Assembly: GCF_030068615.1 (NCBI RefSeq)
Contig: NZ_JASJOC010000004.1
Location: 124,001 to 188,000, forward strand
Length of the DNA: 64,000 bases
Source: Halostagnicola sp. A-GB9-2
GTDB lineage: Archaea; Halobacteriota; Halobacteria; Halobacteriales; Natrialbaceae
Direction of reading: 5' to 3'
Below, piece by piece: positions 1-64,000 of the stretch; the first letter of the stretch is position 1, and each line of letters opens with the position of its first letter. Position numbers and translations under genes: made by a program. The notes under the pieces are model-generated. The model saw nothing but the letters and a program-made list of their open reading frames with translations, made no database searches and was not told the origin of the DNA.

Positions 1-675
1 GACGGTGACGTCCTCGCCCTCGCGTTTGACGTCCGCGCTCCCGAAGGGGATGGTGTACTCCTCCTCGGGCACGGGCGTCTTCGGCCCGTCGGGGGCGGGC
101 ATCCAGCCGATTCCCATGAGCCGCTTGTGGAACATGTAGACGACCGGGTCGTCGTCGCGGATCGCGTTGTGCATCAGCCCCTTCGCGTCGTAGGCCGTCG
201 AGGGAACGACGACTTTCATCCCCGGGAGGTGTGCGAAGGTGCCGTAGAGGGTTTGAGAGTGCTGGGCGGCGTCGTTGTACGTCCCGCCGACGGCCGTCGT
301 CAACACCATCGGGACGTTCACGCTCGCCCCGCTCATGTACGTGTTCTTGGCCATCTGGTTGTAGATCTGGTCCATTCCGACGCCGAAGAAATCGACGAAC
401 ATGAGCTCCGCGATCGGGCGCATGCCCGCCTGTGCGGCCCCCACGGCCGCACCGATGTAGGCCGTCTCGCTGATCGGCACGTCCATGATGCGGTCGTGGC
501 CGAACTCCTCGAGAAGCCCCTGCGTGCTGTCGAAGATGCCGCCGTAGTCCGCGACATCCTCGCCCATATAGAAGACCTCCTCGTCGGCGCGCATCTCGTC
601 GGCGATGGCCTCGACCATCGCCCGGCTCATCGTCAATTCGCGGTCGATCGCCTGCGCGGAATCTTGCTGTGCCAT
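1..675 (-). CDS. 2-oxoacid (acetoin-type) dehydrogenase E1 component, beta subunit (3' end outside window)
   Basis: The visible 225 codons start MAQQDSAQAIDR and continue with the transketolase-like pyrimidine-binding fold of E1 beta subunits (GEDVADYGGIFDST, then AAVGAAQAGMRPIAE and a long FVDFFGVGMDQIYNQ segment). E1 beta pairs with E1 alpha to bind thiamine diphosphate and decarboxylate a 2-oxoacid or acetoin. Its ATG shares one base with the TGA of the E1 alpha gene, so the two are translationally coupled. The ORF runs off the left edge; E2 and E3 genes are expected beyond it. The substrate cannot be told from sequence. Confidence 0.93.
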   Translation of the reverse strand, partial: MAQQDSAQAIDRELTMSRAMVEAIADEMRADEEVFYMGEDVADYGGIFDSTQGLLEEFGHDRIMDVPISETAYIGAAVGAAQAGMRPIAELMFVDFFGVGMDQIYNQMAKNTYMSGASVNVPMVLTTAVGGTYNDAAQHSQTLYGTFAHLPGMKVVVPSTAYDAKGLMHNAIRDDDPVVYMFHKRLMGIGWMPAPDGPKTPVPEEEYTIPFGSADVKREGEDVTV

Positions 676-1730
676 CAGTCGTCACCTCCCGCTCGAGTAT
701 CGCCTGCAAGCTCGTGCGTCGTCTCAGTCGTCGTCACGCCGGATTCCGGGCCGACGAAAACGTCCCCGTAGGCGTCCTCGGGATCGGGTTGTGGCTGGTC
801 TTTGGCCCACTCGATCGCGCTGTCGACGCGGTCGTGGGCGTTCTCGCGGAGTTCGTCGATTTCCTCGTCCTCGATCCCCGCGGCACGCAACTCCGAGGCG
901 AGTCGTTCGATCGAATCGCGATTTTTCGCGGCCGCCGAATCCTCCTCCGGCCGGTAGCTCTCGGGGTCGCCCATGAAGTGACCCATCCGCCGGTGGACCT
1001 GGACCTCCAGCAGCGTCGGGCCGTTACCGTCTCGAGCCCGCCCGACCGCTTCCTTGGCGGCGTCGTAGACGGCAGTCGCGTCGTCGGAGTCGACCCGCTC
1101 GCCCGGCATATCGAAACCGCCCGCGCGTTGGGAGGCGTCCGCTACGTCTGTCACGCGGTCTTTGGGCATGCTGATCGCCCAGTCGTTGTCCTCGATGACG
1201 AAAACGACGGGGAGGTCCTGGACCGAGGCGAGGTTCAGCGACTCGAGGAAGGCTCCCTGACTGACGGCCCCTTCGCCGATGAACGCGACGGCGACGCTGT
1301 CTTCGTTTCGCTTCTTCGCGGCGAGTCCGGCCCCGACGGCCGGCGGACAGCCTTCAGCGATAATGCCGCTACACGCGAAGTTGACCTCCGGGTCGAACAG
1401 GTGCATGTGGCCGCCTTTCCCCTTGCTGAGCCCTGTTTCGCGGCCGAAAATCTCCGCCGTCATCCGGTTCAGATCGACCCCCTTGGCGATGGCGATGTGA
1501 TGGGGCCGATGTGGGGCCGTGACCGTGTCGTCGTCCCGCAGGTGCTGACAGACCCCTGTTGCCGAAGCCTCGTGACCCGCCGCGAGGTGTAACTCGCCGG
1601 GGATCGGTCCGGCCGAGATGTCGAAGGCCGGCTGTTTTCCCTCGAGGTATTCCTCCTGAAGGCGCTCTTCGTAGTATCGAGCCGTGACCATGTCGGTGAA
1701 CATGGTCTGTAGCTTGCTAGCTTGTACCAT
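675..1730 (-). CDS. 2-oxoacid (acetoin-type) dehydrogenase E1 component, alpha subunit
   Basis: A 351-residue protein beginning MVQASKLQTMFTDMV. It shows the E1 alpha signature: GHEASATGV near residue 70, GRETGLSKGKGGHMH, and a thiamine-diphosphate motif GEGAVSQGAFLESLN ending near VIEDNDWAIS. The KGGHMH form and length resemble acetoin dehydrogenase or general 2-oxoacid dehydrogenase E1 alpha of haloarchaea. An upstream in-frame extension to 1784 exists, but a TATA-like element lies inside it, so the ATG at 1730 is preferred. It forms an operon with the beta subunit downstream. Confidence 0.92.
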   Translation of the reverse strand: MVQASKLQTMFTDMVTARYYEERLQEEYLEGKQPAFDISAGPIPGELHLAAGHEASATGVCQHLRDDDTVTAPHRPHHIAIAKGVDLNRMTAEIFGRETGLSKGKGGHMHLFDPEVNFACSGIIAEGCPPAVGAGLAAKKRNEDSVAVAFIGEGAVSQGAFLESLNLASVQDLPVVFVIEDNDWAISMPKDRVTDVADASQRAGGFDMPGERVDSDDATAVYDAAKEAVGRARDGNGPTLLEVQVHRRMGHFMGDPESYRPEEDSAAAKNRDSIERLASELRAAGIEDEEIDELRENAHDRVDSAIEWAKDQPQPDPEDAYGDVFVGPESGVTTTETTHELAGDTRAGGDD

Positions 1731-1760
1731 TGAAAATCCATCAGGATCGTCCACACGAAC

Positions 1761-1770
1761 CAGTATATAC
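1761..1770 (-). promoter_or_regulatory. TATA-like promoter element for the E1 alpha/beta operon
   Basis: GTATATACTG on the minus strand sits about 35 bp before the chosen ATG at 1730, the spacing expected for a haloarchaeal promoter with a very short leader. Inferred from position and base composition only. Confidence 0.45.
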
Positions 1771-1852
1771 CTATGCCCGAACACCGTTCAGCGAACGGTT
1801 TGTGGGGGTTCCGAAGGGTAACGCTGACAGCGAGGGCGGGCGAACGGGACGT

Positions 1853-2455
1853 ATGACCACAGCGACAATCGAGATCGTCCTCTTCGACGGGTTCGACGAA
1901 CTCGACGCGGTCGGCCCCTACGAGGTGTTCGATTACGGCCGGCAAGCAGGTGCGTCCCTCGAGACGAGCCTCGTCACGCTCGAGCAAACAGATCACGTTC
2001 GGGCGAGCCACGGCATGCGCGTCGAACCCGACGGAGTGCTCGGCGAACCCGACTTGCTCGTCGTCCCCGGCGGCGGATGGGCCAGCGACGACGGGGGCGT
2101 CCGACGGGTCGTCGACGAGACGCGACTTCCGAACGCTGTCGCGAATCTGCACGGGAACGGCACAACGATCGCCTCCGTCTGTACGGGGGCGATGATCCTC
2201 GCCAACGCGGGGGTTCTCGACGATCGACCCGCCACGACCCATCACACCGCACTCGAGGATCTCACCGAGTTCGCCGACGTAGTCGATTCGCGGGTCGTCG
2301 ACGACGGCGACATCCTCACGGCCGGCGGCGTCACGTCGGGGATCGATCTGGCGCTGTGGCTCCTCGAGCGGGAGTTCGGAGAGGACGTCTCCGACTCGGC
2401 CGCCGAGGTACTGGAACACGAGCGACAAGGGACGGTGCATCGCGAGGCGGAATAG
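1853..2455 (+). CDS. DJ-1/PfpI family protein (class I glutamine amidotransferase-like)
   Basis: A 200-residue protein. The DJ-1/PfpI fold is shown by the N-terminal EIVLFDGFDELDAVGPYEVF, the glycine-rich VVPGGGWASDD, and the nucleophile elbow ASVCTGAMILANAG with Cys about residue 110, followed by TTHHTALEDL. AraC-type amidase-like members have the same FDELDAVGPYEVF start. The ATG at 1853 was chosen because the fold begins there; a longer ORF from 1730 would overlap the divergent E1 alpha start. Role could be a glyoxalase-like or isonitrile hydratase-like activity; not assignable. Confidence 0.87.
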   Translation: MTTATIEIVLFDGFDELDAVGPYEVFDYGRQAGASLETSLVTLEQTDHVRASHGMRVEPDGVLGEPDLLVVPGGGWASDDGGVRRVVDETRLPNAVANLHGNGTTIASVCTGAMILANAGVLDDRPATTHHTALEDLTEFADVVDSRVVDDGDILTAGGVTSGIDLALWLLEREFGEDVSDSAAEVLEHERQGTVHREAE

Positions 2456-2499
2456 CCGCTAGAAGCGCAAATCTTCCGTACAGTCACGCGATTCTCGCA

Positions 2500-2915
2500 G
2501 TGTTCGAGTCGTACACAGCGTCACCACCTTCGACTCGAGGCCCTTCGAACCTCGTGGCACCCAACCACGGCGCGCGCCGGCGACGCGCCCGAACGCGGGT
2601 GAGGGTGCGTCACCGAAGTCGTGCGAGGTCTTCGATCACGGAGTGATCGAACGGCTTGGAAGTCGCGACGCGTCTTCCAGTGGACGAGTGAACGACCGCT
2701 GGGAGTGAACGAGTCGGTTGGGGGGGAGATGCGAACGCAGTGAGCACCGCGAGGATGCGGTGGGTGGGACTGAAAGGGGCCGGCCCGGTCGGGGAGGCTG
2801 GTGGCTGGTAGCACCGCAGGTGAGCGGAGCGAACCGAGGCGCGCACGTCACCAGCCGACTCGAGCGGGCTGGGGGCTTTCTGGGTGTGAACTACAGTTCG
2901 AGATGAAGCCATCCG
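2500..2915. repeat. Non-coding, palindrome-rich GC element (suspected haloarchaeal interspersed repeat)
   Basis: The 550-bp gap 2456-3005 contains no credible gene; reading frames in it are Arg/Ser/Pro-rich. It holds a perfect 9-bp hairpin, TTCGATCAC-gga-GTGATCGAA, at 2631-2651, and segments such as GTGAGCACCGCGAGGATGCGG and GGTGAGCGGAGCGAACCGAG. I associate strings of this kind with dispersed intergenic elements of Natrialbales genomes; that is recollection, and no second copy is visible in this window. Confidence 0.4.
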
Positions 2916-3005
2916 CGACTATTTTCCATAAGAGACCCACGAGAGGTTGAAGTCGAGAGAGAAAACGGCTATCCGTTCGGCGGGCGAACCTCGAGACGAC
3001 TCCAA

Positions 3006-3656
3006 ATGGCTGCTGTACTCTTCGATATGGACGGCGTTATTATCGATTCGGAGGATTACTGGGTCGAACGACAGCGAGAACACATTCTTCCGACCACCGT
3101 TCCCGACGAGGATGTTCCCGTCGCCGAGGTCTCGGGAATGAACTACCGGGAAACCTACGAATATCTCGAGGAGAACTACGAAACCGCGATATCCCGCGAG
3201 CGGTTCGTCGACATCTTCGCCGAGACGGCCCGGGAGATCTACAACGAACACGTCTCCCTTCTGCCGGGTTTTCACGACCACCTCGACGAACTTCACGACC
3301 GCGGCGCGACCGTCGCACTGGTCACCTCTTCGCCCCACGACTGGATCGAAATCGTCTTCGAACGGTTCGACCTCGAGGGCCGGTTCGACAAAATTGTCAG
3401 CGGCGAGGATATCGAGGGACCGGGCAAACCGCATCCCTACATCTTCGAACAAGCAGCGGACGAAGTCGGACACGAACCCGAGCACTGCGTCGCCGTCGAG
3501 GACTCCGAAAACGGCGTTCGGTCGGCTTCTCAAGCCGGAACGACCACGATCGCCTACCGAATCGACGCCCACACAGGACTCGATCTCTCGCCCGCCGACG
3601 CGATCGTCGAGACGCCGGAGGGGCTTCGGGAGACGGTTCTCGAGCAGGTCGAGTGA
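3006..3656 (+). CDS. HAD superfamily hydrolase (phosphoglycolate phosphatase/beta-phosphoglucomutase-like)
   Basis: A 216-residue protein. HAD motif I is LFDMDGVIIDSE (Asp7 and Asp9), motif II is ALVTSSP, motif III is the Lys in GPGKPHP, and motif IV is VAVEDSENGVRSA. A helical cap inserted after motif I makes it a subclass I HAD of the phosphoglycolate phosphatase/DOG type. Expected reaction is hydrolysis or transfer of phosphate on a small sugar or glycolate phosphate in the cytoplasm. Monocistronic; the neighbour at 3694 is convergent. Confidence 0.9.
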   Translation: MAAVLFDMDGVIIDSEDYWVERQREHILPTTVPDEDVPVAEVSGMNYRETYEYLEENYETAISRERFVDIFAETAREIYNEHVSLLPGFHDHLDELHDRGATVALVTSSPHDWIEIVFERFDLEGRFDKIVSGEDIEGPGKPHPYIFEQAADEVGHEPEHCVAVEDSENGVRSASQAGTTTIAYRIDAHTGLDLSPADAIVETPEGLRETVLEQVE

Positions 3657-3693
3657 GGTTTCGGTCTCTTCGACTACCGCCACGTTCGACGAG

Positions 3694-3954
3694 TCAGCGC
3701 CGAAATAGGTTGGAAAGCCAACCGAGCACCACTCCCACGAACAACCCGTCGAGGCTCCCCCAAACGATTCCGGCGCCGAGGCCGCCTTCGTCCGGCTCGA
3801 AGCCGGGGTAGATTTCGGCCAGAAGCGTGCGCCAGCGTTGCCCGTAGCCGACCTGAGACGTGAGCCCGAGGGCGGCGACGGTGATCGACCAGAGCGTTGC
3901 AACCGCGAATCCGAGCGCGACCGGATCTAGTCGTTTCGATGAGAGCGCCGTCAT
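3694..3954 (-). CDS. Small membrane protein annotated as holin-like in haloarchaea
   Basis: 86 residues starting MTALSSKRLDPVALGFAVATLWS. Two hydrophobic segments (about residues 12-32 and 60-80) flank a charged middle with GFEPDEGGLGAGIVWGS. Haloarchaeal homologues of this kind are routinely named bacteriophage holin, but there is no phage context here and the function is unknown. The ATG is followed directly by the conserved KRLDP start. Confidence 0.72.
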   Translation of the reverse strand: MTALSSKRLDPVALGFAVATLWSITVAALGLTSQVGYGQRWRTLLAEIYPGFEPDEGGLGAGIVWGSLDGLFVGVVLGWLSNLFRR

Positions 3955-4040
3955 CGGCGGCGGCTACCTCGATGCGATCCTTATCGGTTTCACTTGCCTG
4001 TGCGCAACAGTGGTCACCTCAAAGACGACCCACCATTACG

Positions 4041-4544
4041 CTACTCGAGCACCGACCGAAACCGAACCGATTCCGAGCGAGTATCCAGAATCGCCACCGT
4101 CCGATCGTCGTCGGGCGTCGGCGGGAAGTGAGCGCCGGGGTTTATCACCGTCGTTCGACCCTCTTCCGAGTGTTCTCGAGCGTGGTGGTGGCCGTAGCAA
4201 ACGTAATCGTAGGTCTCGCCCTCGGCGACGGCACGAACTTCCTCGAGCGACTCTCCGTGAAGCACCGCCATCGAGAGCCCGTCGAACTCGAGGGAGGCAA
4301 AGCGGCCGTGGAGTTCGCTCTCGCCGCCCAGAGAGTCGAAGGCCGATTGCAGGTTGGCGGCGTCGCCGTCGTTATTCCCGAGAACGCCGTGCAGTTCGAA
4401 CTCCGAGAAATACGGGGGAACGAGCGGGGCGACGAAATCGCCGCAGTGGACCACGATGTCGACGCCTTCCTCCTCGAATAGGTCGGTCGCTCGTTCGATT
4501 GCCGGAACGTTGTCGTGGGTATCCGCGATGATCCCGACGTGCAT
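4041..4544 (-). CDS. Metallophosphoesterase, YfcE/MJ0936-type phosphodiesterase
   Basis: 167 residues with the complete calcineurin-like metal set: IADTHDN (Asp8, His10), VHCGDFV, GVLGNNDGD, LHGES and CYGHHHAREH. Short members of this family are Mn/Ni-dependent phosphodiesterases, and size and motif spacing match. Monocistronic, with the TrpRS gene upstream on the same strand but separated by 73 bp. Confidence 0.92.
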   Translation of the reverse strand: MHVGIIADTHDNVPAIERATDLFEEEGVDIVVHCGDFVAPLVPPYFSEFELHGVLGNNDGDAANLQSAFDSLGGESELHGRFASLEFDGLSMAVLHGESLEEVRAVAEGETYDYVCYGHHHAREHSEEGRTTVINPGAHFPPTPDDDRTVAILDTRSESVRFRSVLE

Positions 4545-4617
4545 ACCTGATCACGGGAGAGCGAGGGACAAATCGGTTCGGGACGGCTCGGAAGAAGAGT
4601 CGAGCGAGCGCAGAAAC

Positions 4618-5919
4618 TCAGCCGAGGTGCGGAATGCCGGCCGCCTCGAGCGCTCGCGTTCGCTCCGTCTCCGAGAGCCGATACGGCTCGAGTTCGGTAG
4701 AAACCGTGCCCAGTTCCGAGCGTCGGCGCTGGTGGGCGGCCAGAAAGTCGGTAATTCGCTCGATCGCGATCTCTTTCAACTCGCCGCTCAGCAGGTCGCC
4801 CGCGCGATAATCGGCGGCGATGCGCTCGAGTTCCTCGTCGTCTTCTTCGAAGAAGAATCGGAGGTACTGGAACGGCACGTCGACGGTCGGATCGCCCCCG
4901 TGCTCGCGGTGTTCCTCGAGCGTCGGCTGCCCGCCGGTGTAGGCGTGTTCACGGATCGTCTCGGCGACGGTTTCGGCGTCGGCCGTGAGCTCGATCGACG
5001 GCGCGTCGCCGGAAGAGCTCATCTTCCCCGGCCCCTCGAGGCTCGGGAGAAAGCGCCCGAGCAACGCGCCCGGTTTGTCGACGGGTAACGCTTCCTTCGC
5101 CGCCACGTCGCGACAGACCCGAACGTGTGGATCCTGATCGATCGCGATCGGAACGAGCGTCGGCTGGCGTCCCGCGACGAGCTGGGGTAACAGGAGGTGC
5201 GTCGCCTGCACGGCGGGGTAAAACTGCAGGCCGACGGTCTCTTGTTCACCGTAGACGGCTTCGACGGTCGCCGGCGTAAGGTGTTTGGCGAGTCGAACCG
5301 CGATCGGGTAGATCACGTCGGCTTCGGCGGTGTCCACGATGATTCTTGTCCGATCGGGATCGAAGCCGACGGCGAGGACATCTCGAAGGTTCGCACGCGT
5401 GTGCTCGCCGATTTGCTCGAACGACTGCTCCTTCGCGAGGAACTTCTCGTCGTCCGAAAGCGGGATATAGACCGTCGCACCCGTTTCCTGCTGGAATCGC
5501 TTCGCGAGATAGAGGGGAAGAACGTGACCGAGGTGCATCGGTCCCGACGGCCCTCTTCCGGTAACGATCGAGTGCGGTCCACCCGATTCGACGGCCTCGA
5601 GATATCGATCGACGTCTCGGCCGGCGTAGAACGTCCGGCGTCGCAACATTGGGTGATCCGGGAATCGGGCGACCTGATCTTCGGTCAACGGATCGGCTCC
5701 GAAGCGCTCGAGGAGCTTCTCGTAGTCGATCTCACCCTCGACGGCGTAGGGGGTGACGGTGAACTCGTCGTGCTCGGTCGATTCTGCGTCAGTGCGTTCG
5801 TCGGATTCAGTGAATTCCGCGTCGATTCGGTCGTCGCGTTCGGTCGATTGTGAGCGAGTTCGTGCGCCGTTTGATCGTGAATCGGTACGTTCGTCGGTCG
5901 TGTCGGTCGTATTCGTCAT
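4618..5919 (-). CDS. trpS: Tryptophan--tRNA ligase
   Basis: 433 residues, a class I synthetase that charges tRNA-Trp. The ATP-binding signatures are GRGPSGPMHLGHVLPLYL (HIGH variant, about residue 105-120) and GPGKMSSSGDAPSI (KMSKS variant). The fold begins around residue 60 with a TPYAVEGEIDYEKLLERFG segment typical of archaeal/eukaryotic TrpRS. The first 50 residues are a Thr/Asp/Glu-rich tail with two ERTDAE-like repeats, absent from most orthologues. Haloarchaea often carry two TrpRS paralogues, so this may be one of two. Confidence 0.93.
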   Translation of the reverse strand: MTNTTDTTDERTDSRSNGARTRSQSTERDDRIDAEFTESDERTDAESTEHDEFTVTPYAVEGEIDYEKLLERFGADPLTEDQVARFPDHPMLRRRTFYAGRDVDRYLEAVESGGPHSIVTGRGPSGPMHLGHVLPLYLAKRFQQETGATVYIPLSDDEKFLAKEQSFEQIGEHTRANLRDVLAVGFDPDRTRIIVDTAEADVIYPIAVRLAKHLTPATVEAVYGEQETVGLQFYPAVQATHLLLPQLVAGRQPTLVPIAIDQDPHVRVCRDVAAKEALPVDKPGALLGRFLPSLEGPGKMSSSGDAPSIELTADAETVAETIREHAYTGGQPTLEEHREHGGDPTVDVPFQYLRFFFEEDDEELERIAADYRAGDLLSGELKEIAIERITDFLAAHQRRRSELGTVSTELEPYRLSETERTRALEAAGIPHLG

Positions 5920-6288
5920 TCGTTTATTGGAGTAGCTGCGGCGTAGGTTCGGCTGTCGCTCGAGGCAAAGTGAAAACAGAACGAACGGAGGGAGCGAGTG
6001 TCGCCCCGAGGACGGGTTAGGCCGCGTCGGCCGAGACGACAGAACTGTCCGCTCTCGAGGGCACGTCCCAGCGCCAAGCGAGAGCGACTCTCATTGGCTA
6101 ATCTTTCGGCAGCACCAGAAAAAGACTTTCGGGGAATGTTCTTGGTTACGGATCCAGAATATATCGTCGAGCACGATGTTCTGTTTCCGGCCACTCTTCG
6201 ATCAGCCATCCGCCGTATCGTGTCAATTATTTCAGACTCTGTCGCTCGATAGGAAGGTGCATAACGCGGAACGTGGAGACCCCAAACG
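5920..6288. other. Intergenic region between divergent trpS and the Tat-exported hydrolase
   Basis: 369 bp with no convincing gene. It must hold the two divergent promoters; an AT-rich AGAATATATCG at about 6151-6161 stands out but lies far from the start at 6289. No repeats or terminators recognised. Confidence 0.5.
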
Positions 6289-7098
6289 ATGAAGCGACGA
6301 AGCGCCCTCGCCGCAGGCTGTGTCACCGTCGGTTCGATCGCCACCGGCGCCCTCACCCGGCCGAGTTCGGGTGGTGGCCCGGTCGCGACAGCACGACGAG
6401 CCGACGACTCGAGTGACACCGATCGGCGGTCGGAGCCGATCCTCGAGGAAACGGTCCACGAGACCACGTTGTACGAGATCGACGCGCCCGAAAGCGGACC
6501 CACGGCGATGGTTTTCGGCGGGATTCACGGCGACGAGCAAAACGGGATCGAGGTCGCTCAAGAGATGACCGACTGGCAACCGGACGCGGGCACGCTCGTC
6601 GTCATCCCCGAAACGGACCGCATTGCGGTCGAGAACGGAGAGCGGGAGGGGATCGACGGCGATCTGAATCGGCACTTTCCGCCGGGAGGCGAACCCCAAA
6701 GCGAACTCGCGCGCGGCGTCTGGAACGCCCTCGAGACCTACGATCCGGATGTCGTCCTCGATCTCCACCGGTCGCTCGGCATCTACGGCGTCCACCACCA
6801 GTACGTCGGGCAGATCGTCTTTCACTCGCCGGACGCTCGTGGCTCCGCCCTCGCAGACGCGCTCAACGATGAGGTGATTCCCTGGTACATGCCGCTCCAC
6901 CGATTCCGGTCCAGTACGAGCGACATCAACGGACCGCTTCTCTTCCAGGCCGCCAACCGCGAGCTCGGCGCGACGAGTTACCTGCTCGAGTCGACCTCGT
7001 TCGTGCTCGACGAGGACGCGATGAACCGCCACACTCGGTTCGGGGCCGCAAAAGTCCTCGAGTTACACGGCCTGCTCGAGACGGAGGGTGACGAATGA
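6289..7098 (+). CDS. Succinylglutamate desuccinylase/aspartoacylase-like zinc hydrolase, Tat-exported
   Basis: 269 residues. The N-terminus [22 protein letters not shown] is a twin-arginine signal peptide, so the enzyme is likely outside the cytoplasm. Zinc-binding M14-like motifs are GGIHGDEQNGIE (His and Glu) and VVLDLHRS (His), followed by a QIVFHSP region; LLESTSF may hold the catalytic Glu. The family deacylates N-acyl amino acids or acts as a carboxypeptidase; the substrate is unknown. Its stop overlaps the next ATG (ATGA), indicating a two-gene operon. Confidence 0.85.
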   Translation: MKRRSALAAGCVTVGSIATGALTRPSSGGGPVATARRADDSSDTDRRSEPILEETVHETTLYEIDAPESGPTAMVFGGIHGDEQNGIEVAQEMTDWQPDAGTLVVIPETDRIAVENGEREGIDGDLNRHFPPGGEPQSELARGVWNALETYDPDVVLDLHRSLGIYGVHHQYVGQIVFHSPDARGSALADALNDEVIPWYMPLHRFRSSTSDINGPLLFQAANRELGATSYLLESTSFVLDEDAMNRHTRFGAAKVLELHGLLETEGDE

Positions 7099-7391
7099 CC
7101 ATTCCGCGTCCGCCGATCCGCCGTGTCCTCGCCAGTCCTGTGACGCTGGCAACGTACGCGTTTCTCGTAGTGCCGTTCGCGCTGGGATGGCTTCGCTCGT
7201 CATGGATGTCGCCGCTCGCGCTTCCGGGATATCTAATCTTCGTGATCGGAACGGTGATCGGCAACGCCATCGCTCCGCGCTACGAGTTCTGGGTCTACTG
7301 GGCACCGTTCCTCGCGGGGAGTTTCGGACTCGCGACCGTCGTCGGCTACGGCTACGAAGCCTGGCAGGACGAACGGTCGAACGAAGGGTAG
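7095..7391 (+). CDS. Small membrane protein coupled to the aspartoacylase-like gene
   Basis: 98 residues with three predicted membrane segments (about 15-32, 38-58, 64-84). The ATG overlaps the stop of the upstream zinc hydrolase by four bases, so it is translationally coupled. No recognised family. A role in the same surface or export process is inferred from context only. Confidence 0.7.
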   Translation: MTIPRPPIRRVLASPVTLATYAFLVVPFALGWLRSSWMSPLALPGYLIFVIGTVIGNAIAPRYEFWVYWAPFLAGSFGLATVVGYGYEAWQDERSNEG

Positions 7392-7452
7392 GCAAAGTAC
7401 CGGGTGAGAACGGTGCGTTCGACTATCTGTGTGGGTTCCTGCGAAAGCGAAA

Positions 7453-8316
7453 TTAGTTCCGCGAGGGATCGGGGTCGGGGTCGGTAACGAACTCGAGGAC
7501 CTCGTCCTCGGTGACTTCGAACCCTTCTCGAGAGAAGTAGTTCGCGATGTTTCGGCAGTCGCGTTCCAGGAAGGTCTCGCTGTTCGGATGGTGGACGGTG
7601 ACCGCCTGTCCGAGATCGATGAGTACGAGTTGACCCTCATCAAAGATAATGTTGTACTCGCTCAGGTCGCCGTGGATCAACCCCGCCGAATAGAGCCGGC
7701 GCATGTACTCGCGAACCACTTCGTAAGCCGTCTGGGGGTTCTCGATCTCGACCTCTCCCAGTCGCTTGGCACGGCCGTCCTCGTCGCCGATGTACTCCAT
7801 TACGAGGACGTTCCGTTCGGTCGCGATCGGGTCCGGGACTCTGACACCCGCCTTCTGGGCCCGCATTAGGTTCGCGTACTCCTTTTTGACCCACGCGAGC
7901 ACGACGTCCTTTTTCTTCCCGCCCAGACCCTCAAAGCGCGGGTCACCCTCGAGGTAGTCCCGCATCTGGCGGAAGTTCGAGGAGTTGATGCGGTAGATCT
8001 TCACTGCAACTTCGCGGTCGTCTCCCAGCGCGTGGTAGACGTTTGCCTCCTTACCGGTCGAGAGCGGGCCGCCGAATGCCTCGACGTGGCCATCCTGGAC
8101 GAGTTTGTATAGGGCCGCGAACGTCGCGTCATCGAACACCGATTGTTCGACCTTGAACTGATCGGCGTCTTTGATCCGCTCTTCGAACTGCTCGAACTCG
8201 CGGTCGCGTTTGCGCGCGATCCGATCCGCTTCGGTCTCCGAAACGTCGATCTCCTCCCACTCGTTACCCGGTGTCTCGACGGCCTCGCTGTCTACCAATC
8301 CGTACTCCGTTTCCAT
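7453..8316 (-). CDS. rio1: RIO-type serine/threonine protein kinase Rio1
   Basis: 287 residues. The flexible P-loop STGKEANVYHA (residues 86-96) is the Rio1 signature, followed by VAVKIYRI with the ATP-binding Lys, the catalytic loop HGDLSEYNIIF and the metal-binding LIDLGQAV. Rio1 is an atypical kinase/ATPase needed for maturation of the small ribosomal subunit. The N-terminal 60 residues are the acidic winged region seen in archaeal Rio1. Confidence 0.95.
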   Translation of the reverse strand: METEYGLVDSEAVETPGNEWEEIDVSETEADRIARKRDREFEQFEERIKDADQFKVEQSVFDDATFAALYKLVQDGHVEAFGGPLSTGKEANVYHALGDDREVAVKIYRINSSNFRQMRDYLEGDPRFEGLGGKKKDVVLAWVKKEYANLMRAQKAGVRVPDPIATERNVLVMEYIGDEDGRAKRLGEVEIENPQTAYEVVREYMRRLYSAGLIHGDLSEYNIIFDEGQLVLIDLGQAVTVHHPNSETFLERDCRNIANYFSREGFEVTEDEVLEFVTDPDPDPSRN

Positions 8317-8523
8317 CTACTGTGTGATTGTCGCCCACGCGGGTAAAGTACTGGGTATCGTTCACCGGAGACTGACAGGTACCTTGTCAGACGGGCTACT
8401 GTAACGATTTCCCGGATCGACCACCGGACGGGTGCGGCCGCTCCGGAAATGACGGACAACAGTCCGTCTCACACGAGAACGCGACACCGTATCGGTTTTG
8501 CCACACCCGCAGAAAGAACGAGT

Positions 8524-9687
8524 ATGAACGCGATCAAAGACGCCGTCCACGACTACATCGAGGTCGACGGCGTCGCCCGCGACCTCCTGGATACGACGGC
8601 GATGCAGCGACTCCGACACGTCAAACAGCTCTCGACGGTCAGGCTCGTCTACCCCTCCGCGAACCACACCCGGTTCGAGCACAGTCTCGGCGTCTACCAC
8701 CTCGCGCGACAGGCCCTCGAGCACCTCGAGATCACCGGCGCTCGCGCGGAGGCCGTCCGCGCGGCGGCCCTGCTCCACGATGTCGGTCACGGCCCCTACG
8801 GCCACCAGACCGAGCGGATCATCGAGCGCCGACTCGGTCGCCACCACGACGACATCGACCACTTGCTGGCCGACGGTGAACTCGCAACCGTACTCGAGTC
8901 CCACGGCCTCGACACCGGAACGGTCGCCGACCTGATCGCCGGAGAGGGGAAACTCGGCCAACTCGTCTCGAGCGATCTCGACGTTGATCGGATGGACTAC
9001 CTCGTGCGCGATGCCCATCACACGGGCGTTCCCTACGGCACCGTCGATCCCGGTCGCCTCGTTCGCGTCCTCCAGTTCGTCGACGGCGACCTGGCGCTGG
9101 CGGAGGGCAACGTCGCCACCGCCGAGAGCCTGCTCGTCGCCCGCGCGCTGATGAACGCGACCGTCTACCGCCACCACGTCTCCCGCATCGCCGGCTCGAT
9201 GCTCGAGCGCGCGAGCGAACAGCTACTCGACGGCACCGACGTCGGCGTCGAGGAGTTCGCCCGGATGACCGACGCCCAACTGCTGGCGGCGCTCCGGGAG
9301 TTCGAGACGACCGCGCCAGTGGCGGCTCGGCTCGCCGAACGCAGACTGTACAAACGAGCCGTCTGGACGGAACTCGAGGAGGTGCCCGAATGGGTGCTCG
9401 GGGCCGACCACGAAGAGCGCAGGGAGCTCGAGGCCGATCTCGAAGATGCCCTCGGTCTCGAAGAAGGTGACGTCATCATCGACTGCCCCGGCCGGCCGAG
9501 CATGCCCGAAACGCACTCGCGAGTGGTCGTCAACGGCGACGTTCGACGCCTCCACGAGCAGTCGCCGCTGGTGCAGGGACTGCAGGCGGCCCAGCGCGCC
9601 CAGTGGCGACTCGGCGTCTATACGCCCGAACCGCACGCTGATACGGTTCAGGACGCGGCGACGGACCTGCTCGAGTTGACAGAATAA
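8524..9687 (+). CDS. HD-domain phosphohydrolase (COG1078/SAMHD1-like)
   Basis: 387 residues starting MNAIKDAVHDYIEVDGVA. The HD metal site is TRFEHSLGVYHLA, LLHDVGHGPYGH and DLDVDRMDYLVRDAHHTG. This arrangement is that of dNTP triphosphohydrolase-related proteins, so a role in nucleotide pool control is possible but unproven. The ATG at 8524 is preferred over an in-frame ATG 75 bp upstream because homologous sequence starts there. Convergent with alaS. Confidence 0.9.
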   Translation: MNAIKDAVHDYIEVDGVARDLLDTTAMQRLRHVKQLSTVRLVYPSANHTRFEHSLGVYHLARQALEHLEITGARAEAVRAAALLHDVGHGPYGHQTERIIERRLGRHHDDIDHLLADGELATVLESHGLDTGTVADLIAGEGKLGQLVSSDLDVDRMDYLVRDAHHTGVPYGTVDPGRLVRVLQFVDGDLALAEGNVATAESLLVARALMNATVYRHHVSRIAGSMLERASEQLLDGTDVGVEEFARMTDAQLLAALREFETTAPVAARLAERRLYKRAVWTELEEVPEWVLGADHEERRELEADLEDALGLEEGDVIIDCPGRPSMPETHSRVVVNGDVRRLHEQSPLVQGLQAAQRAQWRLGVYTPEPHADTVQDAATDLLELTE

Positions 9688-9711
9688 CACAGCGACAAGA
9701 AGAATCGGACC

Positions 9712-12492
9712 TCAGGCGTTCAGCACTTGCCGCAGGACGTCCGGCGCGTCCTCGAGCGCGTCGTCGAGATCGTCTTCGTTTGGTCCCCCTCCCTGTGCGA
9801 AGTCGGGCGGACCGCCGCCGCCACCGCCGACTTTGCTTGCGAGCTCGCCGACGACTTCGCCGGCGTTGACCTCGGTGTCGTCGGGAACGGCGACAACGAA
9901 CTGCGCCCCGCTTTGGCCCGATCCGAGGACCGCAACCGCCCCGTCCTCGACGAGCGCGTTCGCGGTCGCTCGGAGTTCGTCCATGTCCGCGTCGATGCGC
10001 TGGACGACCGCCGTCGTCTCGCCGATTTCGACTTCCTCGCCGCCGCCACCGCCGCCAGCGCGGGCCGCGGCTAACTGCTCCGTGAGGTCCTCGATCTGTT
10101 TTCCGCGATCCTTCCACTCCGTGAAGAACCGCGCTGCGGTCTCGGGTACGTTCTGTGGAGTCACGTCGAGCGTTTCGGCCGCTTCGTAGAGCGCGTCCTC
10201 TTTCCGTTGGGTCGAGTCGATCGCCGCCTCGCCAGCGGCGAAGACGAGTCGTTCGACGCCGTCCTGAACTCGCTCGGTGTTGAGAACTTTGATCGTCCCG
10301 ATATCACCGGTTCTGGCGACGTGGGTTCCGCCGCAGGCCTGAATGTCTTCGCCGACCTGAATCAGGCGGATATTCGTTCCCGGCGGAATGCCGCCCTGAT
10401 AGAGGTCGAAGCCGTGTTCGGCCTCGGCCTCGTTTCGGTGGGGCCACTCCTGAGTGACCGGAAGATTGTCCATCACCATCTCGTTCGCGAGGTGTTCGAT
10501 CCGTTTGACCTCCTCGCGGCCGATTCGGTCGTAGTGACGAACGTCGATCCGGGAGGAGTCGACGCCCTTCTGGGCACCCGCCTGGCGGATGTGCTCGCCG
10601 AGTACCCGTCTGGCGGCGTGGACGACGATGTGGGTCGCCGTGTGCTGGCGCATGAGCTGTCGCCGACGGGGACCGTCTACCTGGCCGTTGACGAACTCGC
10701 CTTTGCCGGGCCGCTCGTCGGTCCGGTGGAAGATGACGCCGTCTTCGACCTGCACGTCTCGCACCTCGACGGTGGCGTCCTCGGTCGAAATCGTCCCCGT
10801 ATCGGCCGGCTGTCCGCCGCCCTCGGGGTAAAACATCGTTTGGTCGAGCACGACGTCGTAGCCCTCCTCGCGCTCGAAGACGTCCAGTACGACGGCCTCG
10901 AACTGGGTCCGCTGTTGGTCGTCGTAGTAAAGTTTCTCCGTCTCCGGGAGATCCCCGGAGCGGGCATCCTCGTCGTCGCCACCCTCCTCGAGCGCCTCGG
11001 CGGTGTCGTGGCGGTCCGCGACGAGGCTGTAGAAGTCGTCCGGCACGTCGATCTCGGCTCCGGCTTCCTCGGCGATCTCCTCGACCATGTCGGGCTGGAT
11101 GCCGTGGGAATCGTAGAGTTCGATGAGTTCCTCTGTCGGGATCGGCTCGCCTTTCTTCGCGTACTCCTCTGCAAGCGTTTCGACGCGACGGCCGCCGCGC
11201 TCTAAGGTTTCGCGGTACTTTTCGACTTCCGTGCGAACGATATCCCGGATCGTATCGCGGTTCTCGTACTCGAGGCGTTCTGCCTGCATGTCGACGAGTT
11301 CGTCCAGCGGCGCGTCGACGCCGACGGTGTCACAGAGCCGCTTCGTTCGGCGAAGTACCATCCGCGTGAGATAGCCCGTGCCGACGTTCGAGGGGACGAT
11401 GCCGTCGCCGAGCATGTACGCGAGTGTTCGACAGTGGTCGGCGATGGCGTAGATCGACTCGAGGGGCTCTAGGAGCTCTCGAAGCTCCTCGGTCGGGATC
11501 TCGAGTGCCTCGGCGATGTCGTCTCTGGCCGCTTCGACATCGTCGACATCGTCGATGTCGAGTTGGCCCGAGAGCCGCGAGGCGCGGGAGATAATCTCCT
11601 CCTCGCGCTCGGAGTGTTCGAGCCCTGCATTCTCCTTCAGGAAGTCGATCATTTCGGGGTAGATCGACTGGTAGACGGTCGGGGTCCCCTGGCTCATCCA
11701 GGTCCAGCGCTCGAGCCCGTAGCCCGTGTCAACCACGTAGGTGTCCATGTAGGAGTAGCGGTTCCCGTCTTTGAGTTCGTACTCGCCGTCGGGGTCTTGC
11801 TCCATGCACATGAAGACCAGCGTCGCCAGTTCGAGGCCGCGGTAGATGACCTCGATTGCGGGCCCGGCGTTGCCGCCGCCGACCCAGGGATCCTCGATGT
11901 AGGTGACGTCCTCGATGTCCGCGCCCATCGACTCGAGCAGTTCGTCGCAGTACTGGACCGTCTGGTCCTTCCAGTAGACTTCGCCCTGATAGGCGTACTG
12001 ACCCGGGTCGTCGATATCTTCGCGCGCGTTGAACGCGTGGTGGGCCATCATCTCGAAGGCCATCGTGTGACGACCGGTCTTCCCGACGTTGTCGATATCC
12101 TGCATCCGAATACAGGGCTGGGAAATCGTCAGCGGGTTCGCCGGCGGCGGCGTCTGGCCGCTGGTGACCAGCGGCTGGAAGTCGTAGATCGATGCCTGGG
12201 TCAACAACACGTCGTCGCGCCAGCGGTTCGCCGCGACCGGGTACGGCTCGATGCGTTCGTGATCGTTCTCCTCGAAAAAGGACAGAAACGCCTCGCGCAT
12301 CTCCTCGAGGGTGTACTCCCGGTCGAAGCCGGGGTTCTCGATGAAGTCGTACTCGGCACACGGGGGCTCCCCGCAGGTCTCCCGGTCGTGATCGCGCGTC
12401 CAGAAGTGCGCGCCACACTCCGAGCACGCCTTCCGCTCGAAGCCTTCCTCCTCGAAGTACTCGAGGCGGTATTCTTCCTCCAGTTCGCTCAT
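9712..12492 (-). CDS. alaS: Alanine--tRNA ligase
   Basis: 926 residues with the archaeal AlaRS plan: N-terminal Cys-rich extension ([18 protein letters not shown]), class II catalytic core ([15 protein letters not shown]), editing domain with [14 protein letters not shown] (HxxxH) and [15 protein letters not shown] zinc motif, and a C-terminal domain with a [11 protein letters not shown] segment and a [15 protein letters not shown] linker. It charges and proofreads tRNA-Ala in the cytoplasm. The ATG at 12492 gives the conserved [13 protein letters not shown] start; an upstream extension to 12570 is rejected. Confidence 0.97.
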
Positions 12493-12730
12493 TCTACGTG
12501 TGTTTGGCTCTGGAAACCCTAAAACAGTTCCGCAACGTGTATCGGAGAAATAATCGCAAGACGACAACACCCATCAGAATATTGAGTGGAAATCATCATC
12601 AATTATCCGAGGATTGAAATAGATTTGTAAGAGGATACAGCCATATATACCGTTGGTTTTGATTTTGTCGAGGTTCGCATATCGAATAAGCTATCACTAT
12701 ACCAGAAATTACACCAACGACAATCGAACC

Positions 12731-12740
12731 AGTATATAAG
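12731..12740 (+). promoter_or_regulatory. TATA-like promoter element for the PAP2 phosphatase gene
   Basis: AGTATATAAG lies in an AT-rich 200-bp gap after alaS. Transcription is expected about 25-30 bp downstream, near 12765, where an in-frame GTG also occurs. Confidence 0.5.
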
Positions 12741-12815
12741 TAGCGTAGTGGAGGAATCGAGGAAGTGTTATACAAAACGAAAGTAATACAAATTGTCGTC
12801 TCCGATCACTCTGCG

Positions 12816-13712
12816 ATGTGGTTCGATCCAGCAGTTGTCGAAGCCGTCCGCGATGCGATCCCCACCTGGCTCGGCGTCCTCATGGTCGTCCTCTCGTATC
12901 TGGGAAGCGTCTACCTAATCGCTCCCGCGATGATCGCCGCTTACTGGCGAAAGCGCGACCTCGTCGCGCCGTGGCTCGGCGGCGTCATCGGCTACTACGG
13001 CCTGATGTCACTGACCAAGTCCTATCACACGGCGACCCGACCGACCGTCGGCCCGCCGGTGGGTGCCGAATCGTTCCCCGACTGGTTCGTCCCGTGGTAC
13101 GAACACGCCGCACACATTTCCACGGCGAGTTTCCCGAGCGGACACGCAATGGCGGCGACGGTCATCGTCGGCATGCTCGTGGTCGACCTCCCCGTCAGCA
13201 CGCTCGCGAAGCGAGCGGTCGTCGGAACCGCAGTCATGCTGTGGGTCGGGCTGACTCGAGTCGGCCTCGCGGTTCATTACCCGGGTGACGTCGCCGGCGG
13301 CATCGCCTACGGGCTCGCCTTCCTGGCAATATACTATCTGGTTCGACACTACTCGACCAATGAGACGAGAGCCGCCCTCGCAGTCGGCACGGCGTTCGGG
13401 ATAGCCGCTGTCGTACTGGTCGGGAGCCGAAACTCGCATATCGTCTTCGGCGGCGGCGTCGGTGCGTTGCTCGCGTGGCAGTTCGCGCCGACCATCGCCG
13501 ACCTGATTCGGGACACCGTCCTGAAGTACATCCTTCCGGTCGCAGGGGTTCTGGTCGTCCTCGGAACCTGGTTCGTGACCGACCTGGGAATCGGCAACGA
13601 CGCCTTCATCGTGGCCTGGTCTGGGCTCTTTCTCGCGGCAGTCGTCCTCGTTCCGTGGGTCACCCCAAGCCGCAAGGAGTGGTCGGCAACGGCGTCGAAG
13701 CTCACCGGATAG
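12816..13712 (+). CDS. PAP2 family membrane phosphatase
   Basis: 298 residues from the ATG at 12816 (a GTG at 12765 would add 17 residues and could be the leaderless start). Acid phosphatase/PAP2 motifs are all present: KSYHTATRPT (KxxxxxxRP), FPSGHAMA (PSGH), and TRVGLAVHYPGDVAGG (SRxxxxxHxxxD variant with T for S). About eight hydrophobic segments place it in the membrane. Members dephosphorylate lipid or polyprenyl (pyro)phosphates. Confidence 0.92.
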   Translation: MWFDPAVVEAVRDAIPTWLGVLMVVLSYLGSVYLIAPAMIAAYWRKRDLVAPWLGGVIGYYGLMSLTKSYHTATRPTVGPPVGAESFPDWFVPWYEHAAHISTASFPSGHAMAATVIVGMLVVDLPVSTLAKRAVVGTAVMLWVGLTRVGLAVHYPGDVAGGIAYGLAFLAIYYLVRHYSTNETRAALAVGTAFGIAAVVLVGSRNSHIVFGGGVGALLAWQFAPTIADLIRDTVLKYILPVAGVLVVLGTWFVTDLGIGNDAFIVAWSGLFLAAVVLVPWVTPSRKEWSATASKLTG

Positions 13713-13753
13713 CAACGACAAACACAGAAACAACCGTCGCAACCGCCTTCGGA

Positions 13754-14746
13754 TCAGGATTCGCCCTCGAGCGCCAGCGCCGCCAGCATCGCCTCGAGTT
13801 GTAGTCGTTCGTTCGCGCCCTCCGTAATGCGGTAATCGACCTCACCGAGTCGCTCGAGCAGTCGAACGGTCGCTTTCTCCGAGAGGTCGAACTCCCAGGC
13901 GGAGCGGTGAAGCTGGTCGATAACGTCGCCACCGGCGAGCCCTCGGTCCATCAGGAGGGTCTCGAGGGTCGAGCGAGCGGCCGTGAAGTCGCCGTCGATG
14001 GCCTGTTTGACCATCTCCTCGACCTCCTCGGGGCGGGCGGTGGCCGTGATCGCGAAGACCCCCTCCTCGTCGACGGTTTCGCCCATCACTGCCGCGGCTT
14101 GCAGGCCGTTGATCGCTCTGCGCATGTCGCCGGCCGCGGCGTAGACCAGCGCGTCGACGCCGTCGTCGGTCACCTCGATGTCCTCGTTCTCGGCGATTTC
14201 GCGGATCTGGGCCTCGATCGCCGATTCGGAGAGTTCGGTGAACCGAAACACCGCACATCGAGACTGGATGGGATCGATGATCTGACTCGAGTAGTTACAC
14301 GAGAGGATGAATCGCGTGTTGTGTGAAAACTGCTCCATCGTCCGGCGAAGCGCGGACTGGGCGTCGGAGGTGAGCGCGTCGGCCTCGTCGAGGAAGATGA
14401 TCCGATAGTCGTAGCCGCCGAAACTCGAGCGGGCGAAGTTCTTGATCCGGTCTCGGACGACGTCGATCCCGCGCTGGTCGGAGGCGTTCAACTCGAGGAA
14501 ATTATCTCGCCAGTCGCTTCCGTAGATTTCGCGCGCGACGGCCTGTGAAGCTGTCGTTTTTCCCGTACCAGCCGGACCCCCCAGCATAAGGTGCGGCAGG
14601 TCGTCTTGCTCGACGTACTGGGAGAGCCGCGGGATGATGTCCTCGTGGCCCTTGATCTCGTCAAGGCGCTCCGGGCGATACTTCTCGATCCAGACTTCGG
14701 TCCGGCCCGGCGTCGACTCCGCGGTCTCGGCGTCGGCCTCGCTCAT
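13754..14746 (-). CDS. rfcS: Replication factor C small subunit (clamp loader)
   Basis: 330 residues beginning [22 protein letters not shown]+ motifs: [19 protein letters not shown], Walker [14 protein letters not shown], Walker [15 protein letters not shown] arginine-finger motif ([12 protein letters not shown]) and the RFC collar at the C-terminus. With RFC large subunit(s) it loads the PCNA sliding clamp. No intein is present, although inteins are common in this gene in haloarchaea. Confidence 0.95.
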
Positions 14747-14884
14747 ACAGGCCGAAAGGGGAGGGTCGAAGATAAAACGACCGAAGCGAGAGCATCGACA
14801 GACCCCACGAATCACTCGTTCGAACGATTCGGAAATGTGTCACCACAGACATCATTTTATCGCCCATGACGCCGTACTAACGAT

Positions 14885-16063
14885 ATGTCAACAGCAACCA
14901 CGACGACATCGGAGAGCGACGCTTCGAAACGATCAACGGGTGACGGTTCGGAGCGCCCCGCAGATGGCGCTTCGAAGAAACGGACGAGCGACACACTCAC
15001 TCGAGTCGCCGTCTTCGTCCTGATCGCTGCCCTCATCCTCGGGACCGCACCCGGGCTCGCCGCCGCACAATCGATCGGCGGATCCGACGGCATCGGCGGC
15101 ACCGTCACGGTCGAGGAGGGCGAAACCGTCGACAGCGTCGAGGCGTTCGCGGGTAACGTCATCGTCGACGGCACCGTCACGGGCGACGTGAGTTCGGTCG
15201 CCGGGAACGTCTACGTCAACGGCGAAGTCGGCGGCGACGTCTCGAGCGTCTCGGGTAACCTCGAGATCGACGGCACCGTCGCTGGCGACGTGAACGCGGC
15301 CGGCGGAAACGTCATCCTCGGGGAGGACGGAACGGTCGAAGGCGAGTTTCAGGTCGGAGCCGGAACCGTCGTTGTCGACGGAACGGTAAACGGCGACGCG
15401 GCGATCGCCGCCGACACGATCGAACTCGGCGAGACGGCCGCCATCGCAGGCGACCTCGAGTACAACGGTAGTTTAGAGGGTGACACCGGCATCGTCGCGG
15501 GTGAAATCAGTCAGGATTCGTCGCTCGGTGTCGGATTCGAACCGGCGCTCGAGCCGATCGTCTCGTGGCTGTTCGCGCTGTACACGCTCACGTTGAACCT
15601 GTTGTTGGGAGCGGCACTGCTCGCACTCTTCCCTCGGTTTTCGGACGACGTCGCCGAACGGGTTGCAACCGCTCCCGTCCGGGCCGGGCTGGTCGGGCTC
15701 TTGCTCCTCGTCGGAATCCCGATCGCTCTGGTTGCGATCGCGATCACGATAATCGGAATTCCGCTCTCGATCGTCGGCGGGTTCCTCTTCGCATTGTTCG
15801 TCTGGGTCGGGGTCGTCTACGGGCGGTTCGCCGTGGCCGCCTGGTTCCTGTCGCTTCTGGGCGTCGGCAATCGCTGGCTCGCGCTCGTCGTGGGCATGGT
15901 CGGCGGCGCGATACTCACGCAGGTCCCCATCGTCGGCGGGCTGGCTAACTTCCTGATATTTCTGCTCGGTCTCGGCGCGCTCTCGATGGCGTTGTACGGG
16001 CAGCGACGGCAGAGTGACGAGTCGCCGACGCCGACGAGTCGCGAGGGACCGGCCGCCGACTGA
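14885..16063 (+). CDS. Bactofilin-like (polymer-forming) membrane protein
   Basis: 392 residues. A signal/anchor helix (about 40-60, ending LGTAPGLAAAQS) is followed by a beta-helix made of short repeats such as NVIVDGTVTGDVSSVAG, NVYVNGEVGGDVSSVSG and NLEIDGTVAGDVNAAGG (about 75-200), the pattern of bactofilin/polymer-forming proteins. The C-terminal half has four or five membrane helices (about 220-375). The beta-helix probably faces outside and may polymerise; function unknown. The first 35 residues are Ser/Thr-rich and disordered. Confidence 0.82.
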   Translation: MSTATTTTSESDASKRSTGDGSERPADGASKKRTSDTLTRVAVFVLIAALILGTAPGLAAAQSIGGSDGIGGTVTVEEGETVDSVEAFAGNVIVDGTVTGDVSSVAGNVYVNGEVGGDVSSVSGNLEIDGTVAGDVNAAGGNVILGEDGTVEGEFQVGAGTVVVDGTVNGDAAIAADTIELGETAAIAGDLEYNGSLEGDTGIVAGEISQDSSLGVGFEPALEPIVSWLFALYTLTLNLLLGAALLALFPRFSDDVAERVATAPVRAGLVGLLLLVGIPIALVAIAITIIGIPLSIVGGFLFALFVWVGVVYGRFAVAAWFLSLLGVGNRWLALVVGMVGGAILTQVPIVGGLANFLIFLLGLGALSMALYGQRRQSDESPTPTSREGPAAD

Positions 16064-16173
16064 TTCGGTCGATTGACCGACCGACCTCGTCGTGTTCCCT
16101 TAGTTGATCGATGGACCTGAAGATGGTAAAGTAGCTAGAGTTATCAACCGATAGTAAACAAGCCTACATTCGA

Positions 16174-16371
16174 ATGACGAATATCGGCCAGTACGTTCCG
16201 AACGATCTCGAAGTGACCATACTCATCTGGGTGAGCACGTTGCTTTTGCTGGACTATTTCGTGGGGATTTCGGAAATTCTTCCCGACGGCTGGTTTCACC
16301 TCCTGTTAGGGGTTTATCTCTTCGTGTGTGCGGCCGTGTTGTTCATCAGGAACGATCGTTCATCCGGGTGA
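16174..16371 (+). CDS. Small membrane protein, function unknown
   Basis: 65 residues, with two hydrophobic segments (about 14-30 and 42-58) and a basic end IRNDRSSG. The preceding 110 bp are AT-rich with TTATCAACCGATAGTAAAC, consistent with its own promoter. No family recognised. Confidence 0.6.
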   Translation: MTNIGQYVPNDLEVTILIWVSTLLLLDYFVGISEILPDGWFHLLLGVYLFVCAAVLFIRNDRSSG

Positions 16372-16483
16372 GCGTTCCGTCTCTCGCAGCCGTCCGAAGG
16401 TCTCGCGAACCGAACACCGGGTCCGAGTACGTTTCCAAACCGCGCAACGACGCCCTCAAGTTCGAACGGCGACAACGACGACC

Positions 16484-16717
16484 ATGCGCGTCACCGTGGA
16501 CGTCAAAGGCGAGGAAACCCACGAGTTCGCCCTCGAGGACGTCCCCACCGAATCGGCCGAAACCGCGGTCGAGCAACCAACCTACGCCGATCTCCTGTCC
16601 AAAATCGACCTGAGCCCCCACGAGGTGTCCGTCCTCGTCGACGGTCGTCCCGTCCCCGAAGATCAGCCGGTCGAGTCAGAGCACGTTACAGTGCTTCGAC
16701 TGATCAAGGGCGGGTAA
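16484..16717 (+). CDS. samp2: Ubiquitin-like small archaeal modifier protein (SAMP2-like, ThiS/MoaD fold)
   Basis: 77 residues with a beta-grasp fold pattern: MRVTVDVKGEETHEFALED, then YADLLSKIDLSPHEVSVLVDG and a C-terminal VTVLRLIKGG. The exposed terminal Gly-Gly is the E1-activated end needed for isopeptide modification and for tRNA thiolation in Haloferax SAMP2. The ATG at 16484 was chosen because upstream sequence in frame is Arg-rich and unrelated. A ThiS/MoaD sulfur carrier is the alternative. Confidence 0.85.
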   Translation: MRVTVDVKGEETHEFALEDVPTESAETAVEQPTYADLLSKIDLSPHEVSVLVDGRPVPEDQPVESEHVTVLRLIKGG

Positions 16718-16783
16718 GCGGCGTCAGCGCGACACTTCAATTCGTATCCGGGCATGTCGACTCGAGATAGAGCGACTGACTCG

Positions 16784-17050
16784 TCAGTTCGTCGCCGCGA
16801 CGACCTCGATCTCCAGAGCCGCACCCTTGGGCACATTCCCGACCTCGACGGCGCTTCTGGCCGGCGGGTCGGTTTCGAAGAACTCGGCGTAGGCCTCGTT
16901 CATCGCCTCGAAGTCGTCGATATCCTCGAGATAGATCGTCACTTTGAGCACGTCGGTTCGCTCGAGGCCGTCGGGTTCGAGGATCAATTCGACGTTCTCG
17001 AGACAGGCCGAGTAATACGGTATTACCGAACCACCCGTGTTGGCGAAGAA
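16784..17050 (-). pseudogene. RidA/YjgF-family gene lacking its 5' half
   Basis: The frame encodes YYSACLENVELILEPDGLE, then TDVLKVTIYLEDIDDFEAM and PPARSAVEVGNVPKG, which is the C-terminal half of RidA (imine deaminase); Arg in PARSAVEV is the conserved substrate-binding residue. The N-terminal half (normally starting MKRIISTDDAPAA and holding FTAGQIP) is missing. Upstream of YYSACLENVE the frame reads NTGGSVIP and meets a stop (TGA) without an ATG or GTG; only a TTG at 16987 could start a 67-residue product. It is most likely a truncated remnant. Confidence 0.72.
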
Positions 17051-17591
17051 GTGTGTACTTGATCCAGTGTCTCACGCTTCGTTCGCGAACGAAACGGACG
17101 TACAGGTCTCGTATGAGAGGTAACTCTCTGCGTTATAGCTGGAAGTCCGATCGGCGAAGAGCGGTTTCGATCGACGTTCGACCGCGGATCGGCGATCGGT
17201 TCCGCTTGAGGGCGGCCAGACCATATGAGTGGCGTCGCCCCACGCTTCCGGTCGTGTCTTCGATCAAGTAACATACGGGAACTGAGACGTCTGGTCAACC
17301 GTCGCCGATTCGAATTGTCCGCTTCGCGCTACGTTCTGTCTCCGTGTTCATCGTTTCCGTTCAATCGTCTGTTATCGTGGCCTCCTCTTACGGTCTTGAC
17401 AGTGTTCGTGTTCGTTGACACGTAGGCGGAAAGTTCCAGTCAGTGTTGATTTGTAACGAGTCCTCTTGGTGTGTGATTCGCCGTAGCGGACAATTCATCG
17501 GTCGTGTCGATCGTTCCAGCAAGTGAGTTTTTTACACACTCGAAAATATCCACACAATTACAAAGAACTAGAAGCCCGAACGAGAAAGGGC
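17051..17591. other. Intergenic region after the RidA remnant
   Basis: About 540 bp. Short frames here are Arg/Ser-rich with no family resemblance. The last 70 bp (17525-17570) are AT-rich, ACACTCGAAAATATCCACAC, and probably include the promoter of the following gene. Nothing else recognised. Confidence 0.45.
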
Positions 17592-18383
17592 ATGGTTCAA
17601 ATCCAACCCGCACAACAGGTACAGGTCCCAGAATGGTTACAGGACCCGGTAGCCGAACTCATCACCTTCCTTCCGCGACTGGTCGGTGCAGTAGTCATCC
17701 TGCTCATCGGCTGGGTCATCGGTCGCCTCGCGGCCGGGGTCGTCCGACGGCTCGCAGATGGCGTCGAACTCGATCGAATGGTGCTCGAGACGCCGCTCGG
17801 GCGGATACTCGGCGGAACAGAACGGGCGGTTTCCAGTGCATTCGGGAAGCTGGCGAAGTGGTTCGTCTACGCGCTCGCGATCCTCGCGGCTGCGAACGCC
17901 CTCGCGATCCCCACACTCTCGGAGTGGATCTCAACGGCCGTCTCCTATTTGCCGGCGTTCATCGCGGGCCTGCTCGTCATCGTCCTCGGATTCGTCGTCG
18001 CGGACTTCATCGGCGACGTCATCGAACGAACGCAGGCTGCGGCCCAGACTGCCTACGCGAGCTGGTTCGCGAACGGCGCTCGGATGTTCCTCTACTTTAC
18101 GGCGATCGTCATCGGTCTCGATACGATGGGGATTGACGTGGGCATCCTGTACGTCTTCGCTCGAGCGCTCGCGTGGGGACTCGCGGCCGCAGTCGCCATC
18201 GGCGTCGGCGTCGCCTTCGGCTGGGGCGGCAAGGACTACGTCTCCGAAAACATCGACCGGTGGATGGGACGGACGAGTACGGTCACGCCAACCGAGAACA
18301 CGCAAACCGGAGAGGGTCCACGCGGCGGCGACCGCGACCCCGGCTCCGAACCCAGCGCCGGACCGGGTGCTGAAGACGACTGA
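17592..18383 (+). CDS. TM-helix repeat protein related to mechanosensitive channels (MscS-like TM domain)
   Basis: 263 residues starting MVQIQPAQQVQVPEWLQDP. Four hydrophobic helices include the Gly/Ala-rich RLVGAVVILLIGWVIGRLAAG and YLPAFIAGLLVIVLGFVVAD, each followed by an amphipathic stretch, as in the conserved TM_helix repeat found in CmpX/MscS-like proteins. GWGGKDYVSENIDRWM near 225 matches the end of that module. The full MscS beta domain is absent. The tail (last 40 residues) is Gly/Pro/Asp-rich and disordered. Probable osmotic or membrane-tension role by family, not proven. Confidence 0.8.
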   Translation: MVQIQPAQQVQVPEWLQDPVAELITFLPRLVGAVVILLIGWVIGRLAAGVVRRLADGVELDRMVLETPLGRILGGTERAVSSAFGKLAKWFVYALAILAAANALAIPTLSEWISTAVSYLPAFIAGLLVIVLGFVVADFIGDVIERTQAAAQTAYASWFANGARMFLYFTAIVIGLDTMGIDVGILYVFARALAWGLAAAVAIGVGVAFGWGGKDYVSENIDRWMGRTSTVTPTENTQTGEGPRGGDRDPGSEPSAGPGAEDD

Positions 18384-18390
18384 AACCCCC

Positions 18391-18816
18391 TCACTCGAGC
18401 GGTGTCGAAACCCGTTCCGTTGGCCGGTTCGATCGAGCCGTCGCGTCGCGCGGAAAGAGTGGTCTGACGGGCACGACGACATAGGACGTGACGAGACGAC
18501 CATCGATCGGTCGACACTTCTCGACCTGCGCGAGTCGATGCGTCGCGGCGTAGACATCCTCGATTCGCTTGAGGACCGATTCGAACGCGTCCACGTCGAA
18601 TCGTTCGGCCGGGACGCGGTCAGTGGCGACTGCGATACCGTTGGATTTGGCGTATACGTCGAGTCGGCCTTCGAAACAGCGTTCTAATTCTTCGATCCGG
18701 TCGTGGACGTCGCCGATCGACGGCTGGTCCGTTCTCGGTGGGAAGGCGACGTACGCCTGATACTGCTCCGGGCGGTTCGAGACGTATCGCTTCCACAATT
18801 GTTTGACTATCGACAT
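18391..18816 (-). CDS. Conserved haloarchaeal protein of unknown function
   Basis: 141 residues beginning MSIVKQLWKRYVSNRPEQYQAYVAF. Codon use and acidic composition are those of a real gene. Predicted alpha/beta: VHDRIEELERCFEG helix, then AVATDRVPAERFDVDAFESVL and SYVVVPVRPLFPRD. No motif recognised. Convergent with the TM-helix gene, leaving only 7 bp between stops. Confidence 0.62.
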   Translation of the reverse strand: MSIVKQLWKRYVSNRPEQYQAYVAFPPRTDQPSIGDVHDRIEELERCFEGRLDVYAKSNGIAVATDRVPAERFDVDAFESVLKRIEDVYAATHRLAQVEKCRPIDGRLVTSYVVVPVRPLFPRDATARSNRPTERVSTPLE

Positions 18817-19028
18817 TATTCTACGTACTCGCGCGACGTTCGACGCACGCTCGTTCGACGGCGATTTCGTTCGAGTCCTGTCGCATTGATCTCACGTTCG
18901 TCTCGTCCGCGTCGGTAATACGTTCTTTGTTGTGCGCCGATGGGAGTCAGCGAATCGTTTCTTCACCAAAAACGATAGTTTCGACGTTCGCGAGACATTT
19001 GTGCGACCAGCCGGTAGTGCTGTTCAGT

Positions 19029-19469
19029 ATGCGCAAGCCCTTCCTCAGACCAACCTCGCTCCTCCTCGCAGTTTCAGCCGGAATCGTCGCGCTCGGCGTC
19101 GCGATTAACGACGGATTTGCTCCCTCCGCCCGCACGGTTCCCGCACTCTTCCTGACCGGTATCGGTCTCTTCGGTGTCGCCAGTGCCGTCGACGACCGAC
19201 CGATCGACGCCCTTCGACTCACGACGGGACGGTGGTGGGCACTCGCGTTCGTCGCATTCGTCCCATACGGTCTCGCAACGTCACCCTCGAGCGAGCAGGC
19301 CGAAGCGGTCGGGAACGCGTTCTCCGGACCCGTCGTGACCATAGCACTCGAGGCGCTCGCCGGGACCGCGGTTCTCTGTGCGGTCGCGGTTACGGTGCTC
19401 TACTGGTTCGCGCGGTACGGGATCTATCCGGGACGGCCATCTCCCGAAGAGCGCGTTTTAGACGACTAG
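19029..19469 (+). CDS. Four-helix membrane protein, function unknown
   Basis: 146 residues starting MRKPFLRPTSLLLAVSAG. Four hydrophobic segments (about 8-25, 38-55, 70-85, 103-130). The ATG at 19029 gives a positive-inside start; the longer frame from 18927 has no coding character. No family recognised. Confidence 0.65.
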   Translation: MRKPFLRPTSLLLAVSAGIVALGVAINDGFAPSARTVPALFLTGIGLFGVASAVDDRPIDALRLTTGRWWALAFVAFVPYGLATSPSSEQAEAVGNAFSGPVVTIALEALAGTAVLCAVAVTVLYWFARYGIYPGRPSPEERVLDD

Positions 19470-19516
19470 CAGACCGAGAGTGGTTACTACTATTCCTAAA
19501 CAACGGGTTCTCGCAA

Positions 19517-19690
19517 CTATTTCATCCCGTCGTCGAACCGCTCGAGTCCGAACATCTCGATCCGGTGATCCGTTTCGCCGTCGACCGCGAGGTCGGCCAG
19601 AATCTCGCCGATCACGGACGCGAACTTGAACCCGTGTCCCGAGAATCCCTCCCCGACGACGAGCTGCGCATTCACGACGAACACGAAGCC
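19517..19690 (-). pseudogene. Sarcosine oxidase (monomeric, FAD) C-terminal remnant
   Basis: From the stop TAG at 19517 the minus strand reads back through [29 protein letters not shown] and [19 protein letters not shown]. [14 protein letters not shown] is the diagnostic C-terminal flavin-binding segment of monomeric sarcosine oxidase/N-methyltryptophan oxidase. Only about 55 of about 380 codons remain; the rest of the gene is absent upstream (higher coordinates), where a Rieske gene fragment starts instead. Confidence 0.75.
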
Positions 19691-19815
19691 CAGTTCTGGT
19701 ACTTCTGGCCCAACTTTACGGTCAACATGTACGGCACCGCCGACGGCTACGGGACGTATCTCATTGATCCGATCGACAAGGGGTGATTCCAGCTCGTCGC
19801 GGACTACTACAGCGA
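19670..19815 (+). pseudogene. Rieske ring-hydroxylating oxygenase alpha-subunit remnant
   Basis: The plus frame reads [37 protein letters not shown], a stop (TGA, 19784-19786), then [11 protein letters not shown] in the same frame. FWPNxTxNxY followed by VADYY is typical of the catalytic domain of Rieske non-heme iron oxygenases (for example betaine or carnitine-type demethylases). The fragment is truncated at both ends and ends where the alpha/beta hydrolase gene begins its C-terminal codons. Confidence 0.65.
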
Positions 19816-20604
19816 TTCGACGAAGTCGCTTGCCACATCATTGAACCGCTCTGGTTCCTCGACAGTCAGACAATGCCCGCTCTCCTCGAAGAGTTCGACT
19901 CTGGCGTCAGGGATAAGTTCCGCCGCGTGCTCGACCGCCGGGACGCTCCGCCACTTCTCGTCTGCTCCAGCACACACGAGTGTCGGGACGTCGATGGCAG
20001 GCAAGACATTGCGGTAATCACAGAGCAACTCAAGAAGCATCGCACTCTTGATCGATGGGGGCGTTCGAGACATTTCATCGAACATCATCGTTCGCAGCTC
20101 CCGGGAGGACGCGTCGTTGAGCAACAGATCAATCGTCCGTTCGATGACTTCTGCCGGCTCCGACTGAATACGCCGGTGTAACTCTGTGAGTCCATCGACG
20201 TTGTACGACCCGTACTCGTTGTCGTCGTGCTGCATCGGTGACGGCTCCATGTCCACATCAACGAGTGCTCGCACGCGTTCGGTACCGAACCGGTCGATAT
20301 ATTCCCACGAGACGATTGCGCCCAGCGACCAGCCGACGATAACGACATCATCGAGAGCGAGGTGATCGAGAATGGCGTGGACGTCTTGGGCATATTGTGC
20401 GAGGGTATGACCGACTTCTGTCTTCGCCGACCGACCGTGGCCTCGAAAATCGAACGCGATGGTGCGGTACTCGGTGGAAAGGCCGGTTAGCTGGGCCTCG
20501 AAATACCGGCACCCCGCCCACGCGCCATGGAGGAAGAGAATCGGTTCTCCTGTTCCGTGGTCCTCATAATAGATCTCTGCGCCGTTGCAGCGGACGAGTG
20601 GCAT
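19807..20604 (-). CDS. Alpha/beta hydrolase
   Basis: 265 residues starting [21 protein letters not shown]. Oxyanion segment LFLHGAWAG, nucleophile elbow [13 protein letters not shown] (Ser about residue 95), acid in VCAGADEKW and catalytic His in [16 protein letters not shown] complete the triad. Resembles 3-oxoadipate enol-lactonase/haloperoxidase-type hydrolases of broad substrate range. Its stop codon lies inside the decayed Rieske sequence, so this gene arrived at, or marks, a recombination breakpoint. Confidence 0.9.
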
Positions 20605-20812
20605 AACAGTGAGTACAGGCTGTACAAGTAGATAATCATATCACGTACGACCGCAATGAAATGCTGCATCCATCCTCTATATTCAGCAGGTCGTTTTTGA
20701 CGCCCATCCGAGAGGTAGCTGGCTGCTCTGGTAACGCCTCCGTCTGTACTGACCGTTCGCCGGGTAGTCGGAGAGAGGACACGAACTGTTCTATGACGCC
20801 TGCTGAGGAGAC

Positions 20813-21472
20813 CTAGGAGTTCTCCTCGTCTTCCTCGAGGAGCGTGTTCGACACGAGCTGGCCCGTTCCGCGACAAATGCGGCCGCCGACGGCCGTCGGT
20901 GAGATCTCGAGCAGGTCGGCGAGTTCGGCGAGCGACGTTTTGCGAGGTTCTTCGAAGTATCCTTCCTCGTATGCGGTTTCCAGTGCGACGCGTTGTTCGT
21001 CGGTGACGTTCGGAGACGTTCCGTCCGTCCACTCGTCTCGACGGAACATGCGGTACAGTTCGAAGGAAATATCCTCGCGTTCGCAGTACTCCCACACCGA
21101 CGAGAGCGCCTCTCGATCCGGTAAGTGGAGCCGCACCGTCCATCCTCGGTCGTTGCTCTTGGCCCGCAACAACAACCCGCCGAGTTCGATCGTCGCCGGC
21201 GAGATGAGTTTCGTCCCCTCGGTGTGTTGCAACCGGTAGATACGCATCCGCTCGAGATCGTCCACGAGAGACCACGTGTCGACCGTATGGTCTCGCTCGA
21301 GCGCTTCGTCGAACGTTTCGTCAGCGCCATCGACGAGGAAGAAGAACATTCCCGTCTCGGGGTCCGTCGACGTGTGCGAAAGGACTTCGATGGACGTCTC
21401 CGGACACTCACGAACCGTCGGTGCCAGCGCGAGATCGGGATGGGCGATGTCGATGATCGCAATGAGGCTCAC
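20813..21472 (-). CDS. Bat-type (bacterioopsin-activator-like) HTH transcriptional regulator
   Basis: 219 residues from a GTG start at 21472, giving the conserved SLIAIIDIAHPDLALAPTV opening seen in this haloarchaeal family. A central sensor-like domain (SIEVLSHTSTDPETGMFFFL) precedes a C-terminal HTH_10 helix-turn-helix: DEQRVALETAYEEGYFEEPR then SLAELADLLEISPTAVGGR. It lacks PAS/GAF sensory domains. Likely controls neighbouring or distant genes in response to an unknown cue; a perfect palindrome lies upstream. Confidence 0.85.
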   Translation of the reverse strand: MSLIAIIDIAHPDLALAPTVRECPETSIEVLSHTSTDPETGMFFFLVDGADETFDEALERDHTVDTWSLVDDLERMRIYRLQHTEGTKLISPATIELGGLLLRAKSNDRGWTVRLHLPDREALSSVWEYCEREDISFELYRMFRRDEWTDGTSPNVTDEQRVALETAYEEGYFEEPRKTSLAELADLLEISPTAVGGRICRGTGQLVSNTLLEEDEENS

Positions 21473-21582
21473 GATCGTTCGCCTCGCACTGACCGCTGTC
21501 TCGAGTGGCGTCTCGAGAGGTGTCGACGACGAGAGGCGCTCCGCGACCGACCGAAATTGACGAAGATTTCGAGTCGTGTATT

Positions 21583-21597
21583 CACATGGCCCATGTG
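21583..21597. promoter_or_regulatory. Perfect 15-bp palindrome CACATGG-C-CCATGTG upstream of the HTH regulator
   Basis: A perfect inverted repeat lies 110 bp before the regulator's start and right next to TATA-like sequence (GATATACAG on the minus strand, about 21599-21607). Position between the TATA element and the gene suits an operator, possibly for autoregulation; inference. Confidence 0.45.
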
Positions 21598-21722
21598 TTA
21601 CTGTATATCGGCTATTTCCCCTTAATCGTTTAGTACATTTGCAGACGAAACCGGGGCAGATAGGCGATCCGGGCACCGCTGAAAGGCCGATAGTTTTCTC
21701 CGTTCGACCGAACTATTCGCTA

Positions 21723-21851
21723 ATGACCGAAGCAGACATCACCGGCCGCTCCGCGGGCACGACCGATCCGATCGCTGCTCGCTCGAGCGAGCCGAACCAG
21801 CTATCGCTGTCGGAAGGATCGCCGTTCGGACTCGACGCCGTCGTACGATAA
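21723..21851 (+). CDS. 42-residue ORF coupled to the downstream GNAT gene
   Basis: MTEADITGRSAGTTDPIAAR begins this short ORF, which ends in SPFGLDAVVR and a TAA that shares its final A with the ATG of the acetyltransferase gene (TAATG). The overlap and haloarchaeal codon bias argue that it is translated. No hydrophobic segment and no recognised motif; it may be a leader peptide or a small partner protein. Confidence 0.5.
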   Translation: MTEADITGRSAGTTDPIAARSSEPNQLSLSEGSPFGLDAVVR

Positions 21852-22288
21852 TGTTCACTCGTCTCGCCACCCCGGAGGATGCACTCGATGTCCGGCGAAT
21901 CCTCGACGCATCGATGCTCGAGCCCGGTAACGTCGAAGCCCGTATCGAGGCCGACGATGTCTTCGTCGCCGGCGATCGGTGGGAAGCGAGTGGGGATTCG
22001 AACCCCTCGAGCGCGCAAACCGAACGAGTGCTCGGGACGATCGTCCTCGAGCCTGTCGGAGAGGCCGAGGACCGCAAGGACGGGGCGCACATCAGCGCGA
22101 TCGGCGTCCGTCGACGACATCGCGGGAAGGGGATCGGACGAAGCCTGGTCGAACGAGCCATAAAGCGCGAACGACGACTAACCGCGCGCTTCGATGCCGA
22201 CGTGTACCCGTTTTACGAATCGCTCGAGTTCTCGATCGAGCCGATAGACGACGAGCGCTATCGCGGATCGCTGGAACGCCCTCGTTGA
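21851..22288 (+). CDS. GNAT family N-acetyltransferase
   Basis: 145 residues. The acetyl-CoA-binding motif A is ISAIGVRRRHRGKGIGRSLVERA (RxxGxG near residues 88-98), followed by VYPFYESLEF. The acceptor is unknown. Translationally coupled to the 42-residue ORF upstream. Residues 44-60 form a Ser/Asn-rich loop. Confidence 0.85.
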   Translation: MFTRLATPEDALDVRRILDASMLEPGNVEARIEADDVFVAGDRWEASGDSNPSSAQTERVLGTIVLEPVGEAEDRKDGAHISAIGVRRRHRGKGIGRSLVERAIKRERRLTARFDADVYPFYESLEFSIEPIDDERYRGSLERPR

Positions 22289-22334
22289 AGGCGCGGGGCG
22301 GTTTTATGAGTAATAACGTGGTACGTCGGTGCGC

Positions 22335-22700
22335 ATGAACCTACAACGGATACTCAGTGGCGACCCGTCGCGGAACTCGTTGCTGTATCTCGGGATCGGC
22401 GTGATTTCGCTGTTAAAGGCACTCGCGGTCAGAGACGACTCGACGCGGTTTCGTCGGGAACTGCTCGACGCCGGGATGTTCATCGGGATCGGCCTCCTCC
22501 TGCGGCGGTACGGGAAGATGAAAGCGAAAAAGCGCTCGGAGATGGAGGGACAACTTCCCAACTGGATCGTCGACACGTCCGGATCCTCGAGTGGTTCGGG
22601 CGGCCTTCGGACGAAGGCCAAACGGCGACTCGGGAGCGAGACGAGCGCGGAACCGGAACCGACGCTCGGCGATCGCGCGCGGAGCGTTCTGCAGAGCTAA
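22335..22700 (+). CDS. Conserved small membrane-associated protein
   Basis: 121 residues from the ATG at 22335 (a GTG lies six bases upstream). One or two hydrophobic segments (about 14-27 and 46-57) are followed by the basic RRYGKMKAKKRSEME and a Ser/Gly-rich tail with DRARSVLQS. No function recognised. Confidence 0.6.
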   Translation: MNLQRILSGDPSRNSLLYLGIGVISLLKALAVRDDSTRFRRELLDAGMFIGIGLLLRRYGKMKAKKRSEMEGQLPNWIVDTSGSSSGSGGLRTKAKRRLGSETSAEPEPTLGDRARSVLQS

Positions 22701-22788
22701 TAGCCTCACACCGGAGCTACTATTCCTTACTGCTGACCGCGGTAAAGCCAAAAATCCTCGCTCCGTAGCGGTGAGATCGTGAGCCGAA

Positions 22789-24135
22789 TCAGTTCGAGAC
22801 CGGCTCGAGTTCGGCCGTGAAATGCCGTAATTCGGGTATCTCGGGGTCGGTTGCAAGTCGGAGCCCGTTCACGTTTTCTCGATTCTCGTAGACATCGACG
22901 GCCGTCTCGAGGACGTGTTCGAAGTGTTCTCGATGGTACGTTCGGCGCGGAATCGCGAGTCTGACCAGTTCCGGGCGATCGGAATCGGGAAACGCGAAAC
23001 TCCCGAGTTCGACGCCCCGAACACCGCCTTCGCGATAGAGTTCACAGACCAGCACCTGCCCCGGAAACTCGCTCGAGTCGAGGTGGGGATAGAACGATCC
23101 CGCGTCGAGATACACCGCGTGGCCGCCCGCCGGCTCGTAGATCGGAATCCCGGCCTCCTCGAGCATCGAGGCGAGCGACCGGACCTGTCGGATTCGATCC
23201 TCGATATAAGCGTCTTCGACGGCTTCGCGGAGCCCGACGGCCATCGCCTCGAGATCCCGCCCGGCCATCCCGCCGTAGGTCGGAAACCCCTCATAGAGGA
23301 TCGCTCGGCTCTTACAGCGCTCGAAGAGGCTCTCGTCTCGAGTCGCGACGAACCCGCCCGTGTTCACGAGGCCGTCTTTCTTCCCGCTCATCACGACGGC
23401 GTCGGCATACTCGAGTTGTTCGCGGGCGATCTCGGCGACCGTCGCATCCGCGTACTCGTTTTCCCGTTCATGAACGAAGTAGGCGTTCTCGGCGAACCGA
23501 CAGGCGTCGACGACGAACGTCGCGTCGATTTCGTCCGCGAACGCTCGAACCCGACGCGTGTTCTCGATACTGACCGGCTGGCCGGCGGTCGAGTTGTTCG
23601 TGATCGTCGAGATGACGACAGGGACGTTCTCCGCGCCGACCTTCGAAACGACTTCGCGGGCGCGTTCGACGGAGAAGTTACCCTTGAACGGCTCCTCTCT
23701 CGAGAGGTCGTGAGCCGCCTCTGTCGGGCAATCAGCGGCTTCCGCACCCTGATTCGCGACGTGGGCTCGAGTCGTATCGAAATGGGTGTTGTTCGGAACG
23801 ACATCGCCTTCCGAGAGCAAGGTTCCGTAGAGGACGTTCTCCGCGCCTCGTCCCTGATGGGCCGGAATCACGTACGGGAATCCCATCACGTCCTCGACGG
23901 CCGACTCGAGGCGTTCGAAGCTCGGCGAGCCAGCGTAGGATTCGTCGCCGCGGTGGAGCGCGGCCCACTGGTCGTCGCTCATCGCTCCCGTTCCGCTGTC
24001 TGTCAGAAGATCGATATAAACGTCGTCGGCTGCGAGATTGAAGACGTTGTAGCCAGCTTCCTCGAGCGCGCGTTCGCGTTCCTCGACCGAGGGCAACCGG
24101 ATCCGTTCGACCGCTTTGGACTTATAGGAAACCAT
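22789..24135 (-). CDS. tnaA: Tryptophanase (tyrosine phenol-lyase family)
   Basis: 448 residues starting MVSYKSKAVERIRLPSVEER. A PLP-dependent beta-eliminating lyase: IPAHQGRGAENVLYG (phosphate-binding), ISTITNNSTAGQPVS, FVVDACRFAENAYF, and the PLP lysine in MSGKKDGLVNTGGF. The enzyme cleaves tryptophan to indole, pyruvate and ammonia; tyrosine phenol-lyase is the close alternative and cannot be excluded by eye. The ATG at 24135 matches the family start; the ORF extension to 24600 overlaps the divergent gene. Confidence 0.9.
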   Translation of the reverse strand: MVSYKSKAVERIRLPSVEERERALEEAGYNVFNLAADDVYIDLLTDSGTGAMSDDQWAALHRGDESYAGSPSFERLESAVEDVMGFPYVIPAHQGRGAENVLYGTLLSEGDVVPNNTHFDTTRAHVANQGAEAADCPTEAAHDLSREEPFKGNFSVERAREVVSKVGAENVPVVISTITNNSTAGQPVSIENTRRVRAFADEIDATFVVDACRFAENAYFVHERENEYADATVAEIAREQLEYADAVVMSGKKDGLVNTGGFVATRDESLFERCKSRAILYEGFPTYGGMAGRDLEAMAVGLREAVEDAYIEDRIRQVRSLASMLEEAGIPIYEPAGGHAVYLDAGSFYPHLDSSEFPGQVLVCELYREGGVRGVELGSFAFPDSDRPELVRLAIPRRTYHREHFEHVLETAVDVYENRENVNGLRLATDPEIPELRHFTAELEPVSN

Positions 24136-24333
24136 GAAGCGGATGAAGACCCCGAGGTTGTTTAGCCTATCTGATATAACATGCCCATCGAGGTGCCGAG
24201 TCGGCACCCAACCGACGGCTTCGAACAGTGATGAACGGAAACGACGGGACGGAAACGTTCGTCCCACACCGTTTGATTCGCGGCGTGGAGACCAACACGT
24301 ACTATTATGAACGATAGGGCAGAACGCAGAGAC

Positions 24334-25968
24334 ATGGCAGGGTACGACCAGACGTTGAAGCCGTTCTTGTGGCGTGCGGAACGACTGTATCCCGACCGAG
24401 AGGTCGTCTCGCGAACGCACGAGGGAATCGAACGCCATACCTACAGCGAGTACGCCGACCGAACCCGCCAGTTGGCTAATGCACTCGAGGAGGTCGGAAT
24501 CGACAGCGACAACGGCGAGCGCGTCGGCACCTTCTGCTGGAACCACAGCAGACACGCCGAAATCTACTTCGGCGCACCCAATATCGGGGGACAACTCCAC
24601 ACTATCAATCCCCTGTTACCGCCCGACCACATCCAACACATCGTCGAAAACGCCGAAGACGAAGTCCTATTCGTCGATCCGTCGTTGCTCGAGCCGCTCG
24701 AGGAGGCTTACGACGAAACGGCCTTCTCGAGCGTCGAACAGTACGTGGTCATTGGTTCAGAGGTTCCCGAGACGAGTCTCGAGCCGGTTACCGACTACGA
24801 GTCGTTCATCGGGAGCCACTCGCCCGAGTACGACTGGCCCGAACTCGACGAAGAAACGCCAGCGGGGATGTGCTATACCTCCGGAACGACGGGCAAACCC
24901 AAGGGCGTGGAGTACACCCAGCGGATGCTCTGGTCGCACACGATGGCGACGCTCACCCCGCAGGGGTTGGGCGTTCGCGACGAAGACGTGGTGATGCCCG
25001 TGGTCCCGATGTTCCACGTCAACGCCTGGGGACTGCCGTTTACGGCCACCGCGGCCGGCGCGAAGCACGTCTATCCGGGACCCGCACCCGATCCCGCCGA
25101 CCTCGTCTCGCTCATCGAAGACGAAGGCGTCACGCTCTCGGCCGGCGTTCCGACGGTGTGGCTCGGCATTCTCGAGTACCTCGAGGAAAACGACGCGGAT
25201 CTCTCCTCGCTCGAGCGAATCGTCATCGGCGGCAGCGCGGCTCCGAAGAGCCTGATCGAACAGTACGACGACCTCGGCGTCGATGTCGTCCACGCCTGGG
25301 GGATGACCGAGATGTCCCCAATCGGAACCGTCGCCCACATCAAAGAGGGGCTCGGCGGACTCTCGGACGACGAGCAGTACGACAAACGCGGCAAACAGGG
25401 GCTCGTCGTTCCCGGTCTCGAGTTCAAGGTGGTCGATGACGACGGCGAGGAGATCCCGTGGAACGGAGACGATTTCGGCGAGCTCTACGTCCGCGGGCCG
25501 TGGGTGACGGATTCGTACTTCGAACGCCCCGACGCGAACGAAGCCGACTTCGAGGGCTCGTGGCTCAAGACCGGCGACATCGTCACCGTCGATGAAGAGG
25601 GCTACATTCAGATCGTCGACCGCGCCAAAGACGTGATCAAGAGCGGCGGCGAGTGGATCTCCTCGGTCGAACTCGAGAACGCCATCATGGCCCACGACGC
25701 GGTCAGCGAGGCGACCGTCATCGGCGTTCCACACGAACGCTGGCAGGAACGACCCGCCGCGTTCGTGGTTCCCACAGAGGGTGCCGACCTCGAGGCAGAA
25801 GAGTTCGAGACCGAACTCGAGGAATTCGTCGGCGCGGAGTACCCCGACTGGTGGACGCCCGACGCCGTCGTCTTCATCGACGAGGTGCCAAAGACTGCGA
25901 CCGGAAAGTTCGACAAGAAGGTGCTACGGGAGGAGTACGCGACCGAAACGTTGCTTACTGAGGAGTGA
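24334..25968 (+). CDS. Acyl-CoA synthetase (AMP-forming, long/medium-chain fatty acid--CoA ligase type)
   Basis: 544 residues from the ATG at 24334 (an in-frame ATG at 24307 adds nine residues). AMP-binding signature CYTSGTTGKPKGVEYTQRM, then HAWGMTEMSPIG, LKTGDIVTVDEEGYIQIVDR, KDVIKSGGEWISS and the catalytic Lys in PKTATGKFDKKVL. It activates a carboxylic acid to acyl-CoA via acyl-AMP. Chain length specificity unknown. Divergent from tnaA across a 198-bp gap. Confidence 0.92.
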   Translation: MAGYDQTLKPFLWRAERLYPDREVVSRTHEGIERHTYSEYADRTRQLANALEEVGIDSDNGERVGTFCWNHSRHAEIYFGAPNIGGQLHTINPLLPPDHIQHIVENAEDEVLFVDPSLLEPLEEAYDETAFSSVEQYVVIGSEVPETSLEPVTDYESFIGSHSPEYDWPELDEETPAGMCYTSGTTGKPKGVEYTQRMLWSHTMATLTPQGLGVRDEDVVMPVVPMFHVNAWGLPFTATAAGAKHVYPGPAPDPADLVSLIEDEGVTLSAGVPTVWLGILEYLEENDADLSSLERIVIGGSAAPKSLIEQYDDLGVDVVHAWGMTEMSPIGTVAHIKEGLGGLSDDEQYDKRGKQGLVVPGLEFKVVDDDGEEIPWNGDDFGELYVRGPWVTDSYFERPDANEADFEGSWLKTGDIVTVDEEGYIQIVDRAKDVIKSGGEWISSVELENAIMAHDAVSEATVIGVPHERWQERPAAFVVPTEGADLEAEEFETELEEFVGAEYPDWWTPDAVVFIDEVPKTATGKFDKKVLREEYATETLLTEE

Positions 25969-26045
25969 GAGGCCAGACCTGCTGTTTTGCTGACTCGGCG
26001 AACGGTCGCGGCGTAATTTATACCGCCAACTCCTACCAGCACTCG

Positions 26046-26429
26046 ATGAACGAATCTCGATCCCTTACCGATCGACTCGCCGACGATCTCACGGCGAATC
26101 TCACCGTCAGTATCGTCGCCGTTGGGATCGCTCTCATTGCACTTCTCCTCGCACCGCTCGGAGAGAGCGTTGGAAACCGTTTCCTCCTCCTCTGTACGCT
26201 CGGGATCTTCATTCCGTACGCATACGACGAATACTGGCCAGTAGAGTATTCGCCGGTGTACGCGGTCATCTGGACGATCGCGGCAGGGCTCGTAACAGCG
26301 GGTCTATTTATCGGTGCGTTCGGAGTGAGTTTGCAACTGCTCCCGGACGACGTCGCAGGAATCGTTGCGTTCTCCGTGACGGTCTGCGTTCAATACGGCG
26401 TCGCAATGATCTTTCCCCGGGTCCGCTAA
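26046..26429 (+). CDS. Four-helix membrane protein, function unknown
   Basis: 127 residues starting MNESRSLTDRLADDLTANLT. Four hydrophobic segments (about 22-38, 45-60, 72-92, 100-120). No conserved motif recognised. Stands alone between the ligase and the HTH-DUF7521 pair. Confidence 0.65.
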   Translation: MNESRSLTDRLADDLTANLTVSIVAVGIALIALLLAPLGESVGNRFLLLCTLGIFIPYAYDEYWPVEYSPVYAVIWTIAAGLVTAGLFIGAFGVSLQLLPDDVAGIVAFSVTVCVQYGVAMIFPRVR

Positions 26430-26666
26430 GGAGAAGGGCCGGTATGGCACGTTATTCTCGAGGCGTTCGCTCGGATGGAGTCGAACTGCTCCGCAGGCGG
26501 TCGTCGAAACGCGCACGAAAACCGGGCAAACCCTCGAGACAGGAGACACAACATACATCGAGTACCCCTCGTGACAGTAGTGATAATTGAGTTTCAGAGC
26601 AGAACGAACGGAGTTCACACGAAGAATCGATACGCAGGCCTCGAAGCCGCCACACACCAACGATAC

Positions 26667-27038
26667 GTGAGCGAGTCAAACCGAGACGACGGCGAGGAAC
26701 GACCCCGATCCGACGAGCTGTTCGCTCAGCTCGACGACGAGTACGCTCGCCGAATCCTCGTCGAAACGACCGGAGGGACGCGGTCAGCAAAGGAACTCAG
26801 CGACGCGTGTAACGCCTCGTTGTCGACGATCTATCGCAGAGCGGAGCGGCTCATCGACTGTGGACTCCTCGCGGAACAAACGATCGTCGAGGAAGAGGGT
26901 AATCACTACAGCGTGTACGAGGCGCGACTCGACAGTCTCACGGTCGATCTCGACGAAGACGGGTTCTCCGTAACGATCGAAGAAAAACCGACGGACAGCC
27001 TCTCCGACCGGCTTACCGACATGTGGGAGGGACTCTGA
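26667..27038 (+). CDS. Winged-helix (ArsR-like) transcriptional regulator of a DUF7521 module
   Basis: 123 residues from a GTG start. DELFAQLDDEYARRILVE, TRSAKELSDACNASLSTIYR and ERLIDCGLLAEQTIVEEEGN form a typical haloarchaeal winged HTH with wing. The stop TGA overlaps the ATG of the membrane protein that follows (TGATG), a fixed pairing in haloarchaea. It probably controls its own operon. Confidence 0.82.
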   Translation: MSESNRDDGEERPRSDELFAQLDDEYARRILVETTGGTRSAKELSDACNASLSTIYRRAERLIDCGLLAEQTIVEEEGNHYSVYEARLDSLTVDLDEDGFSVTIEEKPTDSLSDRLTDMWEGL

Positions 27039-27400
27039 TGATCGCTAGTAACTGTGGGAGGACCCCAATGACCGCCAGTAACGCAACGTCGACGCTCTCG
27101 TTCGACTATCTCACGCTCCTCTCGGTGACCCTCATCGCGATCGGACTATCGCTGTTCATTGTGTTTCAGGCGTACCGCGGCTACCGCCACCACGAAAGCC
27201 GACGAATGCTGTTTCTCGCGCTAGGACTGTTCCTGCTGACGATTGTCCCGTTTTCGCTCGCGGTCGTCGTCGACTCGTTAGCGCAAGTGGCGACACTCGA
27301 GCCTCGAGTGACATCGTACTACCTGCCGCTTTTCAGTCGACTCAGCGAAGTGAGCGGGCTCGGATGTCTCCTCTATTCGCTACTGATCGATGCCGAGTAA
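27038..27400 (+). CDS. DUF7521 family membrane protein
   Basis: 120 residues with three hydrophobic helices: SVTLIAIGLSLFIVFQAYRG, MLFLALGLFLLTIVPFSLAV and a last one ending LLYSLLIDAE. The arginine-rich loop RGYRHHESRRM after helix 1 and the C-terminal SEVSGLGCLLYSLL are shared with the protein encoded at 49121-49432. ATG overlaps the upstream regulator's stop. Function unknown. Confidence 0.75.
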   Translation: MIASNCGRTPMTASNATSTLSFDYLTLLSVTLIAIGLSLFIVFQAYRGYRHHESRRMLFLALGLFLLTIVPFSLAVVVDSLAQVATLEPRVTSYYLPLFSRLSEVSGLGCLLYSLLIDAE

Positions 27401-27437
27401 TCGCCGGTCTCAGGAGCTAGTTTTGGCAACTGAGCGA

Positions 27438-27584
27438 TTAGAGAAGCATCGAGACGATCGCCAGTACCAGAAAAATAAGCACGAGCCACTTCGCGATCGT
27501 CATCGTGACGCCTGCGATTCCCGTTAAGCCGAGGACGCCGGCAACGATCGCGATGACGAAGAACACGAGTGCGAGTTCTAGCAT
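27438..27584 (-). CDS. DUF1328 (YtjA-like) small membrane protein
   Basis: 48 residues: MLELALVFFVIAIVAGVLG, then TGIAGVTMTIAKWLVLIFL and an end VLAIVSMLL. Two membrane helices with the conserved G(I/V)AG..IAKWL centre identify DUF1328. Bacterial homologues are linked to envelope stress; the archaeal role is unknown. Confidence 0.85.
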   Translation of the reverse strand: MLELALVFFVIAIVAGVLGLTGIAGVTMTIAKWLVLIFLVLAIVSMLL

Positions 27585-27763
27585 GACTTAGACAGTGCGA
27601 TCTACGTAAAAGTCAGTTGTGCCTGACTGTGCCTGCATGCCAGTGAACGGAAGGTGGGAAAATCGGTCTTTGGGACGTTTTAGCTGAATTTGGGGGCACT
27701 AGCACCCATCTTCGAAGAGCTAGTGAAAGCAACCGAGTAGGAGAAAATAGTTCACTATCCAAA

Positions 27764-27773
27764 GGTATATTAA
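27764..27773 (+). promoter_or_regulatory. TATA-like element of the first 51-residue microprotein gene
   Basis: GGTATATTAA lies 22-31 bp before the ATG at 27795, the spacing of a leaderless haloarchaeal promoter. Confidence 0.55.
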
Positions 27774-27794
27774 TCTGAAATTTTGTAGACTTTC

Positions 27795-27950
27795 ATGATA
27801 GGATTGAAAATAGTCCTGTTTGGAATGACCCTCGTTCTGGCGGCAACTGTTTTTGGCACTTCCGCAGGTCTGCTGGTGCTGCTTGGTGTCGGTATCTCGT
27901 TCGCTGGGATCTTCGTCGGATCGACGAACACAGTAGGAGAATTAAAATGA
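27795..27950 (+). CDS. 51-residue membrane microprotein, paralogue 1
   Basis: MIGLKIVLFGMTLVLAATVF begins a two-helix protein that ends GIFVGSTNTVGELK. The start, length and the SFAGIFVGS motif match the protein at 28160. A TATA-like element directly upstream supports expression. No known family. Confidence 0.65.
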   Translation: MIGLKIVLFGMTLVLAATVFGTSAGLLVLLGVGISFAGIFVGSTNTVGELK

Positions 27951-28131
27951 TAGTTGCTCGTCGATGCTCCGTTTGACTCCGTTACTCACCCTCTGGTTCA
28001 GCGTCACTAGATGTAGGTTTCTGACGCACAGCTGGAGTTTTACGCGAACGAGTTCTCGAGGAAAGACTGCCGTTTCAATGCGAAATCGAACGAGGTGCTC
28101 TCAGCTAGCACAACCTGTCATACGGAAGTTA

Positions 28132-28139
28132 TTTTTATA
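28132..28139 (+). promoter_or_regulatory. TATA-like element of the second 51-residue microprotein gene
   Basis: TTTTTATA lies about 24 bp before the ATG at 28160, indicating an independent, nearly leaderless promoter. Confidence 0.5.
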
Positions 28140-28159
28140 GTAACTTATTTGTAGAACGT

Positions 28160-28315
28160 ATGATCGGCTTGAAGCTCGTCCTGCTCGGCATCAATTTCAC
28201 ACTATTAGCGATTATGCTTGGGGATGGTGCGTGGGGTGCGGCGTACTTCGGTATCTTCCTCTCGATAGTCGGCGTTTTCGTCGGCTCCGTTGACACGTCG
28301 ATCGCATCAGAATAG
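28160..28315 (+). CDS. 51-residue membrane microprotein, paralogue 2
   Basis: MIGLKLVLLGINFTLLAIML is followed by GDGAWGAAYFGIF and VFVGSVDTSIASE. Same length as the gene at 27795, with MIGLK(I/L)VL.G and FVGS in register; the middle has diverged, so the pair is an old duplication. Each has its own promoter. Function unknown. Confidence 0.68.
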   Translation: MIGLKLVLLGINFTLLAIMLGDGAWGAAYFGIFLSIVGVFVGSVDTSIASE

Positions 28316-28427
28316 GACACTCGTATCAAGTACGAAGTCCATCTGCACCCGTCCACGCGATGTAACGTGCGAAATCTCGGTTGAGGATAGTAGCGAAGCG
28401 AGGCCTCGAGTGGCCGAACCAACCCCT

Positions 28428-29606
28428 CTAGAACAGGTCCTGAGTCAGTTCTAACGTCTCCTCGCGGTCGTCCCAGTCGACGATCAGCGCGACGCTGGTC
28501 GCGCTCGTGATGATGTCTTGAAGATTGATCCGGGCTTCCGAAAGGGGATTGACGATATCGCTGATGATTCCTGGCTGGTTCGGCAGTTCGCCGCCGGTAA
28601 CGCGAACGACGGCCATCGGCGAATCGACGGTCACGCTCGAGAACTCCTCGCGGGCGATGACCTCGCGGTGGAGGATGTTCTCGGCTCGCTCGGCCTCTTC
28701 TTCGTCGATGTAGAACGTCACCGTGTCGACGCCGCTGGCGACCGCTTCGATGTTGACATCGCTCTCGCCGAGCGCCTCGGAGAGGTGCTGGAAGACGCCG
28801 GACTGGTTCCGAATCGCGCGACCGGCGACGGTCAGGCAAGCGATGGGGCGCTCTCGCAGGTCGACAAGGTTCTGGAACTCGCCTTCGATGCTCGTCCCGC
28901 CGCTCAAGAGGTCCCCGTGCTGGTAGTGAACGACGCGAACGTCGAGAGTGTTCTCCTTATAAGAAAGTGCAGAGGGTGCGACGACCTCCGCGCCGCGGAA
29001 CGAAAGGTTTCGGAGTTCGTCGACGGAAATTTCGCCGACGTTTCTGGCACCTTCGACGACGCGCGGGTCGCCGGTCATGACGCCTTCGACATCGGTTACG
29101 ATGACGACCTCGTCCGCGTCCATGTACTTGCCGAGCATGACGGCCGTCGTGTCGCTTCCGCCCCGACCGAGGGTGGTGATCGAACCGTCCGCTCCCTCCG
29201 CGAGGAATCCCGTGATAACCGGAACCTCATCCTCGAGCGACTCGGCAACCTCGAAAGCGCGCCGCTGTGTTTCTTCGACATCAACTTCGCCGTGTTCGTC
29301 GGTGATAATCGGCCAGCCCTCGCCGCCCGGCTCGAGGAATCTGGCGTCGATCCCGCGCGCCGAAAGCGCCGCCTTGAGCATTCGAACGGACGTTCGCTCG
29401 CCCATGCTGACGATCTGGGCTCTGTCTTCGTCACCGGTCTCGAATGTGATGTCGTCCAGTAAATCGTCGGTCGTCGAGCCCATCGCGCTGGCGACGACGG
29501 CGATTTCGTGGCCGTCTTCGACCGCAGCGGCGACCGAATCGGCGGCCCGGTTGATTCGGTCTCCCGAACCGAGACTCGTTCCCCCGAATTTGGCTACAAC
29601 GCGCAT
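28428..29606 (-). CDS. lysC: Aspartate kinase
   Basis: 392 residues starting MRVVAKFGGTSLGSGDRI. Kinase motifs KFGGTS, GFLAEGADGSITTLGRGGSDTTA and VYTDVEGVMTGDPR-like TDVEGVMTGDPRVV are followed by two ACT domains (VAGRAIRNQSGVFQHL and VRVTGGELPNQPGIISDI). It phosphorylates aspartate, the first step to threonine, methionine and, where present, lysine; ACT domains suggest feedback control. Confidence 0.94.
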   Translation of the reverse strand: MRVVAKFGGTSLGSGDRINRAADSVAAAVEDGHEIAVVASAMGSTTDDLLDDITFETGDEDRAQIVSMGERTSVRMLKAALSARGIDARFLEPGGEGWPIITDEHGEVDVEETQRRAFEVAESLEDEVPVITGFLAEGADGSITTLGRGGSDTTAVMLGKYMDADEVVIVTDVEGVMTGDPRVVEGARNVGEISVDELRNLSFRGAEVVAPSALSYKENTLDVRVVHYQHGDLLSGGTSIEGEFQNLVDLRERPIACLTVAGRAIRNQSGVFQHLSEALGESDVNIEAVASGVDTVTFYIDEEEAERAENILHREVIAREEFSSVTVDSPMAVVRVTGGELPNQPGIISDIVNPLSEARINLQDIITSATSVALIVDWDDREETLELTQDLF

Positions 29607-29977
29607 AGAGACACCCCACAATCGATGTGAGTGGCCGTGGTTCTGCTCATGTGCGAGTCCATTACCAGAGCGGGCAAATAACTGTGTCCCATCGAGCGCA
29701 TTTTTACCTCCGCTCGGAAACGGAGACAGAGATTCGCTCCCCTCGCAACCGTTTCGCCCGGATCATCTCTCGCCCGCCATGCAGTCTTCCGGTGGAACAA
29801 ACACTTTTCCTTGACGAAGATTCCTGCGGGAAGACATATCATCTAAAATAGCTATCTTTTTAGGCTGAGTATAATTTATAATGAACTGTTTATTGATACA
29901 GAAAGTAACTCACACCGACTCGAGACAGTCAGCAAACGGGCGAAATTTATGTTACTGCGTATCATTACCACATACCA
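29607..29977. other. Intergenic region between divergent lysC and GNAT-like gene
   Basis: 371 bp, increasingly AT-rich toward the right (TATAATTTATAATGAACTG at 29867-29886). The lysC promoter should lie near its left end. GCGAAATTTATGTT at about 29940-29953 sits 25-35 bp before the ATG at 29978 and is a good leaderless TATA element for the next gene. Confidence 0.5.
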
Positions 29978-30421
29978 ATGAACATACGCGACGCACTCGA
30001 GGCCGATGCCGACGCGCTTGCGTCCATCGCGGACTCACCGACTGACGTGATGCGAAACCTCGTACACGATCGGACGGTACGCGTCGCCGAAGACAGTACG
30101 CACGACCCGAACGCCGACATTACGACCGGCGAGACACAGTACAACGAATCGAATCCGGAGGATCTCCTCGGGTTCGTGAGTTTCGATGCGAAAGACGACA
30201 CCGTCCATGTCACCCAGATCGGAGGGACGGACGACGCCTGCGTCGAACTGCTGGCCGAACCGGTTCGGTTCGCCGAGTGCGAATCGATGACCGTCGAGCT
30301 CCTCATCGCACCCGATGCCGACGGCGTGAAAGACGCCGCCGCCGAGCTCGGCTTTCAAAACTGTGGATCGGGTCCTCGTTTCGAGAACTCCCGCACTCAG
30401 AAGTTTCAACTCGAACCGTAG
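29978..30421 (+). CDS. GNAT-like (degenerate N-acetyltransferase) protein
   Basis: 147 residues. The opening MNIRDALEADADALASIADS and the closing AAAELGFQNCGSGPRF match the first helix and last strand of GNAT folds, but the usual RxxGxG acetyl-CoA loop is not visible, so catalytic activity is doubtful. An 18-bp tandem repeat follows its stop. Convergent with the DP1 gene. Confidence 0.65.
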   Translation: MNIRDALEADADALASIADSPTDVMRNLVHDRTVRVAEDSTHDPNADITTGETQYNESNPEDLLGFVSFDAKDDTVHVTQIGGTDDACVELLAEPVRFAECESMTVELLIAPDADGVKDAAAELGFQNCGSGPRFENSRTQKFQLEP

Positions 30422-30428
30422 CCAAAGG

Positions 30429-30482
30429 GGGCCAAACCCGCTGATTGGACCAAACCCACAGACTGGACCAAACCCGCTGGTT
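30429..30482. repeat. 18-bp tandem repeat, three copies, just after the GNAT-like gene
   Basis: Units at 30429-30446, 30447-30464 and 30465-30482 follow GG(G/A)CCAAACCC(G/A)C with a variable 3' part. It starts 8 bp after the stop codon and ends before the converging DP1 gene's stop at 30502. No hairpin; may be replication-slippage product. Confidence 0.8.
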
Positions 30483-30501
30483 GCGGATGTCAAAGCGCGT
30501 C

Positions 30502-32142
30502 TCAGCTGAACTTCTGGACGGTCACGTCGAGCGTATCGAGATCGACGATCGGCGCGTATCCGGCGTCGGGATCAATGTTGACGCTCTTTTGAAAATCCGT
30601 CTGTGACTGCCAGCAACCCGAATTGATCGCGAGGACGTTGTGATACTTGCCGAAGCCGAGTTTGTGAACGTGACCGGTGTGGAAAATATCCGGGACGTCT
30701 TCGATGATCAGATAATCCTCCTTTTCGGGGGCGAGTCTCGTATGGCCGCCGAACTGCGGCGCGACGTGGCGCTTTTTGAGGAGGTGATACATCGCTTTGT
30801 GCGGCTCGTCGTAGTTCGCCTTCTCCTCGGGAAGTTCGGCGATGACTTCGTCGAGGCTGACACCGTGGTACATCAGGACTGAAACGCCCTCGAGCGTGAC
30901 CGTCGAGGGATTGCTCACGATCCTGGGATCGTGTGCCGACATGATATTCCGGAGGTTCTCGTCGAAACCGGGTTGCGGTTCCGCGAGCCGAACCGCGTCG
31001 TGGTTCCCCGGAATCATGACGATATCGAGGTCGCCCGGAACCTGTTTGAGGTACTCGTTGAACACTTCGTACTGCTCGTAGATATCGACGACATCGAGTT
31101 CCTCGTCCTGATCGGGATAGACGCCGACGCCCTCGACCATGTCTCCGGCGATTAGGAGGTACTCGACGTGTTGGGCCTCTTCCGTGTGAAGCCAGTCGGC
31201 AAATCGATTCCACGCATCGTGCATGAACTCCTGGCTCCCCACGTGAACGTCGCTGATGAGCGCCGCCTGAACGTGGCGATCCGCGGTAGATGGTTCGTAC
31301 GTGCGCGGAACGTCCGGAAACGACATCGAATCGACGAACGCGATCCCCGAATCGTCCGCCAGCGTCCCCTCCATCGCCAACACCTCGTCACAGAGGAGTT
31401 CCTCGACGAGATCGGCGTACTCCCTGTCTTTCATCACCAGCCACGGAAACGTCCCGGTCGCGTCCTCGAGTTCGACCAACCAGTGGCCGCTCGCGGTCGA
31501 ACGAATATCGTTGACGAGACCGACCATCGCCGCCTCGCTTCCGCCGGGCATACTCTGAATCGCGGAGGCGGGCCGGTGATTGAACCGACCCCGGAGTTTC
31601 GATCCCAGTCGCTCGAGGCGATCCCGAAAAACGGCGACGAAGTCCTTATACTCGCCCGTACCGGTACTCTCTCCGGTCATGTCGTTTGCGATCTCGAGCG
31701 ATCGTTCGGAAACGTCGCCCGACCGTTCTATCCGGTCGGGAGACCCCTCCGTTTCAACTGGAGACCTCCCGCCACGAGGCGAGGAGTCGGGATTCGAATT
31801 TCCAGTTGAAGCTGAGGGGTGTTGCCGGTCGGGCTGATCCGTGTCGACGGTATCGGACGTAGCGAATTCCGATGCGGAATCGGACGACGCGGTTCCTGGT
31901 GATGAGTTATTCGAGGGGGGGTCCGACGTCGAACCGGCCGAAGAGGATTGCGAGTCCTCGAGGACCGATCGAACGTGATCCGAACGGACGACCAGCGTCC
32001 CCTCAGGTAACTCGTCGACGACGCGCTCGAGCGTTGGCTGTGGTCGTTCTGCGGCCGCAATGAGCGTCACAGCTTCGCGTTCTGCGTTGTACCCGCGGGT
32101 GGTCAACTCGCTGACGATCCGAGCGGGGCCCTCGAGTGGCAC
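30502..32142 (-). CDS. polB: DNA polymerase D (PolII) small subunit DP1, exonuclease subunit
   Basis: 546 residues. The C-terminal two thirds is a calcineurin-like phosphoesterase: ISDVHVGSQEF, IAGDMVEGVGVYPDQ, MIPGNHDAVRL, YHGVSLDEV and HTGHVHKLGFGKY, i.e. the 3'-5' exonuclease site of DP1, preceded by an OB domain (about 195-290). Residues about 63-150 are a Ser/Asp/Pro-rich disordered linker holding GGRSPVETEGSPD, which is encoded by an ORB-like DNA sequence. DP1 works with DP2 as the archaeal replicative polymerase. Confidence 0.94.
   Translation of the reverse strand: MPLEGPARIVSELTTRGYNAEREAVTLIAAAERPQPTLERVVDELPEGTLVVRSDHVRSVLEDSQSSSAGSTSDPPSNNSSPGTASSDSASEFATSDTVDTDQPDRQHPSASTGNSNPDSSPRGGRSPVETEGSPDRIERSGDVSERSLEIANDMTGESTGTGEYKDFVAVFRDRLERLGSKLRGRFNHRPASAIQSMPGGSEAAMVGLVNDIRSTASGHWLVELEDATGTFPWLVMKDREYADLVEELLCDEVLAMEGTLADDSGIAFVDSMSFPDVPRTYEPSTADRHVQAALISDVHVGSQEFMHDAWNRFADWLHTEEAQHVEYLLIAGDMVEGVGVYPDQDEELDVVDIYEQYEVFNEYLKQVPGDLDIVMIPGNHDAVRLAEPQPGFDENLRNIMSAHDPRIVSNPSTVTLEGVSVLMYHGVSLDEVIAELPEEKANYDEPHKAMYHLLKKRHVAPQFGGHTRLAPEKEDYLIIEDVPDIFHTGHVHKLGFGKYHNVLAINSGCWQSQTDFQKSVNIDPDAGYAPIVDLDTLDVTVQKFS
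31741..31770 (-). promoter_or_regulatory. ORB-like sequence inside the DP1 coding region
   Basis: On the minus strand it reads CTCCAGTTGAAACGGAGGGG followed by TCT, close to the archaeal origin recognition box core (TTCCAGTGGAAACGAAGGGGT). It encodes the SPVETEG segment of the disordered linker. Binding by Cdc6 is untested. Confidence 0.45.
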
Positions 32143-32247
32143 ACAATTCGCATTCGCGAGCGGTGAGAAAAGGATGACGAATCGGTCGTTGAACGGAGTT
32201 GATGTGGAGGGGAAAGTTGATGCACGGTCCTCACAAAGTGAAATTCA

Positions 32248-33288
32248 ATGGGCGATGGTGACGGCAGCGATGCGTACGACGACCGAGACCAAACCGGTTC
32301 GTCGTCCGACTCAGATGAGACCGATCGACAGCCGGGTGAAAATATTGAAGCGGGTACCGCCGAAGACGCTCGAACCGATCACGAGGACGATTCTGCATCC
32401 GACCGGAAAACGTCCGGACCGCAGTACGAATCCGAGCCTTCCGAACGCCGTTCAGCGCGCGATTCGACGCTGTCCTCGAGCGGTCGGGATGGATCGAATC
32501 CTCGAGACGAGTCTGAAAACCAGGTGACGATCGAGAATGATGGGATCGTCCGCTGGTTTCTCAAGACGGACGACGGAACCGTCCTGATCGTCAGGGACGT
32601 TCTGACGAGTGTCGCGATCGTCGCCATCATCGGACTCATTCTGTTCGGTATCAGTGGTATCTGGCCACCGCTAGTCGCCGTCGAGAGCGGAAGCATGGAT
32701 CCGAACATGAAGGAAGGAGATCTTGTCTTCGTCGTCGACGACGATCGATTCGTGGGTGACAATCCGGTCGACGGAACCGGCGTCGTCACGCTCGAGAACG
32801 GGCAGGAAAGCGGACACGACAAGTTCGGAATGCACGGCGACGTCGTCGTGTTCCAACCGGGTGGAAGCGCGACCGAAACACCGGTGATACACAGGGCGCA
32901 CTTCTGGGTCGACGAAGGCGACGACTGGGTCGCACAGGCGGATCCGGATATCATCGGCGAAGACGTAACCTGCGATGACGTTCAAACATGTCCGGCAGAA
33001 CACGAGGGGTTCATCACGAAAGGTGACAACAACGCCGGCTACGATCAGCAGGCAAATGCCGGAACGCGATCGGACAGCATCGTCCACCCCGAATGGGTCA
33101 CCGGAAAAGCCTCCTTCCGGATTCCGTGGCTCGGCAACATCCGTCTGCTGTTCGACGACTACCTGCTGGGAATTGCGAGCGGGTCGTCACCGATTACACC
33201 TGAAGCGGTCGGTGCAGTTTCGATCGGCGCGAGCGGGGCAGGAGGTGCCGTTGCAATCGCCGGAAGACGGCAGTTCGAGCGTTACTAA
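32248..33288 (+). CDS. sec11: Signal peptidase I (Sec11 type)
   Basis: 346 residues. After about 110 acidic disordered residues comes a membrane helix (TSVAIVAIIGLILFGISGIW) and the S26 peptidase core: SGSMDPNMKEGDLV (catalytic Ser), VIHRAHFWVDEGDDW (His replacing bacterial Lys) and ITKGDNNAGYDQQ (Asp). A second hydrophobic segment is near the C-terminus (VGAVSIGASGAGGAVAIAG). It removes Sec signal peptides at the outer membrane face. Divergent from the DP1 gene. Confidence 0.93.
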   Translation: MGDGDGSDAYDDRDQTGSSSDSDETDRQPGENIEAGTAEDARTDHEDDSASDRKTSGPQYESEPSERRSARDSTLSSSGRDGSNPRDESENQVTIENDGIVRWFLKTDDGTVLIVRDVLTSVAIVAIIGLILFGISGIWPPLVAVESGSMDPNMKEGDLVFVVDDDRFVGDNPVDGTGVVTLENGQESGHDKFGMHGDVVVFQPGGSATETPVIHRAHFWVDEGDDWVAQADPDIIGEDVTCDDVQTCPAEHEGFITKGDNNAGYDQQANAGTRSDSIVHPEWVTGKASFRIPWLGNIRLLFDDYLLGIASGSSPITPEAVGAVSIGASGAGGAVAIAGRRQFERY

Positions 33289-33346
33289 CTCGCCTTCCCT
33301 CGCCGTCCAGTCTCCGAGTCGGTTCGCGCGTCAGAACGAATTATCT

Positions 33347-33407
33347 CTCGAATCGGGCTTGATATTTCTCGGGTCGGTCTTGATATTTCTCGAGTCAGTC
33401 TTGAGTC
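33347..33407. repeat. 21-bp tandem repeat (2.9 copies) downstream of sec11
   Basis: Units at 33347-33367, 33368-33388 and 33389-33407 share CTCG(A/G)(A/G)TC(G/A)G(G/T)CTTGA. The array lies in the 274-bp convergent gap between sec11 and cdc6; the rest of that gap has no gene. Confidence 0.8.
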
Positions 33408-33562
33408 GGGGACCGTACCTCCGTTCGAGTGCCGACAACTCGAGATAGTGGTCGGTAATCCACGGCGTGAAACCGCGGGGCGGGTGGCCCGTGGAACTCT
33501 TGTTGCTCACTATAAACAGCTCGAACAAAAAGACAACACACCGATTAGGCAGTTCGAACGGC

Positions 33563-35554
33563 TTAGTTCTCGAATCTGGCCTGTACAAACGGTTGAATGT
33601 CGTCAATGTCGCTTAGCCTTGAGTCCGAGAGCAAGACGGCCTCCGTCTCTTCGAGTGGAACCGAGAGACTGATCTCTTTCGTCCGGCCGTATCGCCCCTT
33701 TGAGACGACGACGGCGTTGACGATTCCGAGCATATCGAGCTCGCTGATGAGATCGGTGACGCGCCGCTGGGTGAGAACGTCGGCGTCGATCTCCTCACAG
33801 AGACGCTTGTAAATGTTGAACACTTCCCCCGTATTGATGCTTTGGACGCCGTTTTTTTCGAGGGAGATAATCGAGAAGAGGACGAGTTTGCTCTGGGTCG
33901 GGAGTGTTCGGACGACTTCGACGACACGATCGAGTTCGATCTTGTCCTGTGCTTGCCGGACGTGTTCCTCAACGATGGTTTCGGACTGGGAGCGCTCGGC
34001 GAGCTCGCCAGCAGTCCGAAGGAGATCGAGCGCGCGCCGTGCGTCCCCGTGTTCCTGCGCGGCGAAGGCCGCACAGAGCGGGATCACGTCACCCGACAGC
34101 GCACCGCCCTTGAACGCGACCTCCGATCGGTGCTGAAGGATGTCGCGTAACTGATTCGCGTCGTAGGGAGGAAACACGATCTCCTCTTCGCCAAGGCTCG
34201 ACTTCACGCGCGGGTCCAGAAAGTCGGTGAACTTCAGGTCGTTCGAAATCCCGATGATCGAGACGCGCGAGTTCTCGAGTTCGGAATTCATTCGCGAAAG
34301 ATTATAGAGCGTATCGTCGCCGCTTTTCTCGACGAGTTTGTCAATTTCGTCGAGCATGATGACGACGACCCGCTCGGAGTAATCGACCGCGTCGAAGAAG
34401 ACGCTGTACACGCGATCTGTCGGCCACCCTGTCATCGGAACCTCCTCGAAGGACTCTTTGTCCTCCTCGAGCTCCGCTATTCGATCCTCGATTGCCTTGA
34501 TTGAATCGAACGGGGTCGACTCGAGCGGGTGTGAAGAAGGTTCGACTGCGGACGACGTCGTATCGTCGCCGTCCGATGACCCCTTCGTTTCGACTGGAGA
34601 ACCACCCGAAGTGAGATCGATATCTGAGTCAGCGGTGTCCGAGTTTGGAGCGCCAGGCGTCTCAGAATGTGAGTCTGTCGTCGAAGGATTGGAACCAGTC
34701 GCGTCTGAGTGCGAGCCAGAAGAATCCGAACGGGAGCCAGAAGAATCCGGACGGGTGTCTTGTGCGTGTGGGCTCGTCTCGTCCCCTGAAGAGCCAACGG
34801 AATCCGAATCGGAGCTTTCTACGGGGGTAATACTAGTCTGGTCGACAGCGGTGTCGGTCTCAGGATTCTTCGAAGAACGATTTCCTGACGAGTCACCGTT
34901 CGCCGATGACCCCGACTTGGTCGTCGGCTTTTCCTCGTCGTTCGACCGGCCCTCCGTAAGTTGTTTCCAGTTCGAGGCTGTCGCGGAATCTTGCTCGCGA
35001 TCGAGACTCGAGGTTCGCTCGTTCGTCGCGTCGAACTCCTCGACCGAATCAACGAGTGATCGAAGTTCCTCGAGTCGGGTGTCGATTCGACGTTCGTTCT
35101 CTTCGATAAACTTGTTCGCGAGCTGTGCAAGTACTCGATACTGCGTGTCGGTTACTTCGCAGTTAATGTACTCAACATCGCACGGAACGCTGTATTTCGT
35201 CGATGTACTCTCGAGTTCCTTACTAACGAACTTGGCACTCGCAGTTTTCCCGGTACCGGTCTTCCCGTAGATGAGAATGTTCGAGGGCGTTTCACCACGA
35301 AGTGCGGCGACGAGAATCGTCGCCATTTTGTTGATCTGGTCGCTTCGATGGGGAAGCTCGTGGGGGGTGTACGACGGTCGAAGAACCTCCTTGTTTTCGA
35401 AGATCGGTTCACCGCTCAACAGGTCGTCGAACAGCCCTTGATTCGGCTCTTCGTCGCCGAGATCGGAGCCTTTCAGTTCCGTGGAGAACCCGTCTGGGCC
35501 TCCCAGTTCGACGTCCCGATCCGAATCCGTCATATCCAATTCATCGTCAGACAT
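33563..35554 (-). CDS. cdc6: Orc1/Cdc6 replication initiator with a large disordered insert
   Basis: 663 residues from the ATG at 35554 (MSDDELDMTDSDRD). AAA+ core: NILIYGKTGTGKTASAKF (Walker A, about residue 90), VVIMLDEIDKLVEKSG (Walker B, about 380), GISNDLKFTDFLDPRVKSSL (sensor 1/initiator-specific part), and a C-terminal winged helix (LVLFSIISLEKNGV to LDMLGIVNAVV). Between Walker A and B about 180 residues are inserted, rich in Ser, Asp, Thr, with GSRSDSSGSHSDATGSNPS repeats; typical archaeal Cdc6 is about 400 residues. It sits beside oriC and should bind its ORBs. Confidence 0.95.
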   Translation of the reverse strand: MSDDELDMTDSDRDVELGGPDGFSTELKGSDLGDEEPNQGLFDDLLSGEPIFENKEVLRPSYTPHELPHRSDQINKMATILVAALRGETPSNILIYGKTGTGKTASAKFVSKELESTSTKYSVPCDVEYINCEVTDTQYRVLAQLANKFIEENERRIDTRLEELRSLVDSVEEFDATNERTSSLDREQDSATASNWKQLTEGRSNDEEKPTTKSGSSANGDSSGNRSSKNPETDTAVDQTSITPVESSDSDSVGSSGDETSPHAQDTRPDSSGSRSDSSGSHSDATGSNPSTTDSHSETPGAPNSDTADSDIDLTSGGSPVETKGSSDGDDTTSSAVEPSSHPLESTPFDSIKAIEDRIAELEEDKESFEEVPMTGWPTDRVYSVFFDAVDYSERVVVIMLDEIDKLVEKSGDDTLYNLSRMNSELENSRVSIIGISNDLKFTDFLDPRVKSSLGEEEIVFPPYDANQLRDILQHRSEVAFKGGALSGDVIPLCAAFAAQEHGDARRALDLLRTAGELAERSQSETIVEEHVRQAQDKIELDRVVEVVRTLPTQSKLVLFSIISLEKNGVQSINTGEVFNIYKRLCEEIDADVLTQRRVTDLISELDMLGIVNAVVVSKGRYGRTKEISLSVPLEETEAVLLSDSRLSDIDDIQPFVQARFEN
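34578..34607 (-). promoter_or_regulatory. ORB-like sequence inside the cdc6 coding region
   Basis: Minus strand reads CTCCAGTCGAAACGAAGGGG followed by TC, near-identical to the archaeal ORB core. It encodes GGSPVETKGSSD within the disordered insert of Cdc6 itself, parallel to the site in the DP1 gene. Confidence 0.45.
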
Positions 35555-35566
35555 TCGTCGTTCGTA

Positions 35567-35592
35567 CACCCCATCATTTCGAGTGGAAAGTA
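35567..35592 (-). promoter_or_regulatory. Imperfect ORB in the cdc6 leader
   Basis: The minus strand reads CTTTCCACTCGAAA-TGAT-GGGGTG; compared with the 27-bp ORBs only the four bases between the dyad and the G-run differ. It is 13 bp before the cdc6 ATG, so Cdc6 bound here could repress its own gene as well as act at the origin. Confidence 0.6.
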
Positions 35593-36054
35593 ACCCGAGC
35601 GCGATCTATTGTGCCTCGTACAGCCCTGAAAGAACCCATTCAAGCGTACGAGTTCGCGATCGGATTCCAGTTGATGCAAACGAACCAAAGGAACACCTAG
35701 ATATTAAATTCTTCCCTTCGGATCCCTATAACTGTCATTATATCTATAGTATATGCATGAATAATAGATATGGAGTGAGGATATGGAGCGGAATAAGTCG
35801 CCAGAATCGGGGATGGGTGGACCAAATCAACATCGGTGATCAGAGCGGAGTAGCTGAAAGTTCCGCACGAATGTAACGACTTGTGATTTGGGTGTAACTA
35901 CAATTGGCCGTGGTCCGATCCCTGTAGCGAGTTCATCCGCCGTAGTAACTCCACAGAGAGAAATAATTACAGAGAGAAAGATCAGGAAGGACCAGAAGGC
36001 CGGAGAGTGTGAACGAAAGGAGTGTGTGGGATGATAGCAGGATTTGTCGTTGAC

Positions 36055-36081
36055 CCCCCACCCCTTTGTTTCGAGTGGAGA
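36055..36081 (-). promoter_or_regulatory. Origin recognition box, left copy
   Basis: On the minus strand it begins TCTCCACTCGAAACAAAGGG and ends in a GTGGGGG run. All 27 bases equal the right copy on the opposite strand. The G-run points toward cdc6. Confidence 0.88.
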
Positions 36082-36369
36082 GCGTTACGAGAGGGGTGGG
36101 GGAGGGGAGGATTCTAGAACGGGAAGTTTTATGTCTATGGTCAGGAAACAGTATCCGCAGAACTAGCAAAAGCATTGTTTTACTAGAGTTAGATTAAGTA
36201 ATCCTAGTCATTACTAGAATTGCCCCTCTATAGCCGTTCACTTACTAGAGCCGTTCAAACCCCTTGTATACCCTCGAGACGTCTTCTACCACTCTTTTCT
36301 GACTTCTCTCGTCTCTTTTCCCGCAAAATCCCTCCAAACCGAAATTCATCGACCCCCCTCTTTTCGCCA

Positions 36370-36396
36370 TCTCCACTCGAAACAAAGGGGTGGGGG
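36370..36396 (+). promoter_or_regulatory. Origin recognition box, right copy
   Basis: Plus strand, identical over 27 bases to the left copy, 288 bp away and inverted. The two flank the AT-rich, CTAG-rich segment 36110-36250, the arrangement of a bidirectional archaeal origin. Confidence 0.88.
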
Positions 36397-36656
36397 AATG
36401 GCCCGTGTATACTAGTATGGTTCTAGTACGCACAATTGACCCTGACACTCGAGAGAAACAATTATGCTCGGTTCACTCTCTATCCTCCGTTTTCGTGGTT
36501 TCGCAATTGTGACTCTCCCAAAACTTCTGCTCGACGGCTATTGATCCTGATCTCAGTTACCTCTCTTTCGACTGGGTACTCTTGCTTACCGGGTCAACTG
36601 TACTTTCCGCCACTTCATCTGTACTCTCTACCCATTGTCTGTAGCTCCCATCCACG

Positions 36657-36704
36657 ATCTTCAGTTGCTACTCATTATCTTCAGTTGCTACTCATTATCT
36701 GTAC
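36657..36704. repeat. 20-bp direct repeat in the origin's pyrimidine-rich flank
   Basis: TCAGTTGCTACTCATTATCT occurs twice in tandem (36661-36680 and 36681-36700), with ATCT also preceding the first copy. Related, looser copies (CTGTACTCTCTACCCATTGT) lie 30-50 bp upstream. Confidence 0.75.
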
Positions 36705-36870
36705 TCCACTTCCACAGTCAGTGTCGTCTCACCCATTCATACAACGCCTATCCATTCACCCTATTGACATTCTTTTTTGTTGAATAGTAAATACGTCTGA
36801 CGTAGGCTTAAGTGAGTACAGTTCCGTAGTACGCGCAGATGCACCCATATGGTGCTGGAGGCCCCCTAGG

Positions 36871-37509
36871 ATGGGACTGTTAAAAGGACTTAAAGATAGT
36901 ATCTCTCGCGCTACGGATCGGCTGTTTTCCGAACAGGAGCCAAAGCGGATTGGAATCTACGGGCCGCCGAACGCCGGGAAAACGACGTTAGCGAATCGCA
37001 TCGCTCGAGACTGGACAGGTGACGCAATCGGGACGGAAAGTCACATTCCACACGAAACGCGGCGCGCGCGAAGAAAAGAAGGCGTGGAAATCGAGCGCAA
37101 CGGAAAGTCAGTCACCATCGATATCGTTGACACTCCCGGTGTCACGACCAAAGTGGACTACGAAGAGTTCACCGGCGAGATGGAAGAAGACGACGCGATC
37201 CGTCGCTCGCGAGAAGCGACGGAAGGTGTCGCCGAAGCCATGCACTGGCTTCGCGAAGATGTCGACGGGGTCATTTACGTGCTCGACAGTGCCGAAGACC
37301 CGATCACGCAGGTCAACACGATGTTAATCGGGATCATCGAATCGCGCGACCTTCCCGTCCTCATCTTCGCCAACAAGATCGATCTGGACGATGCGAGTGT
37401 CAAGCGTATCGAGGATGCGTTCCCACAGCACAAGACCGTCCCGTTGTCGGCGAAAGAAGGCGACAACATGGACGAAGTATACGAAAACATCGCGGAGTAC
37501 TTCGGGTGA
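36871..37509 (+). CDS. oapA: Era/Obg-like GTPase, origin-associated protein OapA
   Basis: 212 residues. G1 GIYGPPNAGKTTLAN, G2 around HIPHETRRARRKEG, G3 VDTPGVTTK, G4 FANKIDLDD and G5 LSAKEGDN are all present. The gene is first in the conserved trio that follows the origin; in Haloferax these genes are named oapABC. A purine-rich GGAGG-like ribosome-binding segment precedes the ATG. Its stop lies 6 bp before oapB. Confidence 0.9.
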   Translation: MGLLKGLKDSISRATDRLFSEQEPKRIGIYGPPNAGKTTLANRIARDWTGDAIGTESHIPHETRRARRKEGVEIERNGKSVTIDIVDTPGVTTKVDYEEFTGEMEEDDAIRRSREATEGVAEAMHWLREDVDGVIYVLDSAEDPITQVNTMLIGIIESRDLPVLIFANKIDLDDASVKRIEDAFPQHKTVPLSAKEGDNMDEVYENIAEYFG

Positions 37510-37515
37510 CCTGAG

Positions 37516-37926
37516 ATGCCGAAAGCAACGAACGCAGACGATGGAGATGGACCGGAGAGCCCCGACGGTGTGCAGATCGATCTCATCAGCGGCGAACGAA
37601 TGGAGGGGATGGCGAGCATGGAGAAGATCCGAATGATTCTCGACGGCGTTCACGACGGCAACATCGTGATTCTCGAGGAAGGTCTCTCGCCCGACGAGGA
37701 GAGTCGCCTCATCGAGGTGACGATGGCCGAAATCAGCCCCGACGAGTTCAACGGTATCGAGATTGAAACCTATCCAAAGTCGAGTACGGGTAACTCGTCG
37801 ATCCTCGGTCGTATTATGGGTAACAACGAGTCGACGAAGAAACTCACCGTTATCGGTCCGGCAAACCAGATCGAGACACTTCACAAGGACGAAACGCTCA
37901 TCAGCGCGCTCGTCAGCCGTAACTAA
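37516..37926 (+). CDS. oapB: DUF2073 family protein, origin-associated protein OapB
   Basis: 136 residues. Core: IDLISGERMEGMASMEKIRM, ILEEGLSPDEESRLIEVTM and TKKLTVIGPANQIETLHKDE, which are characteristic of DUF2073. The stop TAA shares its last base with the start of oapC (TAATG). The family has been linked to RNase P RNA or L7Ae-like binding in other archaea; here the origin-side context is the firmer clue. Confidence 0.87.
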   Translation: MPKATNADDGDGPESPDGVQIDLISGERMEGMASMEKIRMILDGVHDGNIVILEEGLSPDEESRLIEVTMAEISPDEFNGIEIETYPKSSTGNSSILGRIMGNNESTKKLTVIGPANQIETLHKDETLISALVSRN

Positions 37927-39203
37927 TGCCACATCAGTGTACGAACTGCGGCCGCACGTTTCCCGACGGCTCGAAAGAAATGCTCTCTGGCTGTCCAAAC
38001 TGTGGCGGCAACAAGTTCCAGTTTGCCCCCTCGTCGACGGCTCGAGGAGACGCATCTGGTGTCAAGCCGGACGACTCGAGTACACCTCCTGATCCGCCGT
38101 CGAAAGAGTCGGCCGATAGCGTCGCCGCTCGAGCGGCCGAAACGGTTCGTGATTTCGTGTCCACTGATACGAATCCTGCTGACAGATCTGAAAGTGCCGG
38201 CGACGTCTCAGAACAGTCAGAGACCGGTCCGGAGACCCCTCAAAACGGTACTGAACCACAGTCTACGCCCAGTACCGAATCACAGCCAACCACCGCCGAG
38301 AACTCGTCCACCCAGGACACTGGAGGTTCGCCAACTCAGAACGCTGAAAATTCGCCAACTCAGGGCGCTGGAAGTTCGTCCGCTACGCGCGACGAAACAG
38401 ATCACGGTGATGGCTTCGAAGAGCCGGTTCAGAACAGAGTTTCCGACTGGACGACTGCGAGCGATAGCGACAACGTTCCGTCCTCGAGCGGTGAGTTTCC
38501 GGAGTGGCCGGACTCCGCTCGACCGCCCGAGGACCGATCCACCGCGGATTCTGATCTCGAGGGTAACGATTCGACCGATTCAACTGTTACTACAGGCCGG
38601 AACGAGCGCCGATCCTCCGCACCGAACGACACCCCATCCGGAGAATCTCTCTCCTCGTCCACGTCCTCAAAATCTAATCGCAAAACTGCGGGTTCGGCCA
38701 CCGATAGGACCGGTTCCAGACAAGCCGAATCCGAACCGGCAAATCCCGAACCAACCGATTCCGAACCGATCGATTCCGAACCAACCGATCCCAAACGTCC
38801 CGAATCCGAAGGGACCGATTCAGTTCGTGCCGAACCCGACCGAACTGGTACCGAACGAGCCGAAACCGAACTTACCGAGAGCGAGGATACCGCACAGGCA
38901 AGCGCCAGAAGCGATGTCGTTCAATCGGACGAACTCCCTGATTCGACATCGCCAATCGAGGATGCGACCGCACCGGATCACGGTCGCGTTGTGAGCGAAC
39001 CGACGGGGGAACAACCCTCGCTCGAGGATCTCCGGGCGGAACTCAACGAGCAGTTCGAGAGTATCAAAATTCTCAAACCGGGCCAGTACGAGCTGAATTT
39101 GATGGAACTGTACAACCGCGAAGAGTACATCATCTCACTTCAGGAAGATGGCCGATACGTCATCGATGTCCCGGATTCGTGGCGAGACGGTAACGAAGAG
39201 TAG
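37926..39203 (+). CDS. oapC: Zinc-ribbon protein with long disordered middle, origin-associated protein OapC
   Basis: 425 residues. The N-terminal zinc ribbon is CTNCGRTFPDGSKEMLSGCPNC (CxxC...CxxC). Residues about 40-355 are Ser/Thr/Glu/Pro-rich, with a doubled 9-residue unit (NSPTQ(N/G)A) and EPTDSEPIDSEPTDPK repeats. A compact C-terminal domain follows: EDLRAELNEQFESIKILKPG and YELNLMELYNREEYIISLQE. Third gene of the oap operon. The long linker is expanded relative to what the two end domains require. Confidence 0.87.
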   Translation: MPHQCTNCGRTFPDGSKEMLSGCPNCGGNKFQFAPSSTARGDASGVKPDDSSTPPDPPSKESADSVAARAAETVRDFVSTDTNPADRSESAGDVSEQSETGPETPQNGTEPQSTPSTESQPTTAENSSTQDTGGSPTQNAENSPTQGAGSSSATRDETDHGDGFEEPVQNRVSDWTTASDSDNVPSSSGEFPEWPDSARPPEDRSTADSDLEGNDSTDSTVTTGRNERRSSAPNDTPSGESLSSSTSSKSNRKTAGSATDRTGSRQAESEPANPEPTDSEPIDSEPTDPKRPESEGTDSVRAEPDRTGTERAETELTESEDTAQASARSDVVQSDELPDSTSPIEDATAPDHGRVVSEPTGEQPSLEDLRAELNEQFESIKILKPGQYELNLMELYNREEYIISLQEDGRYVIDVPDSWRDGNEE

Positions 39204-39346
39204 GAATGCCTTTGGTCGCGGTTCCAGTCGAAACGGTGGGGGTTCGTTCGACTGATTTTCCTCTCATTTCCGTTCGATAGGATCTATATCCACAGTCTCC
39301 TCCACTGGGGAACATTTCAACTCGAGAGTTCGCGTGTTCGTCTGAG

Positions 39347-39384
39347 TTCCGGTGGTCGAACGTTTTTCCGGTGGTCGAACGTTT
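39347..39384. repeat. Perfect 19-bp tandem duplication
   Basis: TTCCGGTGGTCGAACGTTT occurs twice with no spacer between oapC and the next gene. The rest of the 238-bp gap shows no gene. Confidence 0.85.
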
Positions 39385-39441
39385 CTGGCGAATTCACTGG
39401 AGAAAGATGGATTTAAGCAACGTGACCGAGACAACTCCTGT

Positions 39442-39531
39442 ATGAGTACTGCAACCAAGATCGTTCTCACCACGGTCACCGTGTCGGCCCTGCTGTCGAT
39501 CCTGCTGGTCTTTCAGACCGTCTTCGTCTGA
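39442..39531 (+). CDS. 29-residue single-helix membrane peptide coupled to the downstream gene
   Basis: MSTATKIVLTTVTVSALLSI is followed by LLVFQTVFV and a TGA that overlaps the next ATG (TGATG). One transmembrane helix. The overlap and start context suggest real translation and coupling to the 262-residue protein. Confidence 0.58.
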   Translation: MSTATKIVLTTVTVSALLSILLVFQTVFV

Positions 39532-40319
39532 TGTTCGAGGATCGTTCCCTCTCAAGACCGGTCGAAGACGTTCGAGATGAATATGCACCAGACACCCTCG
39601 TTTTCGATTGCAACCAGGATTTCGAAACGCTTCCACCAGCGCAAGCTGAGGATCTCGGGCTCGTCGTCGATTCGCTCGAGCCGGCGACTTATCCCGCGTC
39701 GTGGCTTCCCGATGATGCCCCGACGCTATTGAGTCGGTATGCAGGCGGCGAGTTCACCATCGGAATGCCGGGAGACGGAAGCATCGCCTGGACTCGACAG
39801 ACCGATCCGCCGGTCGTCCTCGTCAAGCCTCGAGTCGGGGGCTCTCCGGACGAATTCATTGATTTCTTGCTCGCAGAGGCGCTCGTCGAACTCTCTCTGG
39901 GGATTCCGGAGCACTTCCTGGGATTCTTTGAGGAGCGGTATCCCGAACTGGCAGCTGCGACGCCGCTCGACCCGAACTCGACATACCAGATCGCAGCGGC
40001 GCTGTTCGACGGCTGGACGGGACTGCAAACCCGCCAAGAGTTCGCCGACTGGCACGGCGACCACCCTGAACTCGCCGAGGCGTGGCAAGACGCTGGCTCG
40101 AGTCTCGAGGAACGAGTGGGCGAACTCCCACGGGCGGTTGCGCGCGGGGAAACGGACTTCGCCGATGCGACGGAACTCGCATGTGCCGCCATCAAACACG
40201 CAATCGAACTCCCAGCGCCGTTCGGTGCACTCGAAACGGAGGCCTACCGAGATCACGGTCCCGAGTACGGGATTCAGTGGGTTAAAAAGACGTTCGACGC
40301 ACTCGAGGACGAACCGTAA
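39531..40319 (+). CDS. Conserved haloarchaeal protein of unknown function
   Basis: 262 residues. Begins MFEDRSLSRPVEDVRDEYA and is mostly helical and acidic in the second half (ALFDGWTGLQTRQEFADWH, ACAAIKHAIELPAPFGALE). No signal peptide or known motif. Its stop lies inside the first unit of a 25-bp tandem repeat. Translationally coupled to the 29-residue peptide. Confidence 0.72.
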   Translation: MFEDRSLSRPVEDVRDEYAPDTLVFDCNQDFETLPPAQAEDLGLVVDSLEPATYPASWLPDDAPTLLSRYAGGEFTIGMPGDGSIAWTRQTDPPVVLVKPRVGGSPDEFIDFLLAEALVELSLGIPEHFLGFFEERYPELAAATPLDPNSTYQIAAALFDGWTGLQTRQEFADWHGDHPELAEAWQDAGSSLEERVGELPRAVARGETDFADATELACAAIKHAIELPAPFGALETEAYRDHGPEYGIQWVKKTFDALEDEP

Positions 40320-40367
40320 TAAAGCGCTTGAGGACGAACCGTAACAAAGCACTCAAGAACGAACCGC
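40299..40367. repeat. 25-bp tandem repeat (2.8 copies) beginning inside the gene end
   Basis: Units at 40299-40323, 40324-40348 and 40349-40367 copy the last coding bases and stop codon: ALEDEP-stop is re-encoded in the second unit. Divergence is one to three bases per copy, so the duplication is recent. Confidence 0.85.
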
Positions 40368-40415
40368 AGCTGACGCGATCAATCTGAGTATACGAACCGA
40401 TACGTTACGCTCGAG

Positions 40416-40994
40416 TTAGAACTCCGTCGCGACGGTTCCATCCTCGTCAAGATCGATCACGCCGTCGAAGAGTTCGCGGAACTCGTCGACGATGTCGTCG
40501 TCGTGGACTTCCTCGGAGAGGTGAAAGAGCCCGATCGCATCGTATTCTTCGAGTATCCCGAGAATCTTTTTGACGGCCTCGAGGGCGGATTCGTCGTCGG
40601 CGTAGTAAGCGAGTTCCGTGACCGAATCGAAGCTGATCCGGAGTTTGCCGTCGTGTGCATCGAGAAAGCCGTCAATGTGCTCGAGGATTCCGTCGATGTT
40701 GTCCGGTGCGCTCACGTAATGGACGGTATCGCTCGAGCGGCGTGAGTAGCCGCGTTCGATGCTCAGCGTGTCGAGTATCTCGGCGGATTCCTCGTCGACG
40801 TCGTAGTACTCGAGTTTTTGTCTCACCTCTCGAGCGGTGGTTCGAGTTGAAACGACGAGGAAGTGGTCGGTATCCGTTTTGAAGAATTCCGTATCGATGC
40901 GGTCGGTTTCGCCTGTGCTTGGATGGAGAAGAAGTATTCCAGTTCCACCTGGTACCGTTTCCGGGGTGTCATCGATCTCGAGCGAGTACTCCAT
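40416..40994 (-). CDS. Conserved haloarchaeal protein, possibly KaiC/DUF835-like without a P-loop
   Basis: 192 residues starting MEYSLEIDDTPETVPGGTGI. Alternating strands and helices, with DHFLVVSTRTTAREVRQKLE, HYVSAPDNIDGILEHIDGFL and LRISFDSVTELAYYADDESA, resemble the spacing of degenerate RecA/KaiC-like haloarchaeal proteins; the Walker A motif is absent. Function unknown and the fold is inference. Confidence 0.65.
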   Translation of the reverse strand: MEYSLEIDDTPETVPGGTGILLLHPSTGETDRIDTEFFKTDTDHFLVVSTRTTAREVRQKLEYYDVDEESAEILDTLSIERGYSRRSSDTVHYVSAPDNIDGILEHIDGFLDAHDGKLRISFDSVTELAYYADDESALEAVKKILGILEEYDAIGLFHLSEEVHDDDIVDEFRELFDGVIDLDEDGTVATEF

Positions 40995-41196
40995 ATTGAG
41001 GATATCAACTTTCGGGATCGACTTAAGCGTGCGGATGTCTCGAGATAGAGCCCCCTACGACGGTGGGTCATCTGCCATCTCTGCCGTTATGATGTACCTT
41101 TGATATGATCTCTCCTCAGATTCGCTTCATACTCTGGCTCAGATCGTTTGTGGGGCGACTCTCGATCTATCTGATTCAACCGTTATCCTGACCGTT

Positions 41197-42816
41197 TCAA
41201 CTGATGTCTCCGCCTTCCTGCCGGAGCAAGATCACCATTGAGAGTCCTGAGATGAGGATCAAAAGGAGGGCCGGAACGGCCGCGTATCGGTAGGCGATCG
41301 CGTCCTGTGCATCCCAGACGATAGAGACCAGCGTATCCATTCCGACGGGTTGGAGCATCAACGTTACCGGTAACTCCTTCATTGTCGTCAGGAAGACGAG
41401 GATTCCACCGGCGATCACGCCGGGCATAATGAACGGCAATGTGACGCGCCGGAAGGTCTCGAGTGGGCCGGCGTTGAGCGTCCGAGCGGCCTCGATGGTC
41501 TTTTCGTCGACCTGGAGGACGGACGATCGAACGGTCCCGACCGCCTGTGGCAGGAAGCGGACGACGTACGCGAACACGAGCAACCAGACTCCTTGCCTGT
41601 AAAATGAGGGTAATGTTCTGGTTCCCAAGAACACCAGTGCGAGTCCGATAACGACGCCAGGAACGGCGAATCCGATGTAGGTTGCTCGCTCGAGAATCCG
41701 CGAGACGAGCGAGTTGGCCCGACCGGAGTAGTAGGCTACGGGGAGTGCGAACAAGCAGGCGACCAGTGCGGCCAACAGGGCGAGATAGATCGAATTGAAC
41801 GCGTACCCCCACTCGAACTCGAGTGACGGGATCGGATCGCCCTGACTGCGGATGAGCCAGTTCGTGAAAATGGCGACGGGGACGACGAGGGTGACGATTC
41901 CGATCGTCGAAACGAAGCCCATCGCCGGCCACTTCCAGTGGCCGAGTCGCATCTTGCTACCCTGCCCCGGACCCCCGGCGGCGTCTTCGTCTTGCCCGAT
42001 GCCAGCCTCGATGACCAGAACGATGGCAACGATCGCGACCAGTTGCAACGCGAGTAACGCGGCGTATTCGACGGCAAAATTACTGAACTCCCAGTAGATC
42101 GAACTCGTGAAGACGTTCGCTTGCATGAACGCCGGCGTCCCGAAGTCGGATATCGCGTAGAGACCGGCGAGCAATGCGCCGGCGGCGATTCCCGGTCGTA
42201 TCTGGGGTAATGTAACGCGGCGGAACGCTTCGAACGGCCCAGCGTTGAGCGTCCGAGCGGCGTCGACGATCGAGCTATCCATCGACAATAACGCGGCTCG
42301 AGTCGTCAGGAAAACGTAGGGGTACGTATACAGCGTGATAATAAATACCGCTCCGGAAAGTCCGTCAACGGGCGGAAGCGTCATTCCGAACACTGAGTCG
42401 ACTTCCCCGCCGGAGCCGAACATGCCGGTAAACGCGATCGCGCCGATATAGCTCGGGATAACGAGTGGCAGTGCGGCGACGATGGTCCAGAAGTGGGGGT
42501 ACGGAAGGTCAGTCCGAGTCGTCAGAACGGCGAGCGGAACGCCGAGTAGAATCGAAAACAGGGTGACCAGGGCCATCAGTCCGACGCTGTTTGCCGTCAC
42601 CCACGCCGTTTGCGAGGAGACGATGAGCCCATAGGCTCGTGACGGCTCGACCGTCGTCGCCTGCCAGACCAGCCAGAACATCGGTGAGACGACGAGGAAT
42701 GCAACGATGGCACTCGCCGTTCCTAGCGCGACCATCGAACGGTCGGTCTCACCGAGACGCTCGAGAATCGGCTCGAGTCGACGTGAAAAATCGAAATAGT
42801 TCGTGAGTGATTTCAT
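41197..42816 (-). CDS. ABC transporter permease, iron(III)-type (FbpB-like, fused double domain)
   Basis: 539 residues from the ATG at 42816. Two homologous halves of six membrane helices each; both contain the EAA loop for the ATPase (VDAARTLNAGPFEAFRRVTL and IEAARTLNAGPLETFRRVTL). This fused layout is that of FbpB/ThiP-type permeases. The companion binding protein is upstream at 43131-44291, and a DtxR-type palindrome (42871-42886) precedes this gene. No ATPase gene follows. Confidence 0.9.
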   Translation of the reverse strand: MKSLTNYFDFSRRLEPILERLGETDRSMVALGTASAIVAFLVVSPMFWLVWQATTVEPSRAYGLIVSSQTAWVTANSVGLMALVTLFSILLGVPLAVLTTRTDLPYPHFWTIVAALPLVIPSYIGAIAFTGMFGSGGEVDSVFGMTLPPVDGLSGAVFIITLYTYPYVFLTTRAALLSMDSSIVDAARTLNAGPFEAFRRVTLPQIRPGIAAGALLAGLYAISDFGTPAFMQANVFTSSIYWEFSNFAVEYAALLALQLVAIVAIVLVIEAGIGQDEDAAGGPGQGSKMRLGHWKWPAMGFVSTIGIVTLVVPVAIFTNWLIRSQGDPIPSLEFEWGYAFNSIYLALLAALVACLFALPVAYYSGRANSLVSRILERATYIGFAVPGVVIGLALVFLGTRTLPSFYRQGVWLLVFAYVVRFLPQAVGTVRSSVLQVDEKTIEAARTLNAGPLETFRRVTLPFIMPGVIAGGILVFLTTMKELPVTLMLQPVGMDTLVSIVWDAQDAIAYRYAAVPALLLILISGLSMVILLRQEGGDIS

Positions 42817-42870
42817 TATGGACGTCTGATCTGTTCGCTGAGGGGCCGCGACTCTCACTCGTTCGTTTGA

Positions 42871-42886
42871 GCTAGGTCTACCTAAA
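42871..42886. promoter_or_regulatory. DtxR-type metal-regulator box before the permease gene
   Basis: GCTAGG-TCTA-CCTAAA, an inverted repeat matching TTTAGGNNNNCCTAAA with two mismatches in the left arm. It lies 55-70 bp before the permease ATG. Confidence 0.6.
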
Positions 42887-42972
42887 TGCCCCGAAGCGTC
42901 CCGAGGTGGACAGCTAAACGGATTCAAAATTCAATAAATCGTGAGGATCAACAAACTGTGAGAACATAGAAA

Positions 42973-43128
42973 GAATGAGGTTTCGGTGGGAGAGGAGGAA
43001 TGAGGTTTCGGTAGAAGAGAAATAATGAGGTCTCGGCGAAGGGGAAGAATGGGGTTCCGATGGAAGGGGAAGAATGGGGTTCCGGTGGAAAGTAAGGTTC
43101 CAGTAGGTGAGGTTCCAGTAGAGAGTGG
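42973..43128. repeat. Purine-rich tandem repeat array between binding protein and permease genes
   Basis: Six or seven degenerate units of about 24 bp, AATG(A/G)GGTTTCGGT(G/A)GAAG-like, end 3 bp from the stop of the binding-protein gene. The plus strand is strongly purine-rich, so the transcript across it is pyrimidine-rich. It could tune readthrough between the two genes. Confidence 0.78.
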
Positions 43129-43130
43129 TC

Positions 43131-44291
43131 TTAGACCGTCATTCCCTCTTCTTCGAGGAGGTCGCCTGCTTCTTGGAGGTCCATGTCGAACTCGCTGAGG
43201 TCGAACTCCGGCGGGTTGATCTCCTCGAGGTTTGGGAGGTCGCCGACGTACTCGACCCCTTCGACGACGGGGTACTCTCCGTTCGCTTCCATCATGAATT
43301 CCTGTCCTTCGGCGGCGATGAGGTGGCGGATGAACTCTGCCACGAGTTCGGGGTCGCCGACGTTGTTCGTCGCGGCGACGCCTGCGACGCTGAACAGACA
43401 GCCGGCGTCTTCTTCGGTAAACGTCGCTCTGATCGGTGCGTCGGGATCTTCGTTGAGAATACGTGCGGCGTAGTAGCTGTTTCCGAGGCCGACGATCGGA
43501 TCGTCGTCACCGCCAGTGTTGACAGCCTCGGCTTGATCGGATCCGCCCGAGAAGAGCTGGATGTCCTGATCTTCGACCATTGCCCGAACCCACTCACGGG
43601 TTTCATCTTCGCCTTTGCGTTCGACCATCGCCTGAATAAAGCCTCGGAAGGTCCCCGAGTTAGGCCGTGTCGAGATGATCCCTTCGAACCGATCGTCGGT
43701 CGCGAACTCCATAATGTCGGTCGGGAAGTCGTCTTCGTCGCCGTCCCAGCGTTCGCTGTTGTACTGAATCGAGCGCACGCGACCGGTCACGCCGGTCCAG
43801 TACCCGTTCGGGTCGCGGTAGCTTTCGGGAACGGCCTCGACGATGTCCTCCGGAAGCTCTTGTACAGCGCCTTCTCGCTCGAGTTCGCCGAGCGCGCCGG
43901 GATCCTGCGAATACATCAGGTCCGCTCCCGCAGCGTCGCCTTCTTGAATGAGCTGATTCACGTGCACGTCGTTATCGTCGTAATCGACGTTGACAGTGAG
44001 ATCGTCGTATTCGTCTTCGAGGGCCTCGAACACCGGATGGATCTGGTCGCGTGTTCGGCCGGAGTAGATGTCGATTTCCCCCTCGAGGTCGCCGAGGTCG
44101 TCCCATTCGATGGCAGTTGAGTCGACGGACTCCGATAGCGGTTCGGATTCCGCGATCGGGGTTGCGTCGTCATCGTCTCCGAGACATCCTGCGAGGCCTG
44201 CAACGCCGGCTGCTGAGATGCCTGTAATGGCGAGGAATCGTCGTCGTCCAGTCGGCGTTCGAGTCGATCGGTTGCTGTTGCGTTCTTGCAT
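43131..44291 (-). CDS. Iron(III)-type ABC transporter substrate-binding lipoprotein
   Basis: 386 residues. Tat signal GRRRFLAITGISAAGVAGLAGC with a lipobox (LAGC), so anchored outside the membrane. The mature part is FbpA-like: EGEIDIYSGRTRDQIHPVFE, VDYDDNDVHVNQLIQEGDAA, ADLMYSQDPGALGELEREG and GVAATNNVGDPELVAEFIRH. Upstream DtxR-type box and TATA indicate iron-controlled expression. It pairs with the permease at 41197-42816. Confidence 0.9.
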   Translation of the reverse strand: MQERNSNRSTRTPTGRRRFLAITGISAAGVAGLAGCLGDDDDATPIAESEPLSESVDSTAIEWDDLGDLEGEIDIYSGRTRDQIHPVFEALEDEYDDLTVNVDYDDNDVHVNQLIQEGDAAGADLMYSQDPGALGELEREGAVQELPEDIVEAVPESYRDPNGYWTGVTGRVRSIQYNSERWDGDEDDFPTDIMEFATDDRFEGIISTRPNSGTFRGFIQAMVERKGEDETREWVRAMVEDQDIQLFSGGSDQAEAVNTGGDDDPIVGLGNSYYAARILNEDPDAPIRATFTEEDAGCLFSVAGVAATNNVGDPELVAEFIRHLIAAEGQEFMMEANGEYPVVEGVEYVGDLPNLEEINPPEFDLSEFDMDLQEAGDLLEEEGMTV

Positions 44292-44298
44292 ATTTAGA

Positions 44299-44314
44299 TT
44301 TAGGCTGACCTAAA
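44299..44314. promoter_or_regulatory. DtxR-type box TTTAGG-CTGA-CCTAAA over the binding-protein start
   Basis: Perfect inverted repeat 8 bp before the ATG at 44291, covering the likely transcription start. This is the position of a repressor operator; metal-loaded DtxR-family repressors bind this consensus. Confidence 0.8.
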
Positions 44315-44438
44315 ACACTAATACCTTCCGATTGTGTTTCGGAGAAATGAGGGAGAGGTGGGACAGCTATCGCTATAAGCCGGTCTCAACCCGATGCCCA
44401 GGGGTTTCGGCCAGCCTAAACCTCTCTGTCTCTACTAA

Positions 44439-44454
44439 TTTAGGCTATCCTAAA
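44439..44454. promoter_or_regulatory. DtxR-type box TTTAGG-CTAT-CCTAAA before the methyltransferase gene
   Basis: Perfect six-base arms with a four-base spacer, 55-70 bp before the ATG at 44509. A half-site AGCCTAAA occurs at 44413-44420. The two full boxes are 140 bp apart in a divergent promoter region. Confidence 0.78.
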
Positions 44455-44508
44455 AAGTGTATCGGTCATGCGAACGCGTTTTGTCTCCCGCGGCACAATA
44501 GCGCCCAC

Positions 44509-45189
44509 ATGAGCGTTCGCGAGGAGTTCGACGAGTGGGCGACGGACGGTCGTGATAAAGGGATGGAGGATCGCCACTGGCACACCGCAAAGCACGCGCT
44601 TGCGAGAATGCCGGTCGAAGCCGGCGACACCGTCCTCGACCTCGGTTGCGGAAGCGGGTACGCGGGTCGGGCGATCCGCGACACCAACGACGCGGGCCGC
44701 ATCTACGGACTCGACGGCTCGCCGGAGATGGCCCGCAACGCCGCGGACTACACGGACGATTCACAGGTCGGCTACGTCGTCGGCGACTTCGGCTCGCTGC
44801 CGTTCGCGACCGACTCGATCGATCACGTCTGGTCGATGGAAGCATTTTATTACGCGGCGGACCCCCACGAGACCCTCGAGGAGATCGCCCGGGTCCTCAC
44901 ACCCGGCGGGACCTTCTACTGTGCGGTCAACTATTACGAGGAGAACGTTCACTCTCACGAGTGGCAGGAGTTCATCTCCGTCGAGATGACACGGTGGGAC
45001 CGCGAGCAGTACCGAACTGCCTTTCGAGACGCGGGCCTTCACGTCGCCGAACAGGACAACATACCCGACCGCGAGACCACGATCCCGCACGAAGCCGAAT
45101 TCCCGACGGATGACTGGGAGACGCGCGAGGAGATGGTCGAACGCTATCGGGAGTATGGAACCCTCCTCACTGTCGGCGTCTCGCCCTGA
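44509..45189 (+). CDS. Class I SAM-dependent methyltransferase
   Basis: 226 residues starting MSVREEFDEWATDGRDKGME. Motif I is TVLDLGCGSGYAGR, with GRIYGLDGSPEMARNA and VLTPGGTFYCAVNYY following. The target is unknown. Its position behind a DtxR-type box, divergent from an iron-type transporter gene, suggests metal-responsive expression and a link to iron uptake, perhaps siderophore or cofactor methylation; the link is inference. Confidence 0.88.
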   Translation: MSVREEFDEWATDGRDKGMEDRHWHTAKHALARMPVEAGDTVLDLGCGSGYAGRAIRDTNDAGRIYGLDGSPEMARNAADYTDDSQVGYVVGDFGSLPFATDSIDHVWSMEAFYYAADPHETLEEIARVLTPGGTFYCAVNYYEENVHSHEWQEFISVEMTRWDREQYRTAFRDAGLHVAEQDNIPDRETTIPHEAEFPTDDWETREEMVERYREYGTLLTVGVSP

Positions 45190-45242
45190 TCGGCCCAGTG
45201 CCGTCGTTTTTCAGCTCGTGGGCGGCGAGAATGCCGACCAGT

Positions 45243-45270
45243 TCCGAACCCCCTAATTTCCACTCGAGAC
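45243..45270 (-). promoter_or_regulatory. ORB-like sequence in the intergenic gap
   Basis: The minus strand reads CTCGAGTGGAAATTAGGGGG followed by TTCGGA, similar to the miniORB core and to the two elements at 60326-60382. Not near any replication gene. Confidence 0.35.
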
Positions 45271-45402
45271 CGATTGAAAACCCCTCACATCCCCCGGTTA
45301 CGGCTCGTTGCTTTCCTCTCACTTCGATCGCGCTCGAGTTGAAACCGTCCTCTTTTCGAGAGGACACCGTTCTCGAAACTTGAATCTCCCGTTTCGGATG
45401 CG

Positions 45403-45981
45403 CTATTGCTCGAACCGTTCGCCCGCTGGAACCGTTACTTCGAGCCAGTTCTCTTCCGGCGGTAGCGGGCAGTCAAAGGTCTCACTGTAGGCACAGAACG
45501 GCGTATACGCGAGATTCAGATCCAGGACGATGTCGTCGCCATCCACCACATCTCTCTCCGGCGAGAGTTCCATGTACCGACCGCCCGTGTAGGTCTGCTG
45601 TCCGGTTGTTTTGTCCCGAAACGGAATAAATAGGGGTTCCTCTTCGGGCCGCTCCATCTGATACGCCGCCAGTTCGTAGGTCCCATCGGCTAGCTCCGGA
45701 TCCGCTCGCTCGAGGTCGAACGAGAGCGTCACGACTCGGAGGTATCTGACCTCTCGACCCGTGGTCGTATCCATCGTGACGGGTTCGGGATCGTCGTGGA
45801 CGGTGACGGTCGCGTCCACGCGGTAGTCCGAGTCCGGCTCGAAGTACTCGAGGCCGGAAAACTCCTCGCGCTCTTCCGGGGGGATCGGCGACTGCGGATG
45901 GTCGGCGAAGAACTCGTCTTTTTCGGCGCGTTTTTCCTCGAGCTCCGAGCGCCAGGTCTCGACGTCGAACGAATCGCTCAT
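45403..45981 (-). CDS. DUF1684 family protein
   Basis: 192 residues starting MSDSFDVETWRSELEEKRAE. The family features are SPIPPEEREEFSGLEYFEPD, DLNLAYTPFCAYSETFDCPL and PPEENWLEVTVPAGE (the PxCAYS...CPxPPxEN end). Structure is a beta-rich fold of unknown function. The ATG at 45981 was chosen; an upstream extension to 46074 lacks conservation. Confidence 0.85.
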   Translation of the reverse strand: MSDSFDVETWRSELEEKRAEKDEFFADHPQSPIPPEEREEFSGLEYFEPDSDYRVDATVTVHDDPEPVTMDTTTGREVRYLRVVTLSFDLERADPELADGTYELAAYQMERPEEEPLFIPFRDKTTGQQTYTGGRYMELSPERDVVDGDDIVLDLNLAYTPFCAYSETFDCPLPPEENWLEVTVPAGERFEQ

Positions 45982-46151
45982 GGCGATCGTAGTGGCCGAG
46001 CACTCGAGTGGGTTGTGGTTTCGGAGCGCATCTACACGATCGATTCGATCACGGACACCGAAATTCGGTTGCACGAGGACTACTGATCGAGGTGGTCAGT
46101 GACGGGGTGGCTAATAATGGGTAGCCAGTGATGCGATGGTATGGTGGAGCG

Positions 46152-46391
46152 CTATTCGGTGATCGTGAGGATCCCGTTGTTCACGGAAACCTCGCTCGCG
46201 TCGGCCGGCAGTTCGAATTCGAACTGCTCGCCGTCGGTGACGACGATTGCCGTGCCGTCGATCACGTCGACCGTGATGTCGCTGGCAGCAGCGCCGAAAT
46301 CGACCACGATAACACCGCTGTCGTCGTAGTTGTAGGTCCGAACGGTGGCTCCGTGTCGGTCGACGTCTCGTAGTTGTTTCGGGACTCTCAT
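46152..46391 (-). CDS. Hsp20-like small protein (DUF7127 type)
   Basis: 79 residues. Beta-strand pattern GVIVVDFGAAASDITVDVID, then TAIVVTDGEQFEFELPADAS and VSVNNGILTITE; the final GxLTIT is the hallmark of the alpha-crystallin/Hsp20 fold end. Unusually short for a chaperone. Related haloarchaeal proteins are annotated DUF7127. Confidence 0.75.
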   Translation of the reverse strand: MRVPKQLRDVDRHGATVRTYNYDDSGVIVVDFGAAASDITVDVIDGTAIVVTDGEQFEFELPADASEVSVNNGILTITE

Positions 46392-46650
46392 ACCTTCCTT
46401 AGGTGACCAACACGTGTAAGCCCCACGCTGGCAGTATCAATATAAAATTCTTCCCGAGAGTTCATCGTGTACGCCCGACTATATTCAACATTCCTCGAGT
46501 CGAATTTCGGCCGGCTTGCGGTCGAACCGTGGCAAAATCGCGGTCGAACGTAGATCGAGACTGTAGTCACGCAACTGAGCGATCAGCGGGCCAGGGTTTA
46601 TCCCGGAAGCCGGACCAATCGAGGTCCGTCAAGGATATGGCTGACCGACG

Positions 46651-49041
46651 ATGAATACGCACAGCATGACGAATTGGCGCTCGGTGTTCGGCCATCCGAC
46701 TCCCTACGACGAGCAGGTCGACGGTATCGAGTCAGCCATCGAAACCGCACGCGACGGCGGCTATACCGTGATCGAGGGGGCCTGTGGCACCGGCAAGACG
46801 ATGATCGCGCTCACCGCAGGGATCGACCTCGTTCGCGATCCCGACAGCGAGTACGAGCGCGTGTTTGTCCTCACGAGCGTCAAACAGCAACTCCATCAGT
46901 TCGAAGAGGATTTAGAGACGATCAACGCGAATCTCCCGTCCGATTGGGACCCCGTCTCCGGGCTCACGCTCGTCGGAAAGGCGGATGTCTGCCCGTATAA
47001 CCGCGAGGGAAAGGCGGGGATCGACGATAGCAATGTCTACGATCGGTGTGAGTCGCTTCGCGATCGTACGCGAGCACTCACAGGCGAAGGCGGTTCGACG
47101 ACGGCGGGTAATCTCGCCTCTCGCGCGCGAAGTCAACAGATCGGGCTCGCCGACAGCGGCTCTCGAGGCGGCTCGGCCAACTTCCTCGAGACTGCAGGCG
47201 AAGCAACGCCCTATCCACCAGACATGCCCGAGTACGACGATGGCGGGCCGGCCGGAAGCGAAGTCGAGTACTGTCCGTTCTACGCCCAATACCTCGAGGA
47301 TCTTCCGGACGAGGGTAGCGACGGCGACGCCGCCGAAGCGGTTCCGTTCGATTTCGCCGAGACGGGACTCGTCACGCCCGAAGACCTCGTCGGCCTCTCC
47401 GCCAGCCACGGAACCTGTCCACACTCGGTGATGGGGGCCGTACTCGGCCACGTCGAGGTCGTGATCGGGAATTATTACCACGCGTTCGATCCGACGACGA
47501 CGTCTTCGTTTACCGGCGCATTGCTCGACGACTCGACGTTCGTCGTCTGCGACGAAGCTCACATGCTCGAGCCCCGCGTTCGAAACCTCGTCAGCGACGG
47601 GGTGGCCGACAGGACGCTACGAGATGCGGAGACGGAACTCTCGCGCGTTATCCAGCCGGTTCGACACGAACGGCAGGGAAGACAAACCGAGGGTGGGTCC
47701 AAGACCGCAGACGCGGATCTCGTTCGGGGGGAACTCGCCGATAGCGACGTTTCCTACGAGGAACTCGAGAAGACCCTTGAGTTCGTGCAGGATCTTCGGG
47801 GCGAACTTGAGCGACGCGTGGAGGCCCACCTCGAGAAGGAGTACGGAAACTGGAAGGCGGATCTGACGCAGCTCGAAGATGACGAGATCCCGCTTCGAGA
47901 CCCCGCCGAACCCGCAGAGGACGAGATTAGCGAATGGGCGTCTCGAGCGGGATACAGCGATTCGGTCTGGGTTCGGGCGGAGGCGGTCGGCGCGATCGTC
48001 GAACGCATCTTGAATTCCGCGGAGGACGAGGACCGAACCCGCTCGATGCCCGCCGCCGGTCGTCTCCTCGGCGAGTGGTACCGCCGCGGGCACACCGACT
48101 ACTTCAGGGAGATCGAACTCGAGCGAACGTGGAATGAGATGGAGCCCGACGATTCGTGGCGGCGGGCCTACACCGCTCAACTCGCCTTGCACAACTGCGT
48201 TCCGAGCGATGCGATCGGCTCGCAGCTCTCGACGTTCGGCGGCGGCGTGCTCATGAGCGCGACCCTCGAGCCGATGGACGCGTTCACCGAGGTGACGGGC
48301 CTCGAGTACCTCGAACGCGAGGAAGATCGGCCGGTCGCCAAACGACAGTACGGGTTACATTTTCCGGCGGAAAACCGCGAAAGCTTCGCGGTCGCCGCGC
48401 CGAAATTCACCTACGAGAACAGAGGTCGCGCTGGCGAAGAAAACCCGACCCGCAGGAGCTACGTCGACGCGCTCGAGCAGGTCGCCGACCTTCCCGGTAA
48501 CGTCCTCGTCGGGATGCCCAGTTACGCCGAGGCGGAGTGGGCGGCGGGAGCGCTCGAGGATCGAATCGCAAAACCTGTCCTTGTGGACGCCTCCAGCAGC
48601 GACGACACGACCCAGTCGCTCAAAGACGAATTCTTCTCGGGCGAGGGAAAGGTACTGGTCACGAGTTTGCGGGGAACGCTCACCGAGGGGGTCGATTATC
48701 GCGGTGATCGGCTCTCGGCAGCGGTCGTCTGTGGCGTCCCCATCGTCAACACCTCGAGCCCGCGAACGAAAGCGGTTCGCCGCGCCTACGACGACGAGTT
48801 CGGCGACGGGTTCGAGTACGCGTTGACCGTTCCCGCAGTCAGAAAAGCGCGACAGGCGATCGGCCGGGTGGTCCGCAGTCCCGAGGATGTCGGCGTTCGC
48901 GTCCTGCTCGACGAACGCTACGCTCGGGACAGTTGGGATTCGGTTCGATCGTATCTCGCCGCCGACGAGGAGTTCCAGCCGGTGAGTCCCGACATGCTCG
49001 AACTCGGTCTCGAGCGGTTCCGAAGCCGGCTCGAGTCGTAA
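46651..49041 (+). CDS. XPD/DinG-type Fe-S superfamily 2 DNA helicase
   Basis: 796 residues. Walker A EGACGTGKTMIALTAG, DEAH box VVCDEAHMLEPRVRN, helicase motifs SATLEPMDAFTEVTG, LVTSLRGTLTEGVDYRGDRL and AIGRVVRSPEDVG (motif VI). Four Cys between motifs I and II (VCPYNREG, YDRCES, EYCPFYA, GTCPHS) can bind the 4Fe-4S cluster of XPD/DinG/FancJ helicases. It should unwind DNA 5'-3'. The stop lies in a 16-bp tandem repeat. The start could be the ATG at 46651 or 46666. Confidence 0.9.
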   Translation: MNTHSMTNWRSVFGHPTPYDEQVDGIESAIETARDGGYTVIEGACGTGKTMIALTAGIDLVRDPDSEYERVFVLTSVKQQLHQFEEDLETINANLPSDWDPVSGLTLVGKADVCPYNREGKAGIDDSNVYDRCESLRDRTRALTGEGGSTTAGNLASRARSQQIGLADSGSRGGSANFLETAGEATPYPPDMPEYDDGGPAGSEVEYCPFYAQYLEDLPDEGSDGDAAEAVPFDFAETGLVTPEDLVGLSASHGTCPHSVMGAVLGHVEVVIGNYYHAFDPTTTSSFTGALLDDSTFVVCDEAHMLEPRVRNLVSDGVADRTLRDAETELSRVIQPVRHERQGRQTEGGSKTADADLVRGELADSDVSYEELEKTLEFVQDLRGELERRVEAHLEKEYGNWKADLTQLEDDEIPLRDPAEPAEDEISEWASRAGYSDSVWVRAEAVGAIVERILNSAEDEDRTRSMPAAGRLLGEWYRRGHTDYFREIELERTWNEMEPDDSWRRAYTAQLALHNCVPSDAIGSQLSTFGGGVLMSATLEPMDAFTEVTGLEYLEREEDRPVAKRQYGLHFPAENRESFAVAAPKFTYENRGRAGEENPTRRSYVDALEQVADLPGNVLVGMPSYAEAEWAAGALEDRIAKPVLVDASSSDDTTQSLKDEFFSGEGKVLVTSLRGTLTEGVDYRGDRLSAAVVCGVPIVNTSSPRTKAVRRAYDDEFGDGFEYALTVPAVRKARQAIGRVVRSPEDVGVRVLLDERYARDSWDSVRSYLAADEEFQPVSPDMLELGLERFRSRLES

Positions 49042-49080
49042 CCAGCTCGAGTCGTAACCAGCTCGAGTCGTAGCCAGCTT
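49029..49080. repeat. 16-bp tandem repeat (3.3 copies) across the helicase stop
   Basis: GCTCGAGTCGTAACCA at 49029-49044 and 49045-49060, then one mismatch in 49061-49076 and a partial fourth copy. The first unit includes the stop TAA (49039-49041), so two more in-frame-like stops follow. Further CCAGCT units occur to 49105. Confidence 0.88.
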
Positions 49081-49120
49081 GAGGGCCGACACCGATACCA
49101 GCTCGATCACCGGGTCCAGC

Positions 49121-49432
49121 TTATCGAATGACCGTCGTCGAGCCGGACGCCGAGTCGCTCATCTCCGCGTACAACGAGTACAGGAGGATCGCGAAACCGA
49201 ACGCCGTGGCCGAACTCTGGACGGCCACGCCCAGCGCGACGTCCCCCTCGAGGTAGTGGGCGAGTCCGCCGAGGACCGATCCAACGATGATACAGCAAAA
49301 CCCGATCGTGACGGCTCGGAGTGCTGGAGCGTTCGTTCGTCTGTACGCCCGAAACGCGAGCAGCGCGACTGCACCGCCGGTGAGGAAGGTCGCAGTGTTT
49401 GCGATCATAATGACCGCCGTGTATCCGTTCAT
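49121..49432 (-). CDS. DUF7521 family membrane protein (orphan copy)
   Basis: 103 residues from the ATG at 49432. Three hydrophobic helices and the same loop and end pattern (FRAYRRTNAPALRAVT and GFAILLYSLYAE) as the protein at 27038-27400. Unlike that gene it has no upstream winged-helix partner; the sequence before it is non-coding. Confidence 0.72.
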   Translation of the reverse strand: MNGYTAVIMIANTATFLTGGAVALLAFRAYRRTNAPALRAVTIGFCCIIVGSVLGGLAHYLEGDVALGVAVQSSATAFGFAILLYSLYAEMSDSASGSTTVIR

Positions 49433-49856
49433 GTACTTGATTCGTGGGTTCCGAGAGCGGTCGTCGATTTCGATGCGTTCGACGATGTCGCCGTGTTTGT
49501 CGGTGTGTGTTGAGTGAACATTCGAAAGTAGACGATCTACGAGGCAACCAGTAGAACGACCGAGACAGCAATATCGGAACGTCGGGCCCGTTTGTGGCTC
49601 TGGCAAGACCACCGCATCCACGGGCTCGCAACCGGTTCAACGGGACACGTTCGGTGTCACGGCGTATTCGTGGCCTCGGTCGTGATACCAGCCAGCGTTG
49701 AAAAGAACTGTAGTGGTCAGTTCCTTCAGTCCCGTTCCGGTTCTCAACCCTGAAGAACAGTCCCGAATATGTTCGATCGAGGTGGTCGACGATCGGTGAC
49801 CGACGATCCACCGTCTTCCGACCGAACAAACGGTTCTCCCTCTGAAACTTCGATTT
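49433..49856. other. Intergenic region with a possible decayed coding stretch
   Basis: 424 bp. On the minus strand about 49640-49720 reads LKELTTTVLFNAGWYHDRGH, which has some coding character but no start or family match; it may be a gene remnant. No transfer RNA, repeat or terminator recognised. Confidence 0.35.
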
Positions 49857-50948
49857 TCAGCCTTGCGTGGTTCGTCTGACGATGGTCGCATCGCGGGGAG
49901 AGAAGCCGACTGTGAGGTCGCCGTCCGGAACCTCCTCGAGGAGCAAGACGACTGACATCCCGTTCCATTTTCCGTGGACGCGAACGGTGGTTCCGAGGAA
50001 TTCGCTCGTTTCGATGTCCACGGGAAATCTGTTGGTTTCCGCGCTTTGCGAGAGGTGCTCCGGACGGACGCAGAACGTTACTCGGCCACGGTTCCCGGCT
50101 TTTCCGTCTTGCGTCGAGCCGTCATCGGCCCCGTCCAAGAGCGGGAGTCGAAACGTTCGCCCGTTGGCTGTAACTTGTGCCTTCTCGGGCCCCTTCTCGA
50201 GGATTTCCCCCTCGAAAACGTTGTTGTCGCCGATGAACTCCGCGACGAACCGACTCTTCGGCGTTCGGTAGATCGTTTCGGGCGTTCCGACCTGCTCGAC
50301 TCGCCCCTCGTTCATTACGGCGAGACGATCCGAGACGGCGAGTGCCTCTTCCTGATCGTGAGTCACGTAGACGGTCGTGATATCCAGCGTCTCTTGGATC
50401 CGGCTCAGTTGCCTGCGAAGCGACTCTCTGAGTTGCGCATCGAGGGCGCTCATCGGTTCGTCGAGCAGGAGAACGCTCGGCTCGGGCGCGAGCGCTCGAG
50501 CGAGCGCGACGCGCTGTTGTTGCCCGCCCGAGAGCTGTGTCGGGTCTCGCTCACCCATGCCCTCAAGGTCGACCAACTCGAGCAGTTGTTCGATGCGTTG
50601 CTCGCCCGAGGTTCCGTTAGGGGGATCTCGAAATCGCAGCCCGTAACCGACGTTTTCGGCGACGGACATGTGCGGAAAGAGCGCGTAACTCTGGAAGACG
50701 ACGCCGACGTCGCGGTTCTCGGGAGCGGTTCCGGTCATCGGTTCGCCGTCGAATGTGATTGTTCCCGTCGTCGGCTCCTCGAAGCCGGCGATCGTCCGGA
50801 GCGTCGTTGTCTTGCCACAGCCTGAGGGGCCGACGAGCGTGAAGAACTCGCCGTCTCGAACCTCGAGATCGACCCGCTCGAGGGCCTCTGTCGCGCCGGC
50901 TCCCGAGCCGTACCGCTTGGTGACGGCCTCGAGGCTGAGTTCGGTCAC
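49857..50948 (-). CDS. thiQ: Thiamine-type ABC transporter ATP-binding protein
   Basis: 363 residues. Walker A VGPSGCGKTTTLRTIAG, signature [15 protein letters not shown], Walker B LLLDEPMSALDAQLR, H-loop TVYVTHDQEEALAVSDR, then a TOBE domain (about 280-360). This PotA/FbpC/CysA-type ATPase could serve the thiamine permease encoded just upstream (its start overlaps the permease stop by 4 bp) and might also serve the iron-type permease, which lacks its own. Confidence 0.88.
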   Translation of the reverse strand: MTELSLEAVTKRYGSGAGATEALERVDLEVRDGEFFTLVGPSGCGKTTTLRTIAGFEEPTTGTITFDGEPMTGTAPENRDVGVVFQSYALFPHMSVAENVGYGLRFRDPPNGTSGEQRIEQLLELVDLEGMGERDPTQLSGGQQQRVALARALAPEPSVLLLDEPMSALDAQLRESLRRQLSRIQETLDITTVYVTHDQEEALAVSDRLAVMNEGRVEQVGTPETIYRTPKSRFVAEFIGDNNVFEGEILEKGPEKAQVTANGRTFRLPLLDGADDGSTQDGKAGNRGRVTFCVRPEHLSQSAETNRFPVDIETSEFLGTTVRVHGKWNGMSVVLLLEEVPDGDLTVGFSPRDATIVRRTTQG

Positions 50949-52882
50949 CGCTCGAACCTCCCGCCGACGCGGTCGATGACGACGAAACTCGAGGCGGTGA
51001 CGAGGAGTAAGATTGTTCCCATGGCGATCGCAGGGCCGGATCGGCGGCCCAGATACCGCTCGAGTGCGACTGGCATCGTGTACGTCTCGCTGCCGCCGGC
51101 CAAAATCACCGTCGAAGAGAACTCGCCGATCGAGATTGCAAAGGCGAACGCCGCGCCGGCGACGATCCCGCTGGCGATTAACGGCAGTTCGATATCGAGC
51201 AGAGCGCGGGTTCGCGAAGCGCCCAGTGCACGAGCGGATTCCATCATCGCCGGGTCGAGATTTGACAGAAGCGGTGAAACGTTTCGCGTCACGAACGGAT
51301 AGGCGGCGACGGCGTGTGCGACGACGATCGCGACCGCCCCGGTCACCTGAAACTGCCAGCCGAACGGAAGCGAGATGCCGAAGACGAGTCCCTGGAGGAG
51401 CCCGATTCCGAAGACGACGCCGCTGACGGCGAGTGGCACCATCGCGAGGGTGTCGATGATCGTCCCGCTTTGTCCGGCGCGAGCCGTCACCACGCTTACG
51501 ACGACGCCCATCGGAACGGCGATCAGGAGCGTTCCCAGACCAAACAGCAGCGAGTTTCGAATCGCCGGATACGGCTGAGTCTGGAAATCCGCGCCCTCGA
51601 CCTGACGCTCGAGCAAGAACGAGTAGTGCCGAAGTGTAACACCGTTGCTATCGGTAACTCCTCCGATGACGAGACTCACCATCGGCCCGACGAAGACGAC
51701 CAGCGCGACGACGCCGTAGCCGACGATGGCGAGCCGCTTGGGGGATAGTGCGGTTCGAAGGTCCGGAAAGAGCTTTTCTCTGCCGGGTGACGACGCGGCC
51801 CGTGAAAGCCCGGACTGGGCGGACTCGTACCTGAGATAGGCGTAAGTGAGTCCGAGCGAGAGGATCGTCTCGAGGATCGCAAGCGTCGCGGCTTCGGCGT
51901 AGTCCAGGCGGCGCATTCGATCGTAGATCCAGACCTCGACGGTCGCCAGTTCGAGGCCGCCCAGCGCGAGCACGATCGGGAAGGTCATGAAGGTGAAGAT
52001 GAACGTCAACAGCGCACCGGTGAACACCGCAGGAAGCAACTGCGGAACGACCACGTCGAGGAACGCACGGCGGCGACTCGCCCCCAGACTGCGGGCCGTT
52101 TCGACGGTTCGCGTATCCACGGACTCCCACGCGGCGACGGTGATTCTGGCGATTAGCGGCGCGTTGTAAAACGCGTGGGCGACGATAACGATCGTGAGGG
52201 GACTGTACTGCATGAACGAGTACGGTCCGAGCCCGACCGCGCCGAGCAACGAGTTGAGCGTTCCCGCCTGCCCGAACATGGCGTAAAAGCCGACGGCGAC
52301 CATGATCCCGGGAAGGACGAACGGCAGGATCGTCAGCGATCGAATCGTTTGTCGGCCCCGAAACTCGTAGTTCGCGAGCACGTACGCCGCCGGCAATCCG
52401 AGCACCAAACTCGCTATCGTCGATAGCGCCGCCTGATAGGCGGTAAAGCCGAACAGTCCGCCTCGAACGCCGGGGGTCTGAACGGAAACCCAGGGAAGCG
52501 GAACCTCGAGGCTCGGAAGCGGCGTCTCGAGGGACAACGAGATCGAAATCGCGCCGAGCCAGCCGACGAGCGCGCCGAGGTGACCCCCGATCGCGAGCGG
52601 GTTCTCGAAGACTGCCGCCAGCGACCCGAAGTAGAACGGATCGGCCAGCACGGCCCGGAAGTGCTCGAGCGTCGGAACGCCGTCGACGAAGACCGCGTTC
52701 GCGAACACGATTCCGACGGGAAAATACAGCATTACGGCGAGCACGCCGGCGGACAGGAGCGCCGTCAGTTTCAGCGCGTGGCGCTCGAGCCAGTCGGCGA
52801 CGGTACTATCCTCGAGGAAGCGACGAACGGGCTGTTTCCCGATCAAACTCCGGCCGCTGTCGTGTTCGTCGCTCGGTGTCAC
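50945..52882 (-). CDS. thiP: Thiamine-type ABC transporter permease (fused double domain)
   Basis: 645 residues from a GTG start (MTPSDEHDSGRSLI). Two halves of six to seven helices with EAA loops VETARSLGASRRRAFLDVVV and MESARALGASRTRALLDIEL. ThiP-type fused permease. It lies between the binding protein (stop 6 bp upstream) and the ATPase (ATGA overlap), so thiB-thiP-thiQ form one operon. Confidence 0.88.
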   Translation of the reverse strand: MTPSDEHDSGRSLIGKQPVRRFLEDSTVADWLERHALKLTALLSAGVLAVMLYFPVGIVFANAVFVDGVPTLEHFRAVLADPFYFGSLAAVFENPLAIGGHLGALVGWLGAISISLSLETPLPSLEVPLPWVSVQTPGVRGGLFGFTAYQAALSTIASLVLGLPAAYVLANYEFRGRQTIRSLTILPFVLPGIMVAVGFYAMFGQAGTLNSLLGAVGLGPYSFMQYSPLTIVIVAHAFYNAPLIARITVAAWESVDTRTVETARSLGASRRRAFLDVVVPQLLPAVFTGALLTFIFTFMTFPIVLALGGLELATVEVWIYDRMRRLDYAEAATLAILETILSLGLTYAYLRYESAQSGLSRAASSPGREKLFPDLRTALSPKRLAIVGYGVVALVVFVGPMVSLVIGGVTDSNGVTLRHYSFLLERQVEGADFQTQPYPAIRNSLLFGLGTLLIAVPMGVVVSVVTARAGQSGTIIDTLAMVPLAVSGVVFGIGLLQGLVFGISLPFGWQFQVTGAVAIVVAHAVAAYPFVTRNVSPLLSNLDPAMMESARALGASRTRALLDIELPLIASGIVAGAAFAFAISIGEFSSTVILAGGSETYTMPVALERYLGRRSGPAIAMGTILLLVTASSFVVIDRVGGRFER

Positions 52883-52888
52883 GATCCG

Positions 52889-53995
52889 TTATTGGACGAT
52901 CGTCTGTTCCCAGTCGTCGACCCAGTCGTTCAGATTGCCGTCGAGTTCGTCGTAGGTGAACGTAACCGACTCCTCGGGCTCGTGGGCGTAGTCATAGAAG
53001 CTCTCGTCGAGGTCGACGAACTCGTCCGCGACCGCGGGAAACTGGACGTTCTTTTCGGCGATCGCGGCCTGGGCCTCGCTCGTGAGGACGAAGTTCATGA
53101 AGTTGTGCGCGAGTTCGGTCTTGGTACTGTCGGCGAAGACGGCCATTCCCTCGTGGTTCTCGTAGCCCTGGCCGTCGAGAAACGCGATCTGGTTCCGGGT
53201 GAGATCGGGATCGTCGCCGCCCGCGTGAAAGACCTGATCGGTCGAGTAGGAGACGATGACCGACCGCTCTTCGTTCGCGTACGGTCCGAAGTAGGTGTCC
53301 GTCCAGCTATCGCCGACCATGACGCCGTTGTCCTGTAGATCCTGCCAGTAGTCGAGGTAGTCGTCCTCGCCGTACTGGTCGATCGTCCAGAGCAAGAACG
53401 CCTGTCCCGGATCGGAGTCCTGTGCGTTCTGGACGACGAACTCGTCTTCGTACTCCGAATCGAGTAGATCGTCGAACGTCTCGGGCGTCTCGACCGCGCT
53501 TTCGTCGTAGACGAGACTGATGTATCCCGTATCGTAGGGTAACACCCGGTCGTCCGGGTCGCCGAAGTCGATATCGTCTCGAATTCGATTCGCGTTCTCG
53601 AGTTCGTCTCGGTCGAGCGACTCGAACAACTGGTCGTCGAGGTTGTCGTCGACATGGACCAGATCGTCGACGTTGAGGCCGAGAAAGAGGTCCGCATCGA
53701 CGCCGCTCTCCTGTTGGGCCTGCTGGATGTAGACGTTAAGTCCCTCTTCGGGGACCGTCCAATCGATTTCCGTATCCGGGTACTCTTCCTCGAACGCTTC
53801 TTTGAGCCACTCGGCCGGCGAGTCTCCGTCCTCGAGTTCCCCCTCGACGAACGATGAGTACGTCGCGATCTTGAGTTCACCTTCGTCCTCCTCTCCGTTT
53901 TCTCCGTTTTCGCCGTTTTCTCGGGTGAGACAGCCGGCAAGCCCCGCGGTTGCTGTGCCCCCGCCGACGGCACGAACGAACGTACGTCGTTGCAT
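52889..53995 (-). CDS. thiB: Thiamine-type ABC transporter substrate-binding lipoprotein
   Basis: 368 residues from the ATG at 53995 (MQRRTFVRAVGGGTATAGLA then GC lipobox), a Tat lipoprotein with an ENGENGENGEEDE linker. The mature domain resembles E. coli TbpA: LKIATYSSFVEGE, GVDADLFLGLNVDDLVHVDD, DDRVLPYDTGYISLVYDES, VMVGDSWTDTYFGPY and VIVSYSTDQVFH align with its thiamine-binding positions. Thiamine, or its phosphates, is the likely ligand. Confidence 0.87.
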   Translation of the reverse strand: MQRRTFVRAVGGGTATAGLAGCLTRENGENGENGEEDEGELKIATYSSFVEGELEDGDSPAEWLKEAFEEEYPDTEIDWTVPEEGLNVYIQQAQQESGVDADLFLGLNVDDLVHVDDNLDDQLFESLDRDELENANRIRDDIDFGDPDDRVLPYDTGYISLVYDESAVETPETFDDLLDSEYEDEFVVQNAQDSDPGQAFLLWTIDQYGEDDYLDYWQDLQDNGVMVGDSWTDTYFGPYANEERSVIVSYSTDQVFHAGGDDPDLTRNQIAFLDGQGYENHEGMAVFADSTKTELAHNFMNFVLTSEAQAAIAEKNVQFPAVADEFVDLDESFYDYAHEPEESVTFTYDELDGNLNDWVDDWEQTIVQ

Positions 53996-54085
53996 TACTC
54001 GGTTGTGACACCGGGTAGTCTTAAACGCCGTGATCGGCGCTCCGGCGGTCCGAACGACTTTAGGCATCGACTGTGAGGTGTATCT

Positions 54086-55195
54086 GTGCCATCGAATCGC
54101 CGACTCGTTATCGCCGGAATCGTTGCCATACTCGGCGTGCTCACCGGAGCGATTTTACTCGACGTGCTCGGGACGATTTTGTTCGCGCTGACTGTCGCAT
54201 ACGTTCTCATCCCGGTCCACGGCTGGCTCATCAGGCGAGGGCTCACCGATCGCATGGCGGCCATCGCTGCGACGACGCTCGGCTTTGTAACCGTTCTTGC
54301 CGTCTTCTCGCCGATCTTCCTGACGCTCTATCTCCGTCTCGAGGAACTCGAGGCGCTCGTTCGAAGCCTTCCATCCGAAATCGTGATCGACGTATACGAC
54401 CAGACGTACACGCTCGAAGCGGGCGAAGTGCAGTCGTTCGCTCTCTCCTGGCTGAGCGACGTCGCGATCGCCTTCGCTTCCGATTTGCCGGTCCTCGCGA
54501 TCAAGTTCGCGCTGTTTGTCATCCTGTTGTTCGCCTTGCTTCGGAAGGGTGATGCGGCTGGGAGAGCGGCCATCGCACCGGTTCCACACGGGTACCGCGA
54601 CATCGTCTACGCGCTCGCCCAGCGCGCGCGGGAAACCCTGTATGCTATCTACGTGTTGCAACTCGCGACCTCCGTCGCAACGTTGCTCATCGGCTACCCG
54701 CTGTTCTGGGCGCTCGGATACGACATGGCCTTTACCCTGGCGATGATCGCCGCGATCCTCCAGTTCGTGCCGATAATCGGGCCGAGTCTGCTCATCGCCC
54801 CAATCGCGATCTACCACGTTGCGGTCGGCGAACTCGTCGCCGGAATCCTCGTGGGAGTACTCGGCGTAGCGCTAATCGCGTGGTTCCCCGACGTGGGCGT
54901 CCGGCCGTACTTCTCCCGTCGATCCGCGAATCTGCCGGGAAGTCTCTACTTCGTCGGGTTTACCGGCGGCCTGTTCACGCTCGGTCCGATCGGTATCGTC
55001 GTCGGCCCGCTGATCGTCGCTGTCTTCGTCGAAGCCGTCGACCTGCTCGGAGACGAAGTCAACGGTGATCGAACGTTTACCGAAATCGTTGAGGAGACCG
55101 CCGATCTCGAGGGCTCGGGCTTCGAACCGAAAGAACCCGCTCAATCTGAAGACTCGTCCGACGATCCGGAGTCTCGGCCTGCCGGTAACGGTTGA
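54086..55195 (+). CDS. AI-2E family transporter (PerM-like membrane protein)
   Basis: 369 residues from a GTG start. Eight hydrophobic segments with the family signatures FALTVAYVLIPVHGWLIRRG, QFVPIIGPSLLIAPIAIYHV and GPIGIVVGPLIVAVFVEAVD. The family includes AI-2 exporters and Na+/H+ antiporters in bacteria; the archaeal substrate is unknown. Divergent from thiB with 90 bp between starts. The C-terminal 35 residues are acidic and disordered. Confidence 0.88.
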   Translation: MPSNRRLVIAGIVAILGVLTGAILLDVLGTILFALTVAYVLIPVHGWLIRRGLTDRMAAIAATTLGFVTVLAVFSPIFLTLYLRLEELEALVRSLPSEIVIDVYDQTYTLEAGEVQSFALSWLSDVAIAFASDLPVLAIKFALFVILLFALLRKGDAAGRAAIAPVPHGYRDIVYALAQRARETLYAIYVLQLATSVATLLIGYPLFWALGYDMAFTLAMIAAILQFVPIIGPSLLIAPIAIYHVAVGELVAGILVGVLGVALIAWFPDVGVRPYFSRRSANLPGSLYFVGFTGGLFTLGPIGIVVGPLIVAVFVEAVDLLGDEVNGDRTFTEIVEETADLEGSGFEPKEPAQSEDSSDDPESRPAGNG

Positions 55196-55282
55196 GACCC
55201 AGTTGCTTTCGTCCGCCAGTCTTCCCGTCGTCTTCACTATCCCATGTCTTTTTCTCCGCACCTGCCATCTAGGAACCTGACT

Positions 55283-55963
55283 ATGGTTTCCGGACGGACA
55301 CTCGTGAACGCGGTTATCGGGGCGGTCGTCGCAGTCGTTTTCTCGTTCATCCCGTTTTCGACGATTCTCGGCGGTGCCGCCGCTGGATTTCTCGAGGGAT
55401 CGGACGGCCGCGACGGTGCGATTTCCGGCGCGCTCTCGGGACTGATCATGTTTCTGCCGATGGCCGGTATCGCGATGTTCTTCGCCGTGATATTTGGCGT
55501 CGGCTTCGGCGTGGCCGGAATGCCCGCGAGCGGAGCCGCTGTCGGATTGTTGTTTCTTGGTATCGTCGCCGGCGGCTTTTTCGTCTACGTCGTCGGACTC
55601 TCCGTGTTCGGCGGCCTGCTTGGCGCGTATTTGGCGCGCGAGTATCCCGAACAACACGCCTCCGCACGAGAAACGATAGGGTACGAAAACGCGCCCCGCG
55701 ACTCGAGTCGTTCGTCCGAGGGCGAGTACGCTACGACTAGTACCCGTTCGGAGACAGACGAAGCCCCGCTCGAGGACGACGGATTCGGCCCCTCCGACGG
55801 CGACCGAGTTGATGATCACGAATCGGACTCCTACTGGGATCGAGACCGGCCCCCGATCAACACGGATACCGACGATGATCGAGTCGGGAACCGCCGCGAT
55901 AGCGGAAGGCCCAACGACGAAGTCGATTCCCGAGACGATGACGACGGTCGATTCGACACCTGA
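55283..55963 (+). CDS. DUF5518 family membrane protein with acidic tail
   Basis: 226 residues from the ATG at 55283. Four hydrophobic, Gly-rich segments (VNAVIGAVVAVVFSFIPFST, GGAAAGFLEG, GLIMFLPMAGIAMFFAVIFG and GGFFVYVVGLSVFGGLLGAY) fit DUF5518. From about residue 135 the tail is Ser/Asp/Arg-rich and disordered. Function unknown. Confidence 0.75.
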   Translation: MVSGRTLVNAVIGAVVAVVFSFIPFSTILGGAAAGFLEGSDGRDGAISGALSGLIMFLPMAGIAMFFAVIFGVGFGVAGMPASGAAVGLLFLGIVAGGFFVYVVGLSVFGGLLGAYLAREYPEQHASARETIGYENAPRDSSRSSEGEYATTSTRSETDEAPLEDDGFGPSDGDRVDDHESDSYWDRDRPPINTDTDDDRVGNRRDSGRPNDEVDSRDDDDGRFDT

Positions 55964-55980
55964 CCGACGCCCAGTTACCG

Positions 55981-57393
55981 TCACTCGTAGCGCAACGCGT
56001 CGATCGGGTCCGTTCGCGCGGCCCGCCAGGCGGGGTACAGCCCCGAGACGACGCCGACGAGGATCCCGACGACGACGGCGAGTACGACGTACTCGAGCGG
56101 GTAGACCAGTGGGAGCCCGATATACCAGGCCCCGAGATAGCCCGCGGCGAATCCGAGTGCGGTTCCCAGCACCGCGCCGACCAGTCCGAGGATCACCGAT
56201 TCCATCAGGAAGAGTCCGAGGACGTCCCGATTCTGCGCGCCGACGGCTTTCATAATCCCGATCTCCCGCGTTCGTTCGGTGACCGATACGAGCATGATGT
56301 TCGCGATGCCGATCGAGCCGACGAGCAACGAAATGGCCGCGATGCCGACGATGAAGTTCTGGAGCAGACTCAGGATGTCCTGTAACTGCTGGAGCAGTTC
56401 TGTACTGGTCTCGAGCGATACAACGAGATCATCTCCGAGGAACTCGCCCGCGTCCGATTCGTCGCTCTCGAGGTAGGCCGTCGCGGCGTCTCGAGCGTCC
56501 TCGATCGCCTCTTCGTCGGTCGATTCCGCCTCGACGATGATCGCGGTAAACCAAGCGTCGTCGGCCCCTTCGGCTTCGGGTTCGTCCTGCATCGCCAGCG
56601 CGGCGGTTTGTGGGTCGTCTCCTTCACCTCCGTTCTGTTGGTCGCCGTCTGCTTGTTGTTCGTCTCCAGTTTGTTCTCCGTCCTGCTGACCGTCTCCGGT
56701 TTGCTCACCGTCCCCCTCCTGCTGTCCGCCGCCCATCTCGGCCGCCTGCTCGGTGTAGTACGGTTCGGTCGGGACGTAGACTCTTGGCGAGTTCTCGAAC
56801 CCTTCGAACGGGCTTAGCCCTTCGGAGGTATCCGTGATGCCGACGACCTCCGTCTCGACTTGTTGGCCGGTCAACAGCGTGATCGTGAGTTCGTCGCCGA
56901 CCTCGACGTCCTCCTCGAACTGGCCGGCAGCGGCGGGATTGAGCACCGCCTGCTCCTCGCCCGACTCGAACTGCTCGCCCGCCTCGAGCGTGTCCGCCCG
57001 GATGTACGACGAGCCCGACGCGACGACGCCGTCGCCCTGTGGCACCGTCTCGTTGCCGTCGCTGATCGTCTGGGTCTGTAAGGGGGCGTAGCCGTAGGCC
57101 GCCTCGACGTCCTCGAGATCGCCGACGGCGTCGAGGTCGTTCTGGCTGAAGACGGGCTGTGCGCCGGCACCCGGTCCAGCCTCGACGTCGGGATCTGCCG
57201 CCCAGCCGTAGAGGTTGCGCTGGTCGTCGGGACTAATGTCGCCGATAACGCCAGCCTGCAGGCTTGCACCGAGCGTGACGAACGCGATCACCGCCGCGAT
57301 GCCGATGATGACGCCCAGCATCGTCAGCCCCGACCGGAGCTTGTGGCCCGCGATCGAGCGCCAGGAGAGACGCAGACTCTCGAGCGGTCCCAT
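55981..57393 (-). CDS. MacB/FtsX-type ABC transporter permease
   Basis: 470 residues. N-terminal membrane helix after [20 protein letters not shown], a periplasmic-type domain, and three C-terminal helices ending [19 protein letters not shown], the MacB/FtsX/LolC hallmark. The extracellular domain contains a Gln/Gly/Asp-rich insert ([20 protein letters not shown], about 240-285) that is repetitive. Its ATG overlaps the ATPase stop (TAATG). Cargo unknown; such pairs export peptides, lipoproteins or drugs. Confidence 0.9.
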
Positions 57394-58160
57394 TACTCGT
57401 CTCCCTCCGGGCCCCCTTCGAGTTCTTCGATCCGCTCGATCTCACCGTCGAGCAGGTGCACGATCCGCTCGGCGCGCTCGGCGACGTGGCGCTCGTGGGT
57501 CACGACGATCATCGTGGTCCCGCCGCCGTGGAACTCCGCGAAGAGGTCGAGCACTTGTGCCTCGGTTTCCGTGTCGAGGTTTCCCGAGGGCTCGTCCGCG
57601 AGCACGATCGCCGGGTCGTTCACCAGCGCTCGAGCGAGTGCAACCCGCTGGCGCTGTCCGCCCGAAAGCTCGTTCGGGAGGTGATCCGTCCGGTCGCCGA
57701 GTCCAACGCGCTCTAAGAGTTCGCGCGCTCGGTCGCGTCGATCGCTGCGGGAAATCCCCTGAAACAACTGGGGGAGTGCGACGTTCTCGAGAGCGTTTAG
57801 CCGCGGCATGAGGTTGAACGTCTGAAAGACGAACCCGACCTCGGTCCCGCGGAGGCTGGTTCGTTCGCGTCCTGAAAGGGCGCTCACATCTTGCCCGTCG
57901 ACAACGACCGTTCCCTCGGTCGGCGTGTCGAGACAGCCGACGAGGTTCATCAACGTGGACTTCCCGGAGCCGCTCGGTCCCATGATCGCGGTGTAGGATC
58001 CTCGGGGAACGTCGAGGGAGACGCCGTCGAGCGCGTGTACCGGCTCCCCGAGCTGGTAGGTTTTGCGGACGTTCTCGAGAGAGACCGCAGTACCTGCGTT
58101 CGAGTGTGTGCCCGGGCTCGGGTCGGCCTCCGGGTTCGAGTCTGTCCCCGTATTCGACAT
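57393..58160 (-). CDS. MacB/LolD-type ABC transporter ATP-binding protein
   Basis: 255 residues from the ATG at 58160 ([20 protein letters not shown]). Walker [35 protein letters not shown], Walker [18 protein letters not shown] and [16 protein letters not shown]. The ADEPSGNLD motif and size identify the LolD/MacB exporter class. Operon with the permease downstream. Confidence 0.9.
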
Positions 58161-58294
58161 GGTGGTCCCCTCTACATCCCCGGCGAAAAATCTTCGCGGG
58201 GTTTCCGAGAGCCGCGAACTGTTTCGCGCTCGTCGTTTGGCCCCGTTCGACCGGAGGTGCAACGTTTTTGCCGATTCCCCACAGTGCTCGAGAC

Positions 58295-59029
58295 ATGAAA
58301 CGCACGGGCGGTTCCGACGAGGCGAAACGCCGGGCGGGCGAACGCGCCGCCGAGGAGGTCGAAGACGGGTTCGTTGTCGGACTGGGAACCGGCTCTACGA
58401 CGGCCCACGCGATCAGGGCGATCGGCGAGATGGTCGAGGGCGGACTCGAGATACAAGGCATCCCCACGTCCTTTCAATCACGCCAACTCGCGCTCGAGGT
58501 TGGCATTCCCCTCACCTCGCTTGACGCCATCTCGAGCGTCGATCTGGCCATCGACGGAGCCGATCGGGTCGTCGATACCGGGGACGGCGACGAACAGGTC
58601 CTCGACAGATCCGACGCGGGCGACGGCGACCTGATCAAGGGCGGCGGGGCGGCCCACATGCGGGAAAAACTCGTCGACACCGCGGCCGACCGGTTCGTCG
58701 TCGTCGCCGACCCCTCGAAGCTCGCCGACCGGCTCGGGGGGCCGATTCCGCTCGAGGTGGTGCCCGACGCCCATTCGGCCGTCGCCGACACAGTTCAAGA
58801 GCTCGAGGGCGAGCCGACGCTTCGCGAGGCTGAACACAAGGACGGCCCCGTCGTCACGGACAATGGCAACCTCGTGCTCGACTGTTCGTTCGGCCCGATC
58901 GAGGACCCCGAACGACTCGCGAGCCGACTCGCGTCGATTCCGGGGGTTCTCGAGCACGGGCTGTTCGTCGGGCGGACGGACGCGACCTACATCGGGACCG
59001 AGACCGGCGTCGAGGTTCGGGAGTACTGA
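58295..59029 (+). CDS. rpiA: Ribose-5-phosphate isomerase A
   Basis: 244 residues starting MKRTGGSDEAKRRAGERAAE. Family signatures: VVGLGTGSTTAHAI, VDLAIDGADRVV, DLIKGGGAAHMREKLV (catalytic Glu-Lys region) and DNGNLVLDCSFGPI. It interconverts ribose 5-phosphate and ribulose 5-phosphate in pentose metabolism. A long in-frame upstream extension from 58106 is out of context and rejected. Confidence 0.95.
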   Translation: MKRTGGSDEAKRRAGERAAEEVEDGFVVGLGTGSTTAHAIRAIGEMVEGGLEIQGIPTSFQSRQLALEVGIPLTSLDAISSVDLAIDGADRVVDTGDGDEQVLDRSDAGDGDLIKGGGAAHMREKLVDTAADRFVVVADPSKLADRLGGPIPLEVVPDAHSAVADTVQELEGEPTLREAEHKDGPVVTDNGNLVLDCSFGPIEDPERLASRLASIPGVLEHGLFVGRTDATYIGTETGVEVREY

Positions 59030-59135
59030 GCGATTGGTGTGTCCGTTGGTACCCGGCCAACCCGACCGTCGCCTCCAGGGCGTACGTGTCGCCGACCTGT
59101 ACGCTTATTTTTCCCTCCATCGTACTAGCGGGCGA

Positions 59136-59705
59136 ATGGCGCGTCGAACGATCGAGGACGAGCGAGACGCCGAGATCGAAGCGTCCGATAGCGCCGCCGA
59201 CGCGCCTCGAGCGTCGCCGATGGGAATCGTCGACGAGTCGGTCAAACGCCGGCTCGAGGAGGCCTATCGCAACGACATGGAAGACGAGCTAATCGTCGTC
59301 GACGTCTCCTCGCCCGAGGGCGGTTCCTCGATCGCCGTCGAGATGGAGACGCCCCACGGCGACACCGACTTCACAAAGTATTTCGACGGCCCGAAACACG
59401 GCTCGCTCGAGGAGTGCGAGGAATTCCTCCGGTTTCTCGAGGTGGCTGGCGTTTCGCCGCTCGAACTCGAGGAGCTGATCGGCTCGCGGATTCCGGCGTC
59501 GTTCGACCCCGAATCGGGGTGGATCGTCGCGAGCGAGTACGCGCCCGAACGGCACGAGGAGACCGACGCTTCGCAGGACGTGGGTGTCTCCGCTCGAGGA
59601 CGGTTTGACGGCTGGATGAAGCGAAACATGGAGTGGCTCGTTCTTTTGATTCTCGTCGGCGGCGAACTCCTTATCGTTGCGATTCTCATCGTTCTTTTCG
59701 CCTGA
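59136..59705 (+). CDS. Conserved haloarchaeal protein with C-terminal membrane anchor
   Basis: 189 residues. A soluble acidic part (DELIVVDVSSPEGGSSIAVE, CEEFLRFLEVAGVSPLELEE, LIGSRIPASFDPESGWIVAS) is followed by one hydrophobic helix at the end (WLVLLILVGGELLIVAILIV). It is predicted to be tail-anchored in the membrane. Function unknown. Confidence 0.7.
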   Translation: MARRTIEDERDAEIEASDSAADAPRASPMGIVDESVKRRLEEAYRNDMEDELIVVDVSSPEGGSSIAVEMETPHGDTDFTKYFDGPKHGSLEECEEFLRFLEVAGVSPLELEELIGSRIPASFDPESGWIVASEYAPERHEETDASQDVGVSARGRFDGWMKRNMEWLVLLILVGGELLIVAILIVLFA

Positions 59706-59927
59706 TTCGTCTGGTTCCCATTCGTTTCACTCGGCCTCGAGTTTGGACGTGAGTCGAGACATTGCTTCCCAAACGACTCGCGTCGGATTTTTCGAGGAGA
59801 ACGCGTAGGACTCGTACGTGTAGGCCGTTTCGGAGTCACTCCGCTCCTGGAACTGTCCCCACCCTTCGACGTGTTCTTGTGGATGGTGGTGCCAACCGAA
59901 GCCACCAGTGCCGTCGCTATAGTCAAC

Positions 59928-59949
59928 AACCCCGACCTCAAGGATCGGG
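59928..59949. other. Hairpin-forming inverted repeat in the decayed locus
   Basis: CCCCGAcctcaaggaTCGGGG-like arms (plus strand) form a 6-bp stem with a nine-base loop. Similar hairpins occur at the ends of IS200/IS605-type elements in haloarchaea, so this may be an insertion-sequence end or scar; low certainty. Confidence 0.3.
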
Positions 59950-60325
59950 GTATCTGCCTCGACCGCCGATGAAAGGAGAGCTCCGGCCGGTCGGAGTCGG
60001 TCTCGCCGGCGAACCAGCGGACGGTGAGGTGGCCGAATCCGCGCCGAGTTCGACGCGGTTTGTCGCAATGTCTGCCACGATTTCCGTGTACTCTCCCGAC
60101 GGAAACCCGCGTACCGTAGCGACGGCCGGGTGTCGATCTCGTTCGCGATCACTCCTGCCGTGACGGCCGTCCGCTCATCGACGGGATGGACGTCGTCCCA
60201 TGCCAGATCGGAACGGGCGGCGTCGACGTCGCCGTTCGGGTGGTTTCCCTCACCGATGAGGACCTCCGCGAGTCGGCGGCGGCTCCGGTCGAAGTCCGCC
60301 TCTCGGTTCGGGGAATTTCCCCTGT

Positions 60326-60382
60326 CGGACCCCCTTTGTTTCCCCTCGAGCCCGCACCGAACCCCCTTCGTTTCCACTCGAG
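60326..60382 (-). repeat. Two ORB-like repeats in tandem
   Basis: Minus-strand elements CTCGAGGGGAAACAAAGGGG (60326-60350) and CTCGAGTGGAAACGAAGGGG (60358-60382) are 32 bp apart in the same orientation and both continue into GGGT. The second has the miniORB core GTGGAAACGAAGGGG. They lie within the decayed locus. Confidence 0.45.
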
Positions 60383-60454
60383 AACTCCGCTCGAGTCCGC
60401 CATTCGTGGTCCGCTCATCGATTTCGTCGTTCGCTCGTCGATCTCGGCTCCTCT

Positions 60455-60856
60455 TCACTCTCCGGCTGTGTCGGTTCTCGCTTTGCCCGCAAACAACGCG
60501 ACGGCGACGTAACAGACGCCGAGAAATCGCGTTACGGGAACCACCCACGGCTTCAACTCGAGTTCGTCGGGATTCTCGTAGGCCATTCCGAGCGCGAGCG
60601 TGACGAACCGTCGCGGAAAGAGAAACGCCGGCACGCCGAGGATTCCGAGAGTCCGACTGACCGCGGGTGCCTTTGCCCTCCCCGTGAGGACGAGCCAGCA
60701 AAAGAACAGTCCCTCGAGGCGAGCCATCGGAATGGTCCACGGCTGCAGCTGACCCTCGCCGGGGTTGTCGAACGCCACCCGTTCCGCCGAGGCGACGATT
60801 CGGTCTGGGAACGCTATCTCGAGGAGGCCAACCGCCACGAGCAGAAGTCGTTTCAT
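60455..60856 (-). CDS. Small membrane protein, function unknown
   Basis: 133 residues from the ATG at 60856 (MKRLLLVAVGLLEIAFPDRI). Hydrophobic segments at about 3-17, 47-58, 70-90 and 105-125; two internally similar halves each contain (A/Y)ENPxExxLKPWxxPxxRxxG (NPGEGQLQPWTIPMARLEG and NPDELELKPWVVPVTRFLG). The internal duplication is clear. Divergent from the IPP isomerase gene. Confidence 0.7.
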   Translation of the reverse strand: MKRLLLVAVGLLEIAFPDRIVASAERVAFDNPGEGQLQPWTIPMARLEGLFFCWLVLTGRAKAPAVSRTLGILGVPAFLFPRRFVTLALGMAYENPDELELKPWVVPVTRFLGVCYVAVALFAGKARTDTAGE

Positions 60857-61007
60857 AGACTGATGTTTGCTAGTAACCAACAAAAATATTCCCGGTAACA
60901 GAGCGTTCTTGGCCTATTACCGTGGATTCTCCCGCCCCACGGAACCGCCGGCCCGAATAGACACCTTTTCAGTTCTCGTCGGCTACTGGCGTAGTAGAGA
61001 CGAACCG

Positions 61008-62072
61008 ATGCCCGAGACTTCCGACCGGAAAGACGACCACATTCGTATCATTCAGGAAGAAGACGTCGAGACGTCGGGAACGGGATTCGCAGATATCGAC
61101 CTGGTCCACGACGCGCTTCCCGAGATTCATCGCGACGAAATCGACACGTCGACGACGCTGTTCGGGCACGAACTGGCCGCTCCGATCGTCATCGAGAGCA
61201 TGACCGGCGGCCACCCAAACACGACGAAGCTCAACCGAGCGCTCGCTGAGGCCGCCCAGGAGACGGGGATCGCCATGGGCGTCGGCAGCCAACGTGCCGG
61301 CCTCGAGCTCACCGACGAGGATCTGCTCGAGTCCTACACAGTCGTTCGAGACGTCGCACCCGACGCCTTCCTCTACGGCAACGTTGGCGCCGCCCAGTTG
61401 CTTGAGTACGATATCGAAGACGTCGAACGCGCCGTCGAGATGATTGAAGCGGACGCGATGGCAATCCACCTCAACTTCCTGCAGGAAGCCGTCCAGCCCG
61501 AGGGCGATATCGACGCCCGCGGCTGTCTCGCAGAGATCGAACACGTGGCCGACGAACTAAGCGTCCCCGTGGTCGTCAAGGAGACGGGCAACGGCATCTC
61601 GAGGGATGCGGCTCGACGGCTCACCGAGGCAGGCGTCGACGCCATCGACGTTGCGGGAAAAGGTGGAACGACGTGGTCCGGGATCGAATCGTACCGGGCC
61701 GCCGCGGTCGGTGCCGACCGACAGGAGGAGATCGGCCAGCTGTTTCGCGCCTGGGGCGTCCCGACCGCGGTCAGCACGCTAGAGGCCGCCGAATCCCACG
61801 ACTGCGTGATCGCGAGCGGCGGCGTTCGGTCCGGACTCGACATCGCGAAAGCGATCGCACTAGGTGCTCGAGCCGGCGGCCTGGCGAAGCCGTTTCTCGC
61901 CCCCGCCGGGCAGGGAACCGATGCAGTCGTCGATCTGATCGAGACGCTCTCGCTCGAGCTTCGGACGGCGATGTTCGTTACGGGCTCGGCATCGATCGCG
62001 GCGCTTCAGGGGAACGATTACGTCGTCCTCGGGCGGACGAAGGAGTACCTCGAGCAACGCCGCCAGCACTGA
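61008..62072 (+). CDS. fni: Isopentenyl-diphosphate delta-isomerase, type 2 (FMN-dependent)
   Basis: 354 residues starting [24 protein letters not shown]-barrel flavoenzyme: [40 protein letters not shown] (catalytic Gln-Glu), [22 protein letters not shown] and [14 protein letters not shown] (FMN phosphate). It interconverts IPP and DMAPP for archaeal lipid and carotenoid synthesis. The ATG at 61008 matches the family start. Confidence 0.95.
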
Positions 62073-62348
62073 GCCCGGTTTCGCCCTGACGATAAGAGAC
62101 TGAACTGTTCGACGATGATTTTCCTGTTCCGTTGCTTCTGGCCGAGTTCGTTGTCGACGCGACCAGTACAGTTCCGCCGGACCGAGACAACTGCGACGAA
62201 CGTGGGACCGTTGCTCTCCGTTAGATAGTGCTAGTGGTCTCGAGTGGACAGTGCTATTGCTCTGCGCTGAACGGTGTCGTTGGTCTGGCACTGACTGGTG
62301 CCGTCGCTCTGCACTGTAGCGCCAATAAAAATTTTTAGCGGGCGATCC

Positions 62349-62516
62349 TTACAGGTCGCGGGGCTGGACCGTCTTCCGGTCGTTTGCTTCGGCACGTCGT
62401 GCTGCGTCTTCGAGAAGCTCGTCGACTTCCTCGTCGAGTGCTTCGTAGAAGTCCGAGGCGACGTTCTTATCATCGAGCGCTTCTTTTACGGCGGCTTTGA
62501 CGATCAGATCTGCCAT
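62349..62516 (-). CDS. DUF1931 histone-fold protein
   Basis: 55 residues from the ATG at 62516: MADLIVKAAVKEALDDKNVA then LDEEVDELLEDAARRAEAND and RKTVQPRDL. The helix-strand-helix pattern with the final TVQPRDL is that of DUF1931, a minimal histone-fold protein of archaea and some bacteria; half the length of the double-fold forms. It may dimerise on DNA. Confidence 0.85.
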   Translation of the reverse strand: MADLIVKAAVKEALDDKNVASDFYEALDEEVDELLEDAARRAEANDRKTVQPRDL

Positions 62517-62755
62517 ACGAAATGTTCGTTTCCGTTTCCCTCTTATAATTGTTTCGGTTACTACCGCCAATACCGGGTCTGCAGGGGCCAATTCGTCGGT
62601 TCCGACGCCTGATTTCACCGGAAAATATATGTCCTATGAGTTTTCGATCGGTCTCTGACCGGCTAAATACCCCGAAGACCTGCTCGCGCGCGGTCCTCGA
62701 GTGGGTTTGCAACGAGTGCCGACGGATTCGAGTAGGTGCGCCGACGAGAACGAAT

Positions 62756-63529
62756 ATGCGCGAACTTCTCGAGGCCGTCGCGGAGGGATCTCTCTCCCCG
62801 GCCCAGGCCGAAGCCGAGCTCGCCGGGTACGTCACCGACGACGCCGGTCGATTCGATGCGACCCGTCGACAGCGACGCGGGATTCCCGAAGCGATCTTCG
62901 CTCAGGGAAAATCACCCGAAGCGGTCGCGTCGCTGTCGACGACCGCACTCGAAACGACGGGACGAGCGCTCATAACTCGACTTTCGGATGAGCAAATCAG
63001 GGTTCTCGAGTCCGCTATCGACGACACCGAACCCGACGCGACCATCGATCACTGGAGCACATCGGCTCTCGTCCGAACAGCGGAGTACGAACGTCCGTCG
63101 CTCGAAGCGACGGTCGCGATCGCGACCGGAGGGACCGTCGACGCCCCGGTCGCCGACGAGGCACAGGTCGTCTGTGAAGATGCGGGGGCGACCGTGGACC
63201 GACTCGACGACGTCGGCGTTGCCGCGCTCGACCGCATACTCGATCAAGTCGATCGATTGCGGGCAGCGGACGTCGTGATCGTGGTCGCCGGCCGCGAGGG
63301 TGCGTTGCCGACTGTCGTCGCCGGACTGATCGATGCACCCGTGATCGGCGTGCCCGTCTCGAGTGGCTACGGATACGGTGGCGATGGTGAGGCCGCTCTC
63401 GCTGGCATGCTCCAGTCCTGTACCGTCCTTTCGGTCGTCAACATCGATGCCGGCTTCGTCGCTGGAGCCCAGGCGGCGCTTATCGCACAGGCCGTCGATC
63501 GAGCTGTGACACAGTCGAATGAGGGATAA
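62756..63529 (+). CDS. larB: LarB-like nickel-pincer cofactor biosynthesis protein (AIR carboxylase-like)
   Basis: 257 residues starting MRELLEAVAEGSLSPAQAEA. The C-terminal part is PurE/AIR-carboxylase-like: ATVAIATGGTVDAPVADEAQ, ADVVIVVAGREGALPTVVAG and IGVPVSSGYGYGGDGEAALA. N-terminal RGIPEAIFAQGKSPEAV is characteristic of LarB, which makes the pyridinium dicarboxylate precursor of the lactate racemase cofactor. larC and larE are not visible here. Confidence 0.9.
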   Translation: MRELLEAVAEGSLSPAQAEAELAGYVTDDAGRFDATRRQRRGIPEAIFAQGKSPEAVASLSTTALETTGRALITRLSDEQIRVLESAIDDTEPDATIDHWSTSALVRTAEYERPSLEATVAIATGGTVDAPVADEAQVVCEDAGATVDRLDDVGVAALDRILDQVDRLRAADVVIVVAGREGALPTVVAGLIDAPVIGVPVSSGYGYGGDGEAALAGMLQSCTVLSVVNIDAGFVAGAQAALIAQAVDRAVTQSNEG

Positions 63530-63664
63530 TGATTTTTGACGACCCCGCTGAATAACTGATACCGGAAAAATATTCTTCTATAGCCCAAATATGAGTCTTC
63601 GATAGGGGAAGGTTATTTAGTACACTACCGATTATTTCTACGTGCCGGCAAACGCCGGTGAACT

Positions 63665-63814
63665 ATGCCAGAGTGTAACCACTGCAGTGCGCACGTCTCG
63701 GAGCGCTTCGTTCGCGTGTTTGCAGACGAACACGGTGACGTCCACGCGTGTACCAGCTGCTCGGCGAACGCAGGAATCGCAGAAGCTGCACGAGAACGCG
63801 CTCGACGCGTCTGA
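63665..63814 (+). CDS. Small zinc-finger protein (DUF7563-type)
   Basis: 49 residues: MPECNHCSAHVSERFVRVFA, then VHACTSCSANAG and a basic helix EAARERARRV. Two CxxC pairs form one zinc ribbon. Haloarchaea carry many such proteins; function unknown. An AT-rich promoter-like segment precedes it. Confidence 0.75.
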   Translation: MPECNHCSAHVSERFVRVFADEHGDVHACTSCSANAGIAEAARERARRV

Positions 63815-63912
63815 TCCCAACGCGAACAGAGACGATCACCACGCAACCGCTGAACCGTCCCCGAACACGGTAAAGGTCGGACTTTTTGTCGCCGCCGGCG
63901 AACCGATACTCG

Positions 63913-64000
63913 ATGAGTGATCACGTCGTTTACGTCCTCGAGTGTGCCGACGGGAGCCTTTACACGGGTTATACGACGGGCCTCGAGCGTCGCGTCGCCG
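63913..64000 (+). CDS. GIY-YIG nuclease domain protein (partial)
   Basis: The last 88 bases encode [20 protein letters not shown] then TTGLERRVA. [21 protein letters not shown] is the core of GIY-YIG (UPF0213/YhbQ-type) endonucleases. The rest is outside the window. It starts about 100 bp after the small zinc-finger gene. Confidence 0.85.

Follow-up and report, generated by a model that had tools for sequence, protein, structure and literature searches.

The datA locus of bacteria has been proposed to act as a reservoir for the initiator DnaA. Such DnaA-box clusters are initiator sites located away from the origin (PMC3936714), and in Haloarcula hispanica a region rich in ORBs, located downstream of cdc6E and devoid of origin activity, restrains oriC2, probably by titration (PMC3936714). 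In the same species oriC1 activity requires the G-strings, and ORBs lie downstream of many predicted ori-cdc6 regions (both PMC3936714). In the literature surveyed, ORB titration has been proposed for clusters that adjoin an orc/cdc6 gene, oriC2D being an example. The tandem pair of ORB-like elements analyzed here lies in a window of 64 kb (the whole stretch of 64,000 nucleotides) from Halostagnicola sp. A-GB9-2, the source genome (G000). Like oriC2D, for which titration of the cognate initiator was proposed (PMC3936714), it consists of initiator-type boxes outside the minimal origin. Unlike oriC2D, a single cluster next to the cdc6 gene of the origin that it serves, oriC2, the set described here comprises oriC1-type singles and pairs over tens of kb, some of them in coding sequence. 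It differs from datA in that the initiator there is DnaA, and titration at the pair is a proposal of the present work.

The features of the window are collected in Table 1. On the minus strand, core 1 of the pair reads GGAAACAAAGGGGG (window 60330-60343) and core 2 reads GGAAACGAAGGGGG (60362-60375), and both sit inside copies of a 21-bp direct repeat, CTCGAGKGGAAACRAAGGGGG. The start-to-start distance of the cores is 32 bp in direct orientation, which confirms the original prediction of two same-orientation GGAAAC(A/G)AAGGGGG cores with this spacing. The 13-mer GGAAACRAAGGGG occurs exactly twice without mismatch in the 4.68-Mb genome, at these two cores, and the 14-mer core with up to 2 mismatches gave 5 matches in the window versus 1.17 expected. 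The predicted ORB-like character also held up, as the boxes match the ORBs of the genome's own oriC1, differing from the oriC1-derived 21-mer CTCCASTSGAAACRRRGGGGG at 2 and 1 positions; 200 shuffled patterns at up to 3 mismatches over the whole window gave a mean of 0.05 matches and a maximum of 2. A chance origin of the pair was rejected on the genome-wide uniqueness of the 13-mer and on the shuffled and reversed-pattern controls. With the haloarchaeal oriC1 ORB the pair shares core, polarity and G-string, a GAAAC core followed by a string of G being present in both boxes, whereas the left half-site is CTCGAG and not the CTCCAG/CTCCAC of oriC1 (the TCCA dyad half), the extended G tail of the oriC1 ORBs is absent, the boxes form a direct repeat and an unwinding element is lacking. 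The core GGAAACGAAGGGG of the 60362 box is identical to a box in front of orc1 in another genus member (G002), and the GGAAAC form of the pair is therefore an ORB form in this genus.

Table 1. Features of the 64-kb window (window positions; mismatches are to the oriC1-type 21-mer)
Feature	Position	Strand	Remarks
ORB in DP1 (PolD small subunit) coding sequence	31743..31763	minus	encodes SPVETEG; 2 mismatches
orc1/cdc6 gene of oriC1, 668 aa	33563..35569	minus	Pfam Cdc6_C, Cdc6_lid, AAA
ORB in orc1 coding sequence	34579..34599	minus	encodes SPVETKG; 1 mismatch
oriC1 ORB	36060..36080	minus	CTCCACTCGAAACAAAGGGGT then GGGGG
oriC1 ORB	36371..36391	plus	inverted partner of the 36060 ORB
ORB-like site	39222..39242	plus	2 mismatches
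Frameshifted gene remnant, outside the pair	59727..60147	minus	homologue of an intact G003 gene
ORB-like element	60330..60350	minus	CTCGAGGGGAAACAAAGGGGG; 2 mismatches; aligned with three genus members
ORB-like element	60362..60382	minus	CTCGAGTGGAAACGAAGGGGG; 1 mismatch
Small membrane-type protein gene, one side of the pair	60455..60883	minus	no Pfam match

The pair is found about 24 kb from oriC1, where the gap adjoining orc1 holds the inverted ORBs 36060 (minus) and 36371 (plus), CTCCACTCGAAACAAAGGGGTGGGG. Searching the source genome with the 21-mer at up to 3 mismatches gave 13 matches, 10 of them on the contig that carries orc1 (C33). Judged by coordinates, no such match lies near any of the five other orc paralogues; among the contigs of these five Cdc6_C genes a single one (C35) has a match, more than 200 kb from the gene. 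Weaker sequences were also seen. A CTCGAG-type ORB with 4 mismatches occurs at 45248-45268, about 11 kb from orc1, and G003 and G001 each have a comparable one some 8 kb from orc1. Another sequence with 4 mismatches (35568-35588) overlaps the start of the orc1 ORF, where many relatives have a better match at a similar place; an ORB-like sequence at this position could serve autoregulation. Past the end of the window, a single ORB with 1 mismatch follows the pair at about 9.3 kb (L118, 5721-5741); G001, G003 and G004 retain this box too, about 10 kb beyond the pair, so that every pair-bearing genome has it at 9-10 kb.

Among five genus members, four (G000, G001, G003 and G004) keep the pair at the same spot and G002 has no pair. 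In G001, G003 and G004 it lies between genes and is flanked, to the same side as in the window, by the homologue of the 60455-60883 gene, from which it is separated by one more small gene that was not found in the window. On the other side the genes differ: G003 has a DUF7342 gene, with the pair about 280 bp upstream of it, G004 has a gene of 194 aa that matches nothing in Pfam, and G001 has a gene like the latter; in G004 and G001 the gap holding the pair lies between convergent genes. Box-to-box spacing is 32 bp in the source genome, 31 bp in G003, 55 bp in G004 and about 53 bp in G001, where one base is missing in one copy. Aligned across the four genomes, both boxes remain conspicuous between flanks that have diverged, and when window 60147-60492 was compared with G003, the pair was the only aligning block (77% over 70 bp). 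Of 100 genomes searched with a tandem-pair pattern, 3 had matches (G000, G003, G004); these three belong to this genus and have the pair at the shared position, and the reversed control gave 0 matches in the same genomes. In the window the pair is spanned by a 337-aa ORF for which no Pfam match was obtained at E≤0.01, and since the pair lies between genes in three relatives as well, its explanation as coding sequence, with conservation inside an intact gene, was rejected. An Rfam search over 59700-60900 gave no match at E≤1 and RNA folding of the pair showed nothing notable (z-scores -0.5 and -0.8), so that a structured RNA was likewise discarded as an explanation.

According to the original prediction, the pair was the relic of an integrated replicon or a dormant origin within a decayed insertion. 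The neighboring gene is indeed frameshifted: its similarity to the G003 homologue is read in three frames and stops at about window 60147. The pair, however, lies outside it by about 180 bp. Inside the broken gene, a 52-bp hairpin-bearing repeat (59922-59973) has a 94% identical copy elsewhere in the source genome and copies in many relatives; around one copy inspected by eye, no transposase-like ORF of at least 200 aa that would mark it as an insertion-sequence end was found within 1.5 kb. The ORB cores are real, and a frameshifted gene together with a repeat found in many genomes lies nearby, as a relic or dormant origin might have it. Against this, the pair is kept at an intergenic spot in four of five genus members with different genes on its left-hand side, including genomes with an intact neighbor gene (G003) and genomes that lack this gene on that side (G001, G004). 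The AT content at the pair is 0.30-0.41 versus up to 0.67 around oriC1, giving no AT-rich unwinding element, the boxes are direct with no inverted arrangement, and no orc1/cdc6 gene adjoins them, the nearest orc gene being orc1 itself, about 25 kb away. No match to the pair at E≤0.1 was obtained among 72,556 plasmid records, and 9 matches of the exact pair pattern in a viral contig collection were judged, by rough reckoning, to be near chance. The lack of an unwinding element, of inversion, of an adjacent orc gene and of plasmid matches, together with the conserved non-coding context, strongly contradicts a relic or dormant origin, which we consider very improbable. As close relatives keep the pair in non-coding DNA, comparison of their sequences suggests that it probably represents live binding sites for the initiator and not the wreck of an old plasmid.

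Boxes of this type are scattered around orc1 well beyond the pair. In the five genus members the 21-mer at up to 3 mismatches gave 62 matches, crowded around orc1; the reversed pattern gave 4. Sites not within 5 kb of orc1 were scored in G000 to G003, with distance bins chosen after the data had been seen; at 5-60 kb lie 4 of 9 such sites in the source genome, 5 of 9 in G001, 4 of 7 in G003 and 0 of 5 in G002, and the excess in the first three corresponds to binomial P values of 3.5e-5, 1.6e-6 and 1.7e-5, respectively. Two of the four sites of the source genome are the pair; counting the pair once leaves 3 of 8 (P 7e-4). When 100 relatives were searched at up to 2 mismatches, 97 had sites and the control gave 3 matches. 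Among the matches listed, which comprise 150 sites in 36 haloarchaeal genomes, 81 lie within 5 kb of orc1. Of the remaining 69, 30 lie at 5-50 kb, where uniform placement would put about 1.9 (assuming a 3.3-Mb genome and linear contigs, with bins set after the data had been seen), 15 at 50-200 kb, 6 further away on the orc1 contig and 18 on other contigs; a site at 5-50 kb is present in 21 of these 36 genomes. Two other genera (G020 and G021) have tandem pairs, spaced by 35 and 70 bp, at a distance of about 8 kb from orc1, in the gap where a methyltransferase-domain gene converges with a DUF1684 gene. The CTCGAG variant recurs near orc1 in other Natrialbaceae, and the matches listed include 29 exact CTCGAG-type sites, of which 24 share a contig with orc1; 19 of these are no more than 60 kb away from it, and 11 are at 5-60 kb.

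Boxes were also found inside the coding sequences of orc1 and of DP1 (Table 1), the latter identified by a Pfam match of ORF 30502-32142 to DNA_pol_E_B (E 1.4e-15). A search of 80 named orc1 loci, 1.6 Mb in total, with the 21-mer at up to 3 mismatches gave 446 matches, and ten shuffled patterns gave 0-2. When the 446 are split by distance bins instead of by annotation, oriC1 or the start of orc1 accounts for 207, the DP1 region for 126 and orc1 for 29; the other 84 lie beyond these and are spread over 50 of the 80 loci; with families assigned by name and partly from general knowledge, the sites beyond oriC1, orc1 and DP1 carry TCGA in 31 of 42 cases in Natrialbaceae versus 1 of 42 elsewhere. 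The DP1 region has a match in 70 of 80 loci; an antisense and a sense box occur together in 44, exactly 57 bp apart in 38 of them. The peptide PxETxG is present in 59 of 69 DP1 genes found, and its codons, counted over related and thus non-independent sequences, are CCA for proline in 58/59 (background 0.12), GAA for glutamate in 59/59 (0.33) and GGG for glycine in 57/59 (0.27). Where the antisense-box peptide was matched (36 of 69), ACT (background 0.09) and GGA (0.13) were used in 36/36 each, and in orc1, with the peptide in 26 of 80 genes, CCA and GAA were each used in 28/28. Synonymous choice so uniform across the order points to a constraint on the in-gene ORBs of orc1 and DP1 at the level of DNA. 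In our literature searches, which drew on PMC3528665, PMC3936714, PMC4010727 and PMC7776575, no earlier report of far-off or in-gene oriC1 ORBs came to light.

The explanation that we favor, held with about even confidence, is that the pair represents two oriC1-type ORBs outside the origin and a node in a set of scattered putative Orc1 titration sites, located mainly in the 50 kb or so around oriC1. It builds on the sequence of the pair and its match to the oriC1 ORBs, its intergenic conservation, the clustering of sites around orc1 and their repeated placement between convergent genes; the pair has the make-up of a titration locus, with initiator-type boxes outside an origin and no unwinding element. 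By analogy with the restraint of oriC2 in H. hispanica, distal oriC1-type ORBs would form a reservoir: Orc1 made beside oriC1 would also bind the spare distal boxes, and these, copied soon after oriC1 fires, would therefore double early and draw Orc1 off the new origins, so that re-initiation would be damped. With so small a number of distal sites in each genome, titration of Orc1 may not be effective. As the left half-site is CTCGAG and not CTCCAG/CTCCAC, affinity may be lower or the binder may be another protein. Observations that speak against a reservoir are that G002 has neither the pair nor a site at 5-60 kb, that one G001 copy has lost a base, that the pair lacks the extended G tail, and that, among the matches listed, 18 of 150 sites are on other contigs and 21 are on the orc1 contig but more than 50 kb away.

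Other roles for the scattered boxes have to be weighed against the same data. Their clustering within tens of kb of oriC1 would suit spare loading sites that widen oriC1 to an initiation zone, or parS-like anchors for chromosome folding or segregation near the origin. Origin-proximal parS arrays of bacteria cluster near the origin in a similar way. The pair, however, has direct instead of inverted boxes and no AT-rich unwinding element, and we regard such a role as unlikely. Orc1 might instead act locally on transcription, as a roadblock, insulator or regulator. Pairs lie between convergent genes in G004, G001, G020 and G021, where a roadblock could stop read-through, the position upstream of the DUF7342 gene in G003 leaves room for a promoter role there, and an archaeal non-initiator Orc1-2 has been described as a DNA-damage-responsive regulator (PMC9738581). 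A convergent gap, on the other hand, has no promoter to regulate, the neighbors vary from genus to genus and, to one side of the pair, also within this genus, and no notable RNA fold was seen at the pair; an action on transcription is unlikely to account for the sites. Recognition by another DNA-binding protein, or local chance duplication, would fit a short motif at which Orc1 binding is a prediction, as well as the preference of distal Natrialbaceae sites for TCGA over the TCCA of oriC1. This appears improbable in view of the near-identity to oriC1 ORBs, the identity of one core to the orc1-side box of G002 and the crowding of matches on the orc1 contig.

The interest of the finding lies more in the set than in the pair, and ORB-like motifs by themselves do not identify an origin, whether a dormant or an active one. 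Extending the reservoir explanation, we tentatively suggest that Haloarchaea might hold a scattered Orc1 reservoir, made up of singles and tandem pairs of ORBs between genes and of the in-gene ORBs of orc1 and DP1, which would be maintained at the DNA level across the order and would jointly meter initiation. How archaea prevent over-initiation is poorly understood. Extra-origin oriC1 ORBs that are conserved and countable, some of them overlapping replication genes, make titration testable by deletion, for which Haloferax, Haloarcula or Natrinema would be possible hosts.
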